This document shows, piece by piece, positions 1 to 64,000 of a stretch of 64,000 nucleotides of DNA; position 1 is the stretch's first letter; each line of letters begins with the position of its first letter. A program made the translations under genes and the position numbers. This stretch comes from an uncultured Bacteroidota bacterium (GTDB lineage Bacteria; Bacteroidota; Bacteroidia; UKL13-3), in contig CAIVZR010000025.1 of NCBI GenBank assembly GCA_903910445.1, positions 62,001-126,000 of the forward strand, read 5' to 3'. Below the pieces are notes generated by a model, which had not been told where the DNA came from, made no database searches, and saw only the letters and a program-made list of their open reading frames with translations.

Positions 1-1
1 C

Positions 2-352
2 AAAGGGACTTCCAAACAATTTATAGGGACCATTCAACAAGTCCCGCCCATGTACTCTGCCATCAAGCAAGATGGAAAGAAAATGTATGAATTGGCAAGA
101 GAAGGAAAAACAGTAGAAATAAAATCCAGAGAAGTAACTATTTCTGCTTTCGATTTTACAAGGATAGCATTACCACAAGTAGATTTTAGGATTGCCTGCA
201 GTAAAGGCACCTATATTAGAAGCATAGCAAATGATTTAGGGAAAGCACTCAATAACGGCGGATACCTATCTGCCTTGCGTCGTACACGTATTGGTGAATA
301 TAAAATTGAGGACGCGATGACGGTAGATTCTTTTCTCGCGTTATTGAAATAA
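2..352 (+). CDS. truB: tRNA pseudouridine(55) synthase TruB, 3' part only
   Basis: This is the C-terminal part of TruB, which isomerises U55 of the T-loop of tRNAs to pseudouridine in the cytoplasm. The frame is open to the left edge, so the N-terminal part with the catalytic Asp lies outside the window. What is visible is the family signature QVPPMYSAIKQDGKKMYELA (about residues 14-33 of the fragment), then CSKGTYIRSIANDLG, which is the TruB motif with a Tyr-Ile-Arg core, and LSALRRTRIGEYKIEDAM near the end. It ends two bases before the convergent methyltransferase stop, with no terminator-like hairpin between them. Identification is firm; the fragment is truncated only by the window edge. 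Confidence 0.93.
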   Translation, partial: KGTSKQFIGTIQQVPPMYSAIKQDGKKMYELAREGKTVEIKSREVTISAFDFTRIALPQVDFRIACSKGTYIRSIANDLGKALNNGGYLSALRRTRIGEYKIEDAMTVDSFLALLK

Positions 353-354
353 AA

Positions 355-1164
355 TTAATCTTTCCAGGCTTTCACAATCAAACCAGTTCCTTCGGCATGT
401 GTTTGATTGGTATCCATCCAGTTCAATACATAACAAAAAGGGTAGGTGATGAGATAGTAGAAAGGAATAATTACGAAGAATAATTTCGATACATTGAGCA
501 ATTGAATGGGGTACTTCATGCTGAAGCGCCATGCAATTTTTCCAGGAGTGCCATAGCTATAACGGGCTTCCACCTTATTAAATCCTGCTCTGTTTAGTTT
601 TTCTTTGATCTCATCGATATTGTAACCATCGCGAACATGCTCACCAATGAATGATTCGCCATCGTTATGATCTACATCGCTTCCACCTTTATCGCTTGGA
701 GTAGAGATGAGCACCATGCCACCCGACTTCAGGTCGATATTGAAATTTTTGAATACCTCAACATCTTCCAAAATATGTTCCATCACATCTACACACAAAA
801 TAAAATCAAATCCTTGCGGGTGATTAAAAGTGGTGAGATCTTCGGTACGGAAAAGCACATTATTACGTCCAATTTTTTTGAAGAAGCTATTGCAGTCGGC
901 CATATAGTCTTCTTTCACATCTACACTAAGAATAGAGTAGCTATTGCTTTTGCCACTCATATAGTAGCTGTATTGGCCAAAGCCGCTACCAGCATCTAAA
1001 ATACGTGTGATTCCTTTTTGCTCCTTATGCCATGCATTAAATTCTTTGTGAATATGCCATGAACGAAGCAATAATAAATCAAGTAAACGATAAAAGAGTT
1101 TGCGTAAACCGGGAGCTGTATTGAAAAACTTTCCTACGGTATCTTTAATTGGGTCGTAATGCAT
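355..1164 (-). CDS. Class I SAM-dependent methyltransferase
   Basis: The 269-residue protein has a class I methyltransferase fold. Motif I ILDAGSGFGQ is at residues 55-64 and binds S-adenosylmethionine. An acidic strand end, SVDVKEDY, follows, and motif IV-like FILCVDVMEHI sits near the middle. The C-terminal part has a strongly hydrophobic stretch (about 228-249, FFVIIPFYYLITYPFCYVL) that could be a membrane anchor or re-entrant helix, which is unusual for a soluble methyltransferase. The substrate is unknown; small-molecule, lipid or quinone targets are all possible. It lies 10 bp downstream of rbfA on the same strand, so co-transcription is likely. The N-terminal MHYDPIK fits well as the start. 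Confidence 0.8.
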   Translation of the reverse strand: MHYDPIKDTVGKFFNTAPGLRKLFYRLLDLLLLRSWHIHKEFNAWHKEQKGITRILDAGSGFGQYSYYMSGKSNSYSILSVDVKEDYMADCNSFFKKIGRNNVLFRTEDLTTFNHPQGFDFILCVDVMEHILEDVEVFKNFNIDLKSGGMVLISTPSDKGGSDVDHNDGESFIGEHVRDGYNIDEIKEKLNRAGFNKVEARYSYGTPGKIAWRFSMKYPIQLLNVSKLFFVIIPFYYLITYPFCYVLNWMDTNQTHAEGTGLIVKAWKD

Positions 1165-1174
1165 TTAGGTAAAA

Positions 1175-1561
1175 TTATTTTTTGTAATCGTCCTCGTTAA
1201 TTTTTGTTTCAGGTTTAATATCAATCGTTTTCAAAAGTTCTTCCATGCGGTGTACTTCATCGAGCGTTTCATCGAGGAAAAATTTCAAGTTGGGAATCAC
1301 ACGCACCTGGTTGCGTATACGTTTGGCGAGCTCATGACGGATTTCCTTGCCATGTAAAGTAACGGCGGCCATAATCTGATCGCGGTTTTTGTGCTGGAAC
1401 ATACTTAGGTAAACCCAAGCTTCTCCTAAATCGGGGGTTACCTTCACGCCACTGATGGTGATAAATAGGTTTCCCCACCATCCATTCCCTTGTTGTAAGA
1501 AAATGGTAGCCAACTCCTCTTGCAATAACCCCGAAATTTTATCCGTACGTTTTCCACTCAT
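1175..1561 (-). CDS. rbfA: 30S ribosome-binding factor A (RbfA)
   Basis: RbfA binds the 30S precursor and helps 16S rRNA 5'-end maturation, notably in the cold. The 128-residue length fits the family. Visible are the N-terminal helix with R-x-x-K-I-S-G-L-L-Q-E-E-L, the strand ITISGVKVTPDLGEAWVYLS, and the KH-like C-terminal part with LAKRIRNQVRVIPNLKFFLD, whose RxRxxPxLxFxxD pattern is diagnostic. The tail (about residues 110-128) is short and charged. It is divergent from def, separated by 82 bp, and precedes the methyltransferase gene on the same strand. Confidence 0.93.
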   Translation of the reverse strand: MSGKRTDKISGLLQEELATIFLQQGNGWWGNLFITISGVKVTPDLGEAWVYLSMFQHKNRDQIMAAVTLHGKEIRHELAKRIRNQVRVIPNLKFFLDETLDEVHRMEELLKTIDIKPETKINEDDYKK

Positions 1562-1631
1562 AACGATGCGAAGATATAAATTTTAGGTATAAATAAGCCA
1601 TCGTCATGGGTATAACTTGGCGCATTAGTAT

Positions 1632-1639
1632 TATTTTTG
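1632..1639 (+). promoter_or_regulatory. Candidate -7 element for def (leaderless or very short leader)
   Basis: TATTTTTG matches the Bacteroidota -7 consensus TAnnTTTG and ends four bases before the def ATG. Transcription starting 5-8 bases downstream would give a leaderless or nearly leaderless mRNA. No convincing -33 TTG lies at the normal distance; the nearest TTG, at 1617, is too close. Confidence 0.35.
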
Positions 1640-1643
1640 CGGC

Positions 1644-2195
1644 ATGATATTACCGATAACACAATACGGAGATCCAGTATTGCGCAAAGTATGTACTCCC
1701 ATCACCCCTGAATATCCGGAGTTGAAGAAGCTTATTGACGATATGTTTGAAACCATGTATAATGCCAGTGGCGTGGGTTTGGCGGCTCCTCAGGTAGGCC
1801 TCACCATTCGTATGTTTGTGGTAGATGCAGAGCCCATGGATGAAGAAAACCTCAAAGGATTCAAGAAAGTATTTATCAATGCTCAAATCATAGAAGAAAA
1901 GGGCAATAAATGGGCATATAACGAAGGCTGCCTTAGTATTCCTGGGATTCGTGAGGATGTGAACCGCAAGGAGGAAATTACCATAGAGTATGTAGATGAG
2001 AACTTCGAACCGCATAAAGAAGTGTATAATGGCAAGCTGGCGCGTGTTATTCAGCATGAATATGATCATATTGAAGGAAAGCTTTTTGTTGATTACCTCT
2101 CTGGATTGAAGCGCGAAATGCTCAAAGGACGTTTGTCGGATATTACCAAAGGGCGTGCAGATGTGGATTATAAGATTCGCTTGCCAAGGCGCTAA
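1644..2195 (+). CDS. def: Peptide deformylase
   Basis: The enzyme removes the formyl group from the initiator Met of new proteins, using a divalent metal (usually Fe2+). All three family motifs are present: GVGLAAPQVG around residues 43-52, EGCLS with the metal ligand Cys96, and QHEYDH with ligands His138 and His142 and catalytic Glu139. The 183-residue length is normal. The start is set by the canonical N-terminus MILPITQYGDPVLRKV. It is divergent from rbfA and is followed 84 bp later by a separate gene on the same strand. Nothing is unusual in the coding part. Confidence 0.97.
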   Translation: MILPITQYGDPVLRKVCTPITPEYPELKKLIDDMFETMYNASGVGLAAPQVGLTIRMFVVDAEPMDEENLKGFKKVFINAQIIEEKGNKWAYNEGCLSIPGIREDVNRKEEITIEYVDENFEPHKEVYNGKLARVIQHEYDHIEGKLFVDYLSGLKREMLKGRLSDITKGRADVDYKIRLPRR

Positions 2196-2279
2196 GTTAA
2201 TTTGGCATTGCCTCGATGAACAATTCTATTTGAATTGTTTTACACTATAACATCATTCTATTTTTCGAAACATAAAACC

Positions 2280-4307
2280 ATGAATTTACTGGCTCACGAA
2301 ACATCGCCTTACCTCAAGCAACATCAGCATAACCCTGTGAACTGGATGCCCTGGGGTGAAGCCGCATGGCAAAAGGCTCGTGATGAAAACAAGCTCGTGC
2401 TCATTTCTATTGGATATAGTGCCTGTCACTGGTGTCATGTGATGGAGCGGGAGAGTTTTGAAGATGAGGAAACGGCGGCTCTCATGAATGAACATTTTAT
2501 TTGTATCAAGGTAGATAGGGAAGAGCGCCCCGATGTAGACCAGGTTTATATGGAAGCCATTCAGCTCATGCACGGACAAGGTGGCTGGCCACTCAATTGC
2601 TTTGCATTGCCCGATGGACGCCCTGTTCATGGGGGTACCTATTTTAAGAATGAGACCTGGAGGAAAATGCTCGAAGGGTTGGCAGTTTTTTATCAGGATA
2701 ATAAAGACAAGGCACTCGACTATGCATCGCGAATGCAAGAGGCGGTATTGCATCAACAAAAAATTGTATCGAATACCACCGAATACACTTTAGAAAAGCT
2801 GGACAGCCTGGTACTTCAATGGCAAAATTATTTTGATGTTCATGAAGGCGGACAAGACCGGTCACCAAAATTTCCATTGCCCAATAATTTTGAATTTTTG
2901 CTAAAGTTTGGTGTACATCGAAATAATAATTTCATTTTAAATTTTGTGCATCTCACCTTGCAAAAGATGGCTCATGGAGGCATCTACGACCAGATTGGTG
3001 GAGGCTTTGCAAGGTATAGTGTTGATAGATTATGGCATGTGCCGCATTTCGAAAAGATGTTGTATGATAATGCGCAACTCATCAGTTTATATAGTGAAGC
3101 ATATCGTCAATCGAAATATATTCCATACAAAACGGTGGTAGATGATACCATACAATTTGTATTAAGAGAATTGACGCATGAGCAGGGAGGATTTTATAGT
3201 GCCTTAGATGCCGACAGTGAAGGGGTGGAGGGAAAATTTTACACTTGGACTTCCGAAGAGTTTTTAGAAGCTTTGGCAGGCGTGGATTTCGTGATACCCA
3301 AGTTTGATTTTTATCTAACACATTATTTTCAAATAACGATAGAAGGAAACTGGATTGAAGAGGAAACGAATATTTTAAAATGCGATAAAAGCATTGCTGA
3401 ATTTTGCGAATCACATACATTAGACCCTGTAGTGTTTGAAGCCGACTTGCTAAAAGCCAAAGAGGTATTAATGAAACGCAGGAGTTTTAGGGTACGGCCA
3501 GGATTAGATGATAAAATTATCACCTCTTGGAATGCCTTGATGGTAAAGGCTTTGGTGGATGCTTATGATGCAACGCACCAAACACAATATCTAAAGGAAG
3601 CGAAAAAGCATTATCAGTTTATTTGTCAGAAACTGGTGGCTGATGGACAATTGAAACATACTTTTCATTATTCAACCCAGGAAGCAAAGATTGATGCGTT
3701 TTTAGATGATTATGCAATGATGGCCGATGCTGCAATTGCTTTGTATCAGGTGACTTTTAACGAGGTGTATTTAGAAGACGCCCGTAAATGGGTTGATACT
3801 GTTATCCTAAATTTTAGTTCAGAGGATTCACCATTGTTTTATTTTAATAATGCCACCAGTGATTCCTTGTTTGTAAGAAAAGTTGATTTCTTAGATAATG
3901 TTATTCCCGCCTCAAACAGTGTATTGGCAAAGGTTTTATGCTTACTGGGTCGGTATTTTGAGAACGATTTATACACCAGCAAATATCAAGAGATGCTTGC
4001 GGTGGTGAGAGGTAAGTTTATGGGCTATCCCAGCGGATATAGTCAGTGGTTGCAATTGCAATTATTGGAAACTATTGGATTAACAACTGTGGTTATTCTC
4101 GAAGAAGAAGCAATTTCAATGAAGCGAGAATTTGATGAATATTATTTACCCAATGTAATTTATGCTGGTGGAACTGATGCCACGATTGCCATTGCTGAAG
4201 GGAAGGAAACAAAGCAAGGAAAATCCATTCATGTATGTACTGCACAGGCCTGTATGCCAGCTATAGCAACAGTAAAAGAAGCCATGGAGTTATTGAATAT
4301 GCAATAA
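2280..4307 (+). CDS. DUF255 thioredoxin-domain protein (YyaL/SPATA20 type)
   Basis: This is a member of the broadly conserved YyaL/SPATA20 family: an N-terminal DUF255 thioredoxin-like domain followed by an (alpha/alpha)6-barrel resembling sugar epimerases. The family's reaction is not established. The opening [20 protein letters not shown] is the conserved family N-terminus, so the start is placed at 2280 although the frame is open to 2235. The CxxC redox motif SACHWCHVM has Cys49 and Cys52. [15 protein letters not shown] and [17 protein letters not shown] are further family signatures. At 675 residues it is full length. It ends one base from the convergent miaE stop. Confidence 0.9.
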
Positions 4308-4308
4308 A

Positions 4309-4890
4309 TTATCCGTGTACACTCACTTCTTTTCCGTAGTTCTCAATCACTAATGCTTCGTAATTGAGCCATTCATTCCAACGCTGATCCACATCTACAT
4401 CCTTCCCAAATTTTCGGGCATAGCCAATAAACATCGTATAGTGCCCTGCCTCACTAATCATCAATTGATTATAAAATTCGGCGAGGCGTTCATTCTTAAT
4501 ATTTTTTGAAAGTACTTTAAAACGTTCGCAGCTGCGGGCTTCAATCATGGCGGAGAACAAGAGTCGGTCGACCAATGCGGCATTGCGGCTTCCCCCTTTG
4601 ATTAGAAATTTAGCCAATTCATTCACATAACTATCTTTTCTTTCGCGACCGAGAACATATCCAAATTCTTGAATGAGTTTATGCACCAGGTCAAAATGTT
4701 CGAGTTCTTCTTTCGCAAGCGCAATGAGGTCGTTCACCAATTCGGGTAGCTCCGAGTTATTGATTACGATGGTGATGGCATTGGTTGCCGCCTTCTGTTC
4801 GCACCATGCATGGTCGGTGAGAATCTCTTCTATATTGGTTTCTACAAGTTTGGCCCAGCGGGGGTCGGTAGGAAGTTTTAATCCGAGCAT
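4309..4890 (-). CDS. miaE: tRNA-(ms2io6A)-hydroxylase, MiaE family
   Basis: MiaE is a non-haem di-iron monooxygenase that hydroxylates the isopentenyl group of ms2i6A37 in tRNA. The start is set at 4890 because MLGLKLPTDPRW is the conserved family N-terminus; the frame is open upstream to 5004 but that extension looks non-coding. The ferritin-like four-helix pattern shows in DHAWCEQKAA, EELEHF (Glu62, His65 forming ExxH), EARSCERF and the second ExxH-type site SEAGHY. At 193 residues it is full length. It is divergent from the membrane protein gene at 5015. Confidence 0.9.
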   Translation of the reverse strand: MLGLKLPTDPRWAKLVETNIEEILTDHAWCEQKAATNAITIVINNSELPELVNDLIALAKEELEHFDLVHKLIQEFGYVLGRERKDSYVNELAKFLIKGGSRNAALVDRLLFSAMIEARSCERFKVLSKNIKNERLAEFYNQLMISEAGHYTMFIGYARKFGKDVDVDQRWNEWLNYEALVIENYGKEVSVHG

Positions 4891-5014
4891 AATGAAAATA
4901 TAACGAGTGCGAAAATACATATTTCTAAAAGGAGAAGTTGAATGAGGAAGTTGTTGCTTTGGTACGCTCATATTTTTTTCTATTTTGCCTCCGGACAACC
5001 CCACTTGATACGCT

Positions 5015-6064
5015 ATGATAGTTTATGGATGGAATAATTACTGTTTGAAGACCGTTACTTCAAAAGAGGTGAATATCTCGGAAGACGATACATTGAATGC
5101 GAAAATTCAATATCGTATTAAATATTTTCACGTTTTTTGGATACCAGTATTCCCATTGGGAACCTATTGGACATTGAATATGAATGGTAAGCAGATGGAG
5201 TTGACTCAAGAGATGAAGGCGGCATTGAATACGGCTGACAAATCGAATTTAAGATGGATTTTTAGCTGGTCGGGAATACTTTTACCCTTGCTTATTTTTG
5301 GTGGTATGCAATTGCAGGATCAGATGGAACGCAGGCGCTATAGTGCACAGTTGGATGAAGCCAAGGTTACACTGGATACTTATTTTAAAGACAAAGCCAG
5401 CCATCAAGCCTTGATTGATAGGGTAGATGCAGTTGCTAATTTATGTGATAGTATTTTAGGTTATCATTTGGAAAGTGATGCAGATGTGTCGGCTGATATA
5501 GGAGGCATAATATCAACCATGGATACTAGTGAGGCCGCGATGTTAATGCAATATCTTGAAACAATTAGAACACAACCAAACAAGCTTGAAGGAATAAATG
5601 AATCAAATTCAATTGTTATCACTAAAGGGCACGATTATACTGAAGGAGTATCAATGCTACCACAAGGGGTAGTAGCAAAGGCAATAAAATCGGGTGTTTG
5701 GGAAGGGTCCGATGATACTGCATCGGTATTTAGTCAGATTCGCAGAATAGAAAATACGCAGTTTATGGCCATGGTAAGGGAGGAAAATTGGGCCCCACCC
5801 ATTATTAATGAAACGAGTTTCAACTCGGGCTATTGGTACGGAAGTGTAATTGTATATGATTTGTTGAATAAGAAAGAATTTACTCGATTTAAAATATTGG
5901 CAATGAATAGTGATAAGGTTTCTTATTATGCAGAGAAGGATGGGCAAATTTCATTAGGAAGTTTGGATGCCGATTTAAGAAGCAATGTTCACAAGATTGT
6001 TAATGAAGTTTTGTTCAACAAGAAAGAACGGTCTGAATCGGATACAACAGCTGTATCTGAGTAG
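5015..6064 (+). CDS. Membrane protein of unknown function
   Basis: No family is recognised with confidence. The 349-residue protein starts with a short domain (residues 1-60, YGWNNYCLKTV and IKYFHVFWIPVFPLG) that recalls small cytoplasmic zinc-ribbon membrane proteins of Bacteroidota, but the usual CxxC pairs are absent. One clear membrane segment lies at about residues 81-99 (FSWSGILLPLLIFGGMQL), followed by a charged, probably helical stretch and a roughly 220-residue C-terminal domain. Codon use is like its neighbours. It stands alone between divergent miaE and the glycosyltransferase gene, 120 bp downstream. Confidence 0.65.
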   Translation: MIVYGWNNYCLKTVTSKEVNISEDDTLNAKIQYRIKYFHVFWIPVFPLGTYWTLNMNGKQMELTQEMKAALNTADKSNLRWIFSWSGILLPLLIFGGMQLQDQMERRRYSAQLDEAKVTLDTYFKDKASHQALIDRVDAVANLCDSILGYHLESDADVSADIGGIISTMDTSEAAMLMQYLETIRTQPNKLEGINESNSIVITKGHDYTEGVSMLPQGVVAKAIKSGVWEGSDDTASVFSQIRRIENTQFMAMVREENWAPPIINETSFNSGYWYGSVIVYDLLNKKEFTRFKILAMNSDKVSYYAEKDGQISLGSLDADLRSNVHKIVNEVLFNKKERSESDTTAVSE

Positions 6065-6187
6065 CTAAGTTTCTTTATTGTTAGGAATTCAATTCTGTAG
6101 TTCTCTCGTCCCAAATACCTTTCTAATTCTTAGGATTTTGTGCGCCATAGTTTCGCTTGAAAAAAACTATTTTTGAGCACTTATATT

Positions 6188-7180
6188 TTGAAGATTTTAT
6201 TAGCCATACAAGCCACCGGAAACGGACATATTAGTCGTGCTCGCGAGGTGGTGCCGCATCTTTTGAAATATTGCGATTTAGATTTATTGGTGAGTGGCAC
6301 CCAAAGTGATGTGAACCTTCCTTATTTTATCAAATATAAGAAGAAAGGAATCAGTTATACCTTTGGGAAGAAGGGCGGTATCGATTATTGGGATACGTTC
6401 AAACGCTTCAGGCCTTTCGACTTTGTGAAGGACATCTATAATTTCCCAGTAGAAGATTATGATTTAATAATCAACGATTTTGAACCCATTACCGCATGGG
6501 CGTGTAAAATTAAAAAGAAGAAATGTGTGGCCTTCAGTCATCAAGCCGCATTTCTCTCCAAGAATACCCCACGAGCTGATGATGTAGACAAGTTTGCAGA
6601 GTATTTGTTTAAGCATTATGCACCGAGTACAAGTGCCATCGGATTGCATTTCGAGCCCTATGATTCCTTCATTCGTACTCCTATTATTCGCTCCGAGATT
6701 AGACAGCTGGAGCCTTATGTGCAGCCTTATATCACAGTGTATTTGCCAGCCTATACCGATGAGTTGTTGATAAATTACTTTGAAAAATTTCCTGATTTTT
6801 ACTGGGAAGTTTTTAGCAAGCATGTGCGATTGCCTTATCGCCAAAATAATATTAAGGTAATTCCTGTAGATAATGATTCTTACCTGAAAAGTTTGCAAGG
6901 ATGTACTGGATTGATAACGGGTGGAGGGTTTGAGGCACCTGCAGAAGCAACGCATCTGGCCAAAAAGGTGATGGTTATTCCTATGTTCAACCAATACGAG
7001 CAGAAATGCAATGCCAAGGCATTTGAACATTTGGGAGGCACGATGGTCACTGAAATTAATCATAACTTTGAGCATTATTTACGCAACTGGCTTTATCAGG
7101 TGAAGCCATTAAATATTTTTTATCAAGATCATACAGAGATGTTAATTCAGGAAATATTGTTAGAACATCAACTTTTATAA
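6188..7180 (+). CDS. Glycosyltransferase, MJ1255-like
   Basis: This looks like a GT-B glycosyltransferase of the MJ1255/MurG-like group. The N-terminus MKILLAIQATGNGHISRARE carries the glycine-rich loop and the basic His-x-x-Arg that bind donor and acceptor in this group. The C-terminal half has TGLITGGGFEAPAEATHLAKK, the nucleotide-sugar-binding GGG-x-E pattern. A TTG at 6188 is chosen as start because MKIL is the usual opening; TTG at 6173 in the same frame would add five residues. No ATG fits. At 330 residues it is full length. The sugar and acceptor cannot be told from sequence; a cell-envelope glycan or lipid is a reasonable guess. The next gene follows after 2 bp. Confidence 0.78.
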   Translation: MKILLAIQATGNGHISRAREVVPHLLKYCDLDLLVSGTQSDVNLPYFIKYKKKGISYTFGKKGGIDYWDTFKRFRPFDFVKDIYNFPVEDYDLIINDFEPITAWACKIKKKKCVAFSHQAAFLSKNTPRADDVDKFAEYLFKHYAPSTSAIGLHFEPYDSFIRTPIIRSEIRQLEPYVQPYITVYLPAYTDELLINYFEKFPDFYWEVFSKHVRLPYRQNNIKVIPVDNDSYLKSLQGCTGLITGGGFEAPAEATHLAKKVMVIPMFNQYEQKCNAKAFEHLGGTMVTEINHNFEHYLRNWLYQVKPLNIFYQDHTEMLIQEILLEHQLL

Positions 7181-7182
7181 TT

Positions 7183-7812
7183 ATGAAACGAGTCCTTTTA
7201 ATTTGTTTGTGTACAATGACCCTGGTAGGCAATGCACAAAAATGGCAGACCCTCGAATTGAGCGCAGGCAGCATGAAATATGCTTTCCCTGCATCGATGT
7301 TTGCTGGATTGTTTGAAGCCCCAATTCACCCCTTGGTAAAGGTTTCGGGCACCTATCAATGGAACAAAGGTGATAAGCATTTGCTATTGCAGAAAGTATC
7401 GGCTGGCTATGGTTACCATCGTTTTTTACAAAGTATTATTCCAATCAATACCTCCATTGGGTATCGATTTCAATCGGGGCATTTATTTGCCGAAGCATTC
7501 CTGGGTGCTGGCTATTTGCATAGCGTCCCAACAAGTCCGCAATTTGTATTGAATAATGGTGTGTATGAAGCCACGCATAAATTAGGCAGAGCGCAGATGA
7601 TGTTTAATCTTAATTTAGGTATTGGATATCATCTTAAGAAAGACACTTATATCGCGGTAAGCTATGAGAATATGTTGCAATCGCCTTTTATAAAATCGTA
7701 TGTGCCATTGTTGCCATATAATATTTTCAATATCAGTTATGCATTTCCGATGGCAACGTTTAAGAAACTTAGCAATACGGAAAAGGCCATGAAAGGAACC
7801 CCTAAATTTTAA
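7183..7812 (+). CDS. Exported protein, probably small outer-membrane beta-barrel
   Basis: No named family is recognised. The 209-residue protein begins with a clear Sec signal peptide (MKRVLLICLCTMTLVGNAQ). The rest alternates polar and aromatic residues in short strands separated by turns, for example INTSIGYRFQSGHLFAEAFLGAGYLHS and NLGIGYHLKKDTYIAVSYENML, as in small outer-membrane barrels. It sits 2 bp after the glycosyltransferase gene and 4 bp before a lipoprotein hydrolase gene, so it belongs to a five-gene plus-strand run up to 12203. The role is unknown. Confidence 0.68.
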   Translation: MKRVLLICLCTMTLVGNAQKWQTLELSAGSMKYAFPASMFAGLFEAPIHPLVKVSGTYQWNKGDKHLLLQKVSAGYGYHRFLQSIIPINTSIGYRFQSGHLFAEAFLGAGYLHSVPTSPQFVLNNGVYEATHKLGRAQMMFNLNLGIGYHLKKDTYIAVSYENMLQSPFIKSYVPLLPYNIFNISYAFPMATFKKLSNTEKAMKGTPKF

Positions 7813-7816
7813 TTCT

Positions 7817-8980
7817 ATGAAAACGAAATGGATATTTTTTATCGGAATCATTGGTATATTGGTTTTCGATGCATGTAAAAAAGCTGAGGTGCAAAATACT
7901 GTGTCATGTACAGCTCCAGCACCATCGAGTCATCCAAAGAGTGTGGCATTGCAGGCATTGATGGATGAATATGTGAAGAAGGGATTGCCAGGAGTTTCAT
8001 TGCTAGTTGGAGATAGCTCAGGAGTTTGGTATGGTGCCGCAGGTAAATCGGACATGGAAAGAAATATTGATTATACCCCTTGCACGGTGCAGAAACTGGG
8101 CAGCATTACCAAAATGATGATGGGTGTGTTAACAATGAAACTGGTAGAAGAAGGTGTTGTAAACTTGAACGACCCCATCAGTAAATGGATTGATGCATCG
8201 GTATTAAAAAATATTAAGAATGCGAACAAGGTAAGCATTCGTGATTGTATGCAGCATACCACAGGAATCTATGATCTGATTCGCAGCTCACCTTTTTATT
8301 TGTCGGTGCTCAATAATCCTAATAAACATTGGACTCCCGAGGAGTTATTAAAGTTTGTGGAGAATCAGGAACCCGATTTTGAAGCCAATCAAGGCGTGAA
8401 GTATTCGAATACCAATACCATTTTAGTTGCCATGTGTATAGAAAAAATTACGGGTAAGGGACATGATGTATTGTTGCGAGAAAAAGTATTTGCTCCCTTA
8501 GGAATGAACGATACCTATTATCACTGGCATGATGCCTTGCCTCAAACTACGGCTCAGGGATATTTCGATTTGTATAATAAACACACCTTAGTTAATGTGA
8601 GTAATATTGTACCTGGCAGTGGCAATGGATATACAGGAGTTCATAGTAATGTATTCGATTTGGAAAAATTCGTAAAAGGTGTTTTTTTTAATAAAACAAT
8701 TTTAAAACAGGCTACCCTTGATACCATGATGCAATGGAAGTTCAGTGAGGCTGATTCGTATTTTGGATTGGGATTGTTTCGCAAGTATTCGGGTGATCTA
8801 AAGAAGGTAAGGATAGGGCATACTGGAGGCGATTTAGGGTATGCCTGTGAGGTATATTATTACCCATATAATAATAACTATTATATCACTTGCATAAATT
8901 ACGGAACCAATGGAGAAACCTTCCTAACTCCTATCTATGCTGAATATGTTGAGAAACTTATAAATATAATGGCCCCTTAA
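7817..8980 (+). CDS. Serine hydrolase of the beta-lactamase/class C family, lipoprotein
   Basis: This is a penicillin-recognising serine hydrolase of the beta-lactamase (PF00144) superfamily, probably a periplasmic peptidase or esterase rather than a resistance enzyme. The signal peptide ends in FDAC with Cys20, so it is probably a lipoprotein. The catalytic triplet is complete: Ser96-Ile-Thr-Lys99 (SxxK), Tyr196-Ser-Asn198 (YxN) and His335-Thr-Gly-Gly (third motif). At 387 residues it is full length. It lies 2 bp upstream of the aminopeptidase gene and 4 bp downstream of the barrel-like gene, indicating one transcript. The substrate is unknown. Confidence 0.88.
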   Translation: MKTKWIFFIGIIGILVFDACKKAEVQNTVSCTAPAPSSHPKSVALQALMDEYVKKGLPGVSLLVGDSSGVWYGAAGKSDMERNIDYTPCTVQKLGSITKMMMGVLTMKLVEEGVVNLNDPISKWIDASVLKNIKNANKVSIRDCMQHTTGIYDLIRSSPFYLSVLNNPNKHWTPEELLKFVENQEPDFEANQGVKYSNTNTILVAMCIEKITGKGHDVLLREKVFAPLGMNDTYYHWHDALPQTTAQGYFDLYNKHTLVNVSNIVPGSGNGYTGVHSNVFDLEKFVKGVFFNKTILKQATLDTMMQWKFSEADSYFGLGLFRKYSGDLKKVRIGHTGGDLGYACEVYYYPYNNNYYITCINYGTNGETFLTPIYAEYVEKLINIMAP

Positions 8981-8982
8981 AC

Positions 8983-11313
8983 ATGAAAAAGCGCTTATTC
9001 TTTTTGCTTTTTTTGTTACCGGTTTTGATACAGGCCCAACGCAATGATTTCAGAAGCGATAGTATCAGCATATCTAAAATCAGTTTGCATATTACGCCCG
9101 ACTTGTCTACAAAAACAATGAGAGGAGAAGCCACACTTTTTATTCGAGCGAAGCTCAATAATGTGGTGCGAATGCGTCTCGATTTATTGCGTATGCAAAT
9201 CATGAAGCTGGAGTGCTCCAATTTAACTACCACCTATATTTATAATGACAGTTTAATTTTTTTAAACTTCGGAACGGCGTTAGTTAAGGATTCAACCTAT
9301 CAACTCACCATAGCATATCAAGGAACACCAATGCAGGATGCCAGTGCCTGGGGAGGCTGGTACTGGAGCGGAAACTATGCATTCAATTTGGGTGTGGGAT
9401 TTAAATCGATACCTCACAACCTTGGCAGAGCATGGTTTCCGTGCATTGATAATTTCAAAAGCAAACAAGCATTCGATATTAGTATCTCTTGTCCGCAAAA
9501 TTTAAAAGCTATAAGTAATGGTGTATTAATATCGCAAATTGATACCGGAATTTACAGCACCTATTCATATCATTTGCCACAGCCTATTCCAGCGTATTTG
9601 GCAAGTTGCAATATTGGGCCATATACCTTGCTGATGGATTCAATTACAAGTATCGACCAGCGTAAATTATATACTCGTATTGCTTGCGAGGCGAAGGACA
9701 CACAGAAAGTAGCGCTATCCTTTCAAAAATTAAAAGCAACCATCTCTCATTTTGAATCCTTATTTGGGCCGTATCCATTTGATGTGGCGGGTTATAGCTT
9801 GGTGCCATTCAATAGTGGGGCCATGGAGCATGCAACGAATATTGCCTATCCAATTTATGCGGCAGATGGCAGCTTCAATTATGAAACGTTATGGGCGCAT
9901 GAGTTATCGCATATGTGGTGGGGCGATAATATTACCTGTGCCAGTGCAGAAGAGATGTGGATTAATGAAGGCTGGGCCTCGTATTGTGAGCGATTATTTA
10001 CAGAGCATTTTTATGGAGCAGCAGCCTACCATCAGTCGATTGACAATAATCACCGGTATTGCCTTCAGTTTGCACACTTGAAAGATTCGGGATATTACGC
10101 ATTGGATAATGTACCACAAGCTTTTACGTATGGAGTACATTCGTATCAAAAGGGTTGTGATATGATTCATGGTCTGCGCTATTTAGATACAGCTTTGTTT
10201 TTCGCAGGATGCCGAAAGCTGCATGCAGAAAGAAAATTTACCGCAATTAGCACGGATACCTTATTGAGTTATTTTGGTAGTTCGGTATCAAGAACGCCTA
10301 ATTTATATTTCAAAAACAAGGATTATGTTTCGAACAAGGTAGAATCAACTATAATAACAATAAATAGTGCTACCAGTACCGATTATCATACAAAGATTGC
10401 GACATACTCGATCTATCCTTATTTAGGCTATAAATTCCCTATTCAAATTGATTATTTGGATAGTTTAAATCAGCATCAACAGTTGGTAAGCAACTTAGCT
10501 TCACCGAGCGGGTACTATGGTACCGCAACATTATCACATCCCAATTTTCGTATGTTTTTTGATATGCAGAATTTAATTCCCGATGCAAATACTTCTCAGT
10601 ACTATTGGATAAAAAATACAGGCTCGGTAAATTATGACAATGAAATATGCAATGTGGTGGTGAGTCAGGTGACTGATTCGGCCATGCTATACATCAATCG
10701 AAGCTGGGATTTTACCAATGGCAGTTCCACAAAAACGGGCATACAGGCCAATACGAGGGGCTTCTGGACGGTGGATGGATTGCAATTTCAAAAGCTAAAA
10801 GGGAGTATTCGATTTCATTATCAAGGCGGTGCGCCAACTAGTTTCAGTGGGTTGGAGTCGGTTGATTATGGATTTATTACGAAGAGTGAAGATAGCCTGG
10901 TATTGCTTTATCGTGAAAAGTATTTGGACGATTGGCAGTTGGTAACCAATGCAGTTAAGAGTGCTGGTACATTGACCGATAAGAAAGGAAGTTTTTTAGT
11001 GAATGAAATAAAACGAGGGCAATATTGTATTGGGCAGTATAACTATCAAAAAACAGGGCTGGCGAATTCATTGGTAGAAAATACTATTAAAGTATACCCT
11101 AACCCATCACAAGGCATGCTCAGTGTGGATTTCGAGGCGGGAGCAGGAGTGGGAATTTTGGAGTTAATTGACCTACACGGACAGATTGTATTTAATCAAC
11201 AGTTGAATGACGAAAAAAACAGCATATCAACTACATCAATTGCCAAAGGGATTTACGTTCTTCGCCTACAGAATGCCGAACAGGTATTTTACAAAAAAAT
11301 TATTATTGATTAA
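8983..11313 (+). CDS. M1-family zinc aminopeptidase with T9SS sorting domain
   Basis: This is a secreted gluzincin aminopeptidase. After a Sec signal peptide (MKKRLFFLLFLLPVLIQAQ) comes the N-terminal M1 domain, the exopeptidase signature SGAMEHATN, and the zinc site HELSHMWWGD with His306, Glu307 and His310, completed by Glu329 in WINEGWASY. The last 80 or so residues form a type A T9SS sorting domain (IKVYPNPSQGMLSV... AKGIYVLRLQN... KKIIID), so the enzyme is probably exported across the outer membrane and anchored or released. Its 776 residues exceed a minimal M1 enzyme because of the added tail. Its stop overlaps the start of the next gene by one base. Confidence 0.93.
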   Translation: MKKRLFFLLFLLPVLIQAQRNDFRSDSISISKISLHITPDLSTKTMRGEATLFIRAKLNNVVRMRLDLLRMQIMKLECSNLTTTYIYNDSLIFLNFGTALVKDSTYQLTIAYQGTPMQDASAWGGWYWSGNYAFNLGVGFKSIPHNLGRAWFPCIDNFKSKQAFDISISCPQNLKAISNGVLISQIDTGIYSTYSYHLPQPIPAYLASCNIGPYTLLMDSITSIDQRKLYTRIACEAKDTQKVALSFQKLKATISHFESLFGPYPFDVAGYSLVPFNSGAMEHATNIAYPIYAADGSFNYETLWAHELSHMWWGDNITCASAEEMWINEGWASYCERLFTEHFYGAAAYHQSIDNNHRYCLQFAHLKDSGYYALDNVPQAFTYGVHSYQKGCDMIHGLRYLDTALFFAGCRKLHAERKFTAISTDTLLSYFGSSVSRTPNLYFKNKDYVSNKVESTIITINSATSTDYHTKIATYSIYPYLGYKFPIQIDYLDSLNQHQQLVSNLASPSGYYGTATLSHPNFRMFFDMQNLIPDANTSQYYWIKNTGSVNYDNEICNVVVSQVTDSAMLYINRSWDFTNGSSTKTGIQANTRGFWTVDGLQFQKLKGSIRFHYQGGAPTSFSGLESVDYGFITKSEDSLVLLYREKYLDDWQLVTNAVKSAGTLTDKKGSFLVNEIKRGQYCIGQYNYQKTGLANSLVENTIKVYPNPSQGMLSVDFEAGAGVGILELIDLHGQIVFNQQLNDEKNSISTTSIAKGIYVLRLQNAEQVFYKKIIID

Positions 11314-12203
11314 TGGCTAAAAAAACATTTTGGTTGCTGATACTTTCAGCAAATACATTACTTGCACAGCTTCCTCAAACGCAGATATTTTATTTGCCAA
11401 TGAAGTATGATACCGCAGGGAGTAAATTCACCTTTGGAGAAATGACTCGTATCAGCAAGAAGAAGGGCTATAATAACCAACCCTCTTTTGCTCCTGATGG
11501 GAAGAGTATCTATTTTGTAACTTTTGTTGATTCGACGAATACTGATATTGTGAATTATAATTTAAAGAAAAAGGTAATCACACAATTCACCCATACAACA
11601 CAAAACGAGTATTCACCCATGGTTACGCCGGATGGGAAATATGTAAGCTGTGTGCGGGGTGATGCCCAACAGGTTTGGAAGTATAAAATATCTGACCCTA
11701 GTAAAAGTACCCGAGTAATTCAAAATTTTGATAGTGTGGGATACTATACTTGGTTAAATAATAATACCATTATTTCGAATGTACTGCCCGACCCCTTTGC
11801 CTTGTATGCCAATGTATTGGTGAACGATACGAACATTCGCTTGTATATGGGAATTGGGCGATGCTTACAAACTATTAAAGATGAGAATACTGTTTTGTAT
11901 GTGCAGAAAAGAGATTCTACAGATTGGTATATAAATGCATTGGAGCTCAACGATAATGAACAACCACATCTATATTTTATTACTAAATGTATTCCTGAGG
12001 AGGAAGATTTTGCATTGCTAAAAGATGGCACTTTATTAATGTTCAGTAAGAAAAATCTGTATAAGATGAATATGATAAAGGACTTCCGATGGAGTTTAGT
12101 GGCGAGTTTTGAAGATGCACCTGTCGACGGATTTTATAGAATGGCGGTAGCTCCCGATCAAAGTGCTATTGCTATAGTAGGTTATAAGGGCAGGAAGCCA
12201 TAA
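11313..12203 (+). CDS. TolB/PD40-type beta-propeller protein, exported
   Basis: The 296-residue protein has a signal peptide (FWLLILSANTLLAQ) and repeats typical of PD40/WD40-like propeller blades, the clearest being KKGYNNQPSFAPDGKSIYFV at about residues 50-69, followed by NEYSPMVTPDGKYVSCV and MAVAPDQSAIAIVG. Such propellers usually mediate protein or carbohydrate binding in the periplasm; no catalytic motif is visible. Its ATG overlaps the aminopeptidase stop (TAATG), so it is translationally coupled and probably works with that secreted enzyme. Exact function is unknown. Confidence 0.8.
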   Translation: MAKKTFWLLILSANTLLAQLPQTQIFYLPMKYDTAGSKFTFGEMTRISKKKGYNNQPSFAPDGKSIYFVTFVDSTNTDIVNYNLKKKVITQFTHTTQNEYSPMVTPDGKYVSCVRGDAQQVWKYKISDPSKSTRVIQNFDSVGYYTWLNNNTIISNVLPDPFALYANVLVNDTNIRLYMGIGRCLQTIKDENTVLYVQKRDSTDWYINALELNDNEQPHLYFITKCIPEEEDFALLKDGTLLMFSKKNLYKMNMIKDFRWSLVASFEDAPVDGFYRMAVAPDQSAIAIVGYKGRKP

Positions 12204-12250
12204 GTAGTAATATTATAGAATTATTAAACCACTAATATACATTATTCGTT

Positions 12251-12895
12251 TTGAGTCGTAAGAAATTAAGAAGATTTGAGGAGATGAAATCATTCTCCAA
12301 TACATTCGAGTATCCGGTGGAGATGAAGGGGAAGTGGCATTCGCAGGTGTTTATGAATGATGCTCCCATTGTGCTGGAATTGGGTTGCGGGCGTGGTGAA
12401 TATACTGTAGGGCTTTCTGAAATGTTTCCTGAAAAGAATTTTATTGGTGTTGATTTGAAGGGCTCCAGATTATGGAAAGGCGCGAAGATTTGTGCCTTGG
12501 CTAATAGAATGAATGCAGCTTTTATACGTTCACGCATTGAGCTCATTGAAAACTATTTTGAAGCAGGAGAGGTATCTGAAATCTGGATTACTTTTCCAGA
12601 TCCTCAGCCCAAGGATAAGTGGGAGAAAAAAAGGCTCACCTCTGGTGATTATTTGGCCTTATATAAACGCTTACTCAAACAAGGTGGATTGATGCATTTA
12701 AAGACAGATAATACCTTTCTGTATCAGTATACTTTTGAGTTGCTAACCACGATGAAGACACCCATTGAATTTCATCACGACGATATCTATACCATGCCTG
12801 ATATTGAAAAGGCACTCACCATTGAAACCACCTACGAGCGCAAGTTTAAGGCTCTGGGTGAAACGATTAAATACATCCGTTTTAAATTAGTTTAG
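12251..12895 (+). CDS. trmB: tRNA (guanine-N7-)-methyltransferase TrmB
   Basis: TrmB makes m7G46 in tRNA from SAM. The SAM-binding motif VLELGCGRGEYTVGLSEMFP is at about residues 40-59, ENFIGVDLKGSRLWKGAK follows, and the TrmB hallmark WITFPDPQPKDKWEKKRLTS is at about 112-131. The TTG start at 12251 is preferred over an internal ATG at 12284 because MSRKKLRRFEE matches the basic N-terminus of the family. At 214 residues it is full length. It converges on the T9SS gene at 13030 and shares the hairpin terminator between them. Confidence 0.94.
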   Translation: MSRKKLRRFEEMKSFSNTFEYPVEMKGKWHSQVFMNDAPIVLELGCGRGEYTVGLSEMFPEKNFIGVDLKGSRLWKGAKICALANRMNAAFIRSRIELIENYFEAGEVSEIWITFPDPQPKDKWEKKRLTSGDYLALYKRLLKQGGLMHLKTDNTFLYQYTFELLTTMKTPIEFHHDDIYTMPDIEKALTIETTYERKFKALGETIKYIRFKLV

Positions 12896-12975
12896 TTCTT
12901 ATAGGCAATCTTGGTTTGAATAATCCACTCAATCGAGTGTTAATATATCTAATAACAAAAAAAAGTATCATGCAT

Positions 12976-13008
12976 AAAAAAGCCGCTTCAAATTGAAGCG
13001 GCTTTTTT
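12976..13008. terminator. Bidirectional intrinsic terminator
   Basis: A-tract, a near-perfect inverted repeat AGCCGCTTC / GAAGCGGCT with a 5-base loop, and a T-tract. Read from either strand it gives a GC-rich stem followed by U residues, so it can end both trmB (plus) and the T9SS gene (minus). Confidence 0.9.
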
Positions 13009-13029
13009 AGTGAATTTATATTTTACAAA

Positions 13030-14334
13030 TTATTTAGCAACAGTGAATTTAACTGTTTGAACAGCTCCGTCAACATAGATGTTAGCGAAGTAAATTCCGT
13101 TAGCCAATTCAGAAATGTTGATAGCTTGTGATTGAGTTCCAATATCAGTTTTACCAACATTTACATTAGAAATTTTCTTTCCTAAAATGTTAACGATTTC
13201 GATTGAAACGTTAGCCGATTTAGTCAATTTGTATTCTACTGTTACAGTTGAAGCACCGTTTGAAGGATTAGGATAAACTTGAACATCAGATAAGAATTGC
13301 TTTGCTGCTGCATTAATACCTACGTTAGTTGAAGTAATTCTCATGTTTACATCTGGAACGTAGTGAGTATTGTAAGCATTACCACTGATGAAAGTTCCAG
13401 CCCATGATCCAGCTGCTGCGGTATTGTAACGCAAGTCAGTGAATACGATCAAACCATTGTTATAAACACGGTTGTAAGTTGGATCAGCAGTAGTTGATTG
13501 ATCGTAACCAGAGGTTTCAGTAGCCATAAACATACGGCACTCATTCAATTTGTTTTTTACAGGGAACAAAGTAGGATCGAAATCAGCATTCATGGTGTCA
13601 CCGAAAGCATAAGTTTGACCTGATTTGTATTTGTAAGAAACCATTCCTTGTCCACCAGCAGGGATGCTCAATGGTGGGTTAAGAACTGCGAATTTAATTT
13701 TTGAACCTGTAGCAGTATCTGCAGCAGTTAAAGGAACTTTAATTGTTTTGTATGGAGTTTTACCCAAGTTAGTTAGGTAATCATAATCTAAAGTAACCAA
13801 TACTACCTTATTAGTAACTAAAGAGTAATATTTAGCAGCAGCTTGAGCATACACTTGAATAATCAAGGTATCAACAATGTTTGCATTTGGATTGTGACGA
13901 CGGTATCCGTATGCAACTGCGATAGAGTCCATAGTATATTTTGTGAAACGTCCGCTTTGGAAAGGTGCTCCGTTGAAGCAATCTCCGCGAGGGTCGGTTA
14001 CCATACCAAACATATGATTGCCGATGAAGTCTCCTGAGACAACACCAGTTGTTGAGTTTTTTCTCAATGTTTGAACAGTTGAATCGTCAAACATATTCCA
14101 GTAGTAAGTTGTAGTTGTACCTAAGCCAGATGATTCTAATGCATCTAGGTAATTGTACCATCCCCCGTCGGTAGCATTGGTTTTATTGTAAGCGTGTTGT
14201 TTGAAGTAGCTTTTAGATTGAATTAATGATTGTTTTTCTGCATCAGACAATGTGTTGCCTGTAGGTCCAGTAAGGTTTTGGGCAAACGATTGAATGCTGA
14301 TTGCAGCTAGAATAAATGTAAAAATACGTTTCAT
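13030..14334 (-). CDS. T9SS type A sorting-domain protein, unknown function
   Basis: A secreted 434-residue protein with signal peptide MKRIFTFILAAISIQSFAQ and a C-terminal T9SS sorting domain starting near VQVYPNPSNGASTVTVEYKL and ending KFTVAK. The start is placed at 14334 because the signal peptide begins there; the frame is open ten residues further upstream. The central roughly 320 residues are rich in Thr, Asn, Gly and Tyr and show no motif I recognise; they look like beta-sandwich material. It is monocistronic between its own terminator and ispG, and its A-rich upstream region (14335-14420) may hold a strong promoter. Confidence 0.8.
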   Translation of the reverse strand: MKRIFTFILAAISIQSFAQNLTGPTGNTLSDAEKQSLIQSKSYFKQHAYNKTNATDGGWYNYLDALESSGLGTTTTYYWNMFDDSTVQTLRKNSTTGVVSGDFIGNHMFGMVTDPRGDCFNGAPFQSGRFTKYTMDSIAVAYGYRRHNPNANIVDTLIIQVYAQAAAKYYSLVTNKVVLVTLDYDYLTNLGKTPYKTIKVPLTAADTATGSKIKFAVLNPPLSIPAGGQGMVSYKYKSGQTYAFGDTMNADFDPTLFPVKNKLNECRMFMATETSGYDQSTTADPTYNRVYNNGLIVFTDLRYNTAAAGSWAGTFISGNAYNTHYVPDVNMRITSTNVGINAAAKQFLSDVQVYPNPSNGASTVTVEYKLTKSANVSIEIVNILGKKISNVNVGKTDIGTQSQAINISELANGIYFANIYVDGAVQTVKFTVAK

Positions 14335-14506
14335 GATAATTGGTAGTTTGAAATTTGTATGCAATAATAATTAAAAAATATAATAAACGCTTGTTATTAG
14401 CTCTTAAACGAAAAAAAAGGATGGAGGGTTGCTTGGTGACACAATTTTGACAATTGGGTACGCAAATGCTTGATTTTCCATGGTTCCCACCTCCTTTTGG
14501 GGATAT

Positions 14507-16402
14507 TTACGCAAGCGCTTTTTCGGTCCAGTTTCCATCTTCGGAGATCAATTTAATCAACTCATCCACGGCAGTTTCTTTATTGATTCCTTTTTTCATC
14601 ACTTCTTTACCTTTATAGAGTGTGATTTTCCCTACTCCGCTTCCAACATAGCCATAATCGGCATCGGCCATTTCACCTGGTCCATTAACGATGCAACCCA
14701 TGATTGCAATCTTGATTCCTTTCAAATGGTCGGTACGGGAGCGAATGAGGGCGGTAGTTTCTTGTAAATCGAAGAGCGTCCGGCCGCAACTTGGGCAACT
14801 GATATATTCTGTTTTGCTGATTCGGGTGCGTGTAGCTTGTAAAATGCCAAAAGCGATGCTATTAATTTTGTTTAGAGATAAATTTGAAGAATAGAGCATC
14901 AGGCCTTCTCCAAAACCATCGATAAACAAGCCACCACAATCGATGCCTGCATGCACGGTGAATTGCTCTTCGGTGGTGTTCTCATAATTACGCATCATAA
15001 TTACCGGGAGTTTACAGCCAATTTTATTCATCACCACAAACATAAATTTCATGGGCATCATGCAGAGCTCGCTTTCAACATAAAGAACAATCACCACGTT
15101 ATTGAATTGCTTCAACATATCGATGGCTTCTACATCACCCACACTCACACCTACGAAGTTTAATTCTGGGTGTCGTGGGTTTTCTAAGAATGCTTTCACA
15201 CTTGAATATAGCGGATATCCTGATTTATTTGCTTGCTCGCTGAGCAGCCATGCTTCAATATTATAGATGGCTTTGAGGCCATTCGGAAGCATAAATGGGA
15301 TGATAGTATTTCCTGTATAAACATAATCGACACCCATATCACTCATATGCCATTTATCGAGCGATGCATCATAGGTATGCCCCACTTGTAGCAAGTCGAA
15401 TTCCGTAATCGCTTTTAAATGCGCTAAATGAGCAATAACGCGTGGTACATTATCACCTCCGAAATTTTGAATTTCAATGGCTTTGCGTCTTACATATTCG
15501 TAAGGACTATATTCTTCGAAAGGCTTGAGGTCGATTAAATATTGATCGGGAGCATTAGCATATCTGTCGGCCAGGATGCGAGCAACGGGCACTTCAAACT
15601 CAGGGTCTTCGGTGAGTGATACACGAATGGTATCGCCAATACCTTCTTCCATAAGCGTTCCAATACCGATAGCACTTTTGATACGGCCATCTTCACCATC
15701 CCCCGCTTCGGTTACACCTAAATGCAAAGGGTAATGCATGTCTTCGGCATCCATCTTTTTTACCAACAACCGGTAGGCGTGAATCATCACCTGAGGGTTA
15801 CTGCTTTTCATGCTCACTACAATTTGATGGAAGTCTTGTTCTCGGCAGATTCGAATAAATTCCAACGCACTTTCCACCATGCCAATGGCGGTATCGCCAT
15901 AGCGACTCATGATACGATCGCTTAGGCTACCGTGGTTGGTGCCAATACGTATGGCAGTATTATTTTGTTTGCACAATTCGATGAGCGGAGTGAAGCGAGC
16001 ATGAATGCGTTCAAGTTCTTCATTATATTCTTCGTCCGTGTATTCTATCGTTTCAAATTTCTTTTTATCGACGTAGTTACCAGGGTTCACCCGCACCTTT
16101 TCAACGATACTTGCCGCAGCCTCCGCAGCATTGGGGGTAAAATGAATATCAGCAACCAAAGGCGTTTGATAGCCTTTTTCGCGTAATAAATTTTTGATAT
16201 TCAATAAATTTTTCGCTTCATTGATACTCGGTGCGGTGAGTCGAACCAGTTCGCAACCAGCGTCAATCATACGAATTGACTGTGCCACACTGCCTTCCGT
16301 ATCCATGGTATCGGTGGTGGTCATACTTTGAATTCGAACGGGGAAATTACTTCCCATTTTCAGGTTACCTATGGTAACATCAACGGTTTCTCTACGTTTC
16401 AT
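14507..16402 (-). CDS. ispG: 4-hydroxy-3-methylbut-2-en-1-yl diphosphate synthase IspG, long form
   Basis: IspG is the [4Fe-4S] enzyme of the non-mevalonate isoprenoid pathway that reduces MEcPP to HMBPP. The N-terminal TIM barrel is evident (IQSMTTTDTMD, LVADIHFTPNAAEAA, IRIGTNHGSLSDRI). The cluster ligands are Cys536 and Cys539 in SCPSCGRTLF, Cys570 in GCIVNGPGE, and probably Glu577. At 631 residues it is the long type with a large insertion (roughly residues 290-470) between barrel and Fe-S domain, as known in Bacteroidota, Chlamydiae and plants. It is monocistronic, on the minus strand, 92 bp from its neighbour gene. Confidence 0.96.
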   Translation of the reverse strand: MKRRETVDVTIGNLKMGSNFPVRIQSMTTTDTMDTEGSVAQSIRMIDAGCELVRLTAPSINEAKNLLNIKNLLREKGYQTPLVADIHFTPNAAEAAASIVEKVRVNPGNYVDKKKFETIEYTDEEYNEELERIHARFTPLIELCKQNNTAIRIGTNHGSLSDRIMSRYGDTAIGMVESALEFIRICREQDFHQIVVSMKSSNPQVMIHAYRLLVKKMDAEDMHYPLHLGVTEAGDGEDGRIKSAIGIGTLMEEGIGDTIRVSLTEDPEFEVPVARILADRYANAPDQYLIDLKPFEEYSPYEYVRRKAIEIQNFGGDNVPRVIAHLAHLKAITEFDLLQVGHTYDASLDKWHMSDMGVDYVYTGNTIIPFMLPNGLKAIYNIEAWLLSEQANKSGYPLYSSVKAFLENPRHPELNFVGVSVGDVEAIDMLKQFNNVVIVLYVESELCMMPMKFMFVVMNKIGCKLPVIMMRNYENTTEEQFTVHAGIDCGGLFIDGFGEGLMLYSSNLSLNKINSIAFGILQATRTRISKTEYISCPSCGRTLFDLQETTALIRSRTDHLKGIKIAIMGCIVNGPGEMADADYGYVGSGVGKITLYKGKEVMKKGINKETAVDELIKLISEDGNWTEKALA

Positions 16403-16494
16403 AAAGGATGCAAATTTAGAGAATATGTAGCAGTAAAATTCTACGAAGGGATGCTTTATTTGAGAATGATAATGATTTGATTAAATCATATTTG

Positions 16495-17796
16495 TTATTC
16501 GTTCGCCTTCTCTTTTACCAATGCCACAAAGCGGTTAATTTCTTCAATAGAATTGTAAATATGTGTGGAGATGCGAATGCAGTTGACCCCATTCTCGGGA
16601 ACTACACGTACTCTAAACCCTGCATTTCCGGCAGCAGTCTGAAATTTAGCATATTCCATGTTTTTAAGTTTGAAAGCAATCACTGCCCCGCGAGAACGCT
16701 CTTCTTCGCTGGTAAGCATTTGTAAATTGGGACTATTTAATTTTAGCAATTCCTTTTGAAGATGGCTTGCTAAATATTTTACACGTGCCTCAACCACAGG
16801 CATGGTAAGTGTTTCGAAGAATTTGATGGCAGCGTTCACACCGATCCATAAGGCGCCATTCTGTGTGCCATAATCATAACGATGGGCGGTATTCGCATAT
16901 CCTTTGATGGTCGGAGCAGGAGGTTCAACAATATTCCAGCCACTATCACTGCCAGCGCCTACGAAGTATGGTTGCACTTTATCGAGGGCTTCTTTTTTAA
17001 TATAAAGGAAGGCGGTGCCTTTGGGGCCGCATAGCCATTTATGACAGCAACTAGCATAATAGTCGCATCCGAGATCATGCAAATCTAAATCGAGCATTCC
17101 GGTGCCATGTGCTCCATCAACAAACACTTGGATATTGTGCTCTTTGGCGAGTGCAATGATTTCTTTGATGGGTTGAATTTGTCCAATGGTACAGACGATA
17201 TGTGGCACAGCAATCACCTTCGTTTTTGAGGTAATTTTCTTTTTTAAATTTGAAAGTGTTGACTCCGCATCGTTACCCAGTTCGAAAAAATTTACAGTAA
17301 GGCCATCCACTTTGGCGCGATTCAGCCAGGGAAGGGCGCCTCCCACATGCTCATGATTGGTAACTAATATTTCATCCCCCTTCTTTAAATTCAATCCCCA
17401 GCAAATGATATTGATACCTTCGGTTACATTATGTGTTAAACAAATTTCATCTTCAGTAGCATGTACAAAATGAGCAAGCAATTTCCTGCTCTCTTCCCAT
17501 CCTCCATAATCGGCCGTGGTATCAACTTGCAACATCTTTTGATACACCGCATCGATAACAGGGTAGGGTGAAGGTCCCATGGTTCCATTATTGAAATATA
17601 TCTTACTCGATTGCAATGGAAATTGTTGACGAAGCATTTTCCAGAACGCTTCATCGTCAACAGCAATATTTGTAGGGTTGCTAATTTTTAATGGGGGTGC
17701 ACCTGGAGCGGCATTGCCAAAGGAAGTTAAAGGTACGAGACTTAGTGCGCCGAGTTGTGCTGCATCTTTTAGGAATTTTCTTCTATTAGTGCCCAT
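16495..17796 (-). CDS. Exported class V aminotransferase-fold PLP enzyme (isopenicillin N epimerase-like)
   Basis: A 433-residue PLP enzyme of the class V aminotransferase / cysteine desulfurase superfamily. The PLP lysine is in SCCHKWLCGPKGTAF near residue 250, preceded by the cofactor Asp in VFVDGAHGTG. The N-terminus NRRKFLKDAAQLGALSLVPL matches a twin-arginine (Tat) signal (S/T-R-R-x-F-L-K), consistent with a folded, cofactor-loaded enzyme exported to the periplasm. Relatives include isopenicillin N epimerase-like proteins, whose true substrates in these bacteria are unknown. The cysteine desulfurase Cys loop is not evident. It is monocistronic and divergent from anmK. Confidence 0.85.
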   Translation of the reverse strand: MGTNRRKFLKDAAQLGALSLVPLTSFGNAAPGAPPLKISNPTNIAVDDEAFWKMLRQQFPLQSSKIYFNNGTMGPSPYPVIDAVYQKMLQVDTTADYGGWEESRKLLAHFVHATEDEICLTHNVTEGINIICWGLNLKKGDEILVTNHEHVGGALPWLNRAKVDGLTVNFFELGNDAESTLSNLKKKITSKTKVIAVPHIVCTIGQIQPIKEIIALAKEHNIQVFVDGAHGTGMLDLDLHDLGCDYYASCCHKWLCGPKGTAFLYIKKEALDKVQPYFVGAGSDSGWNIVEPPAPTIKGYANTAHRYDYGTQNGALWIGVNAAIKFFETLTMPVVEARVKYLASHLQKELLKLNSPNLQMLTSEEERSRGAVIAFKLKNMEYAKFQTAAGNAGFRVRVVPENGVNCIRISTHIYNSIEEINRFVALVKEKANE

Positions 17797-17899
17797 TTTA
17801 TTTTGGTTTTTTGATTGATGAAATTATAATGATTCGGCGTTAAAAGTTTATTTCCTTTGCAGTAGATTTTGAACTTCAACATCACAAACATAATAAATT

Positions 17900-18973
17900 A
17901 TGCAACATTTTAATGCAATCGGATTGATGAGTGGATCATCTTTGGATGGAGTAGATTTGTGTTATGTTGAGTTTAAGAATCTTGAAGGTCGATGGAAGTA
18001 CTCCAATATCCTTGGCGAAACCATTGCCTATAGCGAATCGTGGAAGCATCGATTGCTTCATGCATCCAAAGATAATGCAGAAGTTTTTTGTAAAACACAT
18101 GTCGATTATGGCCATTATTTAGGGAATATTGTAAAGGGATTTATTTCAAAGAATTTATTGAAAGTTGATTTTATTGCTTCCCACGGACATACCATTTTTC
18201 ATCAACCCAATAATAGATTCACCACACAAATTGGTGATGGCGCAAGCATCTATGCCATCACGGGAATAAAAACCATCAGCGATTTTCGGAATGTTGATAT
18301 CGCTTTGGGTGGTCAAGGTGCACCCTTAGTGCCAATAGGCGATCGTGATTTATTTGATGGATATTCGGTGTTTTTAAATTTAGGAGGCATTGCCAATATG
18401 AGTGTTCAAGACGCTTCTGGGGTAGTGAGTGCATTCGATATTTCTCCATGCAATATGCCATTGAACATGTTATGTGAGAAATATTTTGGAGAGAGTTATG
18501 ATAAAGATGGTCATCATGCCATGCAAGGAAAACTCGATGCGCCATTATTAAATACGTTACAGCAATTGAATTATTTTGGCTTGCAACCACCGAAATCACT
18601 GGGACGTGAGTTTATGATACGTGAATATTATCCGATAGTTGATAGTGCCCTATGTTCGCCAGAAGATAAATTATTTACCGTGGTAACCCATCTGTCGGTT
18701 GAAATAAGTAAAGCCATAAATAAATTTTCATCAACACAGGAAACGAAAAATATTTTAGCCACTGGAGGTGGCGTTTATAATTCATTCTTGTTGGCCTCAA
18801 TTCAAAACTTGTGCAATTATCCAATTACAGTCCCATCGCCCGAAATTATTGAGTTTAAAGAAGCCTTGATATTTGCCTATTTGGGCTTGCTGCGCGTGAA
18901 TGAGAAGGTGAATGCATTATCGAGTGTAACTGCAGCTTCCCGTGATAATATCGGCGGAGCAATATGGGGTTAG
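17900..18973 (+). CDS. anmK: Anhydro-N-acetylmuramic acid kinase
   Basis: AnmK phosphorylates and opens 1,6-anhydro-MurNAc to MurNAc-6-P in peptidoglycan recycling. The ATP-binding motif IGLMSGSSLDGVD is at residues 7-19, FIASHGHTIFHQP and TQIGDGASIYAITGIKTISDFR follow, and GGQGAPLVPIGD and FLNLGGIANMS complete the family pattern, with ATGGGVYN near the end. At 357 residues it is full length. It converges on the MFS gene, whose stop is 25 bp away. MurQ was not seen in this window. Confidence 0.95.
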   Translation: MQHFNAIGLMSGSSLDGVDLCYVEFKNLEGRWKYSNILGETIAYSESWKHRLLHASKDNAEVFCKTHVDYGHYLGNIVKGFISKNLLKVDFIASHGHTIFHQPNNRFTTQIGDGASIYAITGIKTISDFRNVDIALGGQGAPLVPIGDRDLFDGYSVFLNLGGIANMSVQDASGVVSAFDISPCNMPLNMLCEKYFGESYDKDGHHAMQGKLDAPLLNTLQQLNYFGLQPPKSLGREFMIREYYPIVDSALCSPEDKLFTVVTHLSVEISKAINKFSSTQETKNILATGGGVYNSFLLASIQNLCNYPITVPSPEIIEFKEALIFAYLGLLRVNEKVNALSSVTAASRDNIGGAIWG

Positions 18974-18998
18974 CTTTCAGCCTCCCCAATAATATTAA

Positions 18999-20210
18999 TT
19001 AGATATTTTTTGAGAACGTGCGATACGCTAGTATCAAACTGGTTGCAGTTAAAATGGCACCTGCGATATACGGTGCACCAGGAAATTCAACAGGAGCATT
19101 CGGTCCAGAGAAGAAAGTAAAAAGATTCGTCATCATCACAGGTCCTATGATTGCTGTGATACTCATAATACTTGTAAGCGCGCCTTGCATTTCACCTTGT
19201 TCGGTAGGTTTTACTTGCCCAGAGATGATGCCCTGAATGGCAGGTCCGGCAATGCCTCCAAGGCAATATGGGATGAGGAATGCGAACATCATCCAGCTCT
19301 TTACAGCAAAGGCAAATAAGATAAATCCAATCATGTACAATGCCATGCCAACATAAACCGATTTATGTGGGCCAAGCTTTGGATTGATCACACGAATGAG
19401 TCCGCCTTGAACAATTGAAACCAGGATGCCTACTGCACCGAGTGAATAACCTACCATCTTCGAATCCCAATTAAACTTATACATGGTGTAGAAAGTCCAG
19501 GTGCTTTGCACAGCATGTGATGCAAGATAAATACATAAGAGAGAGCCTACCAACCCTAGGATGATTGGGTAGTTTCTTAATCGCATCAAAGTGCCTACAG
19601 GGTTGGCTCTGCGCCAGTTGAACTCCCTGCGATTTTCAAGCTTTAGTGATTCGGGAAGGATGAAGTATCCATATAAAAAATTTAAGAATGCGATGATTGC
19701 TGAGATGATGAATGGGACACGCACACCCCACTGACTTGTGATACCACCGATGACAGGGCCGATGATAAATCCTACACCAAATGCTGCACCAATCATTCCG
19801 AAATTTTGCGCTCTTTTTTCAGGCTCGCTAATATCGGCGATATAGGCAGAGGCGGTGGTATAGCTGGCTCCAAGGATACCCGCCAAAATTCGTCCAACAA
19901 AAAGCCAGGCAATCGTAGGTGCCCATACTTGCAATACACAATCGATACTTAAACCTAGCAAAGCAAGTAGCAGTATAGGTCGGCGACCATACTGATCGCT
20001 CAATCCACCAAGGATAGGAGAGAAGATGAATTGCATGATGGAATAGCAGAACATGATCCAGCCTCCGTATTGCGCAGCTTTGCTGATGCCTTCACCAGTG
20101 AGTTGTTCAATCAGAGAGGGTATTACAGGAATGATGATACCAAATCCGATAACATCAATAAGTACCGTGATGAATATAAAGCTGATTGCAGCATCTTTTT
20201 TACTAGCCAT
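18999..20210 (-). CDS. MFS transporter, TCR/Tet (DHA1) type
   Basis: A 403-residue, 12-segment major facilitator of the drug:H+ antiporter-1 group with TetA-like features. Motif A is GGLSDQYGRRPILLLAL in the loop after helix 2, and motif C-like GAAFGVGFIIGPVIGG is in helix 5, marking an antiporter. The first helix begins IFITVLIDVIGFGIIIPVIP. Despite the resemblance to tetracycline exporters, chromosomal DHA1 members of this kind are widespread and the substrate is unknown. It is followed on the same strand by nothing before anmK (convergent) and lies 33 bp downstream of the AI-2E family gene, so the two may be co-transcribed. Confidence 0.88.
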   Translation of the reverse strand: MASKKDAAISFIFITVLIDVIGFGIIIPVIPSLIEQLTGEGISKAAQYGGWIMFCYSIMQFIFSPILGGLSDQYGRRPILLLALLGLSIDCVLQVWAPTIAWLFVGRILAGILGASYTTASAYIADISEPEKRAQNFGMIGAAFGVGFIIGPVIGGITSQWGVRVPFIISAIIAFLNFLYGYFILPESLKLENRREFNWRRANPVGTLMRLRNYPIILGLVGSLLCIYLASHAVQSTWTFYTMYKFNWDSKMVGYSLGAVGILVSIVQGGLIRVINPKLGPHKSVYVGMALYMIGFILFAFAVKSWMMFAFLIPYCLGGIAGPAIQGIISGQVKPTEQGEMQGALTSIMSITAIIGPVMMTNLFTFFSGPNAPVEFPGAPYIAGAILTATSLILAYRTFSKNI

Positions 20211-20243
20211 AGAATCGTTTAGAGGGAGCGCAAATGAACGAAT

Positions 20244-21365
20244 TTATTTTGTCTCCTCAGTGAAACCATGATGTTTCTTTGCTTTTTTACCAAAGATGAA
20301 AACACTTCCATTCATTAAAGGCATCGTATCGCCAAGTAGATAACCAAATGGTTCCAATGATTTTATTTTATCAAAAATTACTTTGATGATGGCCGTAACA
20401 GGCAAGGAAAGGAACATCCCCGATACCCCCCAGAGTGCGCCACCAATAAGCACCACAATAATTGATACTAAGGCATTGATTTGCACTTTCGCAGCCACCA
20501 CCATGGGGTTAATGATATTATTATCGATAAGTTGAACGATAGTGTATCCACCTAAAACATAGATTGCGTAAATAGGTTCCTTTGTTGCGATGGCGAGTAA
20601 CATTGGGATGGAGATGGCTACTATACCACCGATATATGGAATGATATTGAGTAATCCACCCACCACACCAATGAGTAAAGCATACTCGATGCCAAGTAAC
20701 AGAAGGACTATCGTATTGAGAGCTGAGACCATCAGAAATTCGAGCATCAAACCCACGAGGTAATGTTGGATAAGTAACTTCGTTTCGTTGAGCACATCTA
20801 CTACTGCTTCATGTTTTCCTGGAGTGAATAGTTTGGCGATGAAATTAAGCAGCAAAGGCTTGTATAAAAGAAACAAAAATATATAAACGGGTATCAAAAA
20901 AATAACCACAAAAACTCCACCGAGCGTACTCAATGTTTGACCAATAACGCTGGTGGAATTGCTTAGCCCTTCGGCTTTGGTAGTTGCAATCCATGCATTG
21001 ATTTGATTAGTGGAGATATTAAAAGTACTAGCAAGCCATTGGATAGTTTGGGCTATGATTTCGGTGAATTTAATTTTCAACTGTGGCCATGAATCGCTAA
21101 ACATCGTTGCTTGTGAGCCAATGAAGAAGAGGAGTCCGAAAGTTAGGATGGTTGCGAGGGTTACTGCGATAGTGATGGATACGATGCGATTTATTTTGCG
21201 ATTGAGCAGATTCACCAAGGGGTTGAGTAAGATGGCGATGATGAGCGCAAAGAGGATAGGAACGATAATTTCTTGGCCAATGTATAAAACATAGAACAAG
21301 GCAATAATTCCAAGGAAGAGTTGAGATAGCCGAATATAAAGTGGCAGTTCGTTTTCGTGTGACAT
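20244..21365 (-). CDS. AI-2E family transporter (PerM/YdiK type)
   Basis: A 373-residue polytopic membrane protein of the AI-2E/PerM family. It has the N-terminal pair of helices (LGIIALFYVLYIGQEIIVPILFALIIAILLN), a central soluble region (about 70-150), then hydrophobic helices with IEYALLIGVVGGLLNIIPYIG, the best conserved family segment, and LIDNNIINPMVVAAKVQINAL. Members have been linked to export of the AI-2 signal or to Na+/H+ antiport, but the substrate here is unknown. It is transcribed away from the repeat array that starts about 120 bp upstream of it and is followed by the MFS gene. Confidence 0.9.
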   Translation of the reverse strand: MSHENELPLYIRLSQLFLGIIALFYVLYIGQEIIVPILFALIIAILLNPLVNLLNRKINRIVSITIAVTLATILTFGLLFFIGSQATMFSDSWPQLKIKFTEIIAQTIQWLASTFNISTNQINAWIATTKAEGLSNSTSVIGQTLSTLGGVFVVIFLIPVYIFLFLLYKPLLLNFIAKLFTPGKHEAVVDVLNETKLLIQHYLVGLMLEFLMVSALNTIVLLLLGIEYALLIGVVGGLLNIIPYIGGIVAISIPMLLAIATKEPIYAIYVLGGYTIVQLIDNNIINPMVVAAKVQINALVSIIVVLIGGALWGVSGMFLSLPVTAIIKVIFDKIKSLEPFGYLLGDTMPLMNGSVFIFGKKAKKHHGFTEETK

Positions 21366-21483
21366 GGTAAATAAAAAGGGAAGATAGAAATTATTGTTGA
21401 AGTGGGGGGAGTGGGGGCTTTATTTTTGGGGTGGGCATGGGTGGGGTATGAGGTGACATGGATATATGATGTGTTAGTTTGTC

Positions 21484-21516
21484 CCCATAGGTAACTTTGA
21501 TGTTTCTTGTGTTTAA
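21484..21516 (+). repeat. Half copy of the two-hairpin repeat
   Basis: Contains only the left arm of palindrome P1 (CCCATAGGTAACTTTGATGT), then diverges after position 21504. It abuts full unit 1 and looks like a truncated leading copy of the array. Confidence 0.7.
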
Positions 21517-21634
21517 CCATAGGTAACTTTGATTTGCAATCAAAGCAACCTATGGTTACTCATCGTTGAACTGCGGTGCAGTTTTATACTGGGGGCACTT
21601 GATGAGGGGTTGGTAGAGTGTGATGCTATTTGCC
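21517..21634 (+). repeat. Two-hairpin repeat, unit 1 (118 bp)
   Basis: P1 at 21517-21555: CCATAGGT, AA bulge, CTTTGATT, TGC loop, AATCAAAG, CA, ACCTATGG. P2 at 21569-21583: AACTGC, GGT loop, GCAGTT. Then the common CTGGGGGCACTTGAT block and a GT-rich tail. Head-to-tail with unit 2. Confidence 0.92.
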
Positions 21635-21751
21635 CCATAGGTAACTTTGATGTTCCATCAAAGCAACCTATGGTAACTCATCGTAAAACTGCGATGCAGT
21701 TCTTTACTGGGGGCACTTGATAGAGGGTTGGTTGGGGTGATGCTTTTTGCC
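21635..21751 (+). repeat. Two-hairpin repeat, unit 2 (117 bp)
   Basis: P1 at 21635-21673 with the same outer stems but a GTTCC loop region between CTTTGAT and ATCAAAG; P2 at 21687-21701 with loop GAT; then the CTGGGGGCACTTGAT block and GT-rich tail. Nearly identical to unit 3. Confidence 0.92.
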
Positions 21752-21858
21752 CCATAGGTAACTTTGATGTTCCATCAAAGCAACCTATGGTAACTCATCG
21801 TTGAACTGCGATGCAGTTCTTTACTGGGGGCACTTGATAGAGGGTTGGTTGGGGTGAT
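21752..21858 (+). repeat. Two-hairpin repeat, unit 3, interrupted at its right end by the transposase cassette
   Basis: P1 at 21752-21790 and P2 at 21804-21818, nearly identical to unit 2. Identity to unit 2 stops after GGGGTGAT at about 21858, where the transposase cassette begins; the missing tail (GCTTTTTGC-like) reappears as TTTTTGC just before unit 4. Confidence 0.9.
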
Positions 21859-21880
21859 TATTTTTTTACTTGAAAATGGA

Positions 21881-21909
21881 TTGTTTTTTCGAGATAAATT
21901 TTATTTTTG
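21881..21909 (+). promoter_or_regulatory. Candidate transposase promoter
   Basis: TTG at 21881 and TATTTTTG (TAnnTTTG) at 21902-21909 with an 18-bp spacer, close to the Bacteroidota -33/-7 pattern. A start near 21916 gives a leader of about 25 bases. Confidence 0.5.
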
Positions 21910-21940
21910 AAGTATAATAAACTTATAAAAATTACAGCTT

Positions 21941-22387
21941 ATGTCGACCTACACACAAATTATTTATCATGTGATTTTCACAACGAAAAATCGGGAGAAG
22001 AATTTACTTGAACTGAATCAAAAAAGACTTTATCGATTTATTTGTCAGACTATCGAAAACAAGAATTGCAAGGTTTTTCAAATTAATGGGATGGAGGATC
22101 ATATGCATCTGGCGATTTTTCTTCATCCTTCGATATCACTTTCCGACCTTGTTAAGGACATAAAGGTTTCATCAAATTATTGGATTAGAAGAGAGAAAAT
22201 TTTTCCAAACTTCAAATCGTGGCAGATTGGGTATGGAGCTTTCAGCTACTCAATAAAGGAATTGCCAAGGGTGGTACGATATATCAAGAATCAGAAAGAG
22301 CATCATAGAAAGAAGTCTTATATAGAAGAAAGCATCAAGTTATTGGAGGATAATGGGGTGAAATATGATGAGGCGTTTTTGTTTTGA
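21941..22387 (+). CDS. Y1 (HUH) transposase, IS200-like / REP-associated tyrosine transposase
   Basis: A 148-residue single-stranded DNA transposase of the Y1 HUH family (PF01797). The HUH metal site is DHMHLAIF at about residues 49-56, and the catalytic Tyr is in RYIKNQKEHH near residue 117. Such enzymes cut and join at hairpins in single-stranded DNA. It is flanked on both sides by identical two-hairpin repeats in the same orientation, which is the arrangement expected of a RAYT with its REP elements, though 148 residues is closer to IS200 TnpA and the group cannot be settled by eye. No associated tnpB is present. The gene appears intact. Confidence 0.9.
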   Translation: MSTYTQIIYHVIFTTKNREKNLLELNQKRLYRFICQTIENKNCKVFQINGMEDHMHLAIFLHPSISLSDLVKDIKVSSNYWIRREKIFPNFKSWQIGYGAFSYSIKELPRVVRYIKNQKEHHRKKSYIEESIKLLEDNGVKYDEAFLF

Positions 22388-22451
22388 GGGTGTGCATTTT
22401 TTCTCTTAGTGTCTTTGATTTGACTGTCTTTTATCTGTAGGACTTTTTGCA

Positions 22452-22568
22452 CCATAGGTAACTTTGATTTGCAATCAAAGCCACCTATGGTTACTGAGGG
22501 TTGAACTGCGATGCAGTTCTTTACTGGGGGCACTTGATACAGGGTTTTTAGAGTGTGAGGCTTTTTAT
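22452..22568 (+). repeat. Two-hairpin repeat, unit 4, downstream of the transposase
   Basis: P1 at 22452-22490 with the TTGATTTGCAATCAA core as in unit 1, but CC in place of CA in the internal bulge; P2 at 22504-22518; then CTGGGGGCACTTGAT and a diverged tail. Same orientation as units 1-3. The 22388-22451 stretch before it shows no gene. Confidence 0.9.
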
Positions 22569-22637
22569 TTTTAAGCAAACTGTGTCACCATTCGTGTCTT
22601 TCCCATCTTGGATATAACTCCTGAATTCATAAAAAAC

Positions 22638-22743
22638 AACTGCCCCGCAGTTGAACCATTAGTAACTATAGGTGGCAATATGCGCAGCAGATTGACACCT
22701 ATAGGACAAACAAAGCTGCGAAGCAGATTGGCACCTATAGGAC
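22638..22743 (-). repeat. Diverged inverted copy of the repeat plus 21-bp direct repeats
   Basis: 22638-22652 is AACTGC CCC GCAGTT (a P2 hairpin) followed by GAACCATTAGTAACTATAGG, which matches the reverse complement of the P2-P1 junction of units 1-4. CTATAGGTG (22666-22674) pairs with CACCTATAG (22696-22704). GCAGATTG(A/G)CACCTATAGG recurs at 22687 and 22723, 36 bp apart. The rest of 22569-22884 shows no gene. Confidence 0.65.
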
Positions 22744-22884
22744 TACAAAAGCCGTGAAGCATCGAGAGCAGTAAAATACAACCAAATCAGTCTTTCGCAT
22801 CTCAAAATCCTCGTCATTGTCACACAAAATTTAAAATTCGTTTTTCATTCCTTAACTTGCACCCCGATTCAAAATAAACCTATT

Positions 22885-24075
22885 ATGTATTCAACCTTAC
22901 AACCGATATTAGAAAAAGAGCTGGCTTCAATAAAAGAAGCTGGATTGTTTAAAAGTGAACGTGTGATTGCCTCACCTCAAGGTGCCGAAATTACACTTAC
23001 CGATGGAAGCAAGGTGCTAAACTTTTGTGCCAATAACTACCTCGGACTCTCTTCGCATCCTCGGGTGCTGGTTGCTGCCAAAGCTGCCATTGATAGCCAC
23101 GGTTTTGGAATGAGTAGCGTACGTTTTATTTGTGGTACGCAAGATATTCACAAACAACTTGAATTAAAGATTTCGGAGTTTTTAGGTACTGAAGATACTA
23201 TCCTTTATGCTGCAGCTTTTGATGCGAATGGTGGTGTGTTTGAACCACTATTGAATGAAGAAGATGCATTGATAAGTGATGAACTTAATCATGCAAGTAT
23301 CATTGATGGGATTCGTTTATGTAAAGCAGAACGCCATCGTTACAAACACAACGACATGGCCGACCTCGAAGAGAAGCTGAAAGCGAGCATGCACAAACGT
23401 CAGCGCATGATTGTTACTGATGGTGTATTTAGTATGGATGGCACCATTGCGCAACTCGATAAAATATGTGAGCTGGCAGATAAATACCAAGCTATTATTA
23501 TGATGGACGAATGTCATGCCAGTGGATTCATGGGCAAGACAGGAAGAGGCACCCATGAACACCATAACGTGATGGGCCGCATTGATATTATCACTGGTAC
23601 CTTGGGTAAAGCCCTGGGAGGTGCTATGGGTGGATTCACCTCAGGCAAAAAAGAAATTATCGATTTATTGCGTCAGCGTTCACGCCCATATTTATTTAGT
23701 AATTCACTGGCCCCAAGTATTGTGGGTGCAGGTATCGAAGTGCTGAATATGCTGGGAGAGAGCACTGCCTTGCGCGATAAATTGGAAGTGAATACCAAAT
23801 ATTTTAGAGAGAAAATAACCGCCGCAGGTTTTGATATTAAACCTGGAACACACCCTATTGTACCAGTGATGCTATACGATGCCGTTTTGGCTCAGAAATT
23901 TGCAACACGTATGTTGGAAGAAGGTATTTATGTTATTGGATTCTTCTTCCCAGTAGTGGCCAAAGGCAATGCGCGTATTCGCACGCAGATGAGTGCAGCA
24001 CACGAAATTCACCACCTTGACAAATGCATCGAAGCCTTCACTAAAGTGGGGAAAGAGTTGGGAGTGATTAAATAG
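22885..24075 (+). CDS. kbl: Glycine C-acetyltransferase (2-amino-3-ketobutyrate CoA ligase)
   Basis: A 396-residue alpha-oxoamine synthase with PLP. It interconverts 2-amino-3-ketobutyrate plus CoA with glycine plus acetyl-CoA in threonine breakdown. The PLP lysine is in [13 protein letters not shown] (near residue 244), the cofactor Asp-x-x-His in [12 protein letters not shown], and the substrate-side motif [17 protein letters not shown] in the N-terminal part is typical of Kbl. The conserved opening [22 protein letters not shown] supports both start and family over AONS/SPT relatives. A TAACTTGC motif at 22853-22860 may be its -7 element. No threonine dehydrogenase gene is in view. Confidence 0.92.
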
Positions 24076-24133
24076 GGGATTGCTTCTAATCGAAAGAGAA
24101 GATTACATAAATTGAAATAGGAATATTTTTTAG

Positions 24134-24262
24134 TTAAAATTGGAACACCACTTCCACCAGACTCTTTAACTCAAAATTAGTGGGGCAGCCTTTCTTATGG
24201 CAAGAAGAGCAAGTGATTCCTGCCAATAGGATAAATAGAAATAGTGATTTTTTCCTACGCAT
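24134..24262 (-). CDS. Small lipoprotein, 42 residues
   Basis: A short reading frame encodes 42 residues beginning MRRKKSLFLFILLAGITCSS: a basic start, a hydrophobic core and a Cys-containing end suggest a lipoprotein signal peptide (lipobox GITC or TCSSC). The mature part would be about 20 residues, CHKKGCPTNFELKSLVEVVF plus two, with further Cys residues. Tiny lipoproteins with a GCP motif occur in Bacteroidota, but I cannot name a family. A perfect TAATTTTG (-7) lies on the same strand just upstream. It is divergent from the enoyl-CoA hydratase gene and fills most of the gap after kbl. Expression is unproven. Confidence 0.6.
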   Translation of the reverse strand: MRRKKSLFLFILLAGITCSSCHKKGCPTNFELKSLVEVVFQF

Positions 24263-24269
24263 ACGGATG

Positions 24270-24277
24270 CAAAATTA
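24270..24277 (-). promoter_or_regulatory. Candidate -7 element of the small lipoprotein gene
   Basis: On the minus strand this reads TAATTTTG, an exact TAnnTTTG, seven bases before the ATG at 24262. It would give a leaderless or very short-leader mRNA, like def. No clear -33 element is seen. Confidence 0.35.
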
Positions 24278-24282
24278 ACCCT

Positions 24283-24310
24283 TTTGCTTAAATCTTTTTC
24301 ATTTTCTTTG
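24283..24310 (+). promoter_or_regulatory. Weak candidate promoter for the enoyl-CoA hydratase gene
   Basis: TTTG at 24283 and TTTCTTTG at 24303-24310 (one mismatch to TAnnTTTG) with a 16-bp spacer. The ATG is 21 bases downstream at 24332. Confidence 0.3.
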
Positions 24311-24331
24311 CATTAAATAATTAAGCTGGTC

Positions 24332-25105
24332 ATGCAATTTGTCCTTATCGAACCCAATATCGCCGAAAACTACGCCGTTCTTAGACTGAACCGCCCCCGC
24401 GAACTGAATGCACTCAACCTACAACTGATGCAGGAACTGCGTGCTGGCTTGCAATTGCTCGATGCCGACGACAATATTCGCTGTATCATCATCACGGGCA
24501 ACGAACGTGCTTTTGCTGCTGGTGCCGATATCAAACAGATGCAGGAACGTACTGCCATCGACATGCTTAAAATTGACCAGTTTAGCACCTGGGACGCCAT
24601 ACGTAAAACAAAGAAGCCCATCATAGCCGCCGTATCAGGATTTGCCCTCGGGGGTGGATGCGAGCTTGCCATGCTTTGCGATATGATCATCGCCAGCGAG
24701 ACAGCCATGTTTGGTCAGCCCGAAATAAAACTGGGCGTGATGCCCGGAGCCGGTGGAACCCAGCGCCTTACCCGCGCTGTTGGGAAAGCCCTCGCCATGG
24801 AAATGGTGCTCACTGGTCGTTTCATCGATGCCAACAAAGCGTATCAGTTCGGACTCATCAATAAAATTGTTCCTGTTGAATACTACCTCCAGGAAGCCAT
24901 CACCTTGGCCAAAGAAATAGCACAACTTTCACCGCTTGCCATTCGCCTGGCCAAAGAGAGCGTGAATAAAGCATTTGACTCCACCCTGAATGAAGGACTG
25001 GAGTTTGAACGCAAGAATTTCTATATGCTCTTCGCCAGCCAGGACCAAAAAGAGGGAATGGCAGCATTCGTAGAGAAACGCCAAGCGCATTTTGAAGGCA
25101 AATAA
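24332..25105 (+). CDS. Enoyl-CoA hydratase/isomerase (crotonase family)
   Basis: A 257-residue crotonase. The oxyanion-hole segments are [12 protein letters not shown] (about residues 65-76) and [14 protein letters not shown] (about 104-117). [20 protein letters not shown] (about 131-150) carries the second catalytic Glu in the PEIKLG motif; the first is in GGGCELAM. This supports syn-hydration of 2-enoyl-CoA in fatty acid or amino acid degradation. The gene is clearly richer in G+C than its surroundings (65 of 120 bases in 24361-24480 by hand count, against 23 of 60 in 26461-26520). It is followed 31 bp later by the M24 peptidase gene. Confidence 0.93.
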
Positions 25106-25136
25106 TTAAATCACAAAACATAAAATACCGAATCAA

Positions 25137-26444
25137 ATGAAATATATTCCTTTACCACAAGATCTTTTCGTACAGAACCGTGCTCGGCTAAAAGCATTGC
25201 TCAAACCCAACAGTGTGGCCATCTTAAACAGTCACGATGAGATGCCAAGAAGTGCCGATGCACATTTCAATTTCTCTCAAAACCGCGATCTGTACTATCT
25301 TACAGGTATCGACCAGGAAGATTCGATTCTGATTTTATTCCCCGATTCACCGAACCCGATTTTTAGAGAGATGCTTTTTTTGAAGCGCACCAACGAAACC
25401 ATCGCCATTTGGGAAGGACATAAATATACCAAAGAGGAAGCCTTTGCAACCAGCGGCATCACCCGTATTCATTGGCTGGAAGAATTTGATACGATGTTTC
25501 AACTCGTGATGCACCAAGCCGAAAACGTGTACTTGAATTTAAATGAGCACGATCGTCATGTATGGCATCAAAGCTATAAGGATTTGGATTTTGCACATCG
25601 TATCCAAAAAGAATTTCCACTCCATCATCGCCAGCGCCTGGCACCCTTGATGCACCAGTTGAGAGCCATCAAAAGCAAGGCGGAGATTGCTGCAATGCAA
25701 GAGGCCGTGAATATCACCCACAAAGCCTTTGAACGGGTTTTGAAATTTGTGAAGCCTGGGGTTACCGAATTTGAAATTGAAGCGGAAATCACCCATGAGT
25801 TTCTGCGCAACCGTGCTACCGGACACGCTTACACTCCCATCATTGCGAGTGGTGCAAGTGCCTGTGTATTGCATTATATCGAAAACAATAAAGTATGTAA
25901 TGATGGCGAATTGATGCTCCTCGACTTTGGTGCTGAGTATGCCAATTATGCTGCAGACCTTACCCGCTGTATTCCAGTGAATGGTAAGTTCAGCGCTCGC
26001 CAGAAAGAAATTTATAATGCCGTTCTCAACGTGCACAATAATGCCAAAGCCATGCTGGTGGTGGGCGAGACCTGGGATAATTATCATATGAAAGTGGGAC
26101 AAATTATGACCGAAGAGCTATTGCGATTGAAACTTATCACTAAAGAGGATTGCAAAAACGACGATTGGGACAATACCCCTTGGAATGAGGCCAAAGCCTA
26201 TCGTAAATATTTGATGCATGGCACCAGTCACTATTTAGGATTGGATGTACACGATGTGGGCAGCCGCTATCGTAAGTTTGAAGCCGGCATGGTGTTTACC
26301 GTTGAGCCAGGAATTTATATCCCTGAAGAAGGAATCGGAGTGCGTATTGAAAATGATATTTTAATTAATGCCAGCGGCAATACCGATTTGATGGGTGCGA
26401 TTCCTATCGAAGTAGCCGATATTGAAGCCTTGATGGCCAAATAA
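25137..26444 (+). CDS. pepP: Xaa-Pro aminopeptidase, M24B family
   Basis: A 435-residue metallopeptidase that removes N-terminal residues before proline. An N-terminal AMP_N domain (residues 1-150, with NRDLYYLTGIDQEDS) precedes the pita-bread domain. The dinuclear metal ligands are all present: Asp263 and Asp274 in LLDFGAEYANYAADLTR, His365 in HGTSHYLGLDVHDVG, Glu390 in TVEPGIY and Glu405 in VRIENDI. There is no signal peptide, so it is cytoplasmic. It lies 31 bp after the crotonase gene and 9 bp before the next gene, so co-transcription is likely. Confidence 0.93.
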   Translation: MKYIPLPQDLFVQNRARLKALLKPNSVAILNSHDEMPRSADAHFNFSQNRDLYYLTGIDQEDSILILFPDSPNPIFREMLFLKRTNETIAIWEGHKYTKEEAFATSGITRIHWLEEFDTMFQLVMHQAENVYLNLNEHDRHVWHQSYKDLDFAHRIQKEFPLHHRQRLAPLMHQLRAIKSKAEIAAMQEAVNITHKAFERVLKFVKPGVTEFEIEAEITHEFLRNRATGHAYTPIIASGASACVLHYIENNKVCNDGELMLLDFGAEYANYAADLTRCIPVNGKFSARQKEIYNAVLNVHNNAKAMLVVGETWDNYHMKVGQIMTEELLRLKLITKEDCKNDDWDNTPWNEAKAYRKYLMHGTSHYLGLDVHDVGSRYRKFEAGMVFTVEPGIYIPEEGIGVRIENDILINASGNTDLMGAIPIEVADIEALMAK

Positions 26445-26453
26445 AATTGAGCG

Positions 26454-27791
26454 ATGAACAAGAAAGAATTCACCATATACCTGCATAAGCCGCATCTTAT
26501 TGATAAGCATGCTGAGATTGCTTTGCAAGAGGTGGTGACCGACTTTCCATACTTTCACGCTGCACAGCAGTTATTGCTTAAAGCACATCAGAACAATGGG
26601 AGCTATCATTTTGATAGGCAACTGCCCATTACTTCGCTATTGCATGGTCAACGCGATTTATTGTATGCCTACCTCAAAGATAGCTTGCTAAAGGAGTTTG
26701 AGCAGGTTTCCATACAACAACCATCGTTTACTGAAGAGGTTCTCACACAAACATTCAGAGAACAAGAGTCGCGAGAACTGGAGCATCTCTTCACCACCAA
26801 AGAAGAACCCGTTAAGGAAGAGAAGCCTGTCTTTGTTTCTGCACCCATTGAATTTGTGCCGATGGTTTTACCTCCAGAAATGGGACCTCTTGCCGAAGTA
26901 AAAGTAGATGCCCCTGAAGAAATCATCTCCAAAACTGAACCTGAGCCTTTACCTGAATTTATTCCTGAAACGTATACTTATACTCCCACTGTGCCTGTTA
27001 TTGAGCCTCAGGTGGAATACAAGAACGAGGCGGTGGATTTAGATTTGCCATTTCAAAATTTCAACGAGAAATATTCTATCCCAGAAACAAAGGAAGAGAC
27101 TCCAGCTGCTGAAACGATAGCGCCTAAGGCAATTGAAACCAATCCTATCGAACCTAAGGAGCAAGCTGCAATTACTATTGAGCCTGAGCCAATAAAAAAA
27201 GAAATTTTAGCACCGCCAGCCCTTGCCTTTGAACTGGAGAAGCGCGAGCCCGAACCAGAGCCAATTGTTCCGGAGCCAATCGTGACTGCACCTGAGAAAC
27301 ATGAATCCACTGCCGAGGAGCGTGTCATTTCGAGCATTGAACCGCATGATTTCCTTACCTGGTTGCAGTCGAAGAAATCGCATATCACACATACGCCCAA
27401 GCCAGTGGAGCATTTTACAGAGATCCCACAACCTGACGAAGAAAAGAAAGTTCCTGAAAATGAGCAAGCACCCGAAGCAAGCGAAAAGCCTGTCATAGAG
27501 GGTAGTAAGAAGATTAAGAAATTCAATGAGCTGATTGATAAATTTATTGAAACCAGTCCGAGTATTAGCAAGCCTCAGCCAGCCAAGTTTTATAATCCGG
27601 TACAAAAAGCCAAGGAGAGCATCACAGAGAACTTCGATTTGGTGACCGAAACCTTAGCGAAAATTTATACCAAGCAAAACAACTATAAGAAGGCAATTTT
27701 GGTTTATGAAAAATTAAGTTTGCTGTATCCCGAAAAAATCAGTTATTTTGCAGCCCAAATTTCAGAATTACAAACGTTATTAAATAAGTAA
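26454..27791 (+). CDS. Glu/Pro-rich protein of unknown function with C-terminal helical repeat
   Basis: No named family is recognised. The 445-residue protein has a folded N-terminal part (1-100, HKPHLIDKHAEIALQEVVTD and FPYFHAAQQLLLKAH), a long low-complexity segment rich in Pro, Glu and Thr (about 110-340), and a C-terminal helical part, FNELIDKFIETSPSI... TETLAKIYTKQNNYKKAI, with one TPR-like motif (NNYKKAILVYEKLSLLYPEK). It is 2 bp upstream of secG, so the pair is probably one transcript; similar proteins seem to occur next to secG in Bacteroidota. No signal peptide or membrane segment is seen. Confidence 0.72.
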   Translation: MNKKEFTIYLHKPHLIDKHAEIALQEVVTDFPYFHAAQQLLLKAHQNNGSYHFDRQLPITSLLHGQRDLLYAYLKDSLLKEFEQVSIQQPSFTEEVLTQTFREQESRELEHLFTTKEEPVKEEKPVFVSAPIEFVPMVLPPEMGPLAEVKVDAPEEIISKTEPEPLPEFIPETYTYTPTVPVIEPQVEYKNEAVDLDLPFQNFNEKYSIPETKEETPAAETIAPKAIETNPIEPKEQAAITIEPEPIKKEILAPPALAFELEKREPEPEPIVPEPIVTAPEKHESTAEERVISSIEPHDFLTWLQSKKSHITHTPKPVEHFTEIPQPDEEKKVPENEQAPEASEKPVIEGSKKIKKFNELIDKFIETSPSISKPQPAKFYNPVQKAKESITENFDLVTETLAKIYTKQNNYKKAILVYEKLSLLYPEKISYFAAQISELQTLLNK

Positions 27792-27793
27792 GC

Positions 27794-28144
27794 ATGTACA
27801 ATTTTATCGTAATTATAATGATCATTATCGCCGTATTGTTAGTTTTAGCAGTATTGGTGCAACGCTCTAAAGGTGGAGGTTTCAGCAGTTCGGTGAATGC
27901 CACACAATTCATGGGAGTACAAAAAGGTACTGATTTCATTGAAAAAACAACCTGGACATTGGCCATTGCCTTGTTCTCTTTATGTTTGGTAGTGAGCATC
28001 ATGGTGAAAAACCAAGGTCCAATTGAAAATAAAAGTAAATTAGAAAATGTTGATAAGGAATCGGTTGCTCCTCCAGCACCTCCCACCAACAATCCCCCTC
28101 AAGGCAGTCAGCAAACCCCTGCACCGTATAGCGAAATAAAATAA
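27794..28144 (+). CDS. secG: Preprotein translocase subunit SecG
   Basis: SecG is the small accessory subunit of the SecYEG channel. The 116-residue protein shows two membrane segments (residues 2-22 and about 56-74) joined by the typical glycine/serine loop with QRSKGGGFSSSVNATQFMG. The C-terminal tail (about 80-116) is polar and proline/glutamine rich. It starts 2 bp after the upstream gene and is followed by an intrinsic terminator at 28155. Confidence 0.93.
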   Translation: MYNFIVIIMIIIAVLLVLAVLVQRSKGGGFSSSVNATQFMGVQKGTDFIEKTTWTLAIALFSLCLVVSIMVKNQGPIENKSKLENVDKESVAPPAPPTNNPPQGSQQTPAPYSEIK

Positions 28145-28154
28145 TTTAAAACGA

Positions 28155-28179
28155 CCCTCGCAAAAGCGGGGGTTTTTTT
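28155..28179 (+). terminator. Intrinsic terminator after secG
   Basis: CCCTCGC, AAAA loop, GCGGGGG (one G-T pair), then seven T residues. It sits 11 bp after the secG stop. Confidence 0.88.
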
Positions 28180-28271
28180 ATGTCCGACTCTGCCAACTGC
28201 CAGCCTAAAATCAGTAAAAATTTCATGGTTTAGGAGGCTCCAATGCAATAGATTCGGGATATCTGCACAAA

Positions 28272-28305
28272 TTGGCAGAAAGTGAACCTTGGCACAATTA
28301 CTGAC
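28272..28305 (+). promoter_or_regulatory. Putative groES-groEL control region with TTGGCA repeats
   Basis: Two TTGGCA copies (28272 and 28289, 17 bp apart) precede groES, and a TGCCAA/TGCCAG pair (28191, 28198) lies further upstream in opposite orientation. TTGGCACAATTACTGAC resembles a sigma-54 -24/-12 site but has GA rather than GC at -12. No CIRCE element was found. Confidence 0.3.
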
Positions 28306-28351
28306 AATCCAACGAACATAAACCTTTAATTAAATTTTTCAAATATATATT

Positions 28352-28627
28352 ATGGCATTAAAAGTACAACCCATCGCTGACCGAGTTCTGGTAGAACCAT
28401 CAGCTGCTGAAGAGAAAACAGCCGGAGGATTATACATCCCCGATACTGCGAAAGAAAAACCACAACGCGGAACTATTGTAGCCGTAGGAGCAGGAAAGAA
28501 AGATGAGCCAATGACCGTGAAAGCCGGAGATACAGTATTGTATGGAAAGTATGCAGGTACTGAAGTTAGCATCGAAGGTAAAGATTACCTTATCATGCGT
28601 GAAAGCGATTTGTTCGCCATCATTTAA
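28352..28627 (+). CDS. groS: Co-chaperonin GroES
   Basis: GroES caps the GroEL ring during protein folding. The 91-residue protein has [20 protein letters not shown] with the mobile loop (GGLYIPDTA, about residues 27-35), the GTIVAVGAG strand, [14 protein letters not shown] and the C-terminal [14 protein letters not shown]. Its length and sequence are typical. It is followed by groEL after 61 bp in the usual operon. Confidence 0.97.
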
Positions 28628-28634
28628 TTATTAG

Positions 28635-30317
<1,683 letters not shown>

Positions 30318-30365
30318 TAGCGAATTCATTTTATTGTAGGCGCAATGTCCACAATCAAATAAATA

Positions 30366-30400
30366 AAAAGCCCCTTCGGAATTATCGAAGGGGCTTTTTT
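30366..30400. terminator. Intrinsic terminator after groEL
   Basis: AAGCCCCTTCG, 7-base loop, CGAAGGGGCTT, flanked by A-tract and T-tract; it could also act on the minus strand. The 30401-30566 stretch after it shows no gene, only a short TGTCCT-TAC-AGGACA hairpin at 30451-30465. Confidence 0.9.
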
Positions 30401-30566
30401 ATGTGAATATATTTTTGCGATTAGTGAGACGAATGTATCTACCCACCAAATGTCCTTACAGGACATGAATACAAAAGCAAAGATGAAATTGGCATTGCTG
30501 CTGTATTTTACTCAACTCTCACAATGCCCTTCCCGTCTTCTGTCTTATGTCTTCCGTCGTTCGTCT

Positions 30567-32150
30567 TTAAAATCTCTTCACTACCTTCACAAAAACACCC
30601 TTTCCAACAGAAAGAAAATACAGTCCTGCAGGCAAGGTGGAGAAATCTTGAGAGGAAATATCATTGCCTTGATAAATGATTTGTCCCAAGGCGTTCGTCA
30701 TGGTGATGCTCGTTTCTTTCGGCAACCCAATGATATTTATTTTATTGGTAAATGGATTGGGTGAGATGCGAATCGCTGGTTGTTCGATGCTGTTTGAAAT
30801 ACCAACACCCGACTGGCAATAGTTTCCACTCCCAATCAAGGTGGTCATTTGATTGCATAAGTATAAATAATTACTCGAATCGGTGGCGCTCATTGTGGTC
30901 TTTAACAAATTGATTGTTTCTAATGGGTCAGTGGCAAGCCTGTAAAATTCTTCTTTACCATAATTAAATTTAATGAGCTTATAATCCATATTGCGCATGG
31001 CTTTCCCTTCGTCGGAGTCGGGGATGAGCTTGAATATTTCACATAAGGCCCAGGGGCGAATGCTTGTGCTCTGATTCTTGAGTATGGGGACAATGCTCTT
31101 GCTATCCACGGGTTTATTACTCGGGATTTGTGAGGCCCAATTTGTATAACCCATCAACTCCAGTACCGTTGCAAAAATATCAGCAGTGTTTACCAGGGCA
31201 TCCGTTTTTCGATTTGGATTCATGATATCGGGCCCAGAGATGATGAATGGCACATGCACCCCATATTCATATATGGTTCCTTTGGCGCGGCTTGTATCGG
31301 CAATCTGTGCGGTGCGTGGGGTATTCCCATTGTCGCCAATAAAGATGATATCGGTGCTGTCAAATTTATTCATTACGCGCAACGAATCGAAGAGTCGACC
31401 AATTTCATGATCGAGTGCCTGAATCATGGCTTTGAAATAGAGCTTGGGATTGTTCTTGATATCCTGTGGTGTGCCACTTAGGGTAGTATAGGTATGCAAT
31501 CCAGCGGGCGGCAAATGCAAAGGTTCATGTGGGGCATTAAACGCGAGCCATAAAAAAAATGGCTTATTGTTTTGTGCTCGCAACCAGGTAACAGCATTGT
31601 TTACATTTTCTGTTGTTGCATAGGTAGTTACTGTAGAAGGTATGCCATCTGTGTATTTGGTCCAATTGGTGAAACTGGGCAGCTGACCAATAAAAGGGCC
31701 TTCGAAATGATCGTATCCCATCTTTAATGGGTTTAATAAATTGGAAGCAGGGGTGGCATTATGCAGATGCCATTTGCCAATATCTGCCTTGGCAATATTG
31801 GGATTGTATATTTTGAGTAATTTGGGAATGGTAATTTCGGCAGTATCTAAAGTGTTGGAACCTCCCGCTCCGCCTACAATTCCGCCAACACCTGTGCGAA
31901 AACTATAACGCCCGGTGAGTATTCCCGAACGTGTAGAAGAGCATACAGGATTGGATGTTGCATTGGTGAAGCGCACACCCTTTTTTAGGAGGGCTCTGAT
32001 ATTAGGAACATCCACCGTATCAACATGGTCTTCATAAAAACCAAAATAATCGGTACTTAAATCATCGGCAATAATGAGAATTGTATTGCGTTGTGCAAGC
32101 AGATTAACAGATAAAAAAATGCTGATGATAAAAAGTAAATTTAATTTCAT
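30567..32150 (-). CDS. Secreted sulfatase (S1-type) with T9SS sorting domain
   Basis: A 527-residue type I sulfatase-fold enzyme with signal peptide MKLNLLFIISIFLSVNLLAQ. Metal ligands are suggested by ADDLSTD (Asp29, Asp30) and FIGDNGN; HEIGRLFDSL and KWHLHNA carry further conserved residues. The active-site segment is VCSSTRSGILTGRYSFRTG: Cys70 would become formylglycine, but the +2 residue is Ser72, not the usual Pro or Ala, with Arg74 kept. The C-terminal IRISPNPFTNKINIIG... AGLYFLSVGKG region is a T9SS sorting domain. It lies 188 bp after the YHYH gene on the same strand. The sulfated substrate is unknown. Confidence 0.88.
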   Translation of the reverse strand: MKLNLLFIISIFLSVNLLAQRNTILIIADDLSTDYFGFYEDHVDTVDVPNIRALLKKGVRFTNATSNPVCSSTRSGILTGRYSFRTGVGGIVGGAGGSNTLDTAEITIPKLLKIYNPNIAKADIGKWHLHNATPASNLLNPLKMGYDHFEGPFIGQLPSFTNWTKYTDGIPSTVTTYATTENVNNAVTWLRAQNNKPFFLWLAFNAPHEPLHLPPAGLHTYTTLSGTPQDIKNNPKLYFKAMIQALDHEIGRLFDSLRVMNKFDSTDIIFIGDNGNTPRTAQIADTSRAKGTIYEYGVHVPFIISGPDIMNPNRKTDALVNTADIFATVLELMGYTNWASQIPSNKPVDSKSIVPILKNQSTSIRPWALCEIFKLIPDSDEGKAMRNMDYKLIKFNYGKEEFYRLATDPLETINLLKTTMSATDSSNYLYLCNQMTTLIGSGNYCQSGVGISNSIEQPAIRISPNPFTNKINIIGLPKETSITMTNALGQIIYQGNDISSQDFSTLPAGLYFLSVGKGVFVKVVKRF

Positions 32151-32338
32151 AAAACAAAGATGGGAATTAAAATGATGTATAGAATGTTTTTCATTTTTAA
32201 ATGAAATCTTTACATACGTTGAATGTTAATCTTATTAAAGTGCTGCCCTTCAAAACCGTCTTTTAGAAGTAATAGAAATTTCAAAAAAAGAAATTTAATT
32301 CCAGTATAGTCTAATCCATCACAATGGATTGATACTAT

Positions 32339-33700
32339 TTATTTCACCAATACAATCTTCTTGTTGATGGTACTCGATCCAGATAACACAGAAATGAAAT
32401 AATCGCCAGCATATAGTTTGCGAGTATCAAAATACGCGATGGTACTTCCAGGATAAATTTGTGTTTCATCAATTTTCTTTCCATTGATATCAAACAATGA
32501 AATGACAATATTCTCAGAGGAAAGATTGTTTAATTGAATGGCAACAAAATCGCTTGATGGATTAGGAAATATTTCAGGATTTAAAAGCTCGGAATTACCA
32601 GTATTGAAGCCTGTTTGCGTTGGGTTATAAGTGGTTACTGTTTCGGTAATTGATGCCACCTTGGTTACATTCTTTATTCCATAAAAAGTAGGGCCAACCA
32701 CATAAGGGTAAGCCGAATTCCATTTGCTATCCACGGTTGCATAATAGCAATACGTTCCTGCAGGATATTCAGGGGTGATACAGAAGCGTCCATTGTGCTC
32801 ATCCAAATAATCTGGTGTGGCAGCCGAGGTGATATTGTATTGATAGTCTTCTCTAAAATATCCTAATTGATATGCAGTGCTCACAGCAGGCCCTGCAGTT
32901 ACCGTTGCTCCTGTTGAATAGGTAGTACGTGTGGTTATATTTCTTAAGGTATAGCTCGACTTCATGCGTACAATGCCACCAGTTCCATCTGCATTTTTAT
33001 AGGCATAGGCTCCATAAATTGGGAAGCCATCATAGGTGAAACCCAGTAATGGAGAGTGTTTGGTGCTGTCAATAACGTAGAGTCCGTCGGCAGGATATAA
33101 AGTACATACGGTAGAAATAACGGATAGATCGAGTTTGAAGGCACTTGGGTTTTGATGGTGATGATAATTTCCCATGGCAGGATGTGCTTTCGAGCAATCG
33201 AATCCCAGACGCTCACCGACTACTGCATCTCTATTCCATACTGCATCTCCAGTACCTCCGAGTGGTCCGCCTTTTAAGCTATTGGTTGAATTTTGCCATG
33301 AAACCCCATCTCTATAATCGAAGAGCGCCACCCCATTAATGAAAATTCCAATATTGCCTCCTGTGGTATTAGTAGGTGTTCCATTGTTTTTGGCAGGCAC
33401 TAATGGAAATTTAAAAATTGCATTTTGTGCTGTAGCCACCGATGGGTTACCATCCATGAATGGCCCTGTGATATAAGCAGGAATGCCATTGGTGCTGATA
33501 TACACCGAGGTGCCCGAATATTTTACGCTTTGAACATTGGCCTCAACATTATCGTTGATAGGTGTAGAATTGCCCGTTGCATAATGACGGCCTTTGATAC
33601 CAGTAGTGTTTTGTAACCAGGCTCCAATAACTGGATTTACTTGTGATGTAGCAGTGACTGCTAAAAATAGAAATGCTAAGGTTAGATTTTTGATTGACAT
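32339..33700 (-). CDS. YHYH-domain protein with T9SS sorting domain
   Basis: A 453-residue secreted protein of the YHYH family. The signal peptide is MSIKNLTLAFLFLAVTATSQ. The family segment is MGNYHHHQNP with LLGFTYDGFPIYGAYAYKNA and, later, DEHNGRFCITPEYPAGTYCYY. The histidine-rich loop suggests metal binding, but no activity is established. A T9SS sorting domain occupies the last 80 or so residues (NPEIFPNPSSDFVAIQLNNL). It is 45 bp downstream of the MbnH-like gene on the same strand, so it probably belongs to that metal-related operon. Confidence 0.85.
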   Translation of the reverse strand: MSIKNLTLAFLFLAVTATSQVNPVIGAWLQNTTGIKGRHYATGNSTPINDNVEANVQSVKYSGTSVYISTNGIPAYITGPFMDGNPSVATAQNAIFKFPLVPAKNNGTPTNTTGGNIGIFINGVALFDYRDGVSWQNSTNSLKGGPLGGTGDAVWNRDAVVGERLGFDCSKAHPAMGNYHHHQNPSAFKLDLSVISTVCTLYPADGLYVIDSTKHSPLLGFTYDGFPIYGAYAYKNADGTGGIVRMKSSYTLRNITTRTTYSTGATVTAGPAVSTAYQLGYFREDYQYNITSAATPDYLDEHNGRFCITPEYPAGTYCYYATVDSKWNSAYPYVVGPTFYGIKNVTKVASITETVTTYNPTQTGFNTGNSELLNPEIFPNPSSDFVAIQLNNLSSENIVISLFDINGKKIDETQIYPGSTIAYFDTRKLYAGDYFISVLSGSSTINKKIVLVK

Positions 33701-33745
33701 ATGTAAATTGATGTGTTTGTTTTATTGTTTGACGATAAACTGAAT

Positions 33746-34780
33746 TCAATCCTTCGCCAAATTAGTTAATATTTTTTTAGGGTAGGAATAGCTGGTATCA
33801 AAGAGGAAATGTCGATCGGTTAAGGTAAGCAGAAACGCAATGAGATCCACCTTCTCATTAGATGTAAGGACAATGTGTTTTTTTAAATCTATAGATTTGA
33901 CCCGCTGCGTATCAATGCCTTCGTTATAATGCTTTAGCACCACAGTCAAATTTTTAAATCGGCCATCGTGCATATAGGGCGCCGAAAATTCAATATTGCG
34001 AAGTGTAGGCACCTTATAAAGAAAAGAATCGGTACTCGCGTGACTCATCGATACTCTTCCAAAATCGTGCAGGCTTGTATCCACAGGGATTCCATTGCTT
34101 TGAAACGTATTGTTAGTGAAGAGTGGTTCGGTATGGCAAGTGCTGCAATTCGTTTTGAAGAGCTGGTATCCATTCAGTTCCTGCTTAGTGAACTGCGCCT
34201 GATGACGCATCACACTATCGTATTTTGAATTGGAACTTACCAGGGTAATCATGAATTGTGAAATGGATTTTAGCAATCGTGCTCCAGTAATCGCACTATC
34301 ACCATAGGCTTGATAGAATAAAGTCGGGTAAATTTTTGTTCGTTGCATCTTCTTTACCACATGGTCAATTTTTTCATCCATCTCCAATGGGTTACTCATG
34401 GGTGCGAGCGCTTGCATATCGAGGTGGTTGATAGCGCCATCCCACATGAATAGTGGCATCCATGCTAAATTCAGTAAGGCGGGAGCATTGCGTGTTCCAA
34501 TCCGATTTTCGATGCCATGGCTCAGGGCATGGTCGACATGAGCGAAAGCAGTGTATTGCGAATGGCAACTATTACAGGAAATGGTACTATCGCGCGATAA
34601 AATGGGGTCATAAAACAAGACCCTTCCTAAATTTATTCGCGCTTTGGAAAGCGGATTTTTTTTCAAATCGTAAACAGGTTTAGGCCAGTTTTTGGGAGCA
34701 ATAAACAAAGGTGCTTCGTGCAAAAGTGCTCCGAATGTGAATGCCACTAGGATGAAAAAAACAAGATGAATCTTCTTCAT
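33746..34780 (-). CDS. Di-haem cytochrome c peroxidase family protein, MbnH-like
   Basis: A 344-residue exported MauG/CcpA-family protein with two c-type haem sites, CNSCH (N-terminal domain) and CSTCH (C-terminal domain). Further family signatures are GRVLFYDPILSRD, TRNAPALLNLAW and VPTLRNIEFSAPYMHDGRF. The signal peptide starts MKKIHLVFFILVAFTFGAL. The start at 34780 gives an ATGA overlap with the mbnP stop, so the two genes are translationally coupled. In known MbnP/MbnH pairs this enzyme oxidises a Trp of MbnP to kynurenine, creating a copper site; a generic H2O2 peroxidase role is the alternative. Confidence 0.9.
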   Translation of the reverse strand: MKKIHLVFFILVAFTFGALLHEAPLFIAPKNWPKPVYDLKKNPLSKARINLGRVLFYDPILSRDSTISCNSCHSQYTAFAHVDHALSHGIENRIGTRNAPALLNLAWMPLFMWDGAINHLDMQALAPMSNPLEMDEKIDHVVKKMQRTKIYPTLFYQAYGDSAITGARLLKSISQFMITLVSSNSKYDSVMRHQAQFTKQELNGYQLFKTNCSTCHTEPLFTNNTFQSNGIPVDTSLHDFGRVSMSHASTDSFLYKVPTLRNIEFSAPYMHDGRFKNLTVVLKHYNEGIDTQRVKSIDLKKHIVLTSNEKVDLIAFLLTLTDRHFLFDTSYSYPKKILTNLAKD

Positions 34781-35481
34781 GGCTGGCATTTGAAATTTTT
34801 AGCGATGATGGCTGCAATGCGCACTGCAGCTTCACCTGGGGTCATGACTAAGTTTTCTTTCACAAGATTTATTTCTTCAATGCACGCTTTGATATCGAGA
34901 TTGATTTCAACAGTATCATTGTTTGGGATATCTATTACAATGCGCTGCAATGCACTATACGGAGCTAAGTAGCCACCCAAATGAAATTGAAATTCATGCT
35001 GACGCGTATTGCAAAGATTGGAAACACCTTCGAGTTTTAAATTGATATAACCACTTTGCCAAGTCCAATACATCCCTTTGGTTGGGTCTAAGTCGCCCTC
35101 CAAAGCCCCGGAAACATTGGTTAAGCTGTCGATGCCTAAGTAAAACTCGAGCTGATTATGCGCTTTAGTCGTATGCGAATTATTTTTTGAAGCGGGAAGC
35201 GCGAACTGCATTGAGTGTGGATTTGAAAGGTCGAGCAAGTGCGCATGATTTGAGTCGCTCCCAACAGTTACACTATTTTGTTTTAGAGTAATGCCTGAAA
35301 TATAAAAACGAAACATTTCAAATTTTATGGAATCGTTTTCATGAAATTTGTAGAAGGTATCGAGTTGCAAATTGTTGCTTCCATACAAGGCCTTTAACTC
35401 CAGCCGTGGCAAGGTATTGGTTTGTGCGGCGATTTGATTCAGCCACAAACAACAAAGAAATAAAAAGCGGGTACTCATCAA
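34777..35481 (-). CDS. MbnP family protein, putative copper-binding partner
   Basis: A 234-residue exported protein with signal peptide up to LNQIAAQ. It shows the MbnP pattern: LELKALYGSNNLQLDTFYKF, EMFRFYISGITLKQN (Tyr-Ile-Ser), and GMYWTWQSGYINLKLEG, whose tryptophans correspond to the region oxidised to kynurenine in characterised MbnP. The HEFQFHLGGYLAPY segment has His residues that could bind metal. It ends inside the start of the di-haem gene (4-bp overlap), the arrangement expected of an MbnP-MbnH pair. It follows the SDR gene after 63 bp. Confidence 0.88.
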   Translation of the reverse strand: MMSTRFLFLCCLWLNQIAAQTNTLPRLELKALYGSNNLQLDTFYKFHENDSIKFEMFRFYISGITLKQNSVTVGSDSNHAHLLDLSNPHSMQFALPASKNNSHTTKAHNQLEFYLGIDSLTNVSGALEGDLDPTKGMYWTWQSGYINLKLEGVSNLCNTRQHEFQFHLGGYLAPYSALQRIVIDIPNNDTVEINLDIKACIEEINLVKENLVMTPGEAAVRIAAIIAKNFKCQP

Positions 35482-35544
35482 GAATTAGCGAATGGGCAAA
35501 GATAGTTTTTCCCTGAAATTCCTGTTCACTACTTCTTTAACGAA

Positions 35545-36234
35545 TTAATTTTTGAGAGATCCCATGCCTCCATCTACTGCTAATACTTGGCCTGTAATCC
35601 ATGCTGCACCTGGGCTCGACAAATACATAATGGCTTGGGCGATATCCTCAGTACTCCCAATTTTATGCATTGGATTTCTTTTCTGAGACGCCTCAATCTT
35701 TTCGGGGGTATTGATAAATTTATCGGAGAGTGGTGTATTGGTTAAAGATGGGGCAATACAATTCACTCGAATGCCAGGTGCCAATTCGGCTGCAAGGGAT
35801 AGGGTTAAACTTTCGATGGCTCCTTTAGCCATGGCAATAGATGTATGAAATGGCATGCCTGTGCGGGCTGCAACACTACTGATGAATACGATGCTTCCTG
35901 CATTGCTTTGCTTCAACTTCGCAAGATAGGCTTGCACAAAAGCTACAGCGCCCAAACTATTTATTTGGTAATCGTTGGTGAAATCCTGTTCACTCAATCG
36001 ATGGAATGGTTTCAGTTGTATCGTTCCCGGGAAATATACTAAGGCATCGATTGGCTCATCAATTGCAGGGAAACTGCCAAATTGATAGTTTGGCACCGTG
36101 ATGAAATGATCATACCCATGGTTTTCTGTTTTGGTGGAAATGCCAATGACACGATGCCCTTGTGCTTTCAATTGTAGTGCAGTATGTATTGCAATGGCGG
36201 AGGAAGCTCCCGCAAAGAGATAGGTTCGAGTCAT
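35545..36234 (-). CDS. SDR-family protein with degenerate catalytic motifs
   Basis: A 229-residue short-chain dehydrogenase/reductase-fold protein. The start is set at 36234 (MTRTYLFAGASSAIA) because the Rossmann strand begins there; the frame is open 13 residues upstream. The cofactor loop is GASSAIA, in which two of the usual three glycines are replaced. After FISSVAARTGMPFHTS the Tyr of the YxxxK motif is Ile: the sequence reads IAMAKG, with Lys kept. ITGQVLAVDGGMG near the end is typical. Codon ATT gives Ile unambiguously. It lies between the TonB receptor (16 bp) and mbnP. Whether it is an active reductase is uncertain. Confidence 0.85.
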   Translation of the reverse strand: MTRTYLFAGASSAIAIHTALQLKAQGHRVIGISTKTENHGYDHFITVPNYQFGSFPAIDEPIDALVYFPGTIQLKPFHRLSEQDFTNDYQINSLGAVAFVQAYLAKLKQSNAGSIVFISSVAARTGMPFHTSIAMAKGAIESLTLSLAAELAPGIRVNCIAPSLTNTPLSDKFINTPEKIEASQKRNPMHKIGSTEDIAQAIMYLSSPGAAWITGQVLAVDGGMGSLKN

Positions 36235-36250
36235 GATTTTTGTTGTTGAA

Positions 36251-38686
36251 TTAAAATTCAAATAATAATCCAATGGAAGGGACTACGGTAGCCGATTTAT
36301 TCTCGAGCACCAAAGGCACGGCATTCGATCCATCAAGTTTCACAGGTTGTCCGTCGGTAGTTTCAAAGCCAGTATTATCGGCATTGCGCTTAAATAAATA
36401 ATCGGGGTTGCCTTCGTTCTTGAATCCAAAAGCATTTTGCAAATCCAAGTAGATATCCAAAGAAGTTTTCTTGTAATTTATTTTTTTATCAATACGCAAA
36501 TCAAGCTGTTGAAACGATTGTAATCGTTGCGTATTTAATTTTGTATTGTCTAAAATTCCTTTGCCAAGTAACATGAAGTTTTGTTGCGATGCTACCAAAT
36601 CGTATGGTGTATAAGGCGATCCCCCGGCATATCTGTATTTCAAGCCTAGTTCATATCCTCGTTTAAATTTCACACCCAAGGTTGCCGAAATTAAGTGGCG
36701 GTTGTCCCATGATGATGGAATCAACTCTCCATTATTTCCTGAGAATTTGCTTCTCACGAAAGTGTAACTCACCACATAAAAAACTTTCTTCACTAATTTT
36801 TGTTGCACAAACAATTCAAATCCGTAGGTCTCTCCTTTGCCTGTGCTCGTTACCTTTTCGCTGCCAATGGCACCAAAGTCGGAACCCTGATTTGCCAATG
36901 AAACGCCACTTCCTGCAGATACAGGATAGTTGCGATACTGTTTGTAGAATCCTTCAATAGTAAATCGTAAAGCCTCATTCGGAAGGTATTGTGTACCCAA
37001 TACATAATGCGTGGATTGAATGTATTTCATCGATTTATTTACATAGGTATTCGATGCATCTTTATATCCTAATGAAGTATAAGTTGGGATTTTATAATAA
37101 TTGCCAATCGAACCTGTAATATCGAATTTCGATGTTACATGATAGGCAACGGAGAATCGAGGCGACAAGGTACTCAGTGGATTGAAACCCTTATTCATGA
37201 AGGAGTTCATGTCGGTGCGCAATCCCAAAGATATGAGGATTCTGTTATGCATCATGTTCTTTGCCGCTTGTGCAAAGGCGCCATACTTTGAAAAATCCAT
37301 GGAGCTTTTTTGTTTGATGGTGATGCCAGGAACAATGGTATTTCCCAGACTGTCTTTGATATCGCTGCTAATTTTACTGTAGAGGTCGGTATTGTATTTT
37401 ACATATTGAGCGGAGACACCACCAGTTATTTTCCATCCTTTGATATAGGTATTGATATCGTATCGAAATTTATTTTCTATTTCTTGCGATTGCAATTTGA
37501 ATGTACGCAATGCCTCAACTTTGGCTGCGTCATCAAATTTGTCAAGTTGATTATTGAACATATCTCTGCTCAACGAAAAATTCATGAAGCCTCCTTTGAA
37601 TGTTCTTTTTAATACGAAGCCTGTGGTATAGTTCCATTGATTGATATATGGCAATGAGCGTACGATGAATACATTTTCGAGAGTTGAGGTTTTTGTGGTT
37701 GCAAAAGAGAAACGATCGATAGCCCCAAGACCAATGGCTGTAAGCGTTGTCTTCTCATTGAAACGATGCGTTACCTTGTATTGAAAATCATAAAAATTAG
37801 GACGGATAGGTAAATCAATTAAAGAGAATAATAAATCGAGATACGACTTACGTGCAGAAGCCAGGAATGTTGTTTTCTTGTTAATGGGTCCTTCCAAAGT
37901 GAGAACCGACTCCGTTAAGCTTGCTCTCACATTCCCTGATAAACGATCTGGATTTCCATCTCTTTGCTTGATCACGAAAGTAGATGCCAGTGCATTATCG
38001 TAACGTGCATCGAAAGCCGAAGAGCTTAACTTTAAATCTTCAATGAACGATACATTCAAGATTCCTTGTGCACCACCGGAGCTGCCTTGAGTTTGAAAAT
38101 GATTGAGTACCGGAATTTCAATCCCATCTAAATAGTATATGTTTTCGTTGGGTGCGCCTCCTCTGATGATGATATCATTTCTTGATGGGCCTCCACTACT
38201 TCCTCCAACACCAGGAAGTGTTTGAACCACCCGCGAAACGTCGAAATTACCTCCAGGATTACTCCGAATTTCTTCGGAAGTAAGTTGTTGCACAGAAAGA
38301 GGAGTGATCATATCAGCAGCTGCGGCAGATTTGCCTTTCTCATATTTAATTTCAACTTCTCCAAGTTGAGATGTTGATGGCTCCATTTCGAAATTCACAA
38401 ACTGTGCATTTCCTGATGATACCGCGATATTATATTTAATGAGCGGAGTATATCCTATGTATTGGGCTTTAACATTATAGGTGCCAACCGGAATTACAAT
38501 CTTAAAATTTCCATCGATATCGGTACTTGTTCCTATGGTGGTTCCTTCAATGACTACGGTTCCTCCAATGATTACTTCCTGGGTATTTTTATCTTTTAAC
38601 TGACCACGAATGATGCCCGTATTTTGGGCTGAAAGGGTTACAGAAAGGAAAGTTAGCAGGCTGAATAAAATATTTTTGAATGACAT
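36251..38686 (-). CDS. TonB-dependent receptor with CarboxypepD regulatory-like domain
   Basis: An 811-residue outer-membrane receptor. After a signal peptide (FSLLTFLSVTLSAQ) comes a carboxypeptidase-regulatory-like domain (about residues 25-110, IRGQLKDKNTQEVIIGGTVV), the plug domain (about 125-230, FDVSRVVQTLPGVGG, NDIIIRGGAPNENIYYLDGI) and a 22-strand-type barrel ending in an aromatic-rich tail with terminal Phe (VPSIGLLFEF). No TonB box motif is clear and no SusD partner follows, so this is not a glycan-uptake locus. With MbnP and MbnH downstream, uptake of a metal or metal complex is a reasonable guess. A divergent MarR gene and a candidate promoter lie upstream. Confidence 0.92.
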   Translation of the reverse strand: MSFKNILFSLLTFLSVTLSAQNTGIIRGQLKDKNTQEVIIGGTVVIEGTTIGTSTDIDGNFKIVIPVGTYNVKAQYIGYTPLIKYNIAVSSGNAQFVNFEMEPSTSQLGEVEIKYEKGKSAAAADMITPLSVQQLTSEEIRSNPGGNFDVSRVVQTLPGVGGSSGGPSRNDIIIRGGAPNENIYYLDGIEIPVLNHFQTQGSSGGAQGILNVSFIEDLKLSSSAFDARYDNALASTFVIKQRDGNPDRLSGNVRASLTESVLTLEGPINKKTTFLASARKSYLDLLFSLIDLPIRPNFYDFQYKVTHRFNEKTTLTAIGLGAIDRFSFATTKTSTLENVFIVRSLPYINQWNYTTGFVLKRTFKGGFMNFSLSRDMFNNQLDKFDDAAKVEALRTFKLQSQEIENKFRYDINTYIKGWKITGGVSAQYVKYNTDLYSKISSDIKDSLGNTIVPGITIKQKSSMDFSKYGAFAQAAKNMMHNRILISLGLRTDMNSFMNKGFNPLSTLSPRFSVAYHVTSKFDITGSIGNYYKIPTYTSLGYKDASNTYVNKSMKYIQSTHYVLGTQYLPNEALRFTIEGFYKQYRNYPVSAGSGVSLANQGSDFGAIGSEKVTSTGKGETYGFELFVQQKLVKKVFYVVSYTFVRSKFSGNNGELIPSSWDNRHLISATLGVKFKRGYELGLKYRYAGGSPYTPYDLVASQQNFMLLGKGILDNTKLNTQRLQSFQQLDLRIDKKINYKKTSLDIYLDLQNAFGFKNEGNPDYLFKRNADNTGFETTDGQPVKLDGSNAVPLVLENKSATVVPSIGLLFEF

Positions 38687-38724
38687 AAATGGTCTTAACT
38701 ATTACGGGTTCGTTTAATAATTGG

Positions 38725-38757
38725 CAAAAATAGTTCTAAATAAGCATAAAAAGCAAA
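38725..38757 (-). promoter_or_regulatory. Candidate promoter of the TonB receptor operon
   Basis: On the minus strand: TTTG at 38757-38754, then TATTTTTG (TAnnTTTG) at 38732-38725 with a 21-bp spacer, a good fit to the Bacteroidota -33/-7 pattern. The leader to 38686 would be about 30 bases. The 130-bp divergent region is shared with the MarR gene, which has a weaker TACCTTCG near 38789. Confidence 0.5.
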
Positions 38758-38816
38758 TTTATTTTACGATTACGTTATAAAATTCTACCTTCGTGGAGAA
38801 TTTACCATGATCAATT

Positions 38817-39479
38817 ATGGATAGCACATTAGTACAACTCATAAAAAGTTATGAAACCTACCGTTCGGGTTTCAAGAACGGTGTGAATGAAGATACCATG
38901 ACTGATTTTATCATTTATCTCAATAGTCAGTTGGGTCAAATTAATAATACCACGGTAAACCAAGGCACGGAAGCATGGACCAATTTCAATCGAAAAACAT
39001 TGGAAGAAATTGCTGGAAGCACCCTGGGTAAATTGGGTCGTTATGTTGATCATTATTCGCGCAAGGTGATGCCACTAACAGATTTGGGAAGCATTGATGA
39101 GTTTACTTATTTGATGCAGTTAATGCAGGAGGACCATCAAACAAAAACATCCTTAATCCATCAAAATATACATCCAATAACTTCAGGAACAGAAATCATC
39201 AAGCGTTTACTCAATAAAGGATATATCACGCAACTGGATGATGAGCATGATAAGCGCAGTGTGCGTGTGAGTATTACTCAGCAAGGAAGAGCGGCATTGT
39301 TTTCTTCATTTGAAAAGTTGAGTATGATTACCCGCATTGTATCGGCCGACTTGAGTGATGCGGAGCTAATTCAGCTTGTAAATATTTTAAAGAAGCTGGA
39401 TAATTTTCACCTGAAAATTTATCAGGAAGCAAGAAATATGGAGATGGATGAAATAGTTTCAAACTATATTCCAGCATAG
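38817..39479 (+). CDS. MarR-family transcriptional regulator
   Basis: A 220-residue winged-helix protein. The DNA-binding part includes a helix-turn-helix around TSGTEIIKRLLNKGYITQLDDEHDKRSVRVSI (about residues 122-153), the MarR wing with the Asp-x-Arg signature, and flanking dimerisation helices. It is longer than a minimal MarR (about 145 residues) because of a roughly 70-residue N-terminal extension. It is divergent from the TonB receptor gene, so it may control it or itself; the ligand is unknown. The downstream LytTR gene is convergent, 3 bp away. Confidence 0.88.
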   Translation: MDSTLVQLIKSYETYRSGFKNGVNEDTMTDFIIYLNSQLGQINNTTVNQGTEAWTNFNRKTLEEIAGSTLGKLGRYVDHYSRKVMPLTDLGSIDEFTYLMQLMQEDHQTKTSLIHQNIHPITSGTEIIKRLLNKGYITQLDDEHDKRSVRVSITQQGRAALFSSFEKLSMITRIVSADLSDAELIQLVNILKKLDNFHLKIYQEARNMEMDEIVSNYIPA

Positions 39480-39482
39480 ATT

Positions 39483-40211
39483 TTAAACAAAGTAGGAGAG
39501 GAACAAGGCCTTCTTTTGCCTTGCTACCGGCAGTTGAGTTCCATCGGTAAGCACCACTTCATTATAAGCTTTCTTGTATTCACGAGCATAAGTCATATTA
39601 ATTAGATAGCTCTGATGTATTCGAAAGAAGCCTTCCGATTCCAATATCTGAGAGTATTCTTTGAGTGTTTTTGAAGAGATCAATTTTCGTTTGCTATCTC
39701 TGAAATAAAATTCCGAATAGTTTACATCACTTTTTACATACATGATATCTCCAATCTCCGCAATTAGAAATCCTTCAGCATTAGGTATTACCAGCTTTCT
39801 AATTTTCTTTTCCTTATAACTTTCCACCAACAATTTGTATTGAGGGTTTCTGTTTTGTTTCATCTGTCGGGCCATCTGCATCACATTCTCGAGCTTCACC
39901 GAATCAACGGGCTTGAGTAAATACCCAATGGCAGCGAACTCAAATGCCTTCAAAGCAAATTCATCGTGAGCGGTGGTGAAGGCCACCACCACCTGACGCT
40001 CTTCCATTTGCTCAAGCAAGTCGAAACCTGTTCCATCGGGCATTTTTATGTCTAAGAAAATCAAGTCAAACTCATTCTCGGAAAGCACTTCTAGTGCCGA
40101 CTTTACGCTATCAGCATGCTTGATGCTTTCGATGATTTCACTATAGATATCGAGTTTTCGTTCGAGCATGACGCGCGCACTACTTTCATCGTCAACGATT
40201 AATATTCTCAT
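39483..40211 (-). CDS. LytTR-type response regulator
   Basis: A 242-residue response regulator. The receiver domain (1-120) has the acidic pocket DDE at residues 7-9, the phospho-acceptor Asp54 in LIFLDIKMPDGTG, and the conserved Lys in LLKPVD. The C-terminal LytTR DNA-binding domain (about 145-242) shows GFLIAEIGDIMYVKSDVNYS and FFRIHQSYLINMTYAREYKK. Its start overlaps the histidine kinase stop by 4 bp (ATGA), so it is the cognate partner. The targets are unknown. Confidence 0.94.
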   Translation of the reverse strand: MRILIVDDESSARVMLERKLDIYSEIIESIKHADSVKSALEVLSENEFDLIFLDIKMPDGTGFDLLEQMEERQVVVAFTTAHDEFALKAFEFAAIGYLLKPVDSVKLENVMQMARQMKQNRNPQYKLLVESYKEKKIRKLVIPNAEGFLIAEIGDIMYVKSDVNYSEFYFRDSKRKLISSKTLKEYSQILESEGFFRIHQSYLINMTYAREYKKAYNEVVLTDGTQLPVARQKKALFLSYFV

Positions 40212-42271
40212 ATTTCTGAATTCATGGTAATGGTTACACGTGTTCCTGATTGTCCGTTTTCTTTCAGTGTGTTAATTTCTACTGATCCATTTTTGCCCAA
40301 TCGTTTTTGTATTAATTCAAAGGCTTTGGATACATGCGAATCATCTTTCTGTTCCATGCTTGTATCGTATCCAACACCATTATCTGTTATCTCGCAAACC
40401 AACTCTTCTTTTTTATTTTCATATAGCTTCATCACTATTTCTCCTGGTTTGTTGGTAGGCAGGATGCCATGCCAGATTGCATTTTCAACGATAGGTTGCA
40501 ATAATAATGAGGGTACCATCCATTGTTCTGTTTCGAGCGTAGGGTCGATTTCTACACGGAAATTAATTTTATCGGGGTACTTACGTTGTTCCAGTGATGC
40601 GTACAATTCGGTGAACTCAATTTCATCTGACAAGGTGTGTTTTGTTTCCCCTGTTTTATTTAAAATGAGACGTAGAAATTTACTGAAGTCGGCCATGAAT
40701 TGATTTGCCATTTCTGTTGCTCCATCGGCATAATGTTTCTGAATGGTATTCAGTCCGTTGAAAAGGAAGTGAGGATTCATTCGTGCACGGAGCAAGCGAT
40801 GCTCTAAATCTACTGCTTCCTGCTGATGCTTAAGACGATTGCGTTGTACCCAGAACCAAACGATGAGTGTGGCCATCAATACAAATATTAATAGGGAGGC
40901 AATCCAAAATTCACGCAATCGAAGTTGTGCCTCCCGGGTGCGGTTGCGCTCTTCGAGTAATTGATTTTCCAGGTTCAGCTCACTTATTTTTTCATCTTTC
41001 TTTTCAGTGCCGTAACGAACTTCAATCTCGTCGAGTAAATTCAAGTGTTCCACATCGGCAACGCTATCGCGGGCTCCAACAAATAAGCGGTAATATTCGA
41101 ATGCATTTTTGAAATCGTTTTTCTTCTCATACAGCAAATAAAATTTCTCATATAGTAAATAGTTTTCATGACTGCCCTTAATTGCATTCTTCAATGCCAA
41201 TGCTCTTTTTAAAACGGCTTCTGCTTCTTCCAATTTATTTTGGTGGGTGAGCAATTGTCCTTTATTACTTAGTGCAGAAATAAGACACGATTTCAAGCTG
41301 ATGGAATCGGCCATATTGATAGAGGCGTCGAATGCTTCACCAGCCTTGTCATATAATTCCAATTTATAGTAGGCCCCGCCAAGGTTATCCTGACAACTGC
41401 ATAATCTTTCTTTGTCGTCGCCTTTCTTATGAAACTCCAATGCTCTTTCTAAATCAATTCGGGCGCTATCATATTGCCCTAAATTCAAATAGGCAATTCC
41501 CATATTATTATATATTGATGCACGATAACGTTCTACTTCTGGGTTTAATAAATCGTAAGCAATCTTAAAATATTCGATTGCCTTTTTCAAAAACATCTTT
41601 TGAGTATAGCCGGTACTTACCTTATTCTCTGGGCTTCCCAGCTCGTTGTAAATGGCGCCTGCATTTACGGCCGAACGAAACATCATGGCGGTATCTTTTA
41701 GTTCACGACCAATTTTTTCTGTTTCAACAACATAATAAACAGCTTTAGGTAATTGCTCAATATTGATATAGTACACTCCGAAATTATTATAAATCATACC
41801 CATGCGTCGCAGGTTATCTGTTGATCTATCTTCTGTTAGGAGTCTGGTTGCAATTTTTAATGCTTCATCATAATAATATTTTGTGGAGTCATATTTTGTT
41901 TCATCACCATAGATACTTCCCAAAGTAAGGTCGGCTCTGAACTGCACTGCAGACTCGTTCCCTTCAATGCCAAGTGCACGTGCTAAAATGAATCTTGGGA
42001 GCGCTTCTCTTGGTTCGCTTCTTCGGTAACCTTGCGCCAATAAAAGCGCCGCCTGAGCATGCGATTTCTTTTGGTTCTCGGCAGCAGCCAGTACCATGGC
42101 TTTGCTGGCATAAAACCGAAGCGAATCCATATTGTTTTGCTTCTGCCAAGCCTTGCTTTGGTCGAGGTATTCATCGAGTTTCGATTTGTTCTGTGCAACA
42201 CCATGAATGCTCATCAGAAAAAACAAAACAAGAAATAATGGGTATGAGAATTTCTTTACTTTAAATTTCAT
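40208..42271 (-). CDS. LytS-type sensor histidine kinase with TPR sensor region
   Basis: A 687-residue kinase with signal peptide (LFLVLFFLMSIHGVAQ; start set at 42271, MKFKVKKFSY), a periplasmic array of TPR repeats (about 40-420, for example YNNMGIAYLNLGQYDSARIDLERAL), a coiled-coil stretch, a membrane segment near residue 460 (FWIASLLIFVLMATLIVWFWV) and a HisKA-type PF06580 domain with MNPHFLFNGLNTIQKHY, whose His is the phosphorylation site. The HATPase has ITDNGVGYD and SGTRVTITM. It overlaps the LytTR regulator gene by 4 bp, giving a two-component system. The signal is unknown. Confidence 0.93.
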   Translation of the reverse strand: MKFKVKKFSYPLFLVLFFLMSIHGVAQNKSKLDEYLDQSKAWQKQNNMDSLRFYASKAMVLAAAENQKKSHAQAALLLAQGYRRSEPREALPRFILARALGIEGNESAVQFRADLTLGSIYGDETKYDSTKYYYDEALKIATRLLTEDRSTDNLRRMGMIYNNFGVYYINIEQLPKAVYYVVETEKIGRELKDTAMMFRSAVNAGAIYNELGSPENKVSTGYTQKMFLKKAIEYFKIAYDLLNPEVERYRASIYNNMGIAYLNLGQYDSARIDLERALEFHKKGDDKERLCSCQDNLGGAYYKLELYDKAGEAFDASINMADSISLKSCLISALSNKGQLLTHQNKLEEAEAVLKRALALKNAIKGSHENYLLYEKFYLLYEKKNDFKNAFEYYRLFVGARDSVADVEHLNLLDEIEVRYGTEKKDEKISELNLENQLLEERNRTREAQLRLREFWIASLLIFVLMATLIVWFWVQRNRLKHQQEAVDLEHRLLRARMNPHFLFNGLNTIQKHYADGATEMANQFMADFSKFLRLILNKTGETKHTLSDEIEFTELYASLEQRKYPDKINFRVEIDPTLETEQWMVPSLLLQPIVENAIWHGILPTNKPGEIVMKLYENKKEELVCEITDNGVGYDTSMEQKDDSHVSKAFELIQKRLGKNGSVEINTLKENGQSGTRVTITMNSEI

Positions 42272-42331
42272 GATTTCGTTTTGAATTTGCAAAATACATT
42301 TGATTTTCAAATAATACAATTGAGATAGGAA

Positions 42332-42370
42332 TTCATACTTCCAAACTTAATTTAAGCCTGGAAGTATGAA
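42332..42370. repeat. 12-bp inverted repeat (hairpin) upstream of the kinase gene
   Basis: TTCATACTTCCA at 42332-42343 pairs with TGGAAGTATGAA at 42359-42370 around a 15-base loop. No T-tract follows on either strand, so an ordinary terminator is unlikely. Confidence 0.75.
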
Positions 42371-42420
42371 GGCCTTTACAAAAGTTCTTGTATTCGTTGT
42401 AATTGTCTCATTAAAGGAAC

Positions 42421-42469
42421 CGTCATAACCTTATACCCAGCAAAATCTCTGCTGGGTAAAGGCATGACG
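42421..42469. repeat. Long interrupted hairpin after the LamG-like gene
   Basis: CGTCAT/ATGACG, CCTT/AAGG and TACCCAGCA/TGCTGGGTA pair in register around a 7-base loop: about 19 base pairs with small bulges. It lies 42 bp past the stop of the LamG-like gene (minus strand). It could stabilise or end that mRNA, but has no T-tract. Confidence 0.7.
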
Positions 42470-42510
42470 GCCAAGCAAACCAATTATAATCAGAAGTATT
42501 GCTTTTTTCA

Positions 42511-44397
42511 TTATCGTACGATGAGTAACGGATTCTGTGATAGCCCTGAATTGTTCAAGCAAGTGATAACATACGATCCAGCAGGAATGGTACTGATATC
42601 CAGAATCGTGTTTTTTGAGCTGCTTGTTTCATTAAGAATTACTCGGCCTTGTAAATCGAATATTTTTATTTGATGTTCTTGCCCATCATCAAGAGTCACA
42701 GATAGTTCATTCTTCGCTGGATTTGGGTAGATATGCATGGTATGAATAGGTTGATTAATGCCTGATGAAACGGTCATTCCAATATGTGCTGCATTGGTTG
42801 TCACTTGTTTGCCACCAGATATAATTACACATTGATAATCGCCAGTATCTGCAGCTTGCAATGTGCTATAGCTAAGCGTTGCAGCAGTTGCACCCGATAG
42901 ATTATTGAATGTATTTCCATTGCCTTTCTTTTGCCATTGATAGGTTACCGCCGCAGTGCCAATTCCTTTGCATGTTAAAGATGCTGCAGTATTTTGTGCC
43001 ACAGTGGTTGAGCTAGGTTGTTGTTTTACATATACACTATTTGAAAACATTGAGGTGACATCGGTTGCAGTGAAAGCACTATTGATGATGCTCACCTCAT
43101 CGATAATACCTTTGAAGTATTTATTCAATGCACCGTATGAATCGGTGAGATATCCAATGGTCCCTGCGACGCTAGCACTATTTCCCATGATTGCTCCGGT
43201 TCCTGATAGTACGCCACCCGAAATGGCATTGCCATTAATGTAAATTTTATAAGTAGAGATATTGGTGAGTACTGCTGTGATTAAAGTCCAGCGACCATTA
43301 GTGATGGCATCATTCGAAACATAAGTTCGTCGGCAGGTGCCTCCATTACAACTGGCATCTCCAACATAAATGGTTGGGAATCCATTATCGATCCATAATG
43401 AAGCACCAGCATAAACCCCCGATGAATGATCGGTGGTATTGACAATTGGCAAAGTGCCTGTGCTTGTTTCGATATATACCCAAGCAGATAATGTAACAGG
43501 GAATGCTGGCTTGTAAGTGGCATTGGCAGGCAGTGCAATTTTATCAGAATTGCCGTTGAATAAGAGTCCCGAGCCAGTGTTACCCATTCTGTCAACATCG
43601 GCAGTGGTTCCTGTTTTTGTGATGGTGTTTGATGCAGGTCCAAAATCTTTCGATGCTGCACCCAAATCACCAAAGAAAACCAAATCTTTATTCAGTTTCA
43701 CCTCTACATCCGACAGTGCTCTTCCCCATACCATGAGGTTATCAATCTTACCATTTAAATAAGCATACGTGCCTGCGCCGATATTGGCTGATCCCAAACT
43801 TGTATTTGAAGTGGTATTCCAGCCCATCGTGACATTCGTTCCTGAAGCAGTGGTTGCCAAATCCTTCACACCATTGATGTATAAATCAATGACATTCGAT
43901 GAACTGAATACAGCGCAAATGTGCACCCAGGTTGAGGCGGTGAGCGCACTAGCACTTTTAACCGAAAAGCGATTCCCACTTCCTGCAGCGATGCCATCAC
44001 CTACATTAGCGTAAATAAACCCATCGATGATTTGTATCCATACTCCTGCATAGCGTGAGTAATTGTCGTTGCTGTAAAACACAGGATTATTGCCTGTGAT
44101 TGAGTTTAAATTTACCCAAGTTGAAACAGTCAGTGGAAGTGCATGTTGAAAGGCCGTTCCAGCCGTTGCGTAGGTAACTCTCGAGCTGGTTCCATTGAAG
44201 GTTACCGCCTGATTTACATTGCCCCGGGTGTCGTTAGAATACGTAATGGAAGCCGAGGTAGGCGCATAGCCTGCAGGTCCATTATCGTTCACAGTTGAAT
44301 TTACAGGAATATGCAACAATAAACTGTCACTGTATTTCTGTGCTACAAGCTCTGCAGCAAGAGCTACAGATAAAATTAAAAGTAATACTCTGATCAT
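42511..44397 (-). CDS. Secreted LamG/concanavalin-like protein with Ig-like and T9SS domains
   Basis: A 628-residue exported protein. The start at 44397 gives the signal peptide MIRVLLLILSVALAAELVAQ. Two LamG-like jelly-roll domains follow: the first (about 35-225) with LTVSTWVNLN and TWVHICAVFSSSNVIDLYING, the second (about 260-440) with VTLSAWVYIETS and WTLITAVLTNISTYKIYING. An Ig-like segment (about 450-530) with LTCKGIGTAAVTYQWQKKG and DTGDYQCVI comes next, then a T9SS sorting domain (MHIYPNPAKNELSV). It probably binds a surface or glycan. No catalytic residues are visible. Confidence 0.85.
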   Translation of the reverse strand: MIRVLLLILSVALAAELVAQKYSDSLLLHIPVNSTVNDNGPAGYAPTSASITYSNDTRGNVNQAVTFNGTSSRVTYATAGTAFQHALPLTVSTWVNLNSITGNNPVFYSNDNYSRYAGVWIQIIDGFIYANVGDGIAAGSGNRFSVKSASALTASTWVHICAVFSSSNVIDLYINGVKDLATTASGTNVTMGWNTTSNTSLGSANIGAGTYAYLNGKIDNLMVWGRALSDVEVKLNKDLVFFGDLGAASKDFGPASNTITKTGTTADVDRMGNTGSGLLFNGNSDKIALPANATYKPAFPVTLSAWVYIETSTGTLPIVNTTDHSSGVYAGASLWIDNGFPTIYVGDASCNGGTCRRTYVSNDAITNGRWTLITAVLTNISTYKIYINGNAISGGVLSGTGAIMGNSASVAGTIGYLTDSYGALNKYFKGIIDEVSIINSAFTATDVTSMFSNSVYVKQQPSSTTVAQNTAASLTCKGIGTAAVTYQWQKKGNGNTFNNLSGATAATLSYSTLQAADTGDYQCVIISGGKQVTTNAAHIGMTVSSGINQPIHTMHIYPNPAKNELSVTLDDGQEHQIKIFDLQGRVILNETSSSKNTILDISTIPAGSYVITCLNNSGLSQNPLLIVR

Positions 44398-44509
44398 AAT
44401 GACACAAACATCAGTGGTTGGTATCATATAAAAAGCGCTGCTTATTATCAGGTAATAGATGGCGCGTATTTGCCTCGCCTCGGTTATTATTTGGTAAGGC
44501 CGTGTTAGG

Positions 44510-46174
44510 CTATAATATTTGAATGCGATGGCATTCTTTCAAACCATGATCAAATAAGGAAATCATATAGATTCCTGGAGGATATGAACTGAGGTCCATT
44601 TCAAAATGGGGTAAGTTAGTTGCATTAAATTCATCTTGTAATCTTCCTTGCATATCGAAGATTTGCACTTGTGGAGCATCGTACTTATTGCAGGTAAGAT
44701 GAATAATTCCATTACTTGGATTGGGGTAGATGCTGCATAATTCGTTAGGTAAGGGGCCTGACATTCCCAAAGTATTCGATCGAAGACGGGTAACGAACAT
44801 TTGAAAAATATTTGAATTGCTCAAGGTGTCATTGCCAAGTGCTAAACTTGAGCTATTATAACTTCCGGTAATGAAGAGGTCGGAGTTTTGATACACAGCA
44901 ATACTCAAAGCATCATCATTATTTGCACCACCAGATGTTTTTACAGATAATACATTTCCTGATGCATCGTACTTTGTGATGAAGAGGTCGTCGCTACCTC
45001 TATTGATTTGCGTGATGGTTCCAAAGGTTATGGGAGCGGAATTGTAGGAGCCTACCTGAAATACATTGCCAGCAGCATCTACAGCAAGCGAATAGCCAAT
45101 ATCATCCTTGCTACAGCTGGCGTTTTTCGCCCAGAGTGCTTTGCCAAAAGAATCATATTTTACAAGGAATTCATCATAGGTATTGGTGCCGGAATTGGTA
45201 AGGGTAATGTTTCCAAAACTTATTGTGGCACCTCTGAAATATCCTGTAGCAAAGCAATTATTATTTTGATCAACAGCAATTCCAAAACCAATATCTAAAG
45301 CCGCGGTCCCCGAGCTCTTAGTCCAAAGGCATACTCCTGTGGAGTCAAGTTTCGAGATGAATATATCATAGTTGCCATTTGTACTAATGATTCCAGATCC
45401 AAAATCGAGTGCAGCACTTGAGAAGGATCCTCCTAAATAGACATTGTCATTACGGTCAATAGCAATAGAAGCAATGCTTTCGGGAGAGAAGCCTCCATAA
45501 TTTTTAGCACGGAGTATTTGACCGGCAGGACTGAATTTTGCTAAGAAAATATCTTCATATCCGGCATTCACGTTATTCACCGCAATGCTTCCGAAATTGA
45601 TTAAGGGGCTTTTGAAATTTCCTGATAAATAAGAATTCCCTTTACTATCAGCTGCAATGGTTAAGGCTTTATCGTCGGCAGTTCCACCCATGCCTTGAGC
45701 CCAAATTACCGTGCCACTGGGGTCATATTTAACGATGAAAATATCAGCTAAATATTGGGCGGAATTGGTAAGGGTATTAGTGCCAATATTAATTGTTGGA
45801 CTTAGGTACCAGCCGCTTACGATAATATTTCCTTGAGGGTCGGTGCATATTCCAGTGCCCGATTCGGTGTTCATTCCACCTGCACTGCGAGCCCATTGAA
45901 CGGTGCCATTGGCATCATATTTTACAATATAGAAATCGGCAAAGCTATTGGTTATATTGGCTAAGGTGATATTTCCGAAGGTGGCAGTTGCTCCAAAAAA
46001 GTGCCCGGTCACATATACATTCCCATTCTTATCAACTGCACTGGCATTGCCATAGGTATTGTTTACCCCCGTTTGGTTGCGTGCCCAAATAAATGATTGA
46101 GCTTGAATAGTATTTATTGGGAAGATTCCAAATAAGAGAAATACAAAAATCGTGAAGGGTAAATTTTTATGCAT
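44510..46174 (-). CDS. Secreted SBBP-type beta-propeller repeat protein with T9SS domain
   Basis: A 554-residue secreted protein with signal peptide ending NTIQAQS and about seven SBBP-like repeats of 55-65 residues between residues 30 and 460. Each repeat carries an FGN(I)TL strand, a YDxxGxVxWA strand and a GNVYVTG-type strand, for example DFYIVKYDANGTVQWARS and GNSYLSGNFKSPLINFG. The C-terminal T9SS sorting domain starts at LCSIYPNPSNGIIHL. Such propellers are probably adhesive or binding modules; no active site is seen. It is monocistronic, 112 bp upstream of the LamG-like gene on the same strand. Confidence 0.85.
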   Translation of the reverse strand: MHKNLPFTIFVFLLFGIFPINTIQAQSFIWARNQTGVNNTYGNASAVDKNGNVYVTGHFFGATATFGNITLANITNSFADFYIVKYDANGTVQWARSAGGMNTESGTGICTDPQGNIIVSGWYLSPTINIGTNTLTNSAQYLADIFIVKYDPSGTVIWAQGMGGTADDKALTIAADSKGNSYLSGNFKSPLINFGSIAVNNVNAGYEDIFLAKFSPAGQILRAKNYGGFSPESIASIAIDRNDNVYLGGSFSSAALDFGSGIISTNGNYDIFISKLDSTGVCLWTKSSGTAALDIGFGIAVDQNNNCFATGYFRGATISFGNITLTNSGTNTYDEFLVKYDSFGKALWAKNASCSKDDIGYSLAVDAAGNVFQVGSYNSAPITFGTITQINRGSDDLFITKYDASGNVLSVKTSGGANNDDALSIAVYQNSDLFITGSYNSSSLALGNDTLSNSNIFQMFVTRLRSNTLGMSGPLPNELCSIYPNPSNGIIHLTCNKYDAPQVQIFDMQGRLQDEFNATNLPHFEMDLSSYPPGIYMISLFDHGLKECHRIQIL

Positions 46175-46271
46175 GAAATTTTATTTTTAATAAAGGGCCA
46201 AACGATTTCATACAAAGATATCGGTTGCCTTAATATAAAATTGTCATAAAAAATTGAAGTTCCTCCTTCAA

Positions 46272-47681
46272 CTATGAGAGAGCAACCGATTTGCTTGCTG
46301 TTTTGTTTTTCAAAGAAGCAACCAGTGCAATGAAATTATCTAGGTCGGATTTGTTGGTTGCAATACCAACCGATACACGAGTGGCCCCGCGCATTTTTCC
46401 AAGATATTTAGTCATATCGGTATAATTACCATTATCACGGCTTACAAAGTATTTTGAAATTTCATCATTGGTGATGCAATTATTAATTTCATCAATACCT
46501 GGATTGCAGAAGCATCCCGAACGAATTGAAATTTGTTTGGCATTGGCCATCATTTCTATTTCTTCAAAAGGAAATGTGTTTCCATCTACATCGAAGAAAT
46601 TCATAACGATATTTCCACCTCTGTTTTCCGGTTTCTCAGTGCCAAAGGTTTTTACGATGATACGACCATTATCGTGGTTGAGTTTTTTCAGTTCGGAACT
46701 AAGATATTGAATTAAGGAACGCACCCGCTTTGTTATGCGATCCATACCTATTGATTCAATATATTCTAATCCAATTTTTACTGCTGGAATATTATTATAA
46801 TTCAAGGTGCCATCCTCAAAGCGTTCATGACCACCGGCCAAAAATTGATTCTGTGCTACCACAGATACCATCGTTACTGTACCTCCTGCAAACCAAGGCT
46901 TGGTGAGTTTTGCAAAGGATGATTTTTTAATAAACAAGCCACCAATTCCGGTAGGATAGCCAAAAATTTTATAGAACGATATCGAAACAAAATCGGGTTG
47001 CACTTTGCGAAGGTCGAGCTCAGAGGTGGGAACAAATGCCGCCGCATCAAGTAAAACATCGAAGCCTTTGCTTTGTGCATAGGCGACCCATTTTAAATTA
47101 TGCTTGATACCTGAAACATTCGATTGTGCTGGATAGCCAAATAAATTATTTCCTTTTGGTGTTTCATCAATTGCCTTTTGAAGAAGATCATCATTGATTC
47201 TTAAATCTTCGTATTGAAGTGGGATATAATTGGTAACACCACCTTTCCGATTACAGTACTCACGAATTCCATTTACCGAATTATGGTTATCACTAAGCAA
47301 CATCAATGTGCTTGTTCCGTTGAAAGGATAACTCTCTCCTACAATTTTCAATGCAGCAGAAGCATTTTGGGTGAATACAAAAATATAATCCTCCGCATGA
47401 AAGAAGGAGATGATTTTATCCCGGGTGGCTTCCACCAATTCGGTAGATTTTCGAGAAGTGGGATTTGTTGAATGTGGGTTGCCTAAAATATTGTCAAGCA
47501 ACAGCGTTTGATGTTTGAGCACCTGAGAACGAGCGTATAAATTCCCCCCAGTATAATCGAGGTAAGTTTGCTTTTGGGTGTCCAAACTAGCATATTCCAG
47601 ATGCCGTAATGTGTTGAAAAAGGATTCTTCTTTCTCTTCCAGTTCGGTAGGTATTGCTATCGGATTAGGAGCTTCGGTCAT
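46272..47681 (-). CDS. Class V PLP enzyme resembling the MOCOS N-terminal domain
   Basis: A 469-residue aminotransferase class V / cysteine desulfurase-fold enzyme. The conserved opening LRHLEYASLDTQKQTYLDYTGGNLYARSQ and GNPHSTNPTSRKSTELVEATRDKI resemble molybdenum cofactor sulfurase (MOCOS) N-terminal domains. The PLP lysine is in SISFYKIFGYPTGIGGLFIKK. RSGCFCNPG near residue 400 carries the Cys motif that forms persulfide in MOCOS-like enzymes. The MOSC domain of full MOCOS is missing. A plausible role is Cys-derived sulfur transfer. Its start overlaps the upstream gene by 17 bp. Confidence 0.85.
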   Translation of the reverse strand: MTEAPNPIAIPTELEEKEESFFNTLRHLEYASLDTQKQTYLDYTGGNLYARSQVLKHQTLLLDNILGNPHSTNPTSRKSTELVEATRDKIISFFHAEDYIFVFTQNASAALKIVGESYPFNGTSTLMLLSDNHNSVNGIREYCNRKGGVTNYIPLQYEDLRINDDLLQKAIDETPKGNNLFGYPAQSNVSGIKHNLKWVAYAQSKGFDVLLDAAAFVPTSELDLRKVQPDFVSISFYKIFGYPTGIGGLFIKKSSFAKLTKPWFAGGTVTMVSVVAQNQFLAGGHERFEDGTLNYNNIPAVKIGLEYIESIGMDRITKRVRSLIQYLSSELKKLNHDNGRIIVKTFGTEKPENRGGNIVMNFFDVDGNTFPFEEIEMMANAKQISIRSGCFCNPGIDEINNCITNDEISKYFVSRDNGNYTDMTKYLGKMRGATRVSVGIATNKSDLDNFIALVASLKNKTASKSVALS

Positions 47682-48042
47682 TTCGATTTTTGATTTTCGT
47701 CGACAATTTCAGAAAACAGTCTTTAACAAGGTAACTGCTTTCACGATTCAAAGAAACAAAAATTTCAACGACTAAAACATGATTTAATCTAAATTGTTTG
47801 TCATTGATTGAGATTTCATTGTTTATGCCATCGGGTGTGATGATGATTTTCTTTTTATAAGAGAATAAAATCATAAGTGGAACCGGTTTGTTGTCGGTTA
47901 TCTTTTTCACCAATTCAATATTGGCAGAGATGTTTTTAATGGTGCGTAAAATACTTTTAGAATACGAGAAAAGAATGCCATCAGCGTAACGATAGACGGT
48001 ATTCTCACTAGATATTAATGAATACTCTTCATTGGGTAACAT
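47665..48042 (-). CDS. Conserved small protein, possible SpoIIAA/STAS-like fold
   Basis: A 125-residue protein with no certain family. The pattern YRYADGILFSYSKSILRTIKNI and ELVKKITDNKPVPLMILFSY is similar in layout to small SpoIIAA/STAS-like proteins common in Bacteroidota. It has no signal peptide or membrane segment. It overlaps the MOCOS-like gene start by 17 bp on the same strand, so the two are translationally coupled. Codon use resembles neighbours. Function is unknown. Confidence 0.65.
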   Translation of the reverse strand: MLPNEEYSLISSENTVYRYADGILFSYSKSILRTIKNISANIELVKKITDNKPVPLMILFSYKKKIIITPDGINNEISINDKQFRLNHVLVVEIFVSLNRESSYLVKDCFLKLSTKIKNRNDRSS

Positions 48043-48186
48043 TTATTTTGTTTAACTATGAAAAGCTAGTATGCTATACTTAATTTAATCAATTACTTGC
48101 CCCCGCTAAATTGAAATGCAAAAATCAAGCACATAGGGTGAGGGGAGTATCCCGCAAATTGGTGTAATATTGTACTACAATTGATC

Positions 48187-51144
48187 ATGCGATTTTCATT
48201 TTTTAATAAATTGTTTCTGCAAACGAAGATTTTCATCCTCTTCGTAATGATCTCGTTTATTGCCAATGCCCAGAAATATAATTTTGTAAATTATTCTGTT
48301 GATAATGGATTGATTCAATCGCAGGCAAATAATTTATGTCGGGATAAAATGGGCCACCTGTGGGTTACAACTATGGGCGGTGTAAGCTGTTATGATGGAC
48401 ATACATTCAAAAATTACACTACAAGCAATGGGTTATTAAGTAATCTTGCGTATGCTGTTGTATGCGATTCGCAAAACAATATTCTCATCTGCACCGATAA
48501 GGGATTGTCGGTATTTAATGGGCGCTCATTCAATAATTATACCTTTCGATATAATAATAAGGATCACAGGGTAAACGCCGTGATACTGCAGTCTAATAAC
48601 GATTACATGGTATTGGCTGGGGCTCGATTATTTCAAATAACCGAACGAATTGTAAATCCATTAGTGGTTAATAATGATACTACATTGCAATTCACCGCGC
48701 TTGCTCAAGAAGGAAATTTAATCATCGCTGCTGCTTTCAAGAAAGGGTTATATATCAACGATAATAATCAATGGCAACAGCAGGCTTACCCAACAACAGG
48801 CAAAGGGGTTTTCTTTGTCAAGAAAATTGAGTCGGCAAAAAACAAGATATGCTATTTCCTTACTACTGATGGGATATTTGAATTTCAAAATCGTGTTTTG
48901 GTTCGTGCCGTTTTGCCAGAAGATATTCATCAGATGAATGATATTGGAAGTATTGCTTCAGATGATAAAAACAACTTGTGGATGGGAACTTTTCGTGGAG
49001 CTTTGGTGGTGAAGCCCAACCAGGAATTTCATTATTATAATAGCACCAGTGGTTGTACCGACAATCGTATCTCTTCTATTTTAAGTGATGATGATGGGAA
49101 TATCTGGCTAGCCACCGATGGGCAAGGGGTTTTTCGTTATGCCATTTGTCCGTTTACCTATTTCGATGAAACCAACGGTTTGCCGCAACCTGTGGTGATG
49201 TCGATTGTACGCGGAAAGAATGGCGAAATTTACACAGGGACTTATGGAGGCGGATTGGTGAAAATTATTGGCGACAAAATAGAGAAGTATGCTTTGCCTA
49301 ATAGTTCCGTGGCTTCTCAGCAAATATTAACTGCCACTTTAGATGCTAAAGGCATGTTGTGGGTAGGTACCCAAGACAACAAAATATGGAAATTTGATGG
49401 TTCTCATTTCTTGCCTGTAGCGCACGATAATGACATGCCACCTGGAAGTATCAGTGAGCTCTTTTTCGACGACCACCAAAGGCTTTGGATGGCAACGCAG
49501 TTTGGTTTCGGGTTTATTGATAAGGACAAATTTAAGCTTATTAAATCCAATGAATTCACATGGAATTTTGTGCAGGCTGGAGCAGATAGCGTGATGATTA
49601 CGACCATGAATCATTTGATGCTCTATACAGCGGATACCTGCTTAATAATTTCTCAAAACGAACATGTCAAAAAGAGTGATGTTACCGGAGCAGTGAAAGG
49701 ATTTGATGGGAATTTTCTTTTGATGACGAACGGGTACGGCATCCTATTATGGAATATGGCACTCGATAGTGTGATGATGAATATCACCACCCAGGATGGA
49801 TTGAACTCCGATTTTATTTATAATATTAAACAAGATAAACAACATCGTTTTTGGATTGGAACGGGTGCAGGAATCAATAAAATAGCCTATGATAAGGCGT
49901 TTGGTAAATACCAGATTTCTAGTTATGGCAGGGCAGAGGGGATGTTCGGACAGGAGTCGAACAAATCGGCGGTGATGCAAAATGAAGACGATAAAATTTG
50001 GTTTGGAACAACCAAGGGGTTATTTATTTACAATGAGGCCGACGAGCAAACGGTGAGGTATCCTTCTCAAATTATATTGCAAAATGTAAAGCTTTTTTCA
50101 CAGGCAATTCCTTCGGGGCAATACAACGATAGCCTAAGCAATTGGTACAATATCCCAATCAATCTCAAGTTGCCACATACTGAGAATCATTTGACCTTCA
50201 CATTTACGGCCATCAATTTTAATAATCCCGATAAAATTAGATATCAATACATGATCGAAGGATTGGAGAAAGTATGGTCGGAGCCAAGCATTGAGAATAC
50301 TGTAATTTATCCTTCAATTCCTCCGGGGAAATATATTTTTAAGGTACGTGTTTATAATGCTGCCACACCAGAACTTGAATATCCGTTTGAAATTAAGGCA
50401 CCTTTTTATTCTACCATCTGGTTTCGCCTTATTATTGTAGCCTCTCTAATACTTATTGGTGTTGGGATACAGGCATTACGCAATTTCAATAAGAAGAACA
50501 AGGAAAAAGAGTTACAGAAATTGCGTGAAGAGGAGCAAAATAAAGTGCGTCAAAGAACTGCAGAAGATTTCCATGATGAGGTAGGTAATAAATTGACACG
50601 AATTAGTTTGTTAGCAGACATATTAAAATCGAAAACAGATAACGAGAGCATCATCAGCTTGACGGATAAGATTAAAGATAATACCAACGAATTATATACA
50701 GGTACCAAGGATATTATTTGGGCATTAAACCCCGAAAATGATAATCTCACCGAAATGCTTTTATACTTAGAAGCGTTTGGCAATAATTTAATTCAAGACA
50801 CCAACATATCGTTTGCTGCTTCGATGAATCCTGCAGAAACCAATGGAATCATGCTTCCTATGGGTTATAATCGCAATATTACCATGATTTTTAAAGAGGC
50901 GATGAACAATGCCTTGAAGCATAGTGGATGTACCGCAATGAGCTTACTTTCTAAACTTATTGCCCCAACACAATTTGAAATTAAATTCACTGATAACGGT
51001 AGTGGTATCGAATCCAATACTTCTAAAAAAGGAAATGGCTTGCAAAATATGCAACAGCGCACTTCTCGTATCAATGGCTTATTGGCAGTTAATTCCAGCC
51101 CATCAGGAACCGTCATAATACTCACATTAAATTTACCTCAATAA
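48187..51144 (+). CDS. Propeller-type sensor histidine kinase (Reg_prop / Y_Y_Y)
   Basis: A 985-residue sensor kinase with the start at 48187 (MRFSFFNKLF). After the signal-anchor it carries about 12-14 two-component regulator propeller repeats between residues 30 and 600 (for example LCRDKMGHLWVTTMGGVSCYDG and SSILSDDDGNIWLATDGQGVFR), a Y_Y_Y domain (about 650-730), a membrane segment near residue 740-760, then a HisKA_3 with TAEDFHDEVGNKLTRIS (His near residue 793) and an HATPase with DNGSGIESNTSKKGNGLQNM. It lies 1 bp before its NarL-type response regulator, making a two-component system. The ligand is unknown. Confidence 0.93.
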   Translation: MRFSFFNKLFLQTKIFILFVMISFIANAQKYNFVNYSVDNGLIQSQANNLCRDKMGHLWVTTMGGVSCYDGHTFKNYTTSNGLLSNLAYAVVCDSQNNILICTDKGLSVFNGRSFNNYTFRYNNKDHRVNAVILQSNNDYMVLAGARLFQITERIVNPLVVNNDTTLQFTALAQEGNLIIAAAFKKGLYINDNNQWQQQAYPTTGKGVFFVKKIESAKNKICYFLTTDGIFEFQNRVLVRAVLPEDIHQMNDIGSIASDDKNNLWMGTFRGALVVKPNQEFHYYNSTSGCTDNRISSILSDDDGNIWLATDGQGVFRYAICPFTYFDETNGLPQPVVMSIVRGKNGEIYTGTYGGGLVKIIGDKIEKYALPNSSVASQQILTATLDAKGMLWVGTQDNKIWKFDGSHFLPVAHDNDMPPGSISELFFDDHQRLWMATQFGFGFIDKDKFKLIKSNEFTWNFVQAGADSVMITTMNHLMLYTADTCLIISQNEHVKKSDVTGAVKGFDGNFLLMTNGYGILLWNMALDSVMMNITTQDGLNSDFIYNIKQDKQHRFWIGTGAGINKIAYDKAFGKYQISSYGRAEGMFGQESNKSAVMQNEDDKIWFGTTKGLFIYNEADEQTVRYPSQIILQNVKLFSQAIPSGQYNDSLSNWYNIPINLKLPHTENHLTFTFTAINFNNPDKIRYQYMIEGLEKVWSEPSIENTVIYPSIPPGKYIFKVRVYNAATPELEYPFEIKAPFYSTIWFRLIIVASLILIGVGIQALRNFNKKNKEKELQKLREEEQNKVRQRTAEDFHDEVGNKLTRISLLADILKSKTDNESIISLTDKIKDNTNELYTGTKDIIWALNPENDNLTEMLLYLEAFGNNLIQDTNISFAASMNPAETNGIMLPMGYNRNITMIFKEAMNNALKHSGCTAMSLLSKLIAPTQFEIKFTDNGSGIESNTSKKGNGLQNMQQRTSRINGLLAVNSSPSGTVIILTLNLPQ

Positions 51145-51145
51145 T

Positions 51146-51781
51146 ATGCAAATTCAACACACACCCATCACTGTTGCCATCATTGAAGATGATAGTATGA
51201 TTCGCGAAAGCTATTCTTATCTCATTGCCAATTCAGAAGGATTTGAAGTAGTTGGTGCTTATAAATCGTATGAAGAGGCTGCAAAAAACTTTTTAAATAT
51301 TCGTCCAGATGTAATTTTACTGGATGTTGAATTGCCCGGTATCAATGGAATAGAAGCACTTCCAAAAATAAAAAAACTATTGCCAACAGTGCAGATATTG
51401 ATACTCACGGTATATGAAAATAATGAAACAGTGTTCGACGCATTGAGTCAAGGAGCCTCGGGATACTTAACCAAAAACACTTCTTCGAATAAAATTATTG
51501 AAGCCATTAAAGAAGTATTGGAAGGCGGGGCGCCCATGAGTGCAGGGGTTGCAAGGCTTGTTATTAATTCATTTCAGCGCAATCAAAACTCGCCTTTGTC
51601 GAAGCGCGAAACGGAGGTTCTCGAAAATGTTTCATTGGGAAAGAGCCGTCGCCGTATTGCCGATGAATTATTTATTGATATGGAAACAGTGAAGACGCAT
51701 ATCAAGAATATTTATCAAAAACTCGATGTGCACAGTAAGGCAGATGCTATTAAGACTGCAAAAGAGAACAAGTTTATTTAG
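51146..51781 (+). CDS. NarL/FixJ-family response regulator
   Basis: A 211-residue response regulator. The receiver (1-125) has the acidic pair in IIEDDSM, the phospho-acceptor Asp in DVILLDVELPGING near residue 57, and Lys in YLTKNTS. The LuxR-type HTH (about 145-210) shows LSKRETEVLENVSLGKSRRRIADELFIDMETVKTHIKNIYQKLDVHSKADAIK. It is 1 bp after the kinase gene, so the pair is one system. It is convergent with the MFS gene, overlapping its stop by 4 bp. Confidence 0.95.
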   Translation: MQIQHTPITVAIIEDDSMIRESYSYLIANSEGFEVVGAYKSYEEAAKNFLNIRPDVILLDVELPGINGIEALPKIKKLLPTVQILILTVYENNETVFDALSQGASGYLTKNTSSNKIIEAIKEVLEGGAPMSAGVARLVINSFQRNQNSPLSKRETEVLENVSLGKSRRRIADELFIDMETVKTHIKNIYQKLDVHSKADAIKTAKENKFI

Positions 51782-52986
51782 AAGGCTTTCTCTCTTTTTC
51801 CTAACCATAAAAACCCCAATGCGGTAACGAGGCTGAGTACCATGAATACTTCAAACATGGTATCGAATCCAAATCGGCTTGCAATGCCCAATCCCAGCAT
51901 GGGGGCGGCTATATTGGCCAATCCATAGGAGATAGAATACAACGCAGCATATTGTCCTTGCCTCTCTTTGTCGGCTCTCGATAAGGAATAATTCATCATA
52001 AATGGCATCGCGAAAATTTCCGAGAAAGTGATGATGAGTGTATACATGATGGCCCAAATCATGAGGCCTTGTCCTAGCTGCAAAAACAAAAATGAGATGG
52101 GAATACAAAGCACTCCAGCAATGATGAACGGAAATATTTTCTGCTTCTTCTCTAGAAATGCAATGAATGGCATTTCAATTAAAACAACCAATAATCCGTT
52201 TAATGCAAGCAGTAGACCAATCGTACCTTCATCATAATGGCTCACCGTATTGAAGTATTGCGGAATGCTTGCGAATAATTGAAAGAAGCAAATGCCGTAG
52301 AAAGCCACCAGGACAATAAATGTAAGGTAGGTAGTATCGCGATAAGCGGAAGTGCTCGAATCGTTCAAAACCACCGACACCTTATTTTTCGGAGCGTTTT
52401 CTTGTCGAGGCAAATAGTTGTAAAGCATCCAAGCCGCAGCGATACTAGTGAGAGCATCTACCACAAAGAGCCATTTATAACCCAAGTAAAACGCAATGAA
52501 TCCGCCGGCTGCAGGCCCTACCGAGAATCCTAAATTCACAGCAAGTCGCACCAAGGATACAGAGCGTGTTCTGTTTTCTGGTGTGCTAAAAAGTGAAATT
52601 GCTTTTGAGTTGGCTGGTCGAAATATATCGGCGGTAAAAGCATACACGAAGATCACTAGTGAAATGGTGAGAGGTGTTGTCGCCAATAACATCAATAGTA
52701 AAATTCCACCGCTGCCTAGCAGCGACCAAATCATGATATCGAAATAGCTCCTTCTGTCGGTGAGCCATCCTCCAGCATAAGAGCCGAGTACACTTCCAAT
52801 GCCATAGAAACTCATGGCAATGCCTGCATCGCCAATACTAAAATGCAATTCTTTGGTAAGATAAAGTGAAGTGAAAAGTAAAACCATCGAACCGCTTCTG
52901 TTAATGAACATAGCCACCGATAGGATCCAAACATTCTTTTGAATATTGGCAAATGAATCGCGATATAAATGAAACAGGCGGGTCAT
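51778..52986 (-). CDS. MFS transporter
   Basis: A 402-residue transporter with 12 predicted membrane segments. The start is set at 52986 (MTRLFHLYRDSF), where coding character and the first helix (ILSVAMFINRSGSMVLLFTSLYL) begin. Motif A is YAGGWLTDRRSYFDIMIWSLLGS, lacking the usual GRR end, and helix 5 has GFSVGPAAGGFIAFYLGYKWLF. No substrate can be assigned. It converges on the response regulator gene with a 4-bp stop overlap and lies 89 bp downstream of the giant CotH gene's stop on the same strand. Confidence 0.88.
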   Translation of the reverse strand: MTRLFHLYRDSFANIQKNVWILSVAMFINRSGSMVLLFTSLYLTKELHFSIGDAGIAMSFYGIGSVLGSYAGGWLTDRRSYFDIMIWSLLGSGGILLLMLLATTPLTISLVIFVYAFTADIFRPANSKAISLFSTPENRTRSVSLVRLAVNLGFSVGPAAGGFIAFYLGYKWLFVVDALTSIAAAWMLYNYLPRQENAPKNKVSVVLNDSSTSAYRDTTYLTFIVLVAFYGICFFQLFASIPQYFNTVSHYDEGTIGLLLALNGLLVVLIEMPFIAFLEKKQKIFPFIIAGVLCIPISFLFLQLGQGLMIWAIMYTLIITFSEIFAMPFMMNYSLSRADKERQGQYAALYSISYGLANIAAPMLGLGIASRFGFDTMFEVFMVLSLVTALGFLWLGKREKAF

Positions 52987-53075
52987 AGAAGGGCTGCAAA
53001 GGTAAGATTGCACACCGAAAGAATGCGGTGAAATGGTAAATAGAAAAGAAACTGACGAATCTTTGACGAAGAATT

Positions 53076-56000
53076 TTATTCCTTCACAAATTTCATCGGA
53101 GGATAATTGCCAATTTGAATCATGTAAACACCTGCTGCCAGTGCACTAATATCCTCTACCGTGAAACGCTCACTGATATTGCCTTTTAATAGCGTCCTTC
53201 CGGGAAGGTCGTACACATGGAAACTTATTATCTCATTTGTAAATTCCGGCACTTCAATCGTTAATTTTTTGTTTGCCGGATTCGGATAAATCAATGGCAA
53301 CGATACTTTAGGTGTTGAATTTATTCCAAAGGCATTACCACAAGGCGCATAGGTTGCCGCGCCAGCCGATCCTCTCTTACAATATGATTTGTAGTTATTC
53401 CCCAAATGATATTGAGTTGAATCTTTAATGAGTTCCAAAGTATAACCGATCCCATTAGCCAGTGAATCCCACGGTTTGAACGAACTATATTTCCCTACTT
53501 GTAATACATGATTCTGTTCGTCGTACACAGTCAGCTCATGCACACCCCCACTGAGGTTTAAATTTGGGAAAAGCAATTTCGTATCAATAAACGAATGGTA
53601 TTTATTGAAAGCAATGGTATCTGAACATAGCACCAAATAAGAGTTTGGAGAGAGTGGCTTTGCTAGTGTTAAGCTTTGAACGGTATCGCCTGAACGTAAT
53701 GTGATTTTAGAAATACTTATATCGATATTGCTATTTAAATAAAGCTCCAGCCATTTGCCATCATTGGCGCTAGGTTGTGGCGCATAATTTATTTCACTAA
53801 TAATTACGGGATCGATACATGGTACATAAGCTGCCCCTGGAGAACCCATGAAACAACCCGCTTGCCAATGATTTGTGCTCGTTTGTTGCACACGAGTTCC
53901 GTTGCTTTCCAATGTTTTTCCTCTGCCGTGGGTAGTCCAAGGCCATGTGTCATCATTGGCATAAAAGGACTTACAAGCCATCATTCCCGAATAGTCGAGT
54001 AATATTATGGAATCACTGGTATTACTTAATTTGAGAGGTAGGTAGCTGTAATTAGTAACACTCGGATATCCTGCATGGAACTTGGCAGTATCGGTAGCCC
54101 ATACCCAATAACTATTCGAAGGGATAGTTAAATTATCAATGACCCAGTACTCATTGGCAGCATTCATTGCCACCCAATTCTTGAGGTTCAAGGCTTGGCT
54201 CTGACTATTGTGTAATTCAATCCAAACGCCACTATTATTAAATGTATCCGACTGATAATTTATTTCACTGAAAGTGATATTGGCATTGAGTGCAGGGCTG
54301 CATGGTGTTAATCGTGGGGTGCCAGGTGAACCTTTGAAACAGCCTGTAGTCCATATCTTTGGGTCGATTTGAAGCAAGGAATCATGTATCAATTCTAAGG
54401 TGTATCCTTGTCCATTGGCCGTTTCAAGGCCAATGAATGTAGGGTTGTATCGAATGGTACTTTTCAATACTTTATTTTGATAGATGGCAATGGTATTCGT
54501 GATGGTATCGAGTTTAAAATTGCTGCTTCTTATATTAGAGATGAATGGATGTTGATTTCTAAAACGAATTGAATCGCTTGCCAGTACCAGATAATTGCCA
54601 GCTCCAATGCTAGTATTTATTTTTAATGAATCGTTTTGATTGAAGTAAAATACATAGTTACTGAGATTGATTGAAGCCGTTCCCATGTTTTTTAATTCGA
54701 GCCAAGTGCCTGAATTAGCCAAGCTGCCAGGGTTATAATTTATTTCAGAAATGATAAGTGGCGATTTACTACATGCGCTGAAAGGTGCTCCAGGAGAGCC
54801 ATTTAAGCAGCCAATATTCCATGATGGGGCATTGATACTGTTTTTTGAAGTATCGATTTTTTCTAAAGTAAAACCACCACCATTGGCTCCTTGTGTCCAA
54901 GTGATATCATTACTAAAGAAAGCCTTGCATGCCTGAAACCCTCTAGGGTCGAATATCTTGATTGAATCGCTTGTGGTATTGTACAGGTTATTCGGGATGA
55001 ATAGAAATTTGCTAACTGATGGATATTGATTTTTGAATTTGACAGAATCGGTTACTAAAACCAAATAGTCATTCCCTCCAATTGTAGTATTTGAAGGGAA
55101 AAGCACGTTCTTCTTTATGTCGGATGCCGTTAAATACCAGCCCGAAATATCCTGAGGTATCGCGCTTCTATTATGCAATTCAATCCAGAAGCCGCTGTTA
55201 CTATGTGCTTCCGAACGATAATTAATTTCACTAATGGTTAAATCAGAAGTCAATGCAGGAGTGCATGGCAAACTGGCGGCACTACCCGGAGAACCACCAT
55301 AGCAGCGGGTTGTGAAGCTGCTTGCGAAAAACGGATTAATAGAGTCGTTGATGGCTTCTAATGTATAGCCGCTGCCAGCTGCACGAATTGGAAACGGGAG
55401 GGTATCCAAATATTGTACATTGAGCCACTGCACCGCGGTATCAAAGAGTTGAATGATTTCGTTTTTGTTATTGAAAACTGGGGTATTTGCAAAACGCATT
55501 CCATCGATGAATGGATTGGCTGATACAAATCGCACAGAGTCGTAGGAGATACCTAAATATTGCCCAGGAAGCAAACTGGTGTTTTTAGGAAAGCTATACT
55601 TTGTGGTGTCGCCCGACTTTCGGAAATAGTAGTGATTAAGATTTAAACTAATGGTATCAACATTTTTCAACTCGAACCAAAATCCTTGATCGAAGGCACT
55701 CGTTGATTTGTAATTTATTTCACTAATCATCAATGACGTTCTATCGCATTTCGAATAAGGGAATCCAGGAGAGCCTTCGAAGCAACCATCGAAATAGTTA
55801 GACGTTATATTTGAGTTGCTAGTGTCGAATTTAAGTTCCCTAGTCTTTCCCAATCCAAAGGCCTCCGAACCCATAGCAGTGTTGAGTTGGTAGCTCATGC
55901 GAATAAATACATTGCCGTTAAAATCCTTAAATATCAAGGAGTCGGAGCTTGCGTTAAACTTCCATTTATTTAAAACATAGAAGCCCCCCATTCCAGGATG

Positions 56001-59000
56001 CTTCTTCTTGAATTTAGCCGTGTCGTTGCATAAAATGAGATATCCATTTTTACGGATAATGGTTCCTTCTTTTATTTTATAAGCAGTATCACTACCGTTG
56101 TTATGCGATAATTGAAAGTCGGTAAGGTCGAGATCGAGGGTATCATAATTATGCAATTCAATCCAGCCTCCATCATCCTTATAAGTTGGAGGTTTGGTAT
56201 TCAATTCACTCACACTCACTTTGGCGGTGAGTCCAGGGTTACAAGCCTTGTGATAACGCTGCCCTGGACTACCATACAAGCAACCGATAGTCCAATTGGA
56301 ACCCAAGTCGCATTGGAAGGTATCGTTTCGTAACTCAATGGTATAGCCAGTTCCATTAGCTCCATTAGGCCAAGGTGCAGCGGTATCTGTATAATAAATA
56401 TTTTGATAAAGGATGTTTGTATTCGTATAAAGTCGAATAGCATCACTCTTATTACTTATACCAAAATTGAAATTCCCAATTCGGTTTTTTATGCCTGGGT
56501 GAAACGACTTGAATTTAGCGGTATCAGCACATACGATATAATAATCGTTGGCGGGGATCGTGAAGTTGGAAGGAAAGGTGAAAAGATGTAAATCGTCGTC
56601 ATCCTTAAACACATAGCCACCAATATTTCTAGGTGTATTGCTATTGTTTTTTATTTCAAACCAGTCGGCAGTATTATGGCTTGCAGCAGCGGTATAGTTA
56701 ATTTCAGTAACATTCACATCCTGAATACAACGCCCATAAGCCCTGCCCGGTGAACCCCACAGACAACCGTCGAACCAGTTGTATGGCGAATTGTAATTGC
56801 CATTAATACCATAATGCTCGAGTGTTTTGCCGCCCCCATTCGCTCCTTGTGGCCAGGGTGTATTCGCGCTATAAACGAAATTGAAAACGGGGTAAGAGGT
56901 AACATCATAAAGTGTTATTTTTCCTTCCAAGTTATTCAAGCTAAATCCGAGGTTACCAACTCGGTTTTTTACTTCAGGATATAACAATTTGAATTTGTTG
57001 GTATCTTCACACAGCACGATATAGCTGAATCCCGGAATAGTAATACTGCCAAACTTTTTAGAATTCGCACCTCCATTAGCGGTAATCATGAAGTTGTTTA
57101 AGTTAATATTACCCGATGAGTTATTATATAACTCAATCCAATTGCCAGCATCGAAATTTTTATCTGAATTGTAATTCACTTCAGTAATAAATAGTCTATT
57201 TGAGTATACCGATTCGAAGCATGGACTATGCCACCCTGGCATATAAAGGTTAAGCCATGATGTGCGGCCTCGATACCAGTTTTTCATTAGGTTGGTTTCT
57301 TGTGAGTAAACATTACTCACATGCCCGTTATACAAATCGGTACCAAGAATAGGCCATTTTGTGAAGTGGCGTAACTGAGGCACATCGAGGTATGCAGCTA
57401 CCGAATCGATATAATTATTTACATTATATGGAGATAAAACAGAGAAGTATAAACTAGTCCATCTACATCGCAATTGGTCGCGATAATAGTTTTCTGTATT
57501 GAGCTGATCGAACCACCACATCGTATTATTTGCGGTACATCCACACCAGCCATTAGTATCGTTGGTATTGCAGAAGCTGGCATTACCAAGGCTATAATTA
57601 AAATCCCAGATTGGGCCCATGACAAGTTTCCCGCCTTCCGAATTCCTCCCCTTAAAGAAATAGGTACTTGCCCTATAGGCATCCACATTATGTGTGATTT
57701 CGTTCAGGATGAAAAAATCAATAAAGGAACCAACATCAATATACTTTCTATAACCTGTATTGATATTGCTCATTCCAGTACTAAGCAGGTTTTGCTCAAA
57801 AGAGTCGATGAAGTATTCAACATAGTCGCGCTGGGCTTGAGTAATATCGGTTCCATTGGGGTCTGATGTTTGAAAGCGAATGCTTTTCGCCACCGAATTA
57901 TAAAGTGTGATATGCGAATTCCATGTTCCTAAACCTGCATCGGCATTCCAATCGACCTTGAAAATATAACCACCAGTAAGGGAGTCACCTGCATTATGAT
58001 TGGGTTTTATCTGAGTTACGGCAACCCTGTTCTTATCAATTTTCACCTTTTCCATCATCACGTAAACCCCAATATAAACCGTATCCAGAAAGGCTTCTAC
58101 AAACCTACAACGAGGTGCCCACCAACCCATTTTGCGAGCCAGGTCGTACATCATTGCATTACGCATCAAGGTTTTATCATTATAAGGAGCATAAAGAATA
58201 AAATCACTTTCTTTAGGGAATCCAAGAATTTTCACATTGTCGGGCTGGGAAATGGAGTCGAAGGTGGTAATACCATATGATTTCTGTGCAAAGTTCAACG
58301 ATGATGCCCCATGTAATTCAACGCCCGCCTTGCCATAATAGTCGTTGGCCGAATCGGGAAGGTGGTTTTGATCACTACCGTTATCAATGATACGCATGAT
58401 CATTGTTTTCTTTGGCTCATTCACGATCGCAACATTATTGGCGACAATTTGAAGGATGGGCAAATGGCTATAGAATGGGGGGTTGAACCAACTTGGGTTT
58501 TGACTATAATTGGTGCCACTGGCATTCATCCCTGCCATTAAGTATGGGAGTGCACTTAAATCGTTGTCGGTGCCGCTGGTGGCATAGTTGTGGACTTGAA
58601 TACAAAGCACATTGCTTCCGTTTTTAATCATGGCTTTCATCACCGATTTGGCGATAAAGAAATACTCAGCATTTAGGTTTTGATAGAGATGTGCCTCATG
58701 AGGCGCTGTGGCTGCCGTAGTATAAATTGGGATAACGCCCGTTGTTCCTACATTCTTTCGGGCTACTTCTACATTGTTGATATAGGCTACGAACCCATCG
58801 TCATAATCGATACTCAATAGCAATTCGGTGATGGTTGAGGTGTCGTTCACAACAAAGGTCTTGCGCATATAAAGGCTCTGGCAAGCAGTCAGGATGGTTG
58901 CATCATCGTTATCTCCGTAGCCAATACCCCCGTTTCCTGCACTCCAGCTGGCATCACTAAAAGTGGCTCTTCTCCAGTTGGAGTCGGGTTCGCTATTGCC

Positions 59001-59138
59001 CACAAAGTATCGCCATTGCTGACTCCCATTCAAAATTGTTTCGAAATGGTGAACGGTATTTGAGTAAAAGTAGGTGCCTTGAGCTATTGCCCATTGAACC
59101 ACAAAAAACAGCAATAAAGCAATATAGAATTTTCTCAT
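53076..59138 (-). CDS. Giant secreted CotH-kinase-like protein with eight lamin-tail-type repeats and T9SS domain
   Basis: A 2020-residue secreted protein. A signal peptide (MRKFYIALLLFFVVQWAIAQ) is followed by an N-terminal beta domain (30-230), a CotH kinase-like domain (about 240-620) with YYGKAGVELHG, GVYVMMEKVKIDKN and the catalytic-type GPIWDFNYSLGN, and from about residue 645 to 1920 eight repeats of about 155-165 residues. Each repeat starts ISEINYxS...WIELHN, the lamin-tail domain pattern, and ends in GCxxGSPG. A T9SS domain (LIYPNPANKKLTI) closes it. CotH proteins in this group are secreted, not spore-related; the repeats suggest surface binding. Confidence 0.9.
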   Translation of the reverse strand: MRKFYIALLLFFVVQWAIAQGTYFYSNTVHHFETILNGSQQWRYFVGNSEPDSNWRRATFSDASWSAGNGGIGYGDNDDATILTACQSLYMRKTFVVNDTSTITELLLSIDYDDGFVAYINNVEVARKNVGTTGVIPIYTTAATAPHEAHLYQNLNAEYFFIAKSVMKAMIKNGSNVLCIQVHNYATSGTDNDLSALPYLMAGMNASGTNYSQNPSWFNPPFYSHLPILQIVANNVAIVNEPKKTMIMRIIDNGSDQNHLPDSANDYYGKAGVELHGASSLNFAQKSYGITTFDSISQPDNVKILGFPKESDFILYAPYNDKTLMRNAMMYDLARKMGWWAPRCRFVEAFLDTVYIGVYVMMEKVKIDKNRVAVTQIKPNHNAGDSLTGGYIFKVDWNADAGLGTWNSHITLYNSVAKSIRFQTSDPNGTDITQAQRDYVEYFIDSFEQNLLSTGMSNINTGYRKYIDVGSFIDFFILNEITHNVDAYRASTYFFKGRNSEGGKLVMGPIWDFNYSLGNASFCNTNDTNGWCGCTANNTMWWFDQLNTENYYRDQLRCRWTSLYFSVLSPYNVNNYIDSVAAYLDVPQLRHFTKWPILGTDLYNGHVSNVYSQETNLMKNWYRGRTSWLNLYMPGWHSPCFESVYSNRLFITEVNYNSDKNFDAGNWIELYNNSSGNINLNNFMITANGGANSKKFGSITIPGFSYIVLCEDTNKFKLLYPEVKNRVGNLGFSLNNLEGKITLYDVTSYPVFNFVYSANTPWPQGANGGGKTLEHYGINGNYNSPYNWFDGCLWGSPGRAYGRCIQDVNVTEINYTAAASHNTADWFEIKNNSNTPRNIGGYVFKDDDDLHLFTFPSNFTIPANDYYIVCADTAKFKSFHPGIKNRIGNFNFGISNKSDAIRLYTNTNILYQNIYYTDTAAPWPNGANGTGYTIELRNDTFQCDLGSNWTIGCLYGSPGQRYHKACNPGLTAKVSVSELNTKPPTYKDDGGWIELHNYDTLDLDLTDFQLSHNNGSDTAYKIKEGTIIRKNGYLILCNDTAKFKKKHPGMGGFYVLNKWKFNASSDSLIFKDFNGNVFIRMSYQLNTAMGSEAFGLGKTRELKFDTSNSNITSNYFDGCFEGSPGFPYSKCDRTSLMISEINYKSTSAFDQGFWFELKNVDTISLNLNHYYFRKSGDTTKYSFPKNTSLLPGQYLGISYDSVRFVSANPFIDGMRFANTPVFNNKNEIIQLFDTAVQWLNVQYLDTLPFPIRAAGSGYTLEAINDSINPFFASSFTTRCYGGSPGSAASLPCTPALTSDLTISEINYRSEAHSNSGFWIELHNRSAIPQDISGWYLTASDIKKNVLFPSNTTIGGNDYLVLVTDSVKFKNQYPSVSKFLFIPNNLYNTTSDSIKIFDPRGFQACKAFFSNDITWTQGANGGGFTLEKIDTSKNSINAPSWNIGCLNGSPGAPFSACSKSPLIISEINYNPGSLANSGTWLELKNMGTASINLSNYVFYFNQNDSLKINTSIGAGNYLVLASDSIRFRNQHPFISNIRSSNFKLDTITNTIAIYQNKVLKSTIRYNPTFIGLETANGQGYTLELIHDSLLQIDPKIWTTGCFKGSPGTPRLTPCSPALNANITFSEINYQSDTFNNSGVWIELHNSQSQALNLKNWVAMNAANEYWVIDNLTIPSNSYWVWATDTAKFHAGYPSVTNYSYLPLKLSNTSDSIILLDYSGMMACKSFYANDDTWPWTTHGRGKTLESNGTRVQQTSTNHWQAGCFMGSPGAAYVPCIDPVIISEINYAPQPSANDGKWLELYLNSNIDISISKITLRSGDTVQSLTLAKPLSPNSYLVLCSDTIAFNKYHSFIDTKLLFPNLNLSGGVHELTVYDEQNHVLQVGKYSSFKPWDSLANGIGYTLELIKDSTQYHLGNNYKSYCKRGSAGAATYAPCGNAFGINSTPKVSLPLIYPNPANKKLTIEVPEFTNEIISFHVYDLPGRTLLKGNISERFTVEDISALAAGVYMIQIGNYPPMKFVKE

Positions 59139-59310
59139 TCAAAGAAATGTTTTCACAATAATACTACTAAATCTTTAGAATAAGGCATCAAATGTCTCTG
59201 GCTTTTGTCATAGTTAATCTACAATTTTGTCTTCTTTTCAAACCTTTGATTAGCCCAAAACAAGGGCATTTTTATCGGGTAGCGCAAACGCTAAAAATCC
59301 CAATATTAAA

Positions 59311-59342
59311 TTTGTGATTGCGTAAATCGTTTAATAAATTCG
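59311..59342 (+). promoter_or_regulatory. Candidate mreB promoter
   Basis: TTTG at 59311-59314 and TAAATTCG (TAnnTTTG, one mismatch) at 59335-59342 with a 20-bp spacer, leader about 32 bases. An alternative exact -7, TAAATTTG, is at 59307-59314. A small inverted repeat TAGCG-CAAA-CGCTA lies at 59279-59292. Confidence 0.4.
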
Positions 59343-59380
59343 CAGTGCATTAGATAAATGCCCTTTCGACACAATTTTTC

Positions 59381-60403
59381 ATGGGAATATTTAATTTTTT
59401 AACACAGGAGCTGGCTATTGATTTAGGTACAGCGAATACTTTAATTATTTTTAAAGATAAGGTAGTGGTCGATGAACCATCTATCATTGCAAAAAACAGA
59501 ACCACTGGCGAAGTTGTTGCTATTGGTAATCAAGCCATGCAGATGCATGGAAAGACTCATGATGAGATTCGAACCATTCGCCCATTGAAGGATGGTGTGA
59601 TCGCCGATTTTCAAGCTGCAGAAGAAATGATTAAGGGGATGATTAAAATGATTAACCCCGGTCGTAGAATGTTTCCACCACAATTGCGAATGGTAATTTG
59701 CATTCCAAGTGGTATCACAGAAGTAGAAAAAAGAGCGGTTAGAGATAGCGCCGAAAAGGCCGGAGGAAAAGAAGTATATATGATTCATGAGCCTATGGCG
59801 GCTGCAATCGGTATTGGTATCGATGTAAGCGAACCCAAAGGAAATATGATTATTGATATCGGTGGAGGTACTACCGAGATTGCTGTAATTGCCTTGAGTG
59901 GTATTGTTTGCGATCAATCAATTCGTGTTGCGGGTGATGAATTCACCGATGATATTATTGAGTACATGCGTCGCCAGCACAATTTATTGTTGGGTGAGCG
60001 CTCTGCCGAACGTATCAAAATTGAAGTAGGTTCAGCGCTTACGGAACTCGAAAAACCACCTTCTGATTATGCGGTGAATGGTCGCGACTTGATGACAGGG
60101 GTTCCTAAGCAAGTAACTGTTTCGTACAGCGAAATTGCACAATGCCTCGATAAATCCATTTCGAAAATTGAAGAAGCGATTTTACGCGCCTTGGAATTAA
60201 CACCTCCTGAATTATCTGCAGATATTTATCAAACGGGCTTATACCTCACCGGTGGTGGAGCATTGATTCGTGGCCTCGATAAACGTATTGCACAGAAAAC
60301 AAAGCTCCCTGTGTATGTTGCCGAAGATCCATTGCGCGCTGTAGTGCGTGGTACGGGTATCGCCTTGAAAAATATTGCCACCTTCAAATTCTTAATGCAA
60401 TAA
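59381..60403 (+). CDS. mreB: Rod shape-determining protein MreB
   Basis: MreB is the bacterial actin that directs lateral peptidoglycan synthesis. The 340-residue protein has phosphate-1 motif DLGTANTLI (about residues 11-19), the connect and phosphate-2 regions with GNMIIDIGGGTTEIAVI (about 152-168), and adenosine-site GGGALIRGLD (about 288-297). Length and all motifs are normal. It opens the mreB-mreC-mreD-mrdA cluster on the plus strand with a 159-bp gap before mreC. Confidence 0.98.
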   Translation: MGIFNFLTQELAIDLGTANTLIIFKDKVVVDEPSIIAKNRTTGEVVAIGNQAMQMHGKTHDEIRTIRPLKDGVIADFQAAEEMIKGMIKMINPGRRMFPPQLRMVICIPSGITEVEKRAVRDSAEKAGGKEVYMIHEPMAAAIGIGIDVSEPKGNMIIDIGGGTTEIAVIALSGIVCDQSIRVAGDEFTDDIIEYMRRQHNLLLGERSAERIKIEVGSALTELEKPPSDYAVNGRDLMTGVPKQVTVSYSEIAQCLDKSISKIEEAILRALELTPPELSADIYQTGLYLTGGGALIRGLDKRIAQKTKLPVYVAEDPLRAVVRGTGIALKNIATFKFLMQ

Positions 60404-60562
60404 GTAATTTAAATTTATTCGGTACATCTATCGATTTCAAAATGCTACCTAAGAAATTGTTAGCCGAATTAGATTATAGTCCAATGACTCGTTAGAAGAT
60501 TTTAAATAAATTCGTGTAATTACCTCTCAAACAATCACCAACACTCGCTTCTAAATCAACCC

Positions 60563-61393
60563 ATGCAACAGTTTTTTTATTTCTTCATACGATTTAAAAT
60601 CTTTTGGGTGTTCTTTATCTTTGAAGTGATTTCATTGGTATTGGTTTATAATAATAGTCCTTTTCATAAAGCGAGTTTTATCAATACGGCCAATAGCTTC
60701 ACAGGAGGTATATATAATTCAGCGAATAAAATCACATCGTATTTTCATCTCCGACAAATTAACGATAGTGTGATGGCCGAAAATGCGAGGTTATACAATA
60801 GTCTTTATCGTGCCGATTCTCTTACCCATCATTCGGATACACTTAGTTTCAAAGATTCAACGAATAAATATATTGGCCGATACGTATATACCGCAGCCGA
60901 TGTTATTAGTAACGCTACCTCGAATCGGAATAACTACCTTATGCTTAATGTGGGAAGCGCCGATGGTATTACCAAACAAAGTGGTGTAGTTTGTAACGAA
61001 GGAGTGGTGGGAATTGTATATGATGTAAGTGAGCATTTTTGTACCGTGATTTCGTTGCTTAACAGCAATGCACATATCAGCGCGAAAATTGATAGCAGCA
61101 ATAATTCGGGCACCTTAATGTGGAATGGAAAAAGCCCGTTGTTAGCTCAAATAGATGATATCAATAAACATGTTAAAGTACTGCCAGGACAAACAATTTC
61201 AACTAGTGGATTGAATTACATTTTCCCTGGTAATATAAAAATAGGAACCGTGTTGGAGTCGAGTATCGATGGCAATACCAATCGTATCAGTATCCGCCTT
61301 TCTACACCATTTGAAACACTATATAAAGTTTATGTAGTTCGTAATTTGGATTATGAAGAGCAACAAAATTTATTAAATAGTATAAAACAGTAA
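60563..61393 (+). CDS. mreC: Rod shape-determining protein MreC
   Basis: MreC is a bitopic membrane protein bridging MreB/MreD and the periplasmic synthases. The 276-residue protein has one membrane helix (about 10-32, FKIFWVFFIFEVISLVLVYN), a coiled-coil stretch (about 55-85), and the MreC beta domain (about 115-260) with NNYLMLNVGSADGITKQSGVVC and STPFETLYKVYVVRNL at the end. TAAATTCG at 60507 is a possible separate -7 element like that of mreB. It is 2 bp before mreD. Confidence 0.94.
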   Translation: MQQFFYFFIRFKIFWVFFIFEVISLVLVYNNSPFHKASFINTANSFTGGIYNSANKITSYFHLRQINDSVMAENARLYNSLYRADSLTHHSDTLSFKDSTNKYIGRYVYTAADVISNATSNRNNYLMLNVGSADGITKQSGVVCNEGVVGIVYDVSEHFCTVISLLNSNAHISAKIDSSNNSGTLMWNGKSPLLAQIDDINKHVKVLPGQTISTSGLNYIFPGNIKIGTVLESSIDGNTNRISIRLSTPFETLYKVYVVRNLDYEEQQNLLNSIKQ

Positions 61394-61395
61394 CC

Positions 61396-61914
61396 GTGTA
61401 CCGCGATATAATTTATCAAGCATTGCGCTTTGTTTTTTTGGTGATACTTCAAGTATTTGTCATCAATCAAATGTTGCAATACAATTTGATAAATCCATTC
61501 GTTTATCCATTATTCATTTTGCTCCTGCCAGTAAATACCTCCTTCTTTTTGGTATTACTCTTGAGTTTTGCAGTTGGAATTACGGTCGACTTATTACAAT
61601 TCACATCCGGAATCCATGCTTCAGCCACCGTGTTCATGGGCTTTATTCGTATCTACTTTTTAAAGGCTTCTTTAAGCAAAGAAAATTTCGAAAAGAATAT
61701 TAAGCCAGATATTCGTGATAAAGGCTTGGCTTGGTTTTCTGTATATGCTATTGTTTTGCTTTTTGCACATCATTTGGTTTTATATTTCTTAGAGGTGAAT
61801 ACTTTCCGTGAATTCTTCTTCACGATTCTAAAAACAAGCCTTAGTGCGCTCGCATCATTGCTTCTTGTGATTCTTATAGAATATCTATTGATGCCTACTT
61901 CCAAAAAACAATAG
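61396..61914 (+). CDS. mreD: Rod shape-determining protein MreD
   Basis: MreD is a polytopic membrane partner of MreC. The 172-residue protein starts at a GTG (61396) and shows five to six hydrophobic segments, with FAVGITVDLLQFTSGIHASATVFMGFIRIYFL as the conserved MreD core. It is 2 bp after mreC and 2 bp before mrdA, so it is translationally coupled to both. It fits the family in length and position. Confidence 0.93.
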   Translation: MYRDIIYQALRFVFLVILQVFVINQMLQYNLINPFVYPLFILLLPVNTSFFLVLLLSFAVGITVDLLQFTSGIHASATVFMGFIRIYFLKASLSKENFEKNIKPDIRDKGLAWFSVYAIVLLFAHHLVLYFLEVNTFREFFFTILKTSLSALASLLLVILIEYLLMPTSKKQ

Positions 61915-61916
61915 CC

Positions 61917-63812
61917 ATGCAAAATTTAGATCAACGTAAAATTACATTCTATATCATTTTTGCATTGGTGGCATTGGTTTTTCTCATTCGCTTGTTTGTA
62001 CTTCAAGTGGTGAATACCCGCGAAGTTGAAGCAGGTCGTCTCGAAGAAATTGTGTACCCATCACGTGGTTTAATTTTCGATCGTTATGGAGAATTGATGG
62101 TTTATAATGATGCCATCTACGACTTGATGATATACCCTCGTCAGGCCCGTAATATCGATACCATAGGGCTCTGCCGTATTGTAGGTATTGAAAAGGAAGA
62201 ATTCATTAGTAGAGTTTATGCCATCGTTCACGACTCACTTCATTACAAAAGTACCAAACCCTATGTGCTTGAGAAGGAACTGTCGGATAAGATGTATGCA
62301 ACGGTGCAAGAGAATTTATATCATTTCCCTTGTCTCACCATTCAAACTCGTACCGATAGAAAATACAACCATGCCAGTGGAGCGCATTTGCTCGGATTTA
62401 TACGGGAAGTGAGCGATCAGGATATTGCACGATCAAAAAATTATTATTTGCGGGGTGAAGCCATTGGCAAGTCGGGCTTGGAGCGCAGCTATGAAGATAC
62501 CTTGCGTGGACGAAAAGGAATGAGTTTCTTTATTCAAGATGTTGCTGGCACCAAGAAAGGATCTTTTAAAGATGGGAAGTCAGATATTCCGGCTGTTCCT
62601 GGAACCGATTTGCATCTGTCAATTTCAGTGAAGTTGCAAAATTATGGAGAGGAGCTCATGCAAAATAAGGTGGGAAGTATTGTAGCAATCGATCCCGAAA
62701 CAGGTGAGATTTTGGCCATGATAAGCAGCCCCGGCTATGACCCCAACTTATTAATTGGAAGAGAGAAAAATAAGAATTATGCGGTGCTCAATGACGATCC
62801 TGCCAAGGTATTATACAATCGCCCACTCGACGCGATGTATCCTCCGGGCTCTATCTTTAAAAGTATGCAGGCATTGATTGCACAACAAGAAGGTTTACTC
62901 TATCCTGATACTCGTTACCCTTGCTATAGAGGTTATCCAGTAATGGGAGGGAAGCCAGGTTGTCACTCACACCCATCTCCACTCGACTTAATTCAAAGTG
63001 TTGCATACTCATGTAACTCATACTATTGCTATGTTTTTAGGAGTATCGTTGATCAGCCAAAGTATTCAAACATTGAAGATGGTTACAGAAATTGGTACGA
63101 GAAAATTCGTCAGTTTGGTGTTGGGCAGAAGTTGGGTATTGACTTGCCTTTTGAAAACGGTGGGATTCTTCGCTCAGTAGATTATTATAATAAAGTTTAC
63201 GGCAAGGGGGCTTGGAAATCATCGAATTTGATTTCATTAGCTATTGGGCAAGGTGAGTTAGGGATCACGCCGATGCAGATGGCCAATGTGGTGAGCATCA
63301 TTGCGAATAGAGGTTATTACTGCATCCCACATGCAGTGAAAAATATTGGTAATAACGGAGATATTGATCCGAAATATCATGAACAACATAAGGTAGCCAT
63401 CGAACGAAAATACTTCGATTATGTGATTGAAGGGATGTATCAAGTAGTTCAAAATGGTACTGCATCCAATTGTAAAATTCCAGGAATTCCTTACTGTGGT
63501 AAAACAGGTACAGCACAAAATCCACATGGAAAAGATCACTCCGTATTTGTGGCCTTTGCACCACGTGATAATCCAAAGATAGCTATTGCTGTAGTGGTCG
63601 AAAATGCCGGCTTTGGGGCCGATTGGGCTGCACCTATTGCGAGCTTACTTATTGAGAAATATCTAACCGATTCGATTTCACGCCATAGCATGGATGAGCG
63701 CATGAAAAAAGGCAATCTGATGCCAGCAGTATACATGCGTAATCGTCAAAAAGAAAATGCAAGAGCCTCTGTTCAAGATACCATGAATGATATTGACAAT
63801 AGAAGAAAGTAA
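61917..63812 (+). CDS. mrdA: Penicillin-binding protein 2 (MrdA), elongation transpeptidase
   Basis: PBP2 crosslinks side-wall peptidoglycan within the elongasome. The 631-residue protein has an N-terminal membrane helix (about 10-30), the PBP dimer domain (about 40-210, with YKSTKPYVLEKELSDKM), and the transpeptidase domain with Ser312-Ile-Phe-Lys315 (SxxK in YPPGSIFK), Ser365-Cys-Asn367 (SxN) and Lys529-Thr-Gly531 (KTG). All three catalytic motifs are intact. It is 2 bp after mreD. A RodA glycosyltransferase gene, often next in this cluster, does not follow within the window. Confidence 0.97.
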   Translation: MQNLDQRKITFYIIFALVALVFLIRLFVLQVVNTREVEAGRLEEIVYPSRGLIFDRYGELMVYNDAIYDLMIYPRQARNIDTIGLCRIVGIEKEEFISRVYAIVHDSLHYKSTKPYVLEKELSDKMYATVQENLYHFPCLTIQTRTDRKYNHASGAHLLGFIREVSDQDIARSKNYYLRGEAIGKSGLERSYEDTLRGRKGMSFFIQDVAGTKKGSFKDGKSDIPAVPGTDLHLSISVKLQNYGEELMQNKVGSIVAIDPETGEILAMISSPGYDPNLLIGREKNKNYAVLNDDPAKVLYNRPLDAMYPPGSIFKSMQALIAQQEGLLYPDTRYPCYRGYPVMGGKPGCHSHPSPLDLIQSVAYSCNSYYCYVFRSIVDQPKYSNIEDGYRNWYEKIRQFGVGQKLGIDLPFENGGILRSVDYYNKVYGKGAWKSSNLISLAIGQGELGITPMQMANVVSIIANRGYYCIPHAVKNIGNNGDIDPKYHEQHKVAIERKYFDYVIEGMYQVVQNGTASNCKIPGIPYCGKTGTAQNPHGKDHSVFVAFAPRDNPKIAIAVVVENAGFGADWAAPIASLLIEKYLTDSISRHSMDERMKKGNLMPAVYMRNRQKENARASVQDTMNDIDNRRK

Positions 63813-63884
63813 AGAATCGGTTGAGTTCTGCACCAAAATATTTGGAATGTTCTTAAGTTTTTAAAATTATCAATGAACAATTAA

Positions 63885-63892
63885 TAATTTTG
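63885..63892 (+). promoter_or_regulatory. Candidate -7 element before the last gene
   Basis: TAATTTTG matches TAnnTTTG exactly and lies 17 bases before the ATG at 63910, giving a short leader of about 10 bases. No clear -33 element is visible in the AT-rich stretch upstream. Confidence 0.4.
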
Positions 63893-63909
63893 AACAAACA
63901 AAGTCACTT

Positions 63910-64000
63910 ATGCAATATGAAGGTGTAAAATACCATACAAAGTGCCGCACTTGTGGTACTATTAATGAACAAGCGCTAATGAATCTGCCCGGCGAAACGC
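63910..64000 (+). CDS. Start of an unidentified gene, zinc-ribbon-like N-terminus
   Basis: An open frame runs from ATG at 63910 to the window end, giving 30 residues. It includes KCRTCGT, a CxxC pair that suggests a zinc ribbon or redox Cys motif. It does not resemble RodA, which would be expected after mrdA. It begins 97 bp after the mrdA stop and has its own candidate -7 motif. Too little is visible to assign a family or to be sure it is a real gene. Confidence 0.5.
   Translation, partial: MQYEGVKYHTKCRTCGTINEQALMNLPGET

Follow-up and report, generated by a model that had tools for sequence, protein, structure and literature searches.

A probable REPtron-like hairpin array around an IS200-like Y1 transposase gene in an uncultured Bacteroidota bacterium

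In a 64,000-nt stretch of DNA from an uncultured Bacteroidota bacterium (hereafter "the window"), a small Y1/HUH transposase gene sits within a series of hairpin-bearing direct repeats. The initial annotation of this locus described four ~117-bp direct repeats around a 148-residue Y1 gene, each with an imperfect palindrome of 39 bp (P1) and a hairpin of 15 bp (P2); this description was confirmed by repeat search, folding, and an intact open reading frame, and the proposed head-to-tail layout by the repeat coordinates (Table 1). The four 117-nt units (repeat family D1, array score of 575 in Tandem Repeats Finder) are 79–100% identical to the reference copy, and each includes one P1 (CCATAGGTaaCTTTGAT...ATCAAAGcaACCTATGG) with P2 (AACTGCgatGCAGTT) located 13 bp past it. 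When folded as single-stranded DNA, the individual P1–P2 stretches yielded z-scores of -5.8 to -6.3, equaled by none of 200 dinucleotide shuffles, with P2 paired otherwise in the predicted fold of copy 2. The window P1 has an expanded loop and displays GTAA/GTTA rather than (A/G)TAG at its foot, and the units are not organized in the inverted pairs that characterize REPINs. Beyond the features initially annotated, we also identified a fifth, partial P1, an opposite-facing end, and two 36-bp direct repeats, which were probably left over from ends of this type. These 36-bp repeats adjoin the promoter region of kbl, and are also found in the sister genome G003. Two other interpretations of the array were considered and rejected, namely a CRISPR-like array, as the repeats are contiguous and lack spacers, and a type III toxin-antitoxin system, in which tandem repeats precede a small gene, as the gene here is a clear Y1 transposase.

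Table 1. Features of the hairpin array and its surroundings, in window coordinates.
Feature	Position	Strand	Details
Fifth P1, truncated, left arm only	21478-21501	+	Repeat family D2
Repeat unit 1	21502-21618	+	P1 21517-21555; P2 hairpin ~21569-21583
Repeat unit 2	21620-21736	+	P1 21635-21673; P2 hairpin ~21687-21701
Repeat unit 3	21737-21853	+	P1 21752-21790; P2 hairpin ~21803-21819
Y1/HUH transposase gene, 148 aa, subclass 1.2	21941-22387	+	DHMH, WQ, YIKNQKEHH
Repeat unit 4, 3' of gene, orientation as units 1-3	22437-22553	+	P1 22452-22490; P2 hairpin ~22503-22519
Opposite-facing hairpin CAACTGCCCCGCAGTTG + 12-nt tag + P1-like palindrome CTATAGGTGGCAA...TTGACACCTATAG	~22637-22704	-	Inverted repeats I2, I11
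36-bp direct repeats (two): CTGCGNAGCAG hairpin + CACCTATAGG	22681-22752	+	Repeat search, Tandem Repeats Finder

The locus had initially been likened to a RAYT-REP arrangement, a comparison that did not hold for the class of the enzyme. The window protein matched the Pfam Y1_Tnp family (E = 1.7e-24) and scored 64.9 bits against the NCBIfam IS200 transposase model NF033573, above the cut-off of 55, whereas it reached only 30 bits against the NCBIfam RAYT model REP_Tyr_transpos, far under the cut-off of 80; the outcome was the same for three relatives. Its nearest solved structures are IS608-type TnpA, and its fold family is already fixed by sequence. The tyrosine motif, YIKNQKEHH, is of the YxxxQ and not of the YxxNP type, and the protein displays the features listed for TnpA-Y1 subclass 1.2 (Y---Q--HH, WQ, ~148 aa, low copy number), with DHMH as the HUH motif vs DH[IV]H in the published description (PMC6006769). 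Because the RAYT model falls below and the IS200 model above its cut-off, and because the motifs are those of subclass 1.2, the window enzyme is assigned from its sequence to this IS200-like subclass and not to the RAYTs. Subclass 1.2 was reported as an IS200-like orphan group of low-copy genes found mostly in Cyanobacteria and Bacteroidetes, and was tabulated without REPs and generally without IS200 end hairpins (Quentin et al. 2018, PMC6006769). No paper linking this subclass to REPs was found in the open-access library searched. Among plasmids and phages, the window protein had distant relatives only, the best (41% identity) being encoded on a Bernardetia plasmid.

Comparison with sister species revealed both constraint on the gene and turnover of the array. 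The site is filled in G003, where the gene is 95% identical to that of the window, and purifying selection acts on the window gene (dN 0.030 and dS 0.385 relative to its G003 orthologue). In G001, G002, and G004, the same site is a short intergenic stretch with neither gene nor array. Identity is 97.8% between units 2 and 3 of the window and 100% between two units of G003, while cross-species unit pairs reach at most 95.5%. As these pairs are closer than any between the species, the array turns over within lineages, through lineage-specific duplication of its units.

We then considered the whole enzyme subclass. Subclass-1.2 genes gathered from relatives, named genomes, and extra regions provided 118 non-redundant loci, for which at most 400 bp of intergenic DNA on each side of the gene was searched for one or more 11-mers common to both sides, either direct or inverted. 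Such repeats were found at 51% of these loci vs 9% of 208 control genes from the same loci, and perfect hairpins with a stem of at least 8 bp were likewise denser at subclass-1.2 genes (1.63 per kb) than at controls (0.73 per kb). Hence, although the enzyme falls outside the RAYTs, the family as a whole supports a REPtron-like association of hairpins with Y1 genes. Subclass-1.2 genes were also detected in Verrucomicrobia and Planctomycetes. The absence of REPs and, generally, of terminal structures from the published description does not extend to the window gene or to many of its relatives, which we read as a revision of the description of subclass 1.2 rather than as grounds for excluding these genes from it. 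At five loci (L063, L091, L102, L110, and L117), the gene lies between long direct repeats (~100–250 bp) rich in short hairpins, and because these repeats occur on both sides, these genes are considered to be inside tandem arrays as well.

A tree of subclass 1.2 included a clade A, to which the window gene belongs, a clade B, and a small planctomycete/verrucomicrobial branch, and membership of clade A was defined by this tree. A P1 core, the palindrome GGTG-N(1-2)-AACC, was recurrent in clade A and in the small branch: it was present at 18 of 41 clade-A loci, not counting the window gene's own P1 because of its expanded loop, at 2 of 3 planctomycete/verrucomicrobial loci, and at 0 of 73 clade-B loci. 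About half of the clade-A loci displayed no P1 core. On the same contigs, the density of this core was 0.87 per kb beside clade-A genes vs 0.010 per kb further off, i.e., a ~87-fold enrichment. The usual layout consists of an outer hairpin A, ~12 nt ending in (A/G)TAG, P1, ~30 nt, an inner hairpin B, the gene, and then the mirror image. P1 hairpins stand on both sides of the genes and mostly face each other. P1 itself usually takes the form of (A/G)TAG followed by an 8-bp perfect stem and a 3-nt loop starting with G. Of the 20 copies aligned, 15 have (A/G)TAG ahead of P1, which reads GTAG in 5 to 6 of them; the tag of hairpins that flank RAYT genes is GT[AG]G. The P1 form is close to the REP of S. 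maltophilia, which includes GTAG, an 8-bp perfect stem, and a 3-nt loop whose first G is critical (PMC8266576). Every stem pair is kept across the 20 aligned copies, with 31 double-change cells vs 8 in shuffles; the search pattern imposed the inner five pairs, leaving the outer three, all of which pair, as the free test of pairing, and compensated changes such as these do not tell DNA from RNA.

The initial annotation further proposed that the hairpins are apparently mobilised, and here the window unit and its relatives differ. Five Y1 genes of this group are encoded in the genome, the paralogues being 37–56% identical, and the several near-identical copies expected in a genome carrying IS200 were not found among them. 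The nearest paralogue (C18:237-677), 56% identical to the window gene, is flanked by a simple P1. Dispersal was counted by pattern searches of the genome, with a reversed pattern as control. The 17-mer of the window P1 was found in the array only, its few other near matches (1–2 mismatches) resembling the reversed-control hits, and one of these, on C106, showed no palindrome when read in sequence. The copies dispersed in the host genome that are typical of RAYT hairpins were thus not found for the window P1. The pattern of the paralogue P1, CCATAGGT-N(3-29)-ACCTATGG, matched 40 sites in this genome, of which 4 belong to the window array, 3 lie next to the paralogue, and 33 are elsewhere, along with 25 sites in G003, 14 in G002, 2 in G001, and 0 in G004, while its reversed control matched 0 sites. 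Within 20 fetched loci, we identified 11 inverted P1 pairs, 107–229 bp apart and with matching outer and inner hairpins. The C18 paralogue gene is itself at the center of such a pair; 32 of the 33 P1 sites at these loci lie outside long ORFs. On the right side of dispersed copies, unrelated flanking sequence starts a few bases beyond the outer hairpin. The element at L173 is absent from G003, the boundary of this empty site not being exact to the base, and many other dispersed sites are common to this genome and G003, some with rearranged inner modules. Mobilization is therefore supported for the simpler P1 of the paralogue, dispersed largely as inverted pairs, but not for the window unit. The initial annotation also stated that the link to the enzyme would be coincidental if the unit occurred nowhere else in the genome or relatives without the transposase; this situation applies to the window unit on its own but does not apply to the family.

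Judging by layout and motif, the counterpart of the window unit is the right half of the element that surrounds the paralogue, the P1 loop being expanded in the window; the sequence match between the two is short (36 nt, E = 0.015). At three pairs of sites common to two sister species (L171/L209, L177/L212, and L181/L206), inner hairpin modules were swapped, inverted, or lost, a mosaic behavior similar to that of BIMEs. Contigs often end in or near elements or arrays (C10, C18, C20, C33, C83, and C89 in G000; C97 and C106 in G003), and true copy numbers are therefore probably above the counted ones.

At the scale of the phylum, the tagged P1 pattern was detected in 55 of 395 Bacteroidota genomes. 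It was found in 11 of the 23 genomes with a clade-A gene, called at a profile score of at least 190 bits, vs 44 of the 372 others (Fisher p = 5e-5, or 1.8e-4 without the window's own genome, neither corrected for the relatedness of genomes), and was not seen in the remaining 12 of these 23 genomes. Four genomes of a single Bacteroidota family (G104, G133, G147, and G456) include 8–16 tagged P1 hairpins with no subclass-1.2 gene detected. Genomes with many P1 and no such gene may have lost it, or may encode another enzyme using the same hairpin.

Taken together, we consider it fairly likely that this locus is REPtron-like and based on a low-copy Y1 enzyme of the IS200-like TnpA-Y1 subclass 1.2, with the hairpin units most likely being the single-stranded DNA substrates of this enzyme. 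By analogy with IS608 and TnpA-REP (PMC8266576), P1 would fold on an exposed single strand and be bound by an enzyme dimer, the tetranucleotide at the hairpin foot may help select the cleavage site, which would lie at the outer hairpin or close to it, and joining via a 5'-phosphotyrosine link would excise or copy hairpin units. In the simpler system of the paralogue, this would have led to dispersed inverted pairs of the form hairpin A - tag - P1 - hairpin B : hairpin B' - P1' - tag' - hairpin A'. In the window, the corresponding half, of the right-end type and with its P1 loop expanded, would have been multiplied head to tail around the gene without dispersal, putatively by the enzyme rather than by recombination or slippage, and the altered tag and expanded loop are candidate reasons for this local multiplication. 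Several points count against this explanation: tandem arrays can grow by recombination or slippage without any enzyme, the window P1 is undispersed and its tag altered, and the homology to the paralogue's right half consists of layout and a short match. The clade-A loci lacking a P1 core, the clade-A genomes lacking a tagged P1, the genomes rich in P1 but with no subclass-1.2 gene, the inexact boundary at L173, and the pairs imposed by the P1 search pattern weigh in the same direction.

The same observations can be read in other ways. An ordinary IS200/IS605-family insertion sequence may have had its own end, i.e., a hairpin and subterminal sequence, tandemly duplicated by recombination or slippage, in which case the array would be a by-product and not a set of substrates. 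Such an origin would fit the score above the cut-off of the IS200 model, the direct repeats on either side of the gene, which favor unequal exchange, and the two identical units of G003, but we consider it rather unlikely, given that IS200 elements share a mean identity of 99.4% (PMC6006769) while the paralogues here are divergent with no near-identical copies, that the gene is under purifying selection, and that half of all relatives display flank repeats.

We also considered whether the hairpins instead act mainly on RNA, affecting how transcripts of the gene or of adjacent genes are processed, attenuated, or terminated, with the enzyme linked only via regulation by the repeats. The array units do fold well as RNA, and the compensated stem changes fit either type of molecule. 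However, a search of positions 18000-26000 against Rfam identified no RNA family, no T run follows P1, and P1 is found both on the two sides of genes, mostly in facing orientation, and in inverted pairs scattered between genes that are unrelated, all of which make a role mainly in RNA improbable. Finally, a decayed transposase gene could by coincidence lie beside an unrelated variable-number tandem repeat, which would be consistent with the lack of convincing copies of the window's extended P1 away from the gene. This is strongly disfavored by the contrast in flank repeats between subclass-1.2 and control genes and by the enrichment of the P1 core beside clade-A genes, and the window gene is intact and under purifying selection, so that we give coincidence hardly any credence.

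Placed among known systems, members of subclass 1.2 resemble those of the original report (PMC6006769) in their length of 148 aa, their WQ and Y---Q--HH motifs, their low copy number, and their presence in Bacteroidota, and differ in being flanked by cognate hairpin repeats, some of them dispersed. The REPtrons of TnpA-REP/RAYT enzymes (Ec of E. coli, Sm of S. maltophilia, Ma and Mb of Marinomonas; PMC8266576) similarly have tagged hairpins on the flanks of a Y1 gene and further copies of them elsewhere, and Marinomonas REPs concentrate beside the gene (PMC8266576), providing a precedent for the concentration of the window units. Unlike in REPtrons, however, the enzyme here is of class 1, with YxxxQ instead of YxxNP, each half includes three hairpins, and the units of the window array follow one another head to tail and lack the exact tag. 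The inverted, intergenic pairs of the paralogue P1 are reminiscent of REPINs (Bertels and Rainey 2011, PMC3116915), although with tens rather than hundreds of copies, three hairpins per half, and no inverted pairs in the window array. IS200/IS605 elements such as IS608 and ISDra2 share the HUH and YxxxQ motifs, the nearest structures (IS608-type TnpA), and hairpins near the ends, but here there are no high-copy near-identical elements, and hairpins occur in arrays or in dispersed pairs without a gene. Subclass 2.6 TnpA-Y1 of Bacteroidetes, in which atypical secondary structures that also have copies in the genome were described on the flanks of the Y1 genes (PMC6006769), is alike by that description but is another enzyme subclass, of 179 aa and with a YIH[QN]NP motif.

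An enzyme subclass reported without REPs thus appears to have a hairpin system of REP type, and this system is wider than one array. We see an even chance that, separately from the RAYTs, subclass 1.2 as a whole forms one more lineage that mobilises REPs, located on the IS200 side of the Y1 family. In this reading, its low-copy nuclease, present in Bacteroidota and in some Verrucomicrobia and Planctomycetes, would act on a dedicated, (A/G)TAG-tagged P1 within three-hairpin, REPIN-like mosaic elements, with the window representing a variant in which half-elements grow into a local tandem array. This suggests that REP-type hairpin systems have arisen on the IS200 side as well as among RAYTs, or are ancestral to both. 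The cognate, structure-conserved hairpins, some of them in inverted pairs, provide a testable substrate for the orphan subclass 1.2, for which one genome offers both dispersing and non-dispersing versions of the same system. The clade-B paralogues of this genome, L007 (G000:C11), L008 (G000:C6), and L009 (G000:C43), are associated with their own, different hairpin families or arrays, including, 3' of the C6 gene, a direct array of CGCCCCGNTGGGGCT hairpins, preceded by TTAACGGG.

Follow-up and report, generated by a model that had tools for sequence, protein, structure and literature searches.

A tandem hairpin array around a Y1 transposase gene in Bacteroidota and its probable origin from the gene's own end sequences

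The window analyzed here, a 64,000-nucleotide stretch of a contig from an uncultured Bacteroidota bacterium, contains a tandem array of hairpin-forming repeats interrupted by a transposase gene. Repeat comparison resolved four copies of a 117-nt unit, 79–100% identical to the reference copy, all on the forward strand. Three lie upstream of the gene (unit 1, 21502–21618; unit 2, 21620–21736; unit 3, 21737–21853) and one lies downstream in the same orientation (unit 4, 22437–22553), and a partial copy comprising the start of the P1 hairpin precedes them (21478–21501, forward strand). In unit 3, the P1 hairpin spans 21752–21790 and the P2 hairpin spans 21803–21819. Tandem Repeats Finder gave a period of 117, 91% matches and a score of 575 for 21517–21865, indicating that the repeat did not arise by chance. 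The non-unit stretch between units 3 and 4 (21859–22443, forward strand) contains one open reading frame (21941–22387, forward strand), which encodes a 148-aa protein of the Y1 (HuH) transposase family. Downstream of unit 4, a module-like stretch on the reverse strand (22634–22676), opposite in orientation to unit 4, is 84% complementary to 22480–22522, and repeat searches found a 36-nt direct repeat of 2.2 copies (22681–22761, forward strand) with CACCTATAGG cores resembling the P1 stem. In the one close relative that has both array and gene (G003), a truncated unit is fused straight to this 36-nt repeat, likely through a deletion between similar palindromes. Elsewhere in the window, an 18-nt tandem repeat is present in two copies at 38540–38575. 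An Rfam search returned one chance-level match (MIR2646, 18.6 bits; gathering score, 245). The genes neighboring the locus presumably encode a permease-like and a ketobutyrate-ligase-like protein.

The initial annotation of the window had noted that units 2 and 3 are alike through GGGGTGAT, after which a cassette of about 585 bp begins near 21859. Both observations hold: unit 2 reads GGGGTGAT followed by GCTTTTTGCC, unit 3 reads GGGGTGAT up to 21858, where the unit pattern breaks off, and the non-unit sequence from 21859 to 22443 is 585 bp long. The pattern restarts with CTTTTTGC at 22443–22450, leading into unit 4. The junction is therefore real, but its sequence had to be corrected: the common joint is CTTTTTGC and not GATGCTTTTTGC, because the preceding bases differ, being GATG between units 2 and 3 and TAGGA before unit 4.

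The encoded protein was assigned to Y1_Tnp (Pfam PF01797, E 1.7e-24), and alignment to 2a6m identified it as a sequence relative of ISHp608 TnpA. In this alignment, the HuH motif of ISHp608 TnpA falls opposite His54 and His56 and its Tyr motif opposite Tyr114; we take these motif residues to be the catalytic ones. Among the NCBIfam models, IS200 scored above its cut-off and RAYT scored 30 bits, below its cut-off of 80. The protein carries the motifs DHMH, SWQ and YIKNQKEHH, and the signature Y---Q--HH is present in 87 of 90 relatives, a set that includes proteins from its own genome (G000) and genus. In the accessible text of Quentin et al. 2018 (PMC6006769), Y---Q--HH is the signature of TnpA_Y1 subclass 1.2, a subclass that is also described there with a C-terminal domain specific to it, and by sequence the window protein is a member of this subclass. 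Its own genome has five such genes and shows the low copy number and divergent copies typical of subclass 1.2: the other four proteins are 37–56% identical to the window protein, and no near-identical second copy of the gene was found in that genome. Class-wide, a relative at E <= 1e-15 is present in 140 of 296 genomes. Between G000 and G003, the gene has a dN of 0.030 and a dS of 0.385 (0.004 and 0.428 for a neighbor gene) and is thus under purifying selection. The protein is not a class 2 RAYT, which would carry Y---NP in place of YIKNQ, and neither the RAYT score nor the foot of the repeats agrees with that class, as no 5' GT[AG]G foot was found on the aligned modules of the window's clade; subclass 2.6 and class 3 likewise lack this foot in the excerpted text of PMC6006769. 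Nor do the lack of near-identical copies and the presence of the gene at the same site in G000 and G003 speak for a mobile IS200/IS605 element.

To place the locus in its evolutionary context, we compared it across the genus and family. The unit has five matches in its own genome, every one at the window locus. In the family, 56 of 58 genomes have no unit match, and the remaining two, G000 and G003, both hold the gene. In G003, the gene is 95% identical, the neighbors and the upstream junction are the same, and unit 3 together with the leader is identical at 181 of 201 aligned positions. In three congeners (G001, G002 and G004), the two neighbor genes lie next to each other, their coding regions separated by 192, 248 and 365 bp, respectively, compared with 1519 bp in the window. 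Neither the unit nor the gene was found at the orthologous spot in these genomes, which therefore represent an empty locus lacking array and gene together; its exact boundary is unmappable because the intergenic DNA is too diverged. An array without the gene was seen in none of the 58 family genomes. According to the initial annotation, an empty site running from unit to unit would support precise insertion; our comparisons recovered no such site for the boundary between units 3 and 4. In G003, contig C106 (L078) ends with one unit and the start of the cassette, and contig C97 (L079) starts within an array that has three or more units; the two overlap by 109 nt and differ in the number of units before the cassette, which may reflect population variation or assembly ambiguity.

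Of 11 loci with such a gene examined in the genus, 9 have short palindromic repeats on both sides of the gene, each locus with a repeat family of its own, and no such repeats were found at the other two (L092 and L093). Two of the sister loci are comparable between G000 and G003. At one of them (L084/L088), the unit types are AB in G000 and ABAB in G003; at the other (L086/L090), there is one unit in G000 and two in G003. The second G003 copy at L086/L090 opens with TTAATGCATTGCAATA, the 16 nt at the 3' end of the transposase gene, indicating that the duplication began inside the gene end and the array grew outward. At both loci the number of units varies while the gene has not moved. At a further locus (L085), the whole package of 1112 bp is missing in G003, where 82 unalignable bases are found instead. 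The site of L083 is empty on one side only, since the G000 contig starts inside the element. A clean empty site was recovered neither in the three congeners nor at L085 in G003 or L083.

We then examined whether matching flanks are a general property of such genes. The sample comprised one gene from each of 80 of the 140 class genomes with a relative, plus the genes of the window's own genome and genus; 84 of the 85 genes entered in the flank test were usable. The upstream and downstream 400-nt flanks were compared in inverted or direct orientation against a null of 1008 mismatched pairs. The flanks are alike beyond the 99th percentile of the mismatched pairs for 41 of 84 genes and beyond their maximum for 31, and the direct score exceeds the null maximum for 22 of 84. 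None of 76 distal flanks (1400–1800 nt away) and none of 28 flank pairs of a control gene passed the 99th percentile. The other 43 genes failed the test, though many of them have hairpins. Noncoding DNA contains 5.48 hairpins/kb next to the gene and 2.05/kb in other parts of these loci, the latter being a fairer control than the distal regions (0.69/kb), which are mostly coding and overstate the contrast. Three loci (L012–L014) have direct flank scores of 80–140 and long hairpins resembling the H2 hairpin described below. Outside Bacteroidota, a relative at 2008–2445 of a Pyrinomonadaceae record (L020) is flanked by matching inverted hairpins (inverted score 79). A common 3' tag (GGTNGGTAG or TAG) beside the hairpins of other clades is not claimed because its frequency, 39 of 100 hairpins, is not above that in shuffled sequences (mean 33.2, maximum 45). 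In the part of Quentin et al. 2018 that treats subclass 1.2 (PMC6006769), the subclass is listed with REP 'no' and as generally lacking typical terminal IS200-type structures, both being descriptive traits rather than a basis of the classification. The matching flanks of these 41 genes and the mirrored hairpin ends of the window's clade depart from this description.

In a tree of 90 proteins, the window protein falls in a group of 18 rows with a support of 98/90, the bootstrap being not fully settled. Many upstream ends in this clade share one plan, consisting of H1, an 11-nt linker, H2, approximately 25 nt, H3 and the gene. H1 is a 7-bp stem with a loop that is mostly GAA, H2 is an 8-bp stem with a GAA or GCA loop, and the linker is close to AATATGAATAA. 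The downstream ends are the mirror image of this plan, with TTC loops. In a simple scan, 13 of 18 clade genes had the 47-nt H1-linker-H2 module in their vicinity, with 35 nearby matches, some of which are one site in two registers; the 72 loci of other clades gave 19 matches, close to what shuffled DNA gives (11 matches in 0.48 Mb). Twenty-two modules align without gaps. In this alignment, 13 of 15 stem pairs have changed on both sides, and the covariation score is 0.719 compared with 0.201 in column shuffles. The modules are 97.6% paired, partly by construction because the alignment rows were picked for pairing, and slid structures are at most 51% paired. Rows were chosen with a linker match of at least 6/11, but not everything that is conserved in the loops and linker entered into the selection. 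The stems vary between paralogs and the loops and linker stay constant.

Screening 48 genomes with a covariance model of the module gave copies in 16 of the 18 that carry a clade gene, at 2–48 copies each, and in 4 of the 30 that do not. These four comprise 3 of 12 genomes whose subclass 1.2 genes all lie outside the clade and 1 of 18 for which no relative was listed. The model found no match in two of the clade-gene genomes (G143 and G132). Since 12 of the 18 had supplied rows for the model, at least one match in each of these is by construction; of the remaining six, four were positive. One genome (G089) has modules and no relative at E <= 1e-15. Among the matches listed, the share of inverted pairs (plus then minus) for modules no more than 400 bp apart was 9/12 in G000, 7/9 in G101 and 0/8 in G009.

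The scattered copies in G000 and G003 are largely gene-less derivatives of the element of one paralog, C18. At 12 of 15 loci examined in these genomes, we found 15 pairs of right and left ends (RE-LE) in the gene-like order with no match to the gene. Their right boundary is sharp, lying a few bases past H1, and one internal joint is common to 8 of 14 aligned gene-less copies, which suggests that one deleted form has spread. These miniatures are about 200–300 bp in length (L239–L252), and extra tandem RE copies lie beside several of them, as beside the C18 gene (L083, G000:C18). Modules were also found where no cognate C18-type gene was found (31 in G003, 15 in G002, 6 in G004 and 7 in G089), which lost genes or assembly gaps would explain. 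When one scattered doublet (L241) was compared with G003:C36, the two genomes differed in having a doublet as opposed to a lone module, and no clean insertion was seen.

The cognate palindromes of the C18 paralog and of the clade are scattered through the genome, whereas the window unit is only local. Units 2 and 3 match the upstream end of C18 over the H2 arm, linker and H1 with a score of 31, compared with a maximum of 25 in 300 shuffles. P1 shares its outer stem (CCATAGGT/ACCTATGG) with C18 and has a larger inner hairpin; P2 is formed by ACTGC/GCAGT. The module model matched the window units weakly (12.4 bits, E 0.35) and a G003 unit at 17 bits (E 0.023). The window units lack the third hairpin, H3, and are direct on both sides of the gene rather than mirrored, an orientation that also occurs at other loci, as the direct flank scores given above show. 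We read them, with a weak model match, as a diverged form of the clade module and a local derived member of it, comparable with the locally concentrated REPs reported for Marinomonas in the accessible text of Corneloup et al. 2021 (PMC8266576). The suggestion in the initial annotation that the junction might be an element boundary is supported in substance, as the units look like the hairpin modules found at the ends of the gene's relatives.

Together, the anatomy of the locus, the association of gene and repeats, the covariation, the scattering in the clade and the tandem growth next to an unmoved gene at two sister loci make it probable that the repeat units belong to the transposase gene as its own ends and were multiplied later as modules on its flanks. 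The ancestor of G000 and G003 would already have had the gene with its modules between the two neighbor genes. The modules would then have multiplied in tandem on both flanks, which would explain why the gene appears today to lie precisely where two units meet. The putative enzyme would most likely bind the folded module in single-stranded DNA and cut and rejoin beside it, copying or moving modules and gene-less miniatures in trans. Folded DNA is recognized, cut and rejoined in this way by IS608, ISDra2 and E. coli TnpA_REP, according to excerpts of PMC6006769 and PMC8266576. By analogy, we infer binding, cleavage and a single-strand route for the present enzyme. The tandem growth may be driven by it or by plain slippage between hairpins, as the data agree with either.

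Other explanations were weighed against this one. A precise insertion of the cassette into a pre-existing array where units 3 and 4 meet, or a cassette still able to leave it, as the initial annotation had proposed, would account for the sharp joints on both sides of 21859–22443. Because array and gene occur or are missing together, with no gene-free array in the 58 family genomes and empty loci that lack both, and because units are gained beside a fixed gene at the sister loci and matching flanks are common around such genes, we consider this insertion very unlikely. The IS200 model score would fit a conventional IS200-like insertion sequence, mobile as one unit and with duplicated subterminal hairpins, and so would the absence of the package from the window locus in three congeners and from L085 in G003. 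Yet the divergent single copies, the purifying selection and the shared position in G000 and G003 do not favor such an element, and it appears unlikely. It is also very unlikely that the palindromes are ordinary intergenic structures, such as terminators or attenuators, amplified by slippage and unrelated to the enzyme. Tandem growth would need no enzyme, and other noncoding DNA of the same loci also has hairpins, albeit at the lower density given above. However, such structures would explain neither the matching of flanks around these genes and not around the control gene, nor the conserved loops and linker with covarying stems, nor the presence of the module following that of the clade gene.

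On balance, we favor the view that the subclass 1.2 Y1 proteins of Bacteroidota are the enzymes of their own REP-like systems and that the substrate in the window's clade is the covarying, gene-tracking paired-hairpin module spread by miniatures. If so, they would form a lineage of REP/REPIN-like mobile DNA separate from, and beside, the IS200 transposases, without GTAG or the class 2 motif. This would supply a DNA substrate for a widespread, functionally blank HuH group and account for a set of palindromes dispersed through the genomes of Bacteroidota. It also cautions that a gene at a repeat junction does not equal an insertion, as here the repeats seem to be the gene's own. Searches of the open-licence PMC literature listed nothing on repeats of subclass 1.2, and the REP 'no' listed for it in the consulted part of PMC6006769 should be revisited.

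Compared with known systems, the window protein resembles subclass 1.2 as far as PMC6006769 describes it in its length (148 aa), its WQ and YIKNQKEHH motifs, its low copy number with divergent copies and its occurrence in Bacteroidetes, and it differs in the hairpin repeats that flank about half of the tested genes. IS200/IS605 elements, which cleave single strands at sites selected through guide sequences, share with their miniatures the Y1 HuH transposase, hairpin ends and gene-less derivatives with both ends, whereas the present genes have no near-identical copies, carry tandem arrays of ends and occupy one place in two species. The TIRtrons of Di Nocera 2013 (PMC3733652, in part) likewise consist of Y1 genes between inverted repeats that are not GTAG REPs, but their TIRs are distinct from self-complementary REPs, and here each repeat is a set of hairpins. 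REPtrons and RAYTs, as far as described by Nunvar 2010 (PMC2817692) and Corneloup 2021 (PMC8266576), show one gene per repeat family, repeats both beside the gene and scattered, and, with REPINs, inverted doublets in some genomes and purifying selection; the differences lie in Y---Q--HH instead of Y---NP, the missing 5' GTAG foot and the two linked hairpins. Clade-wide, the system works like a REPtron, in which the enzyme would act on the module.
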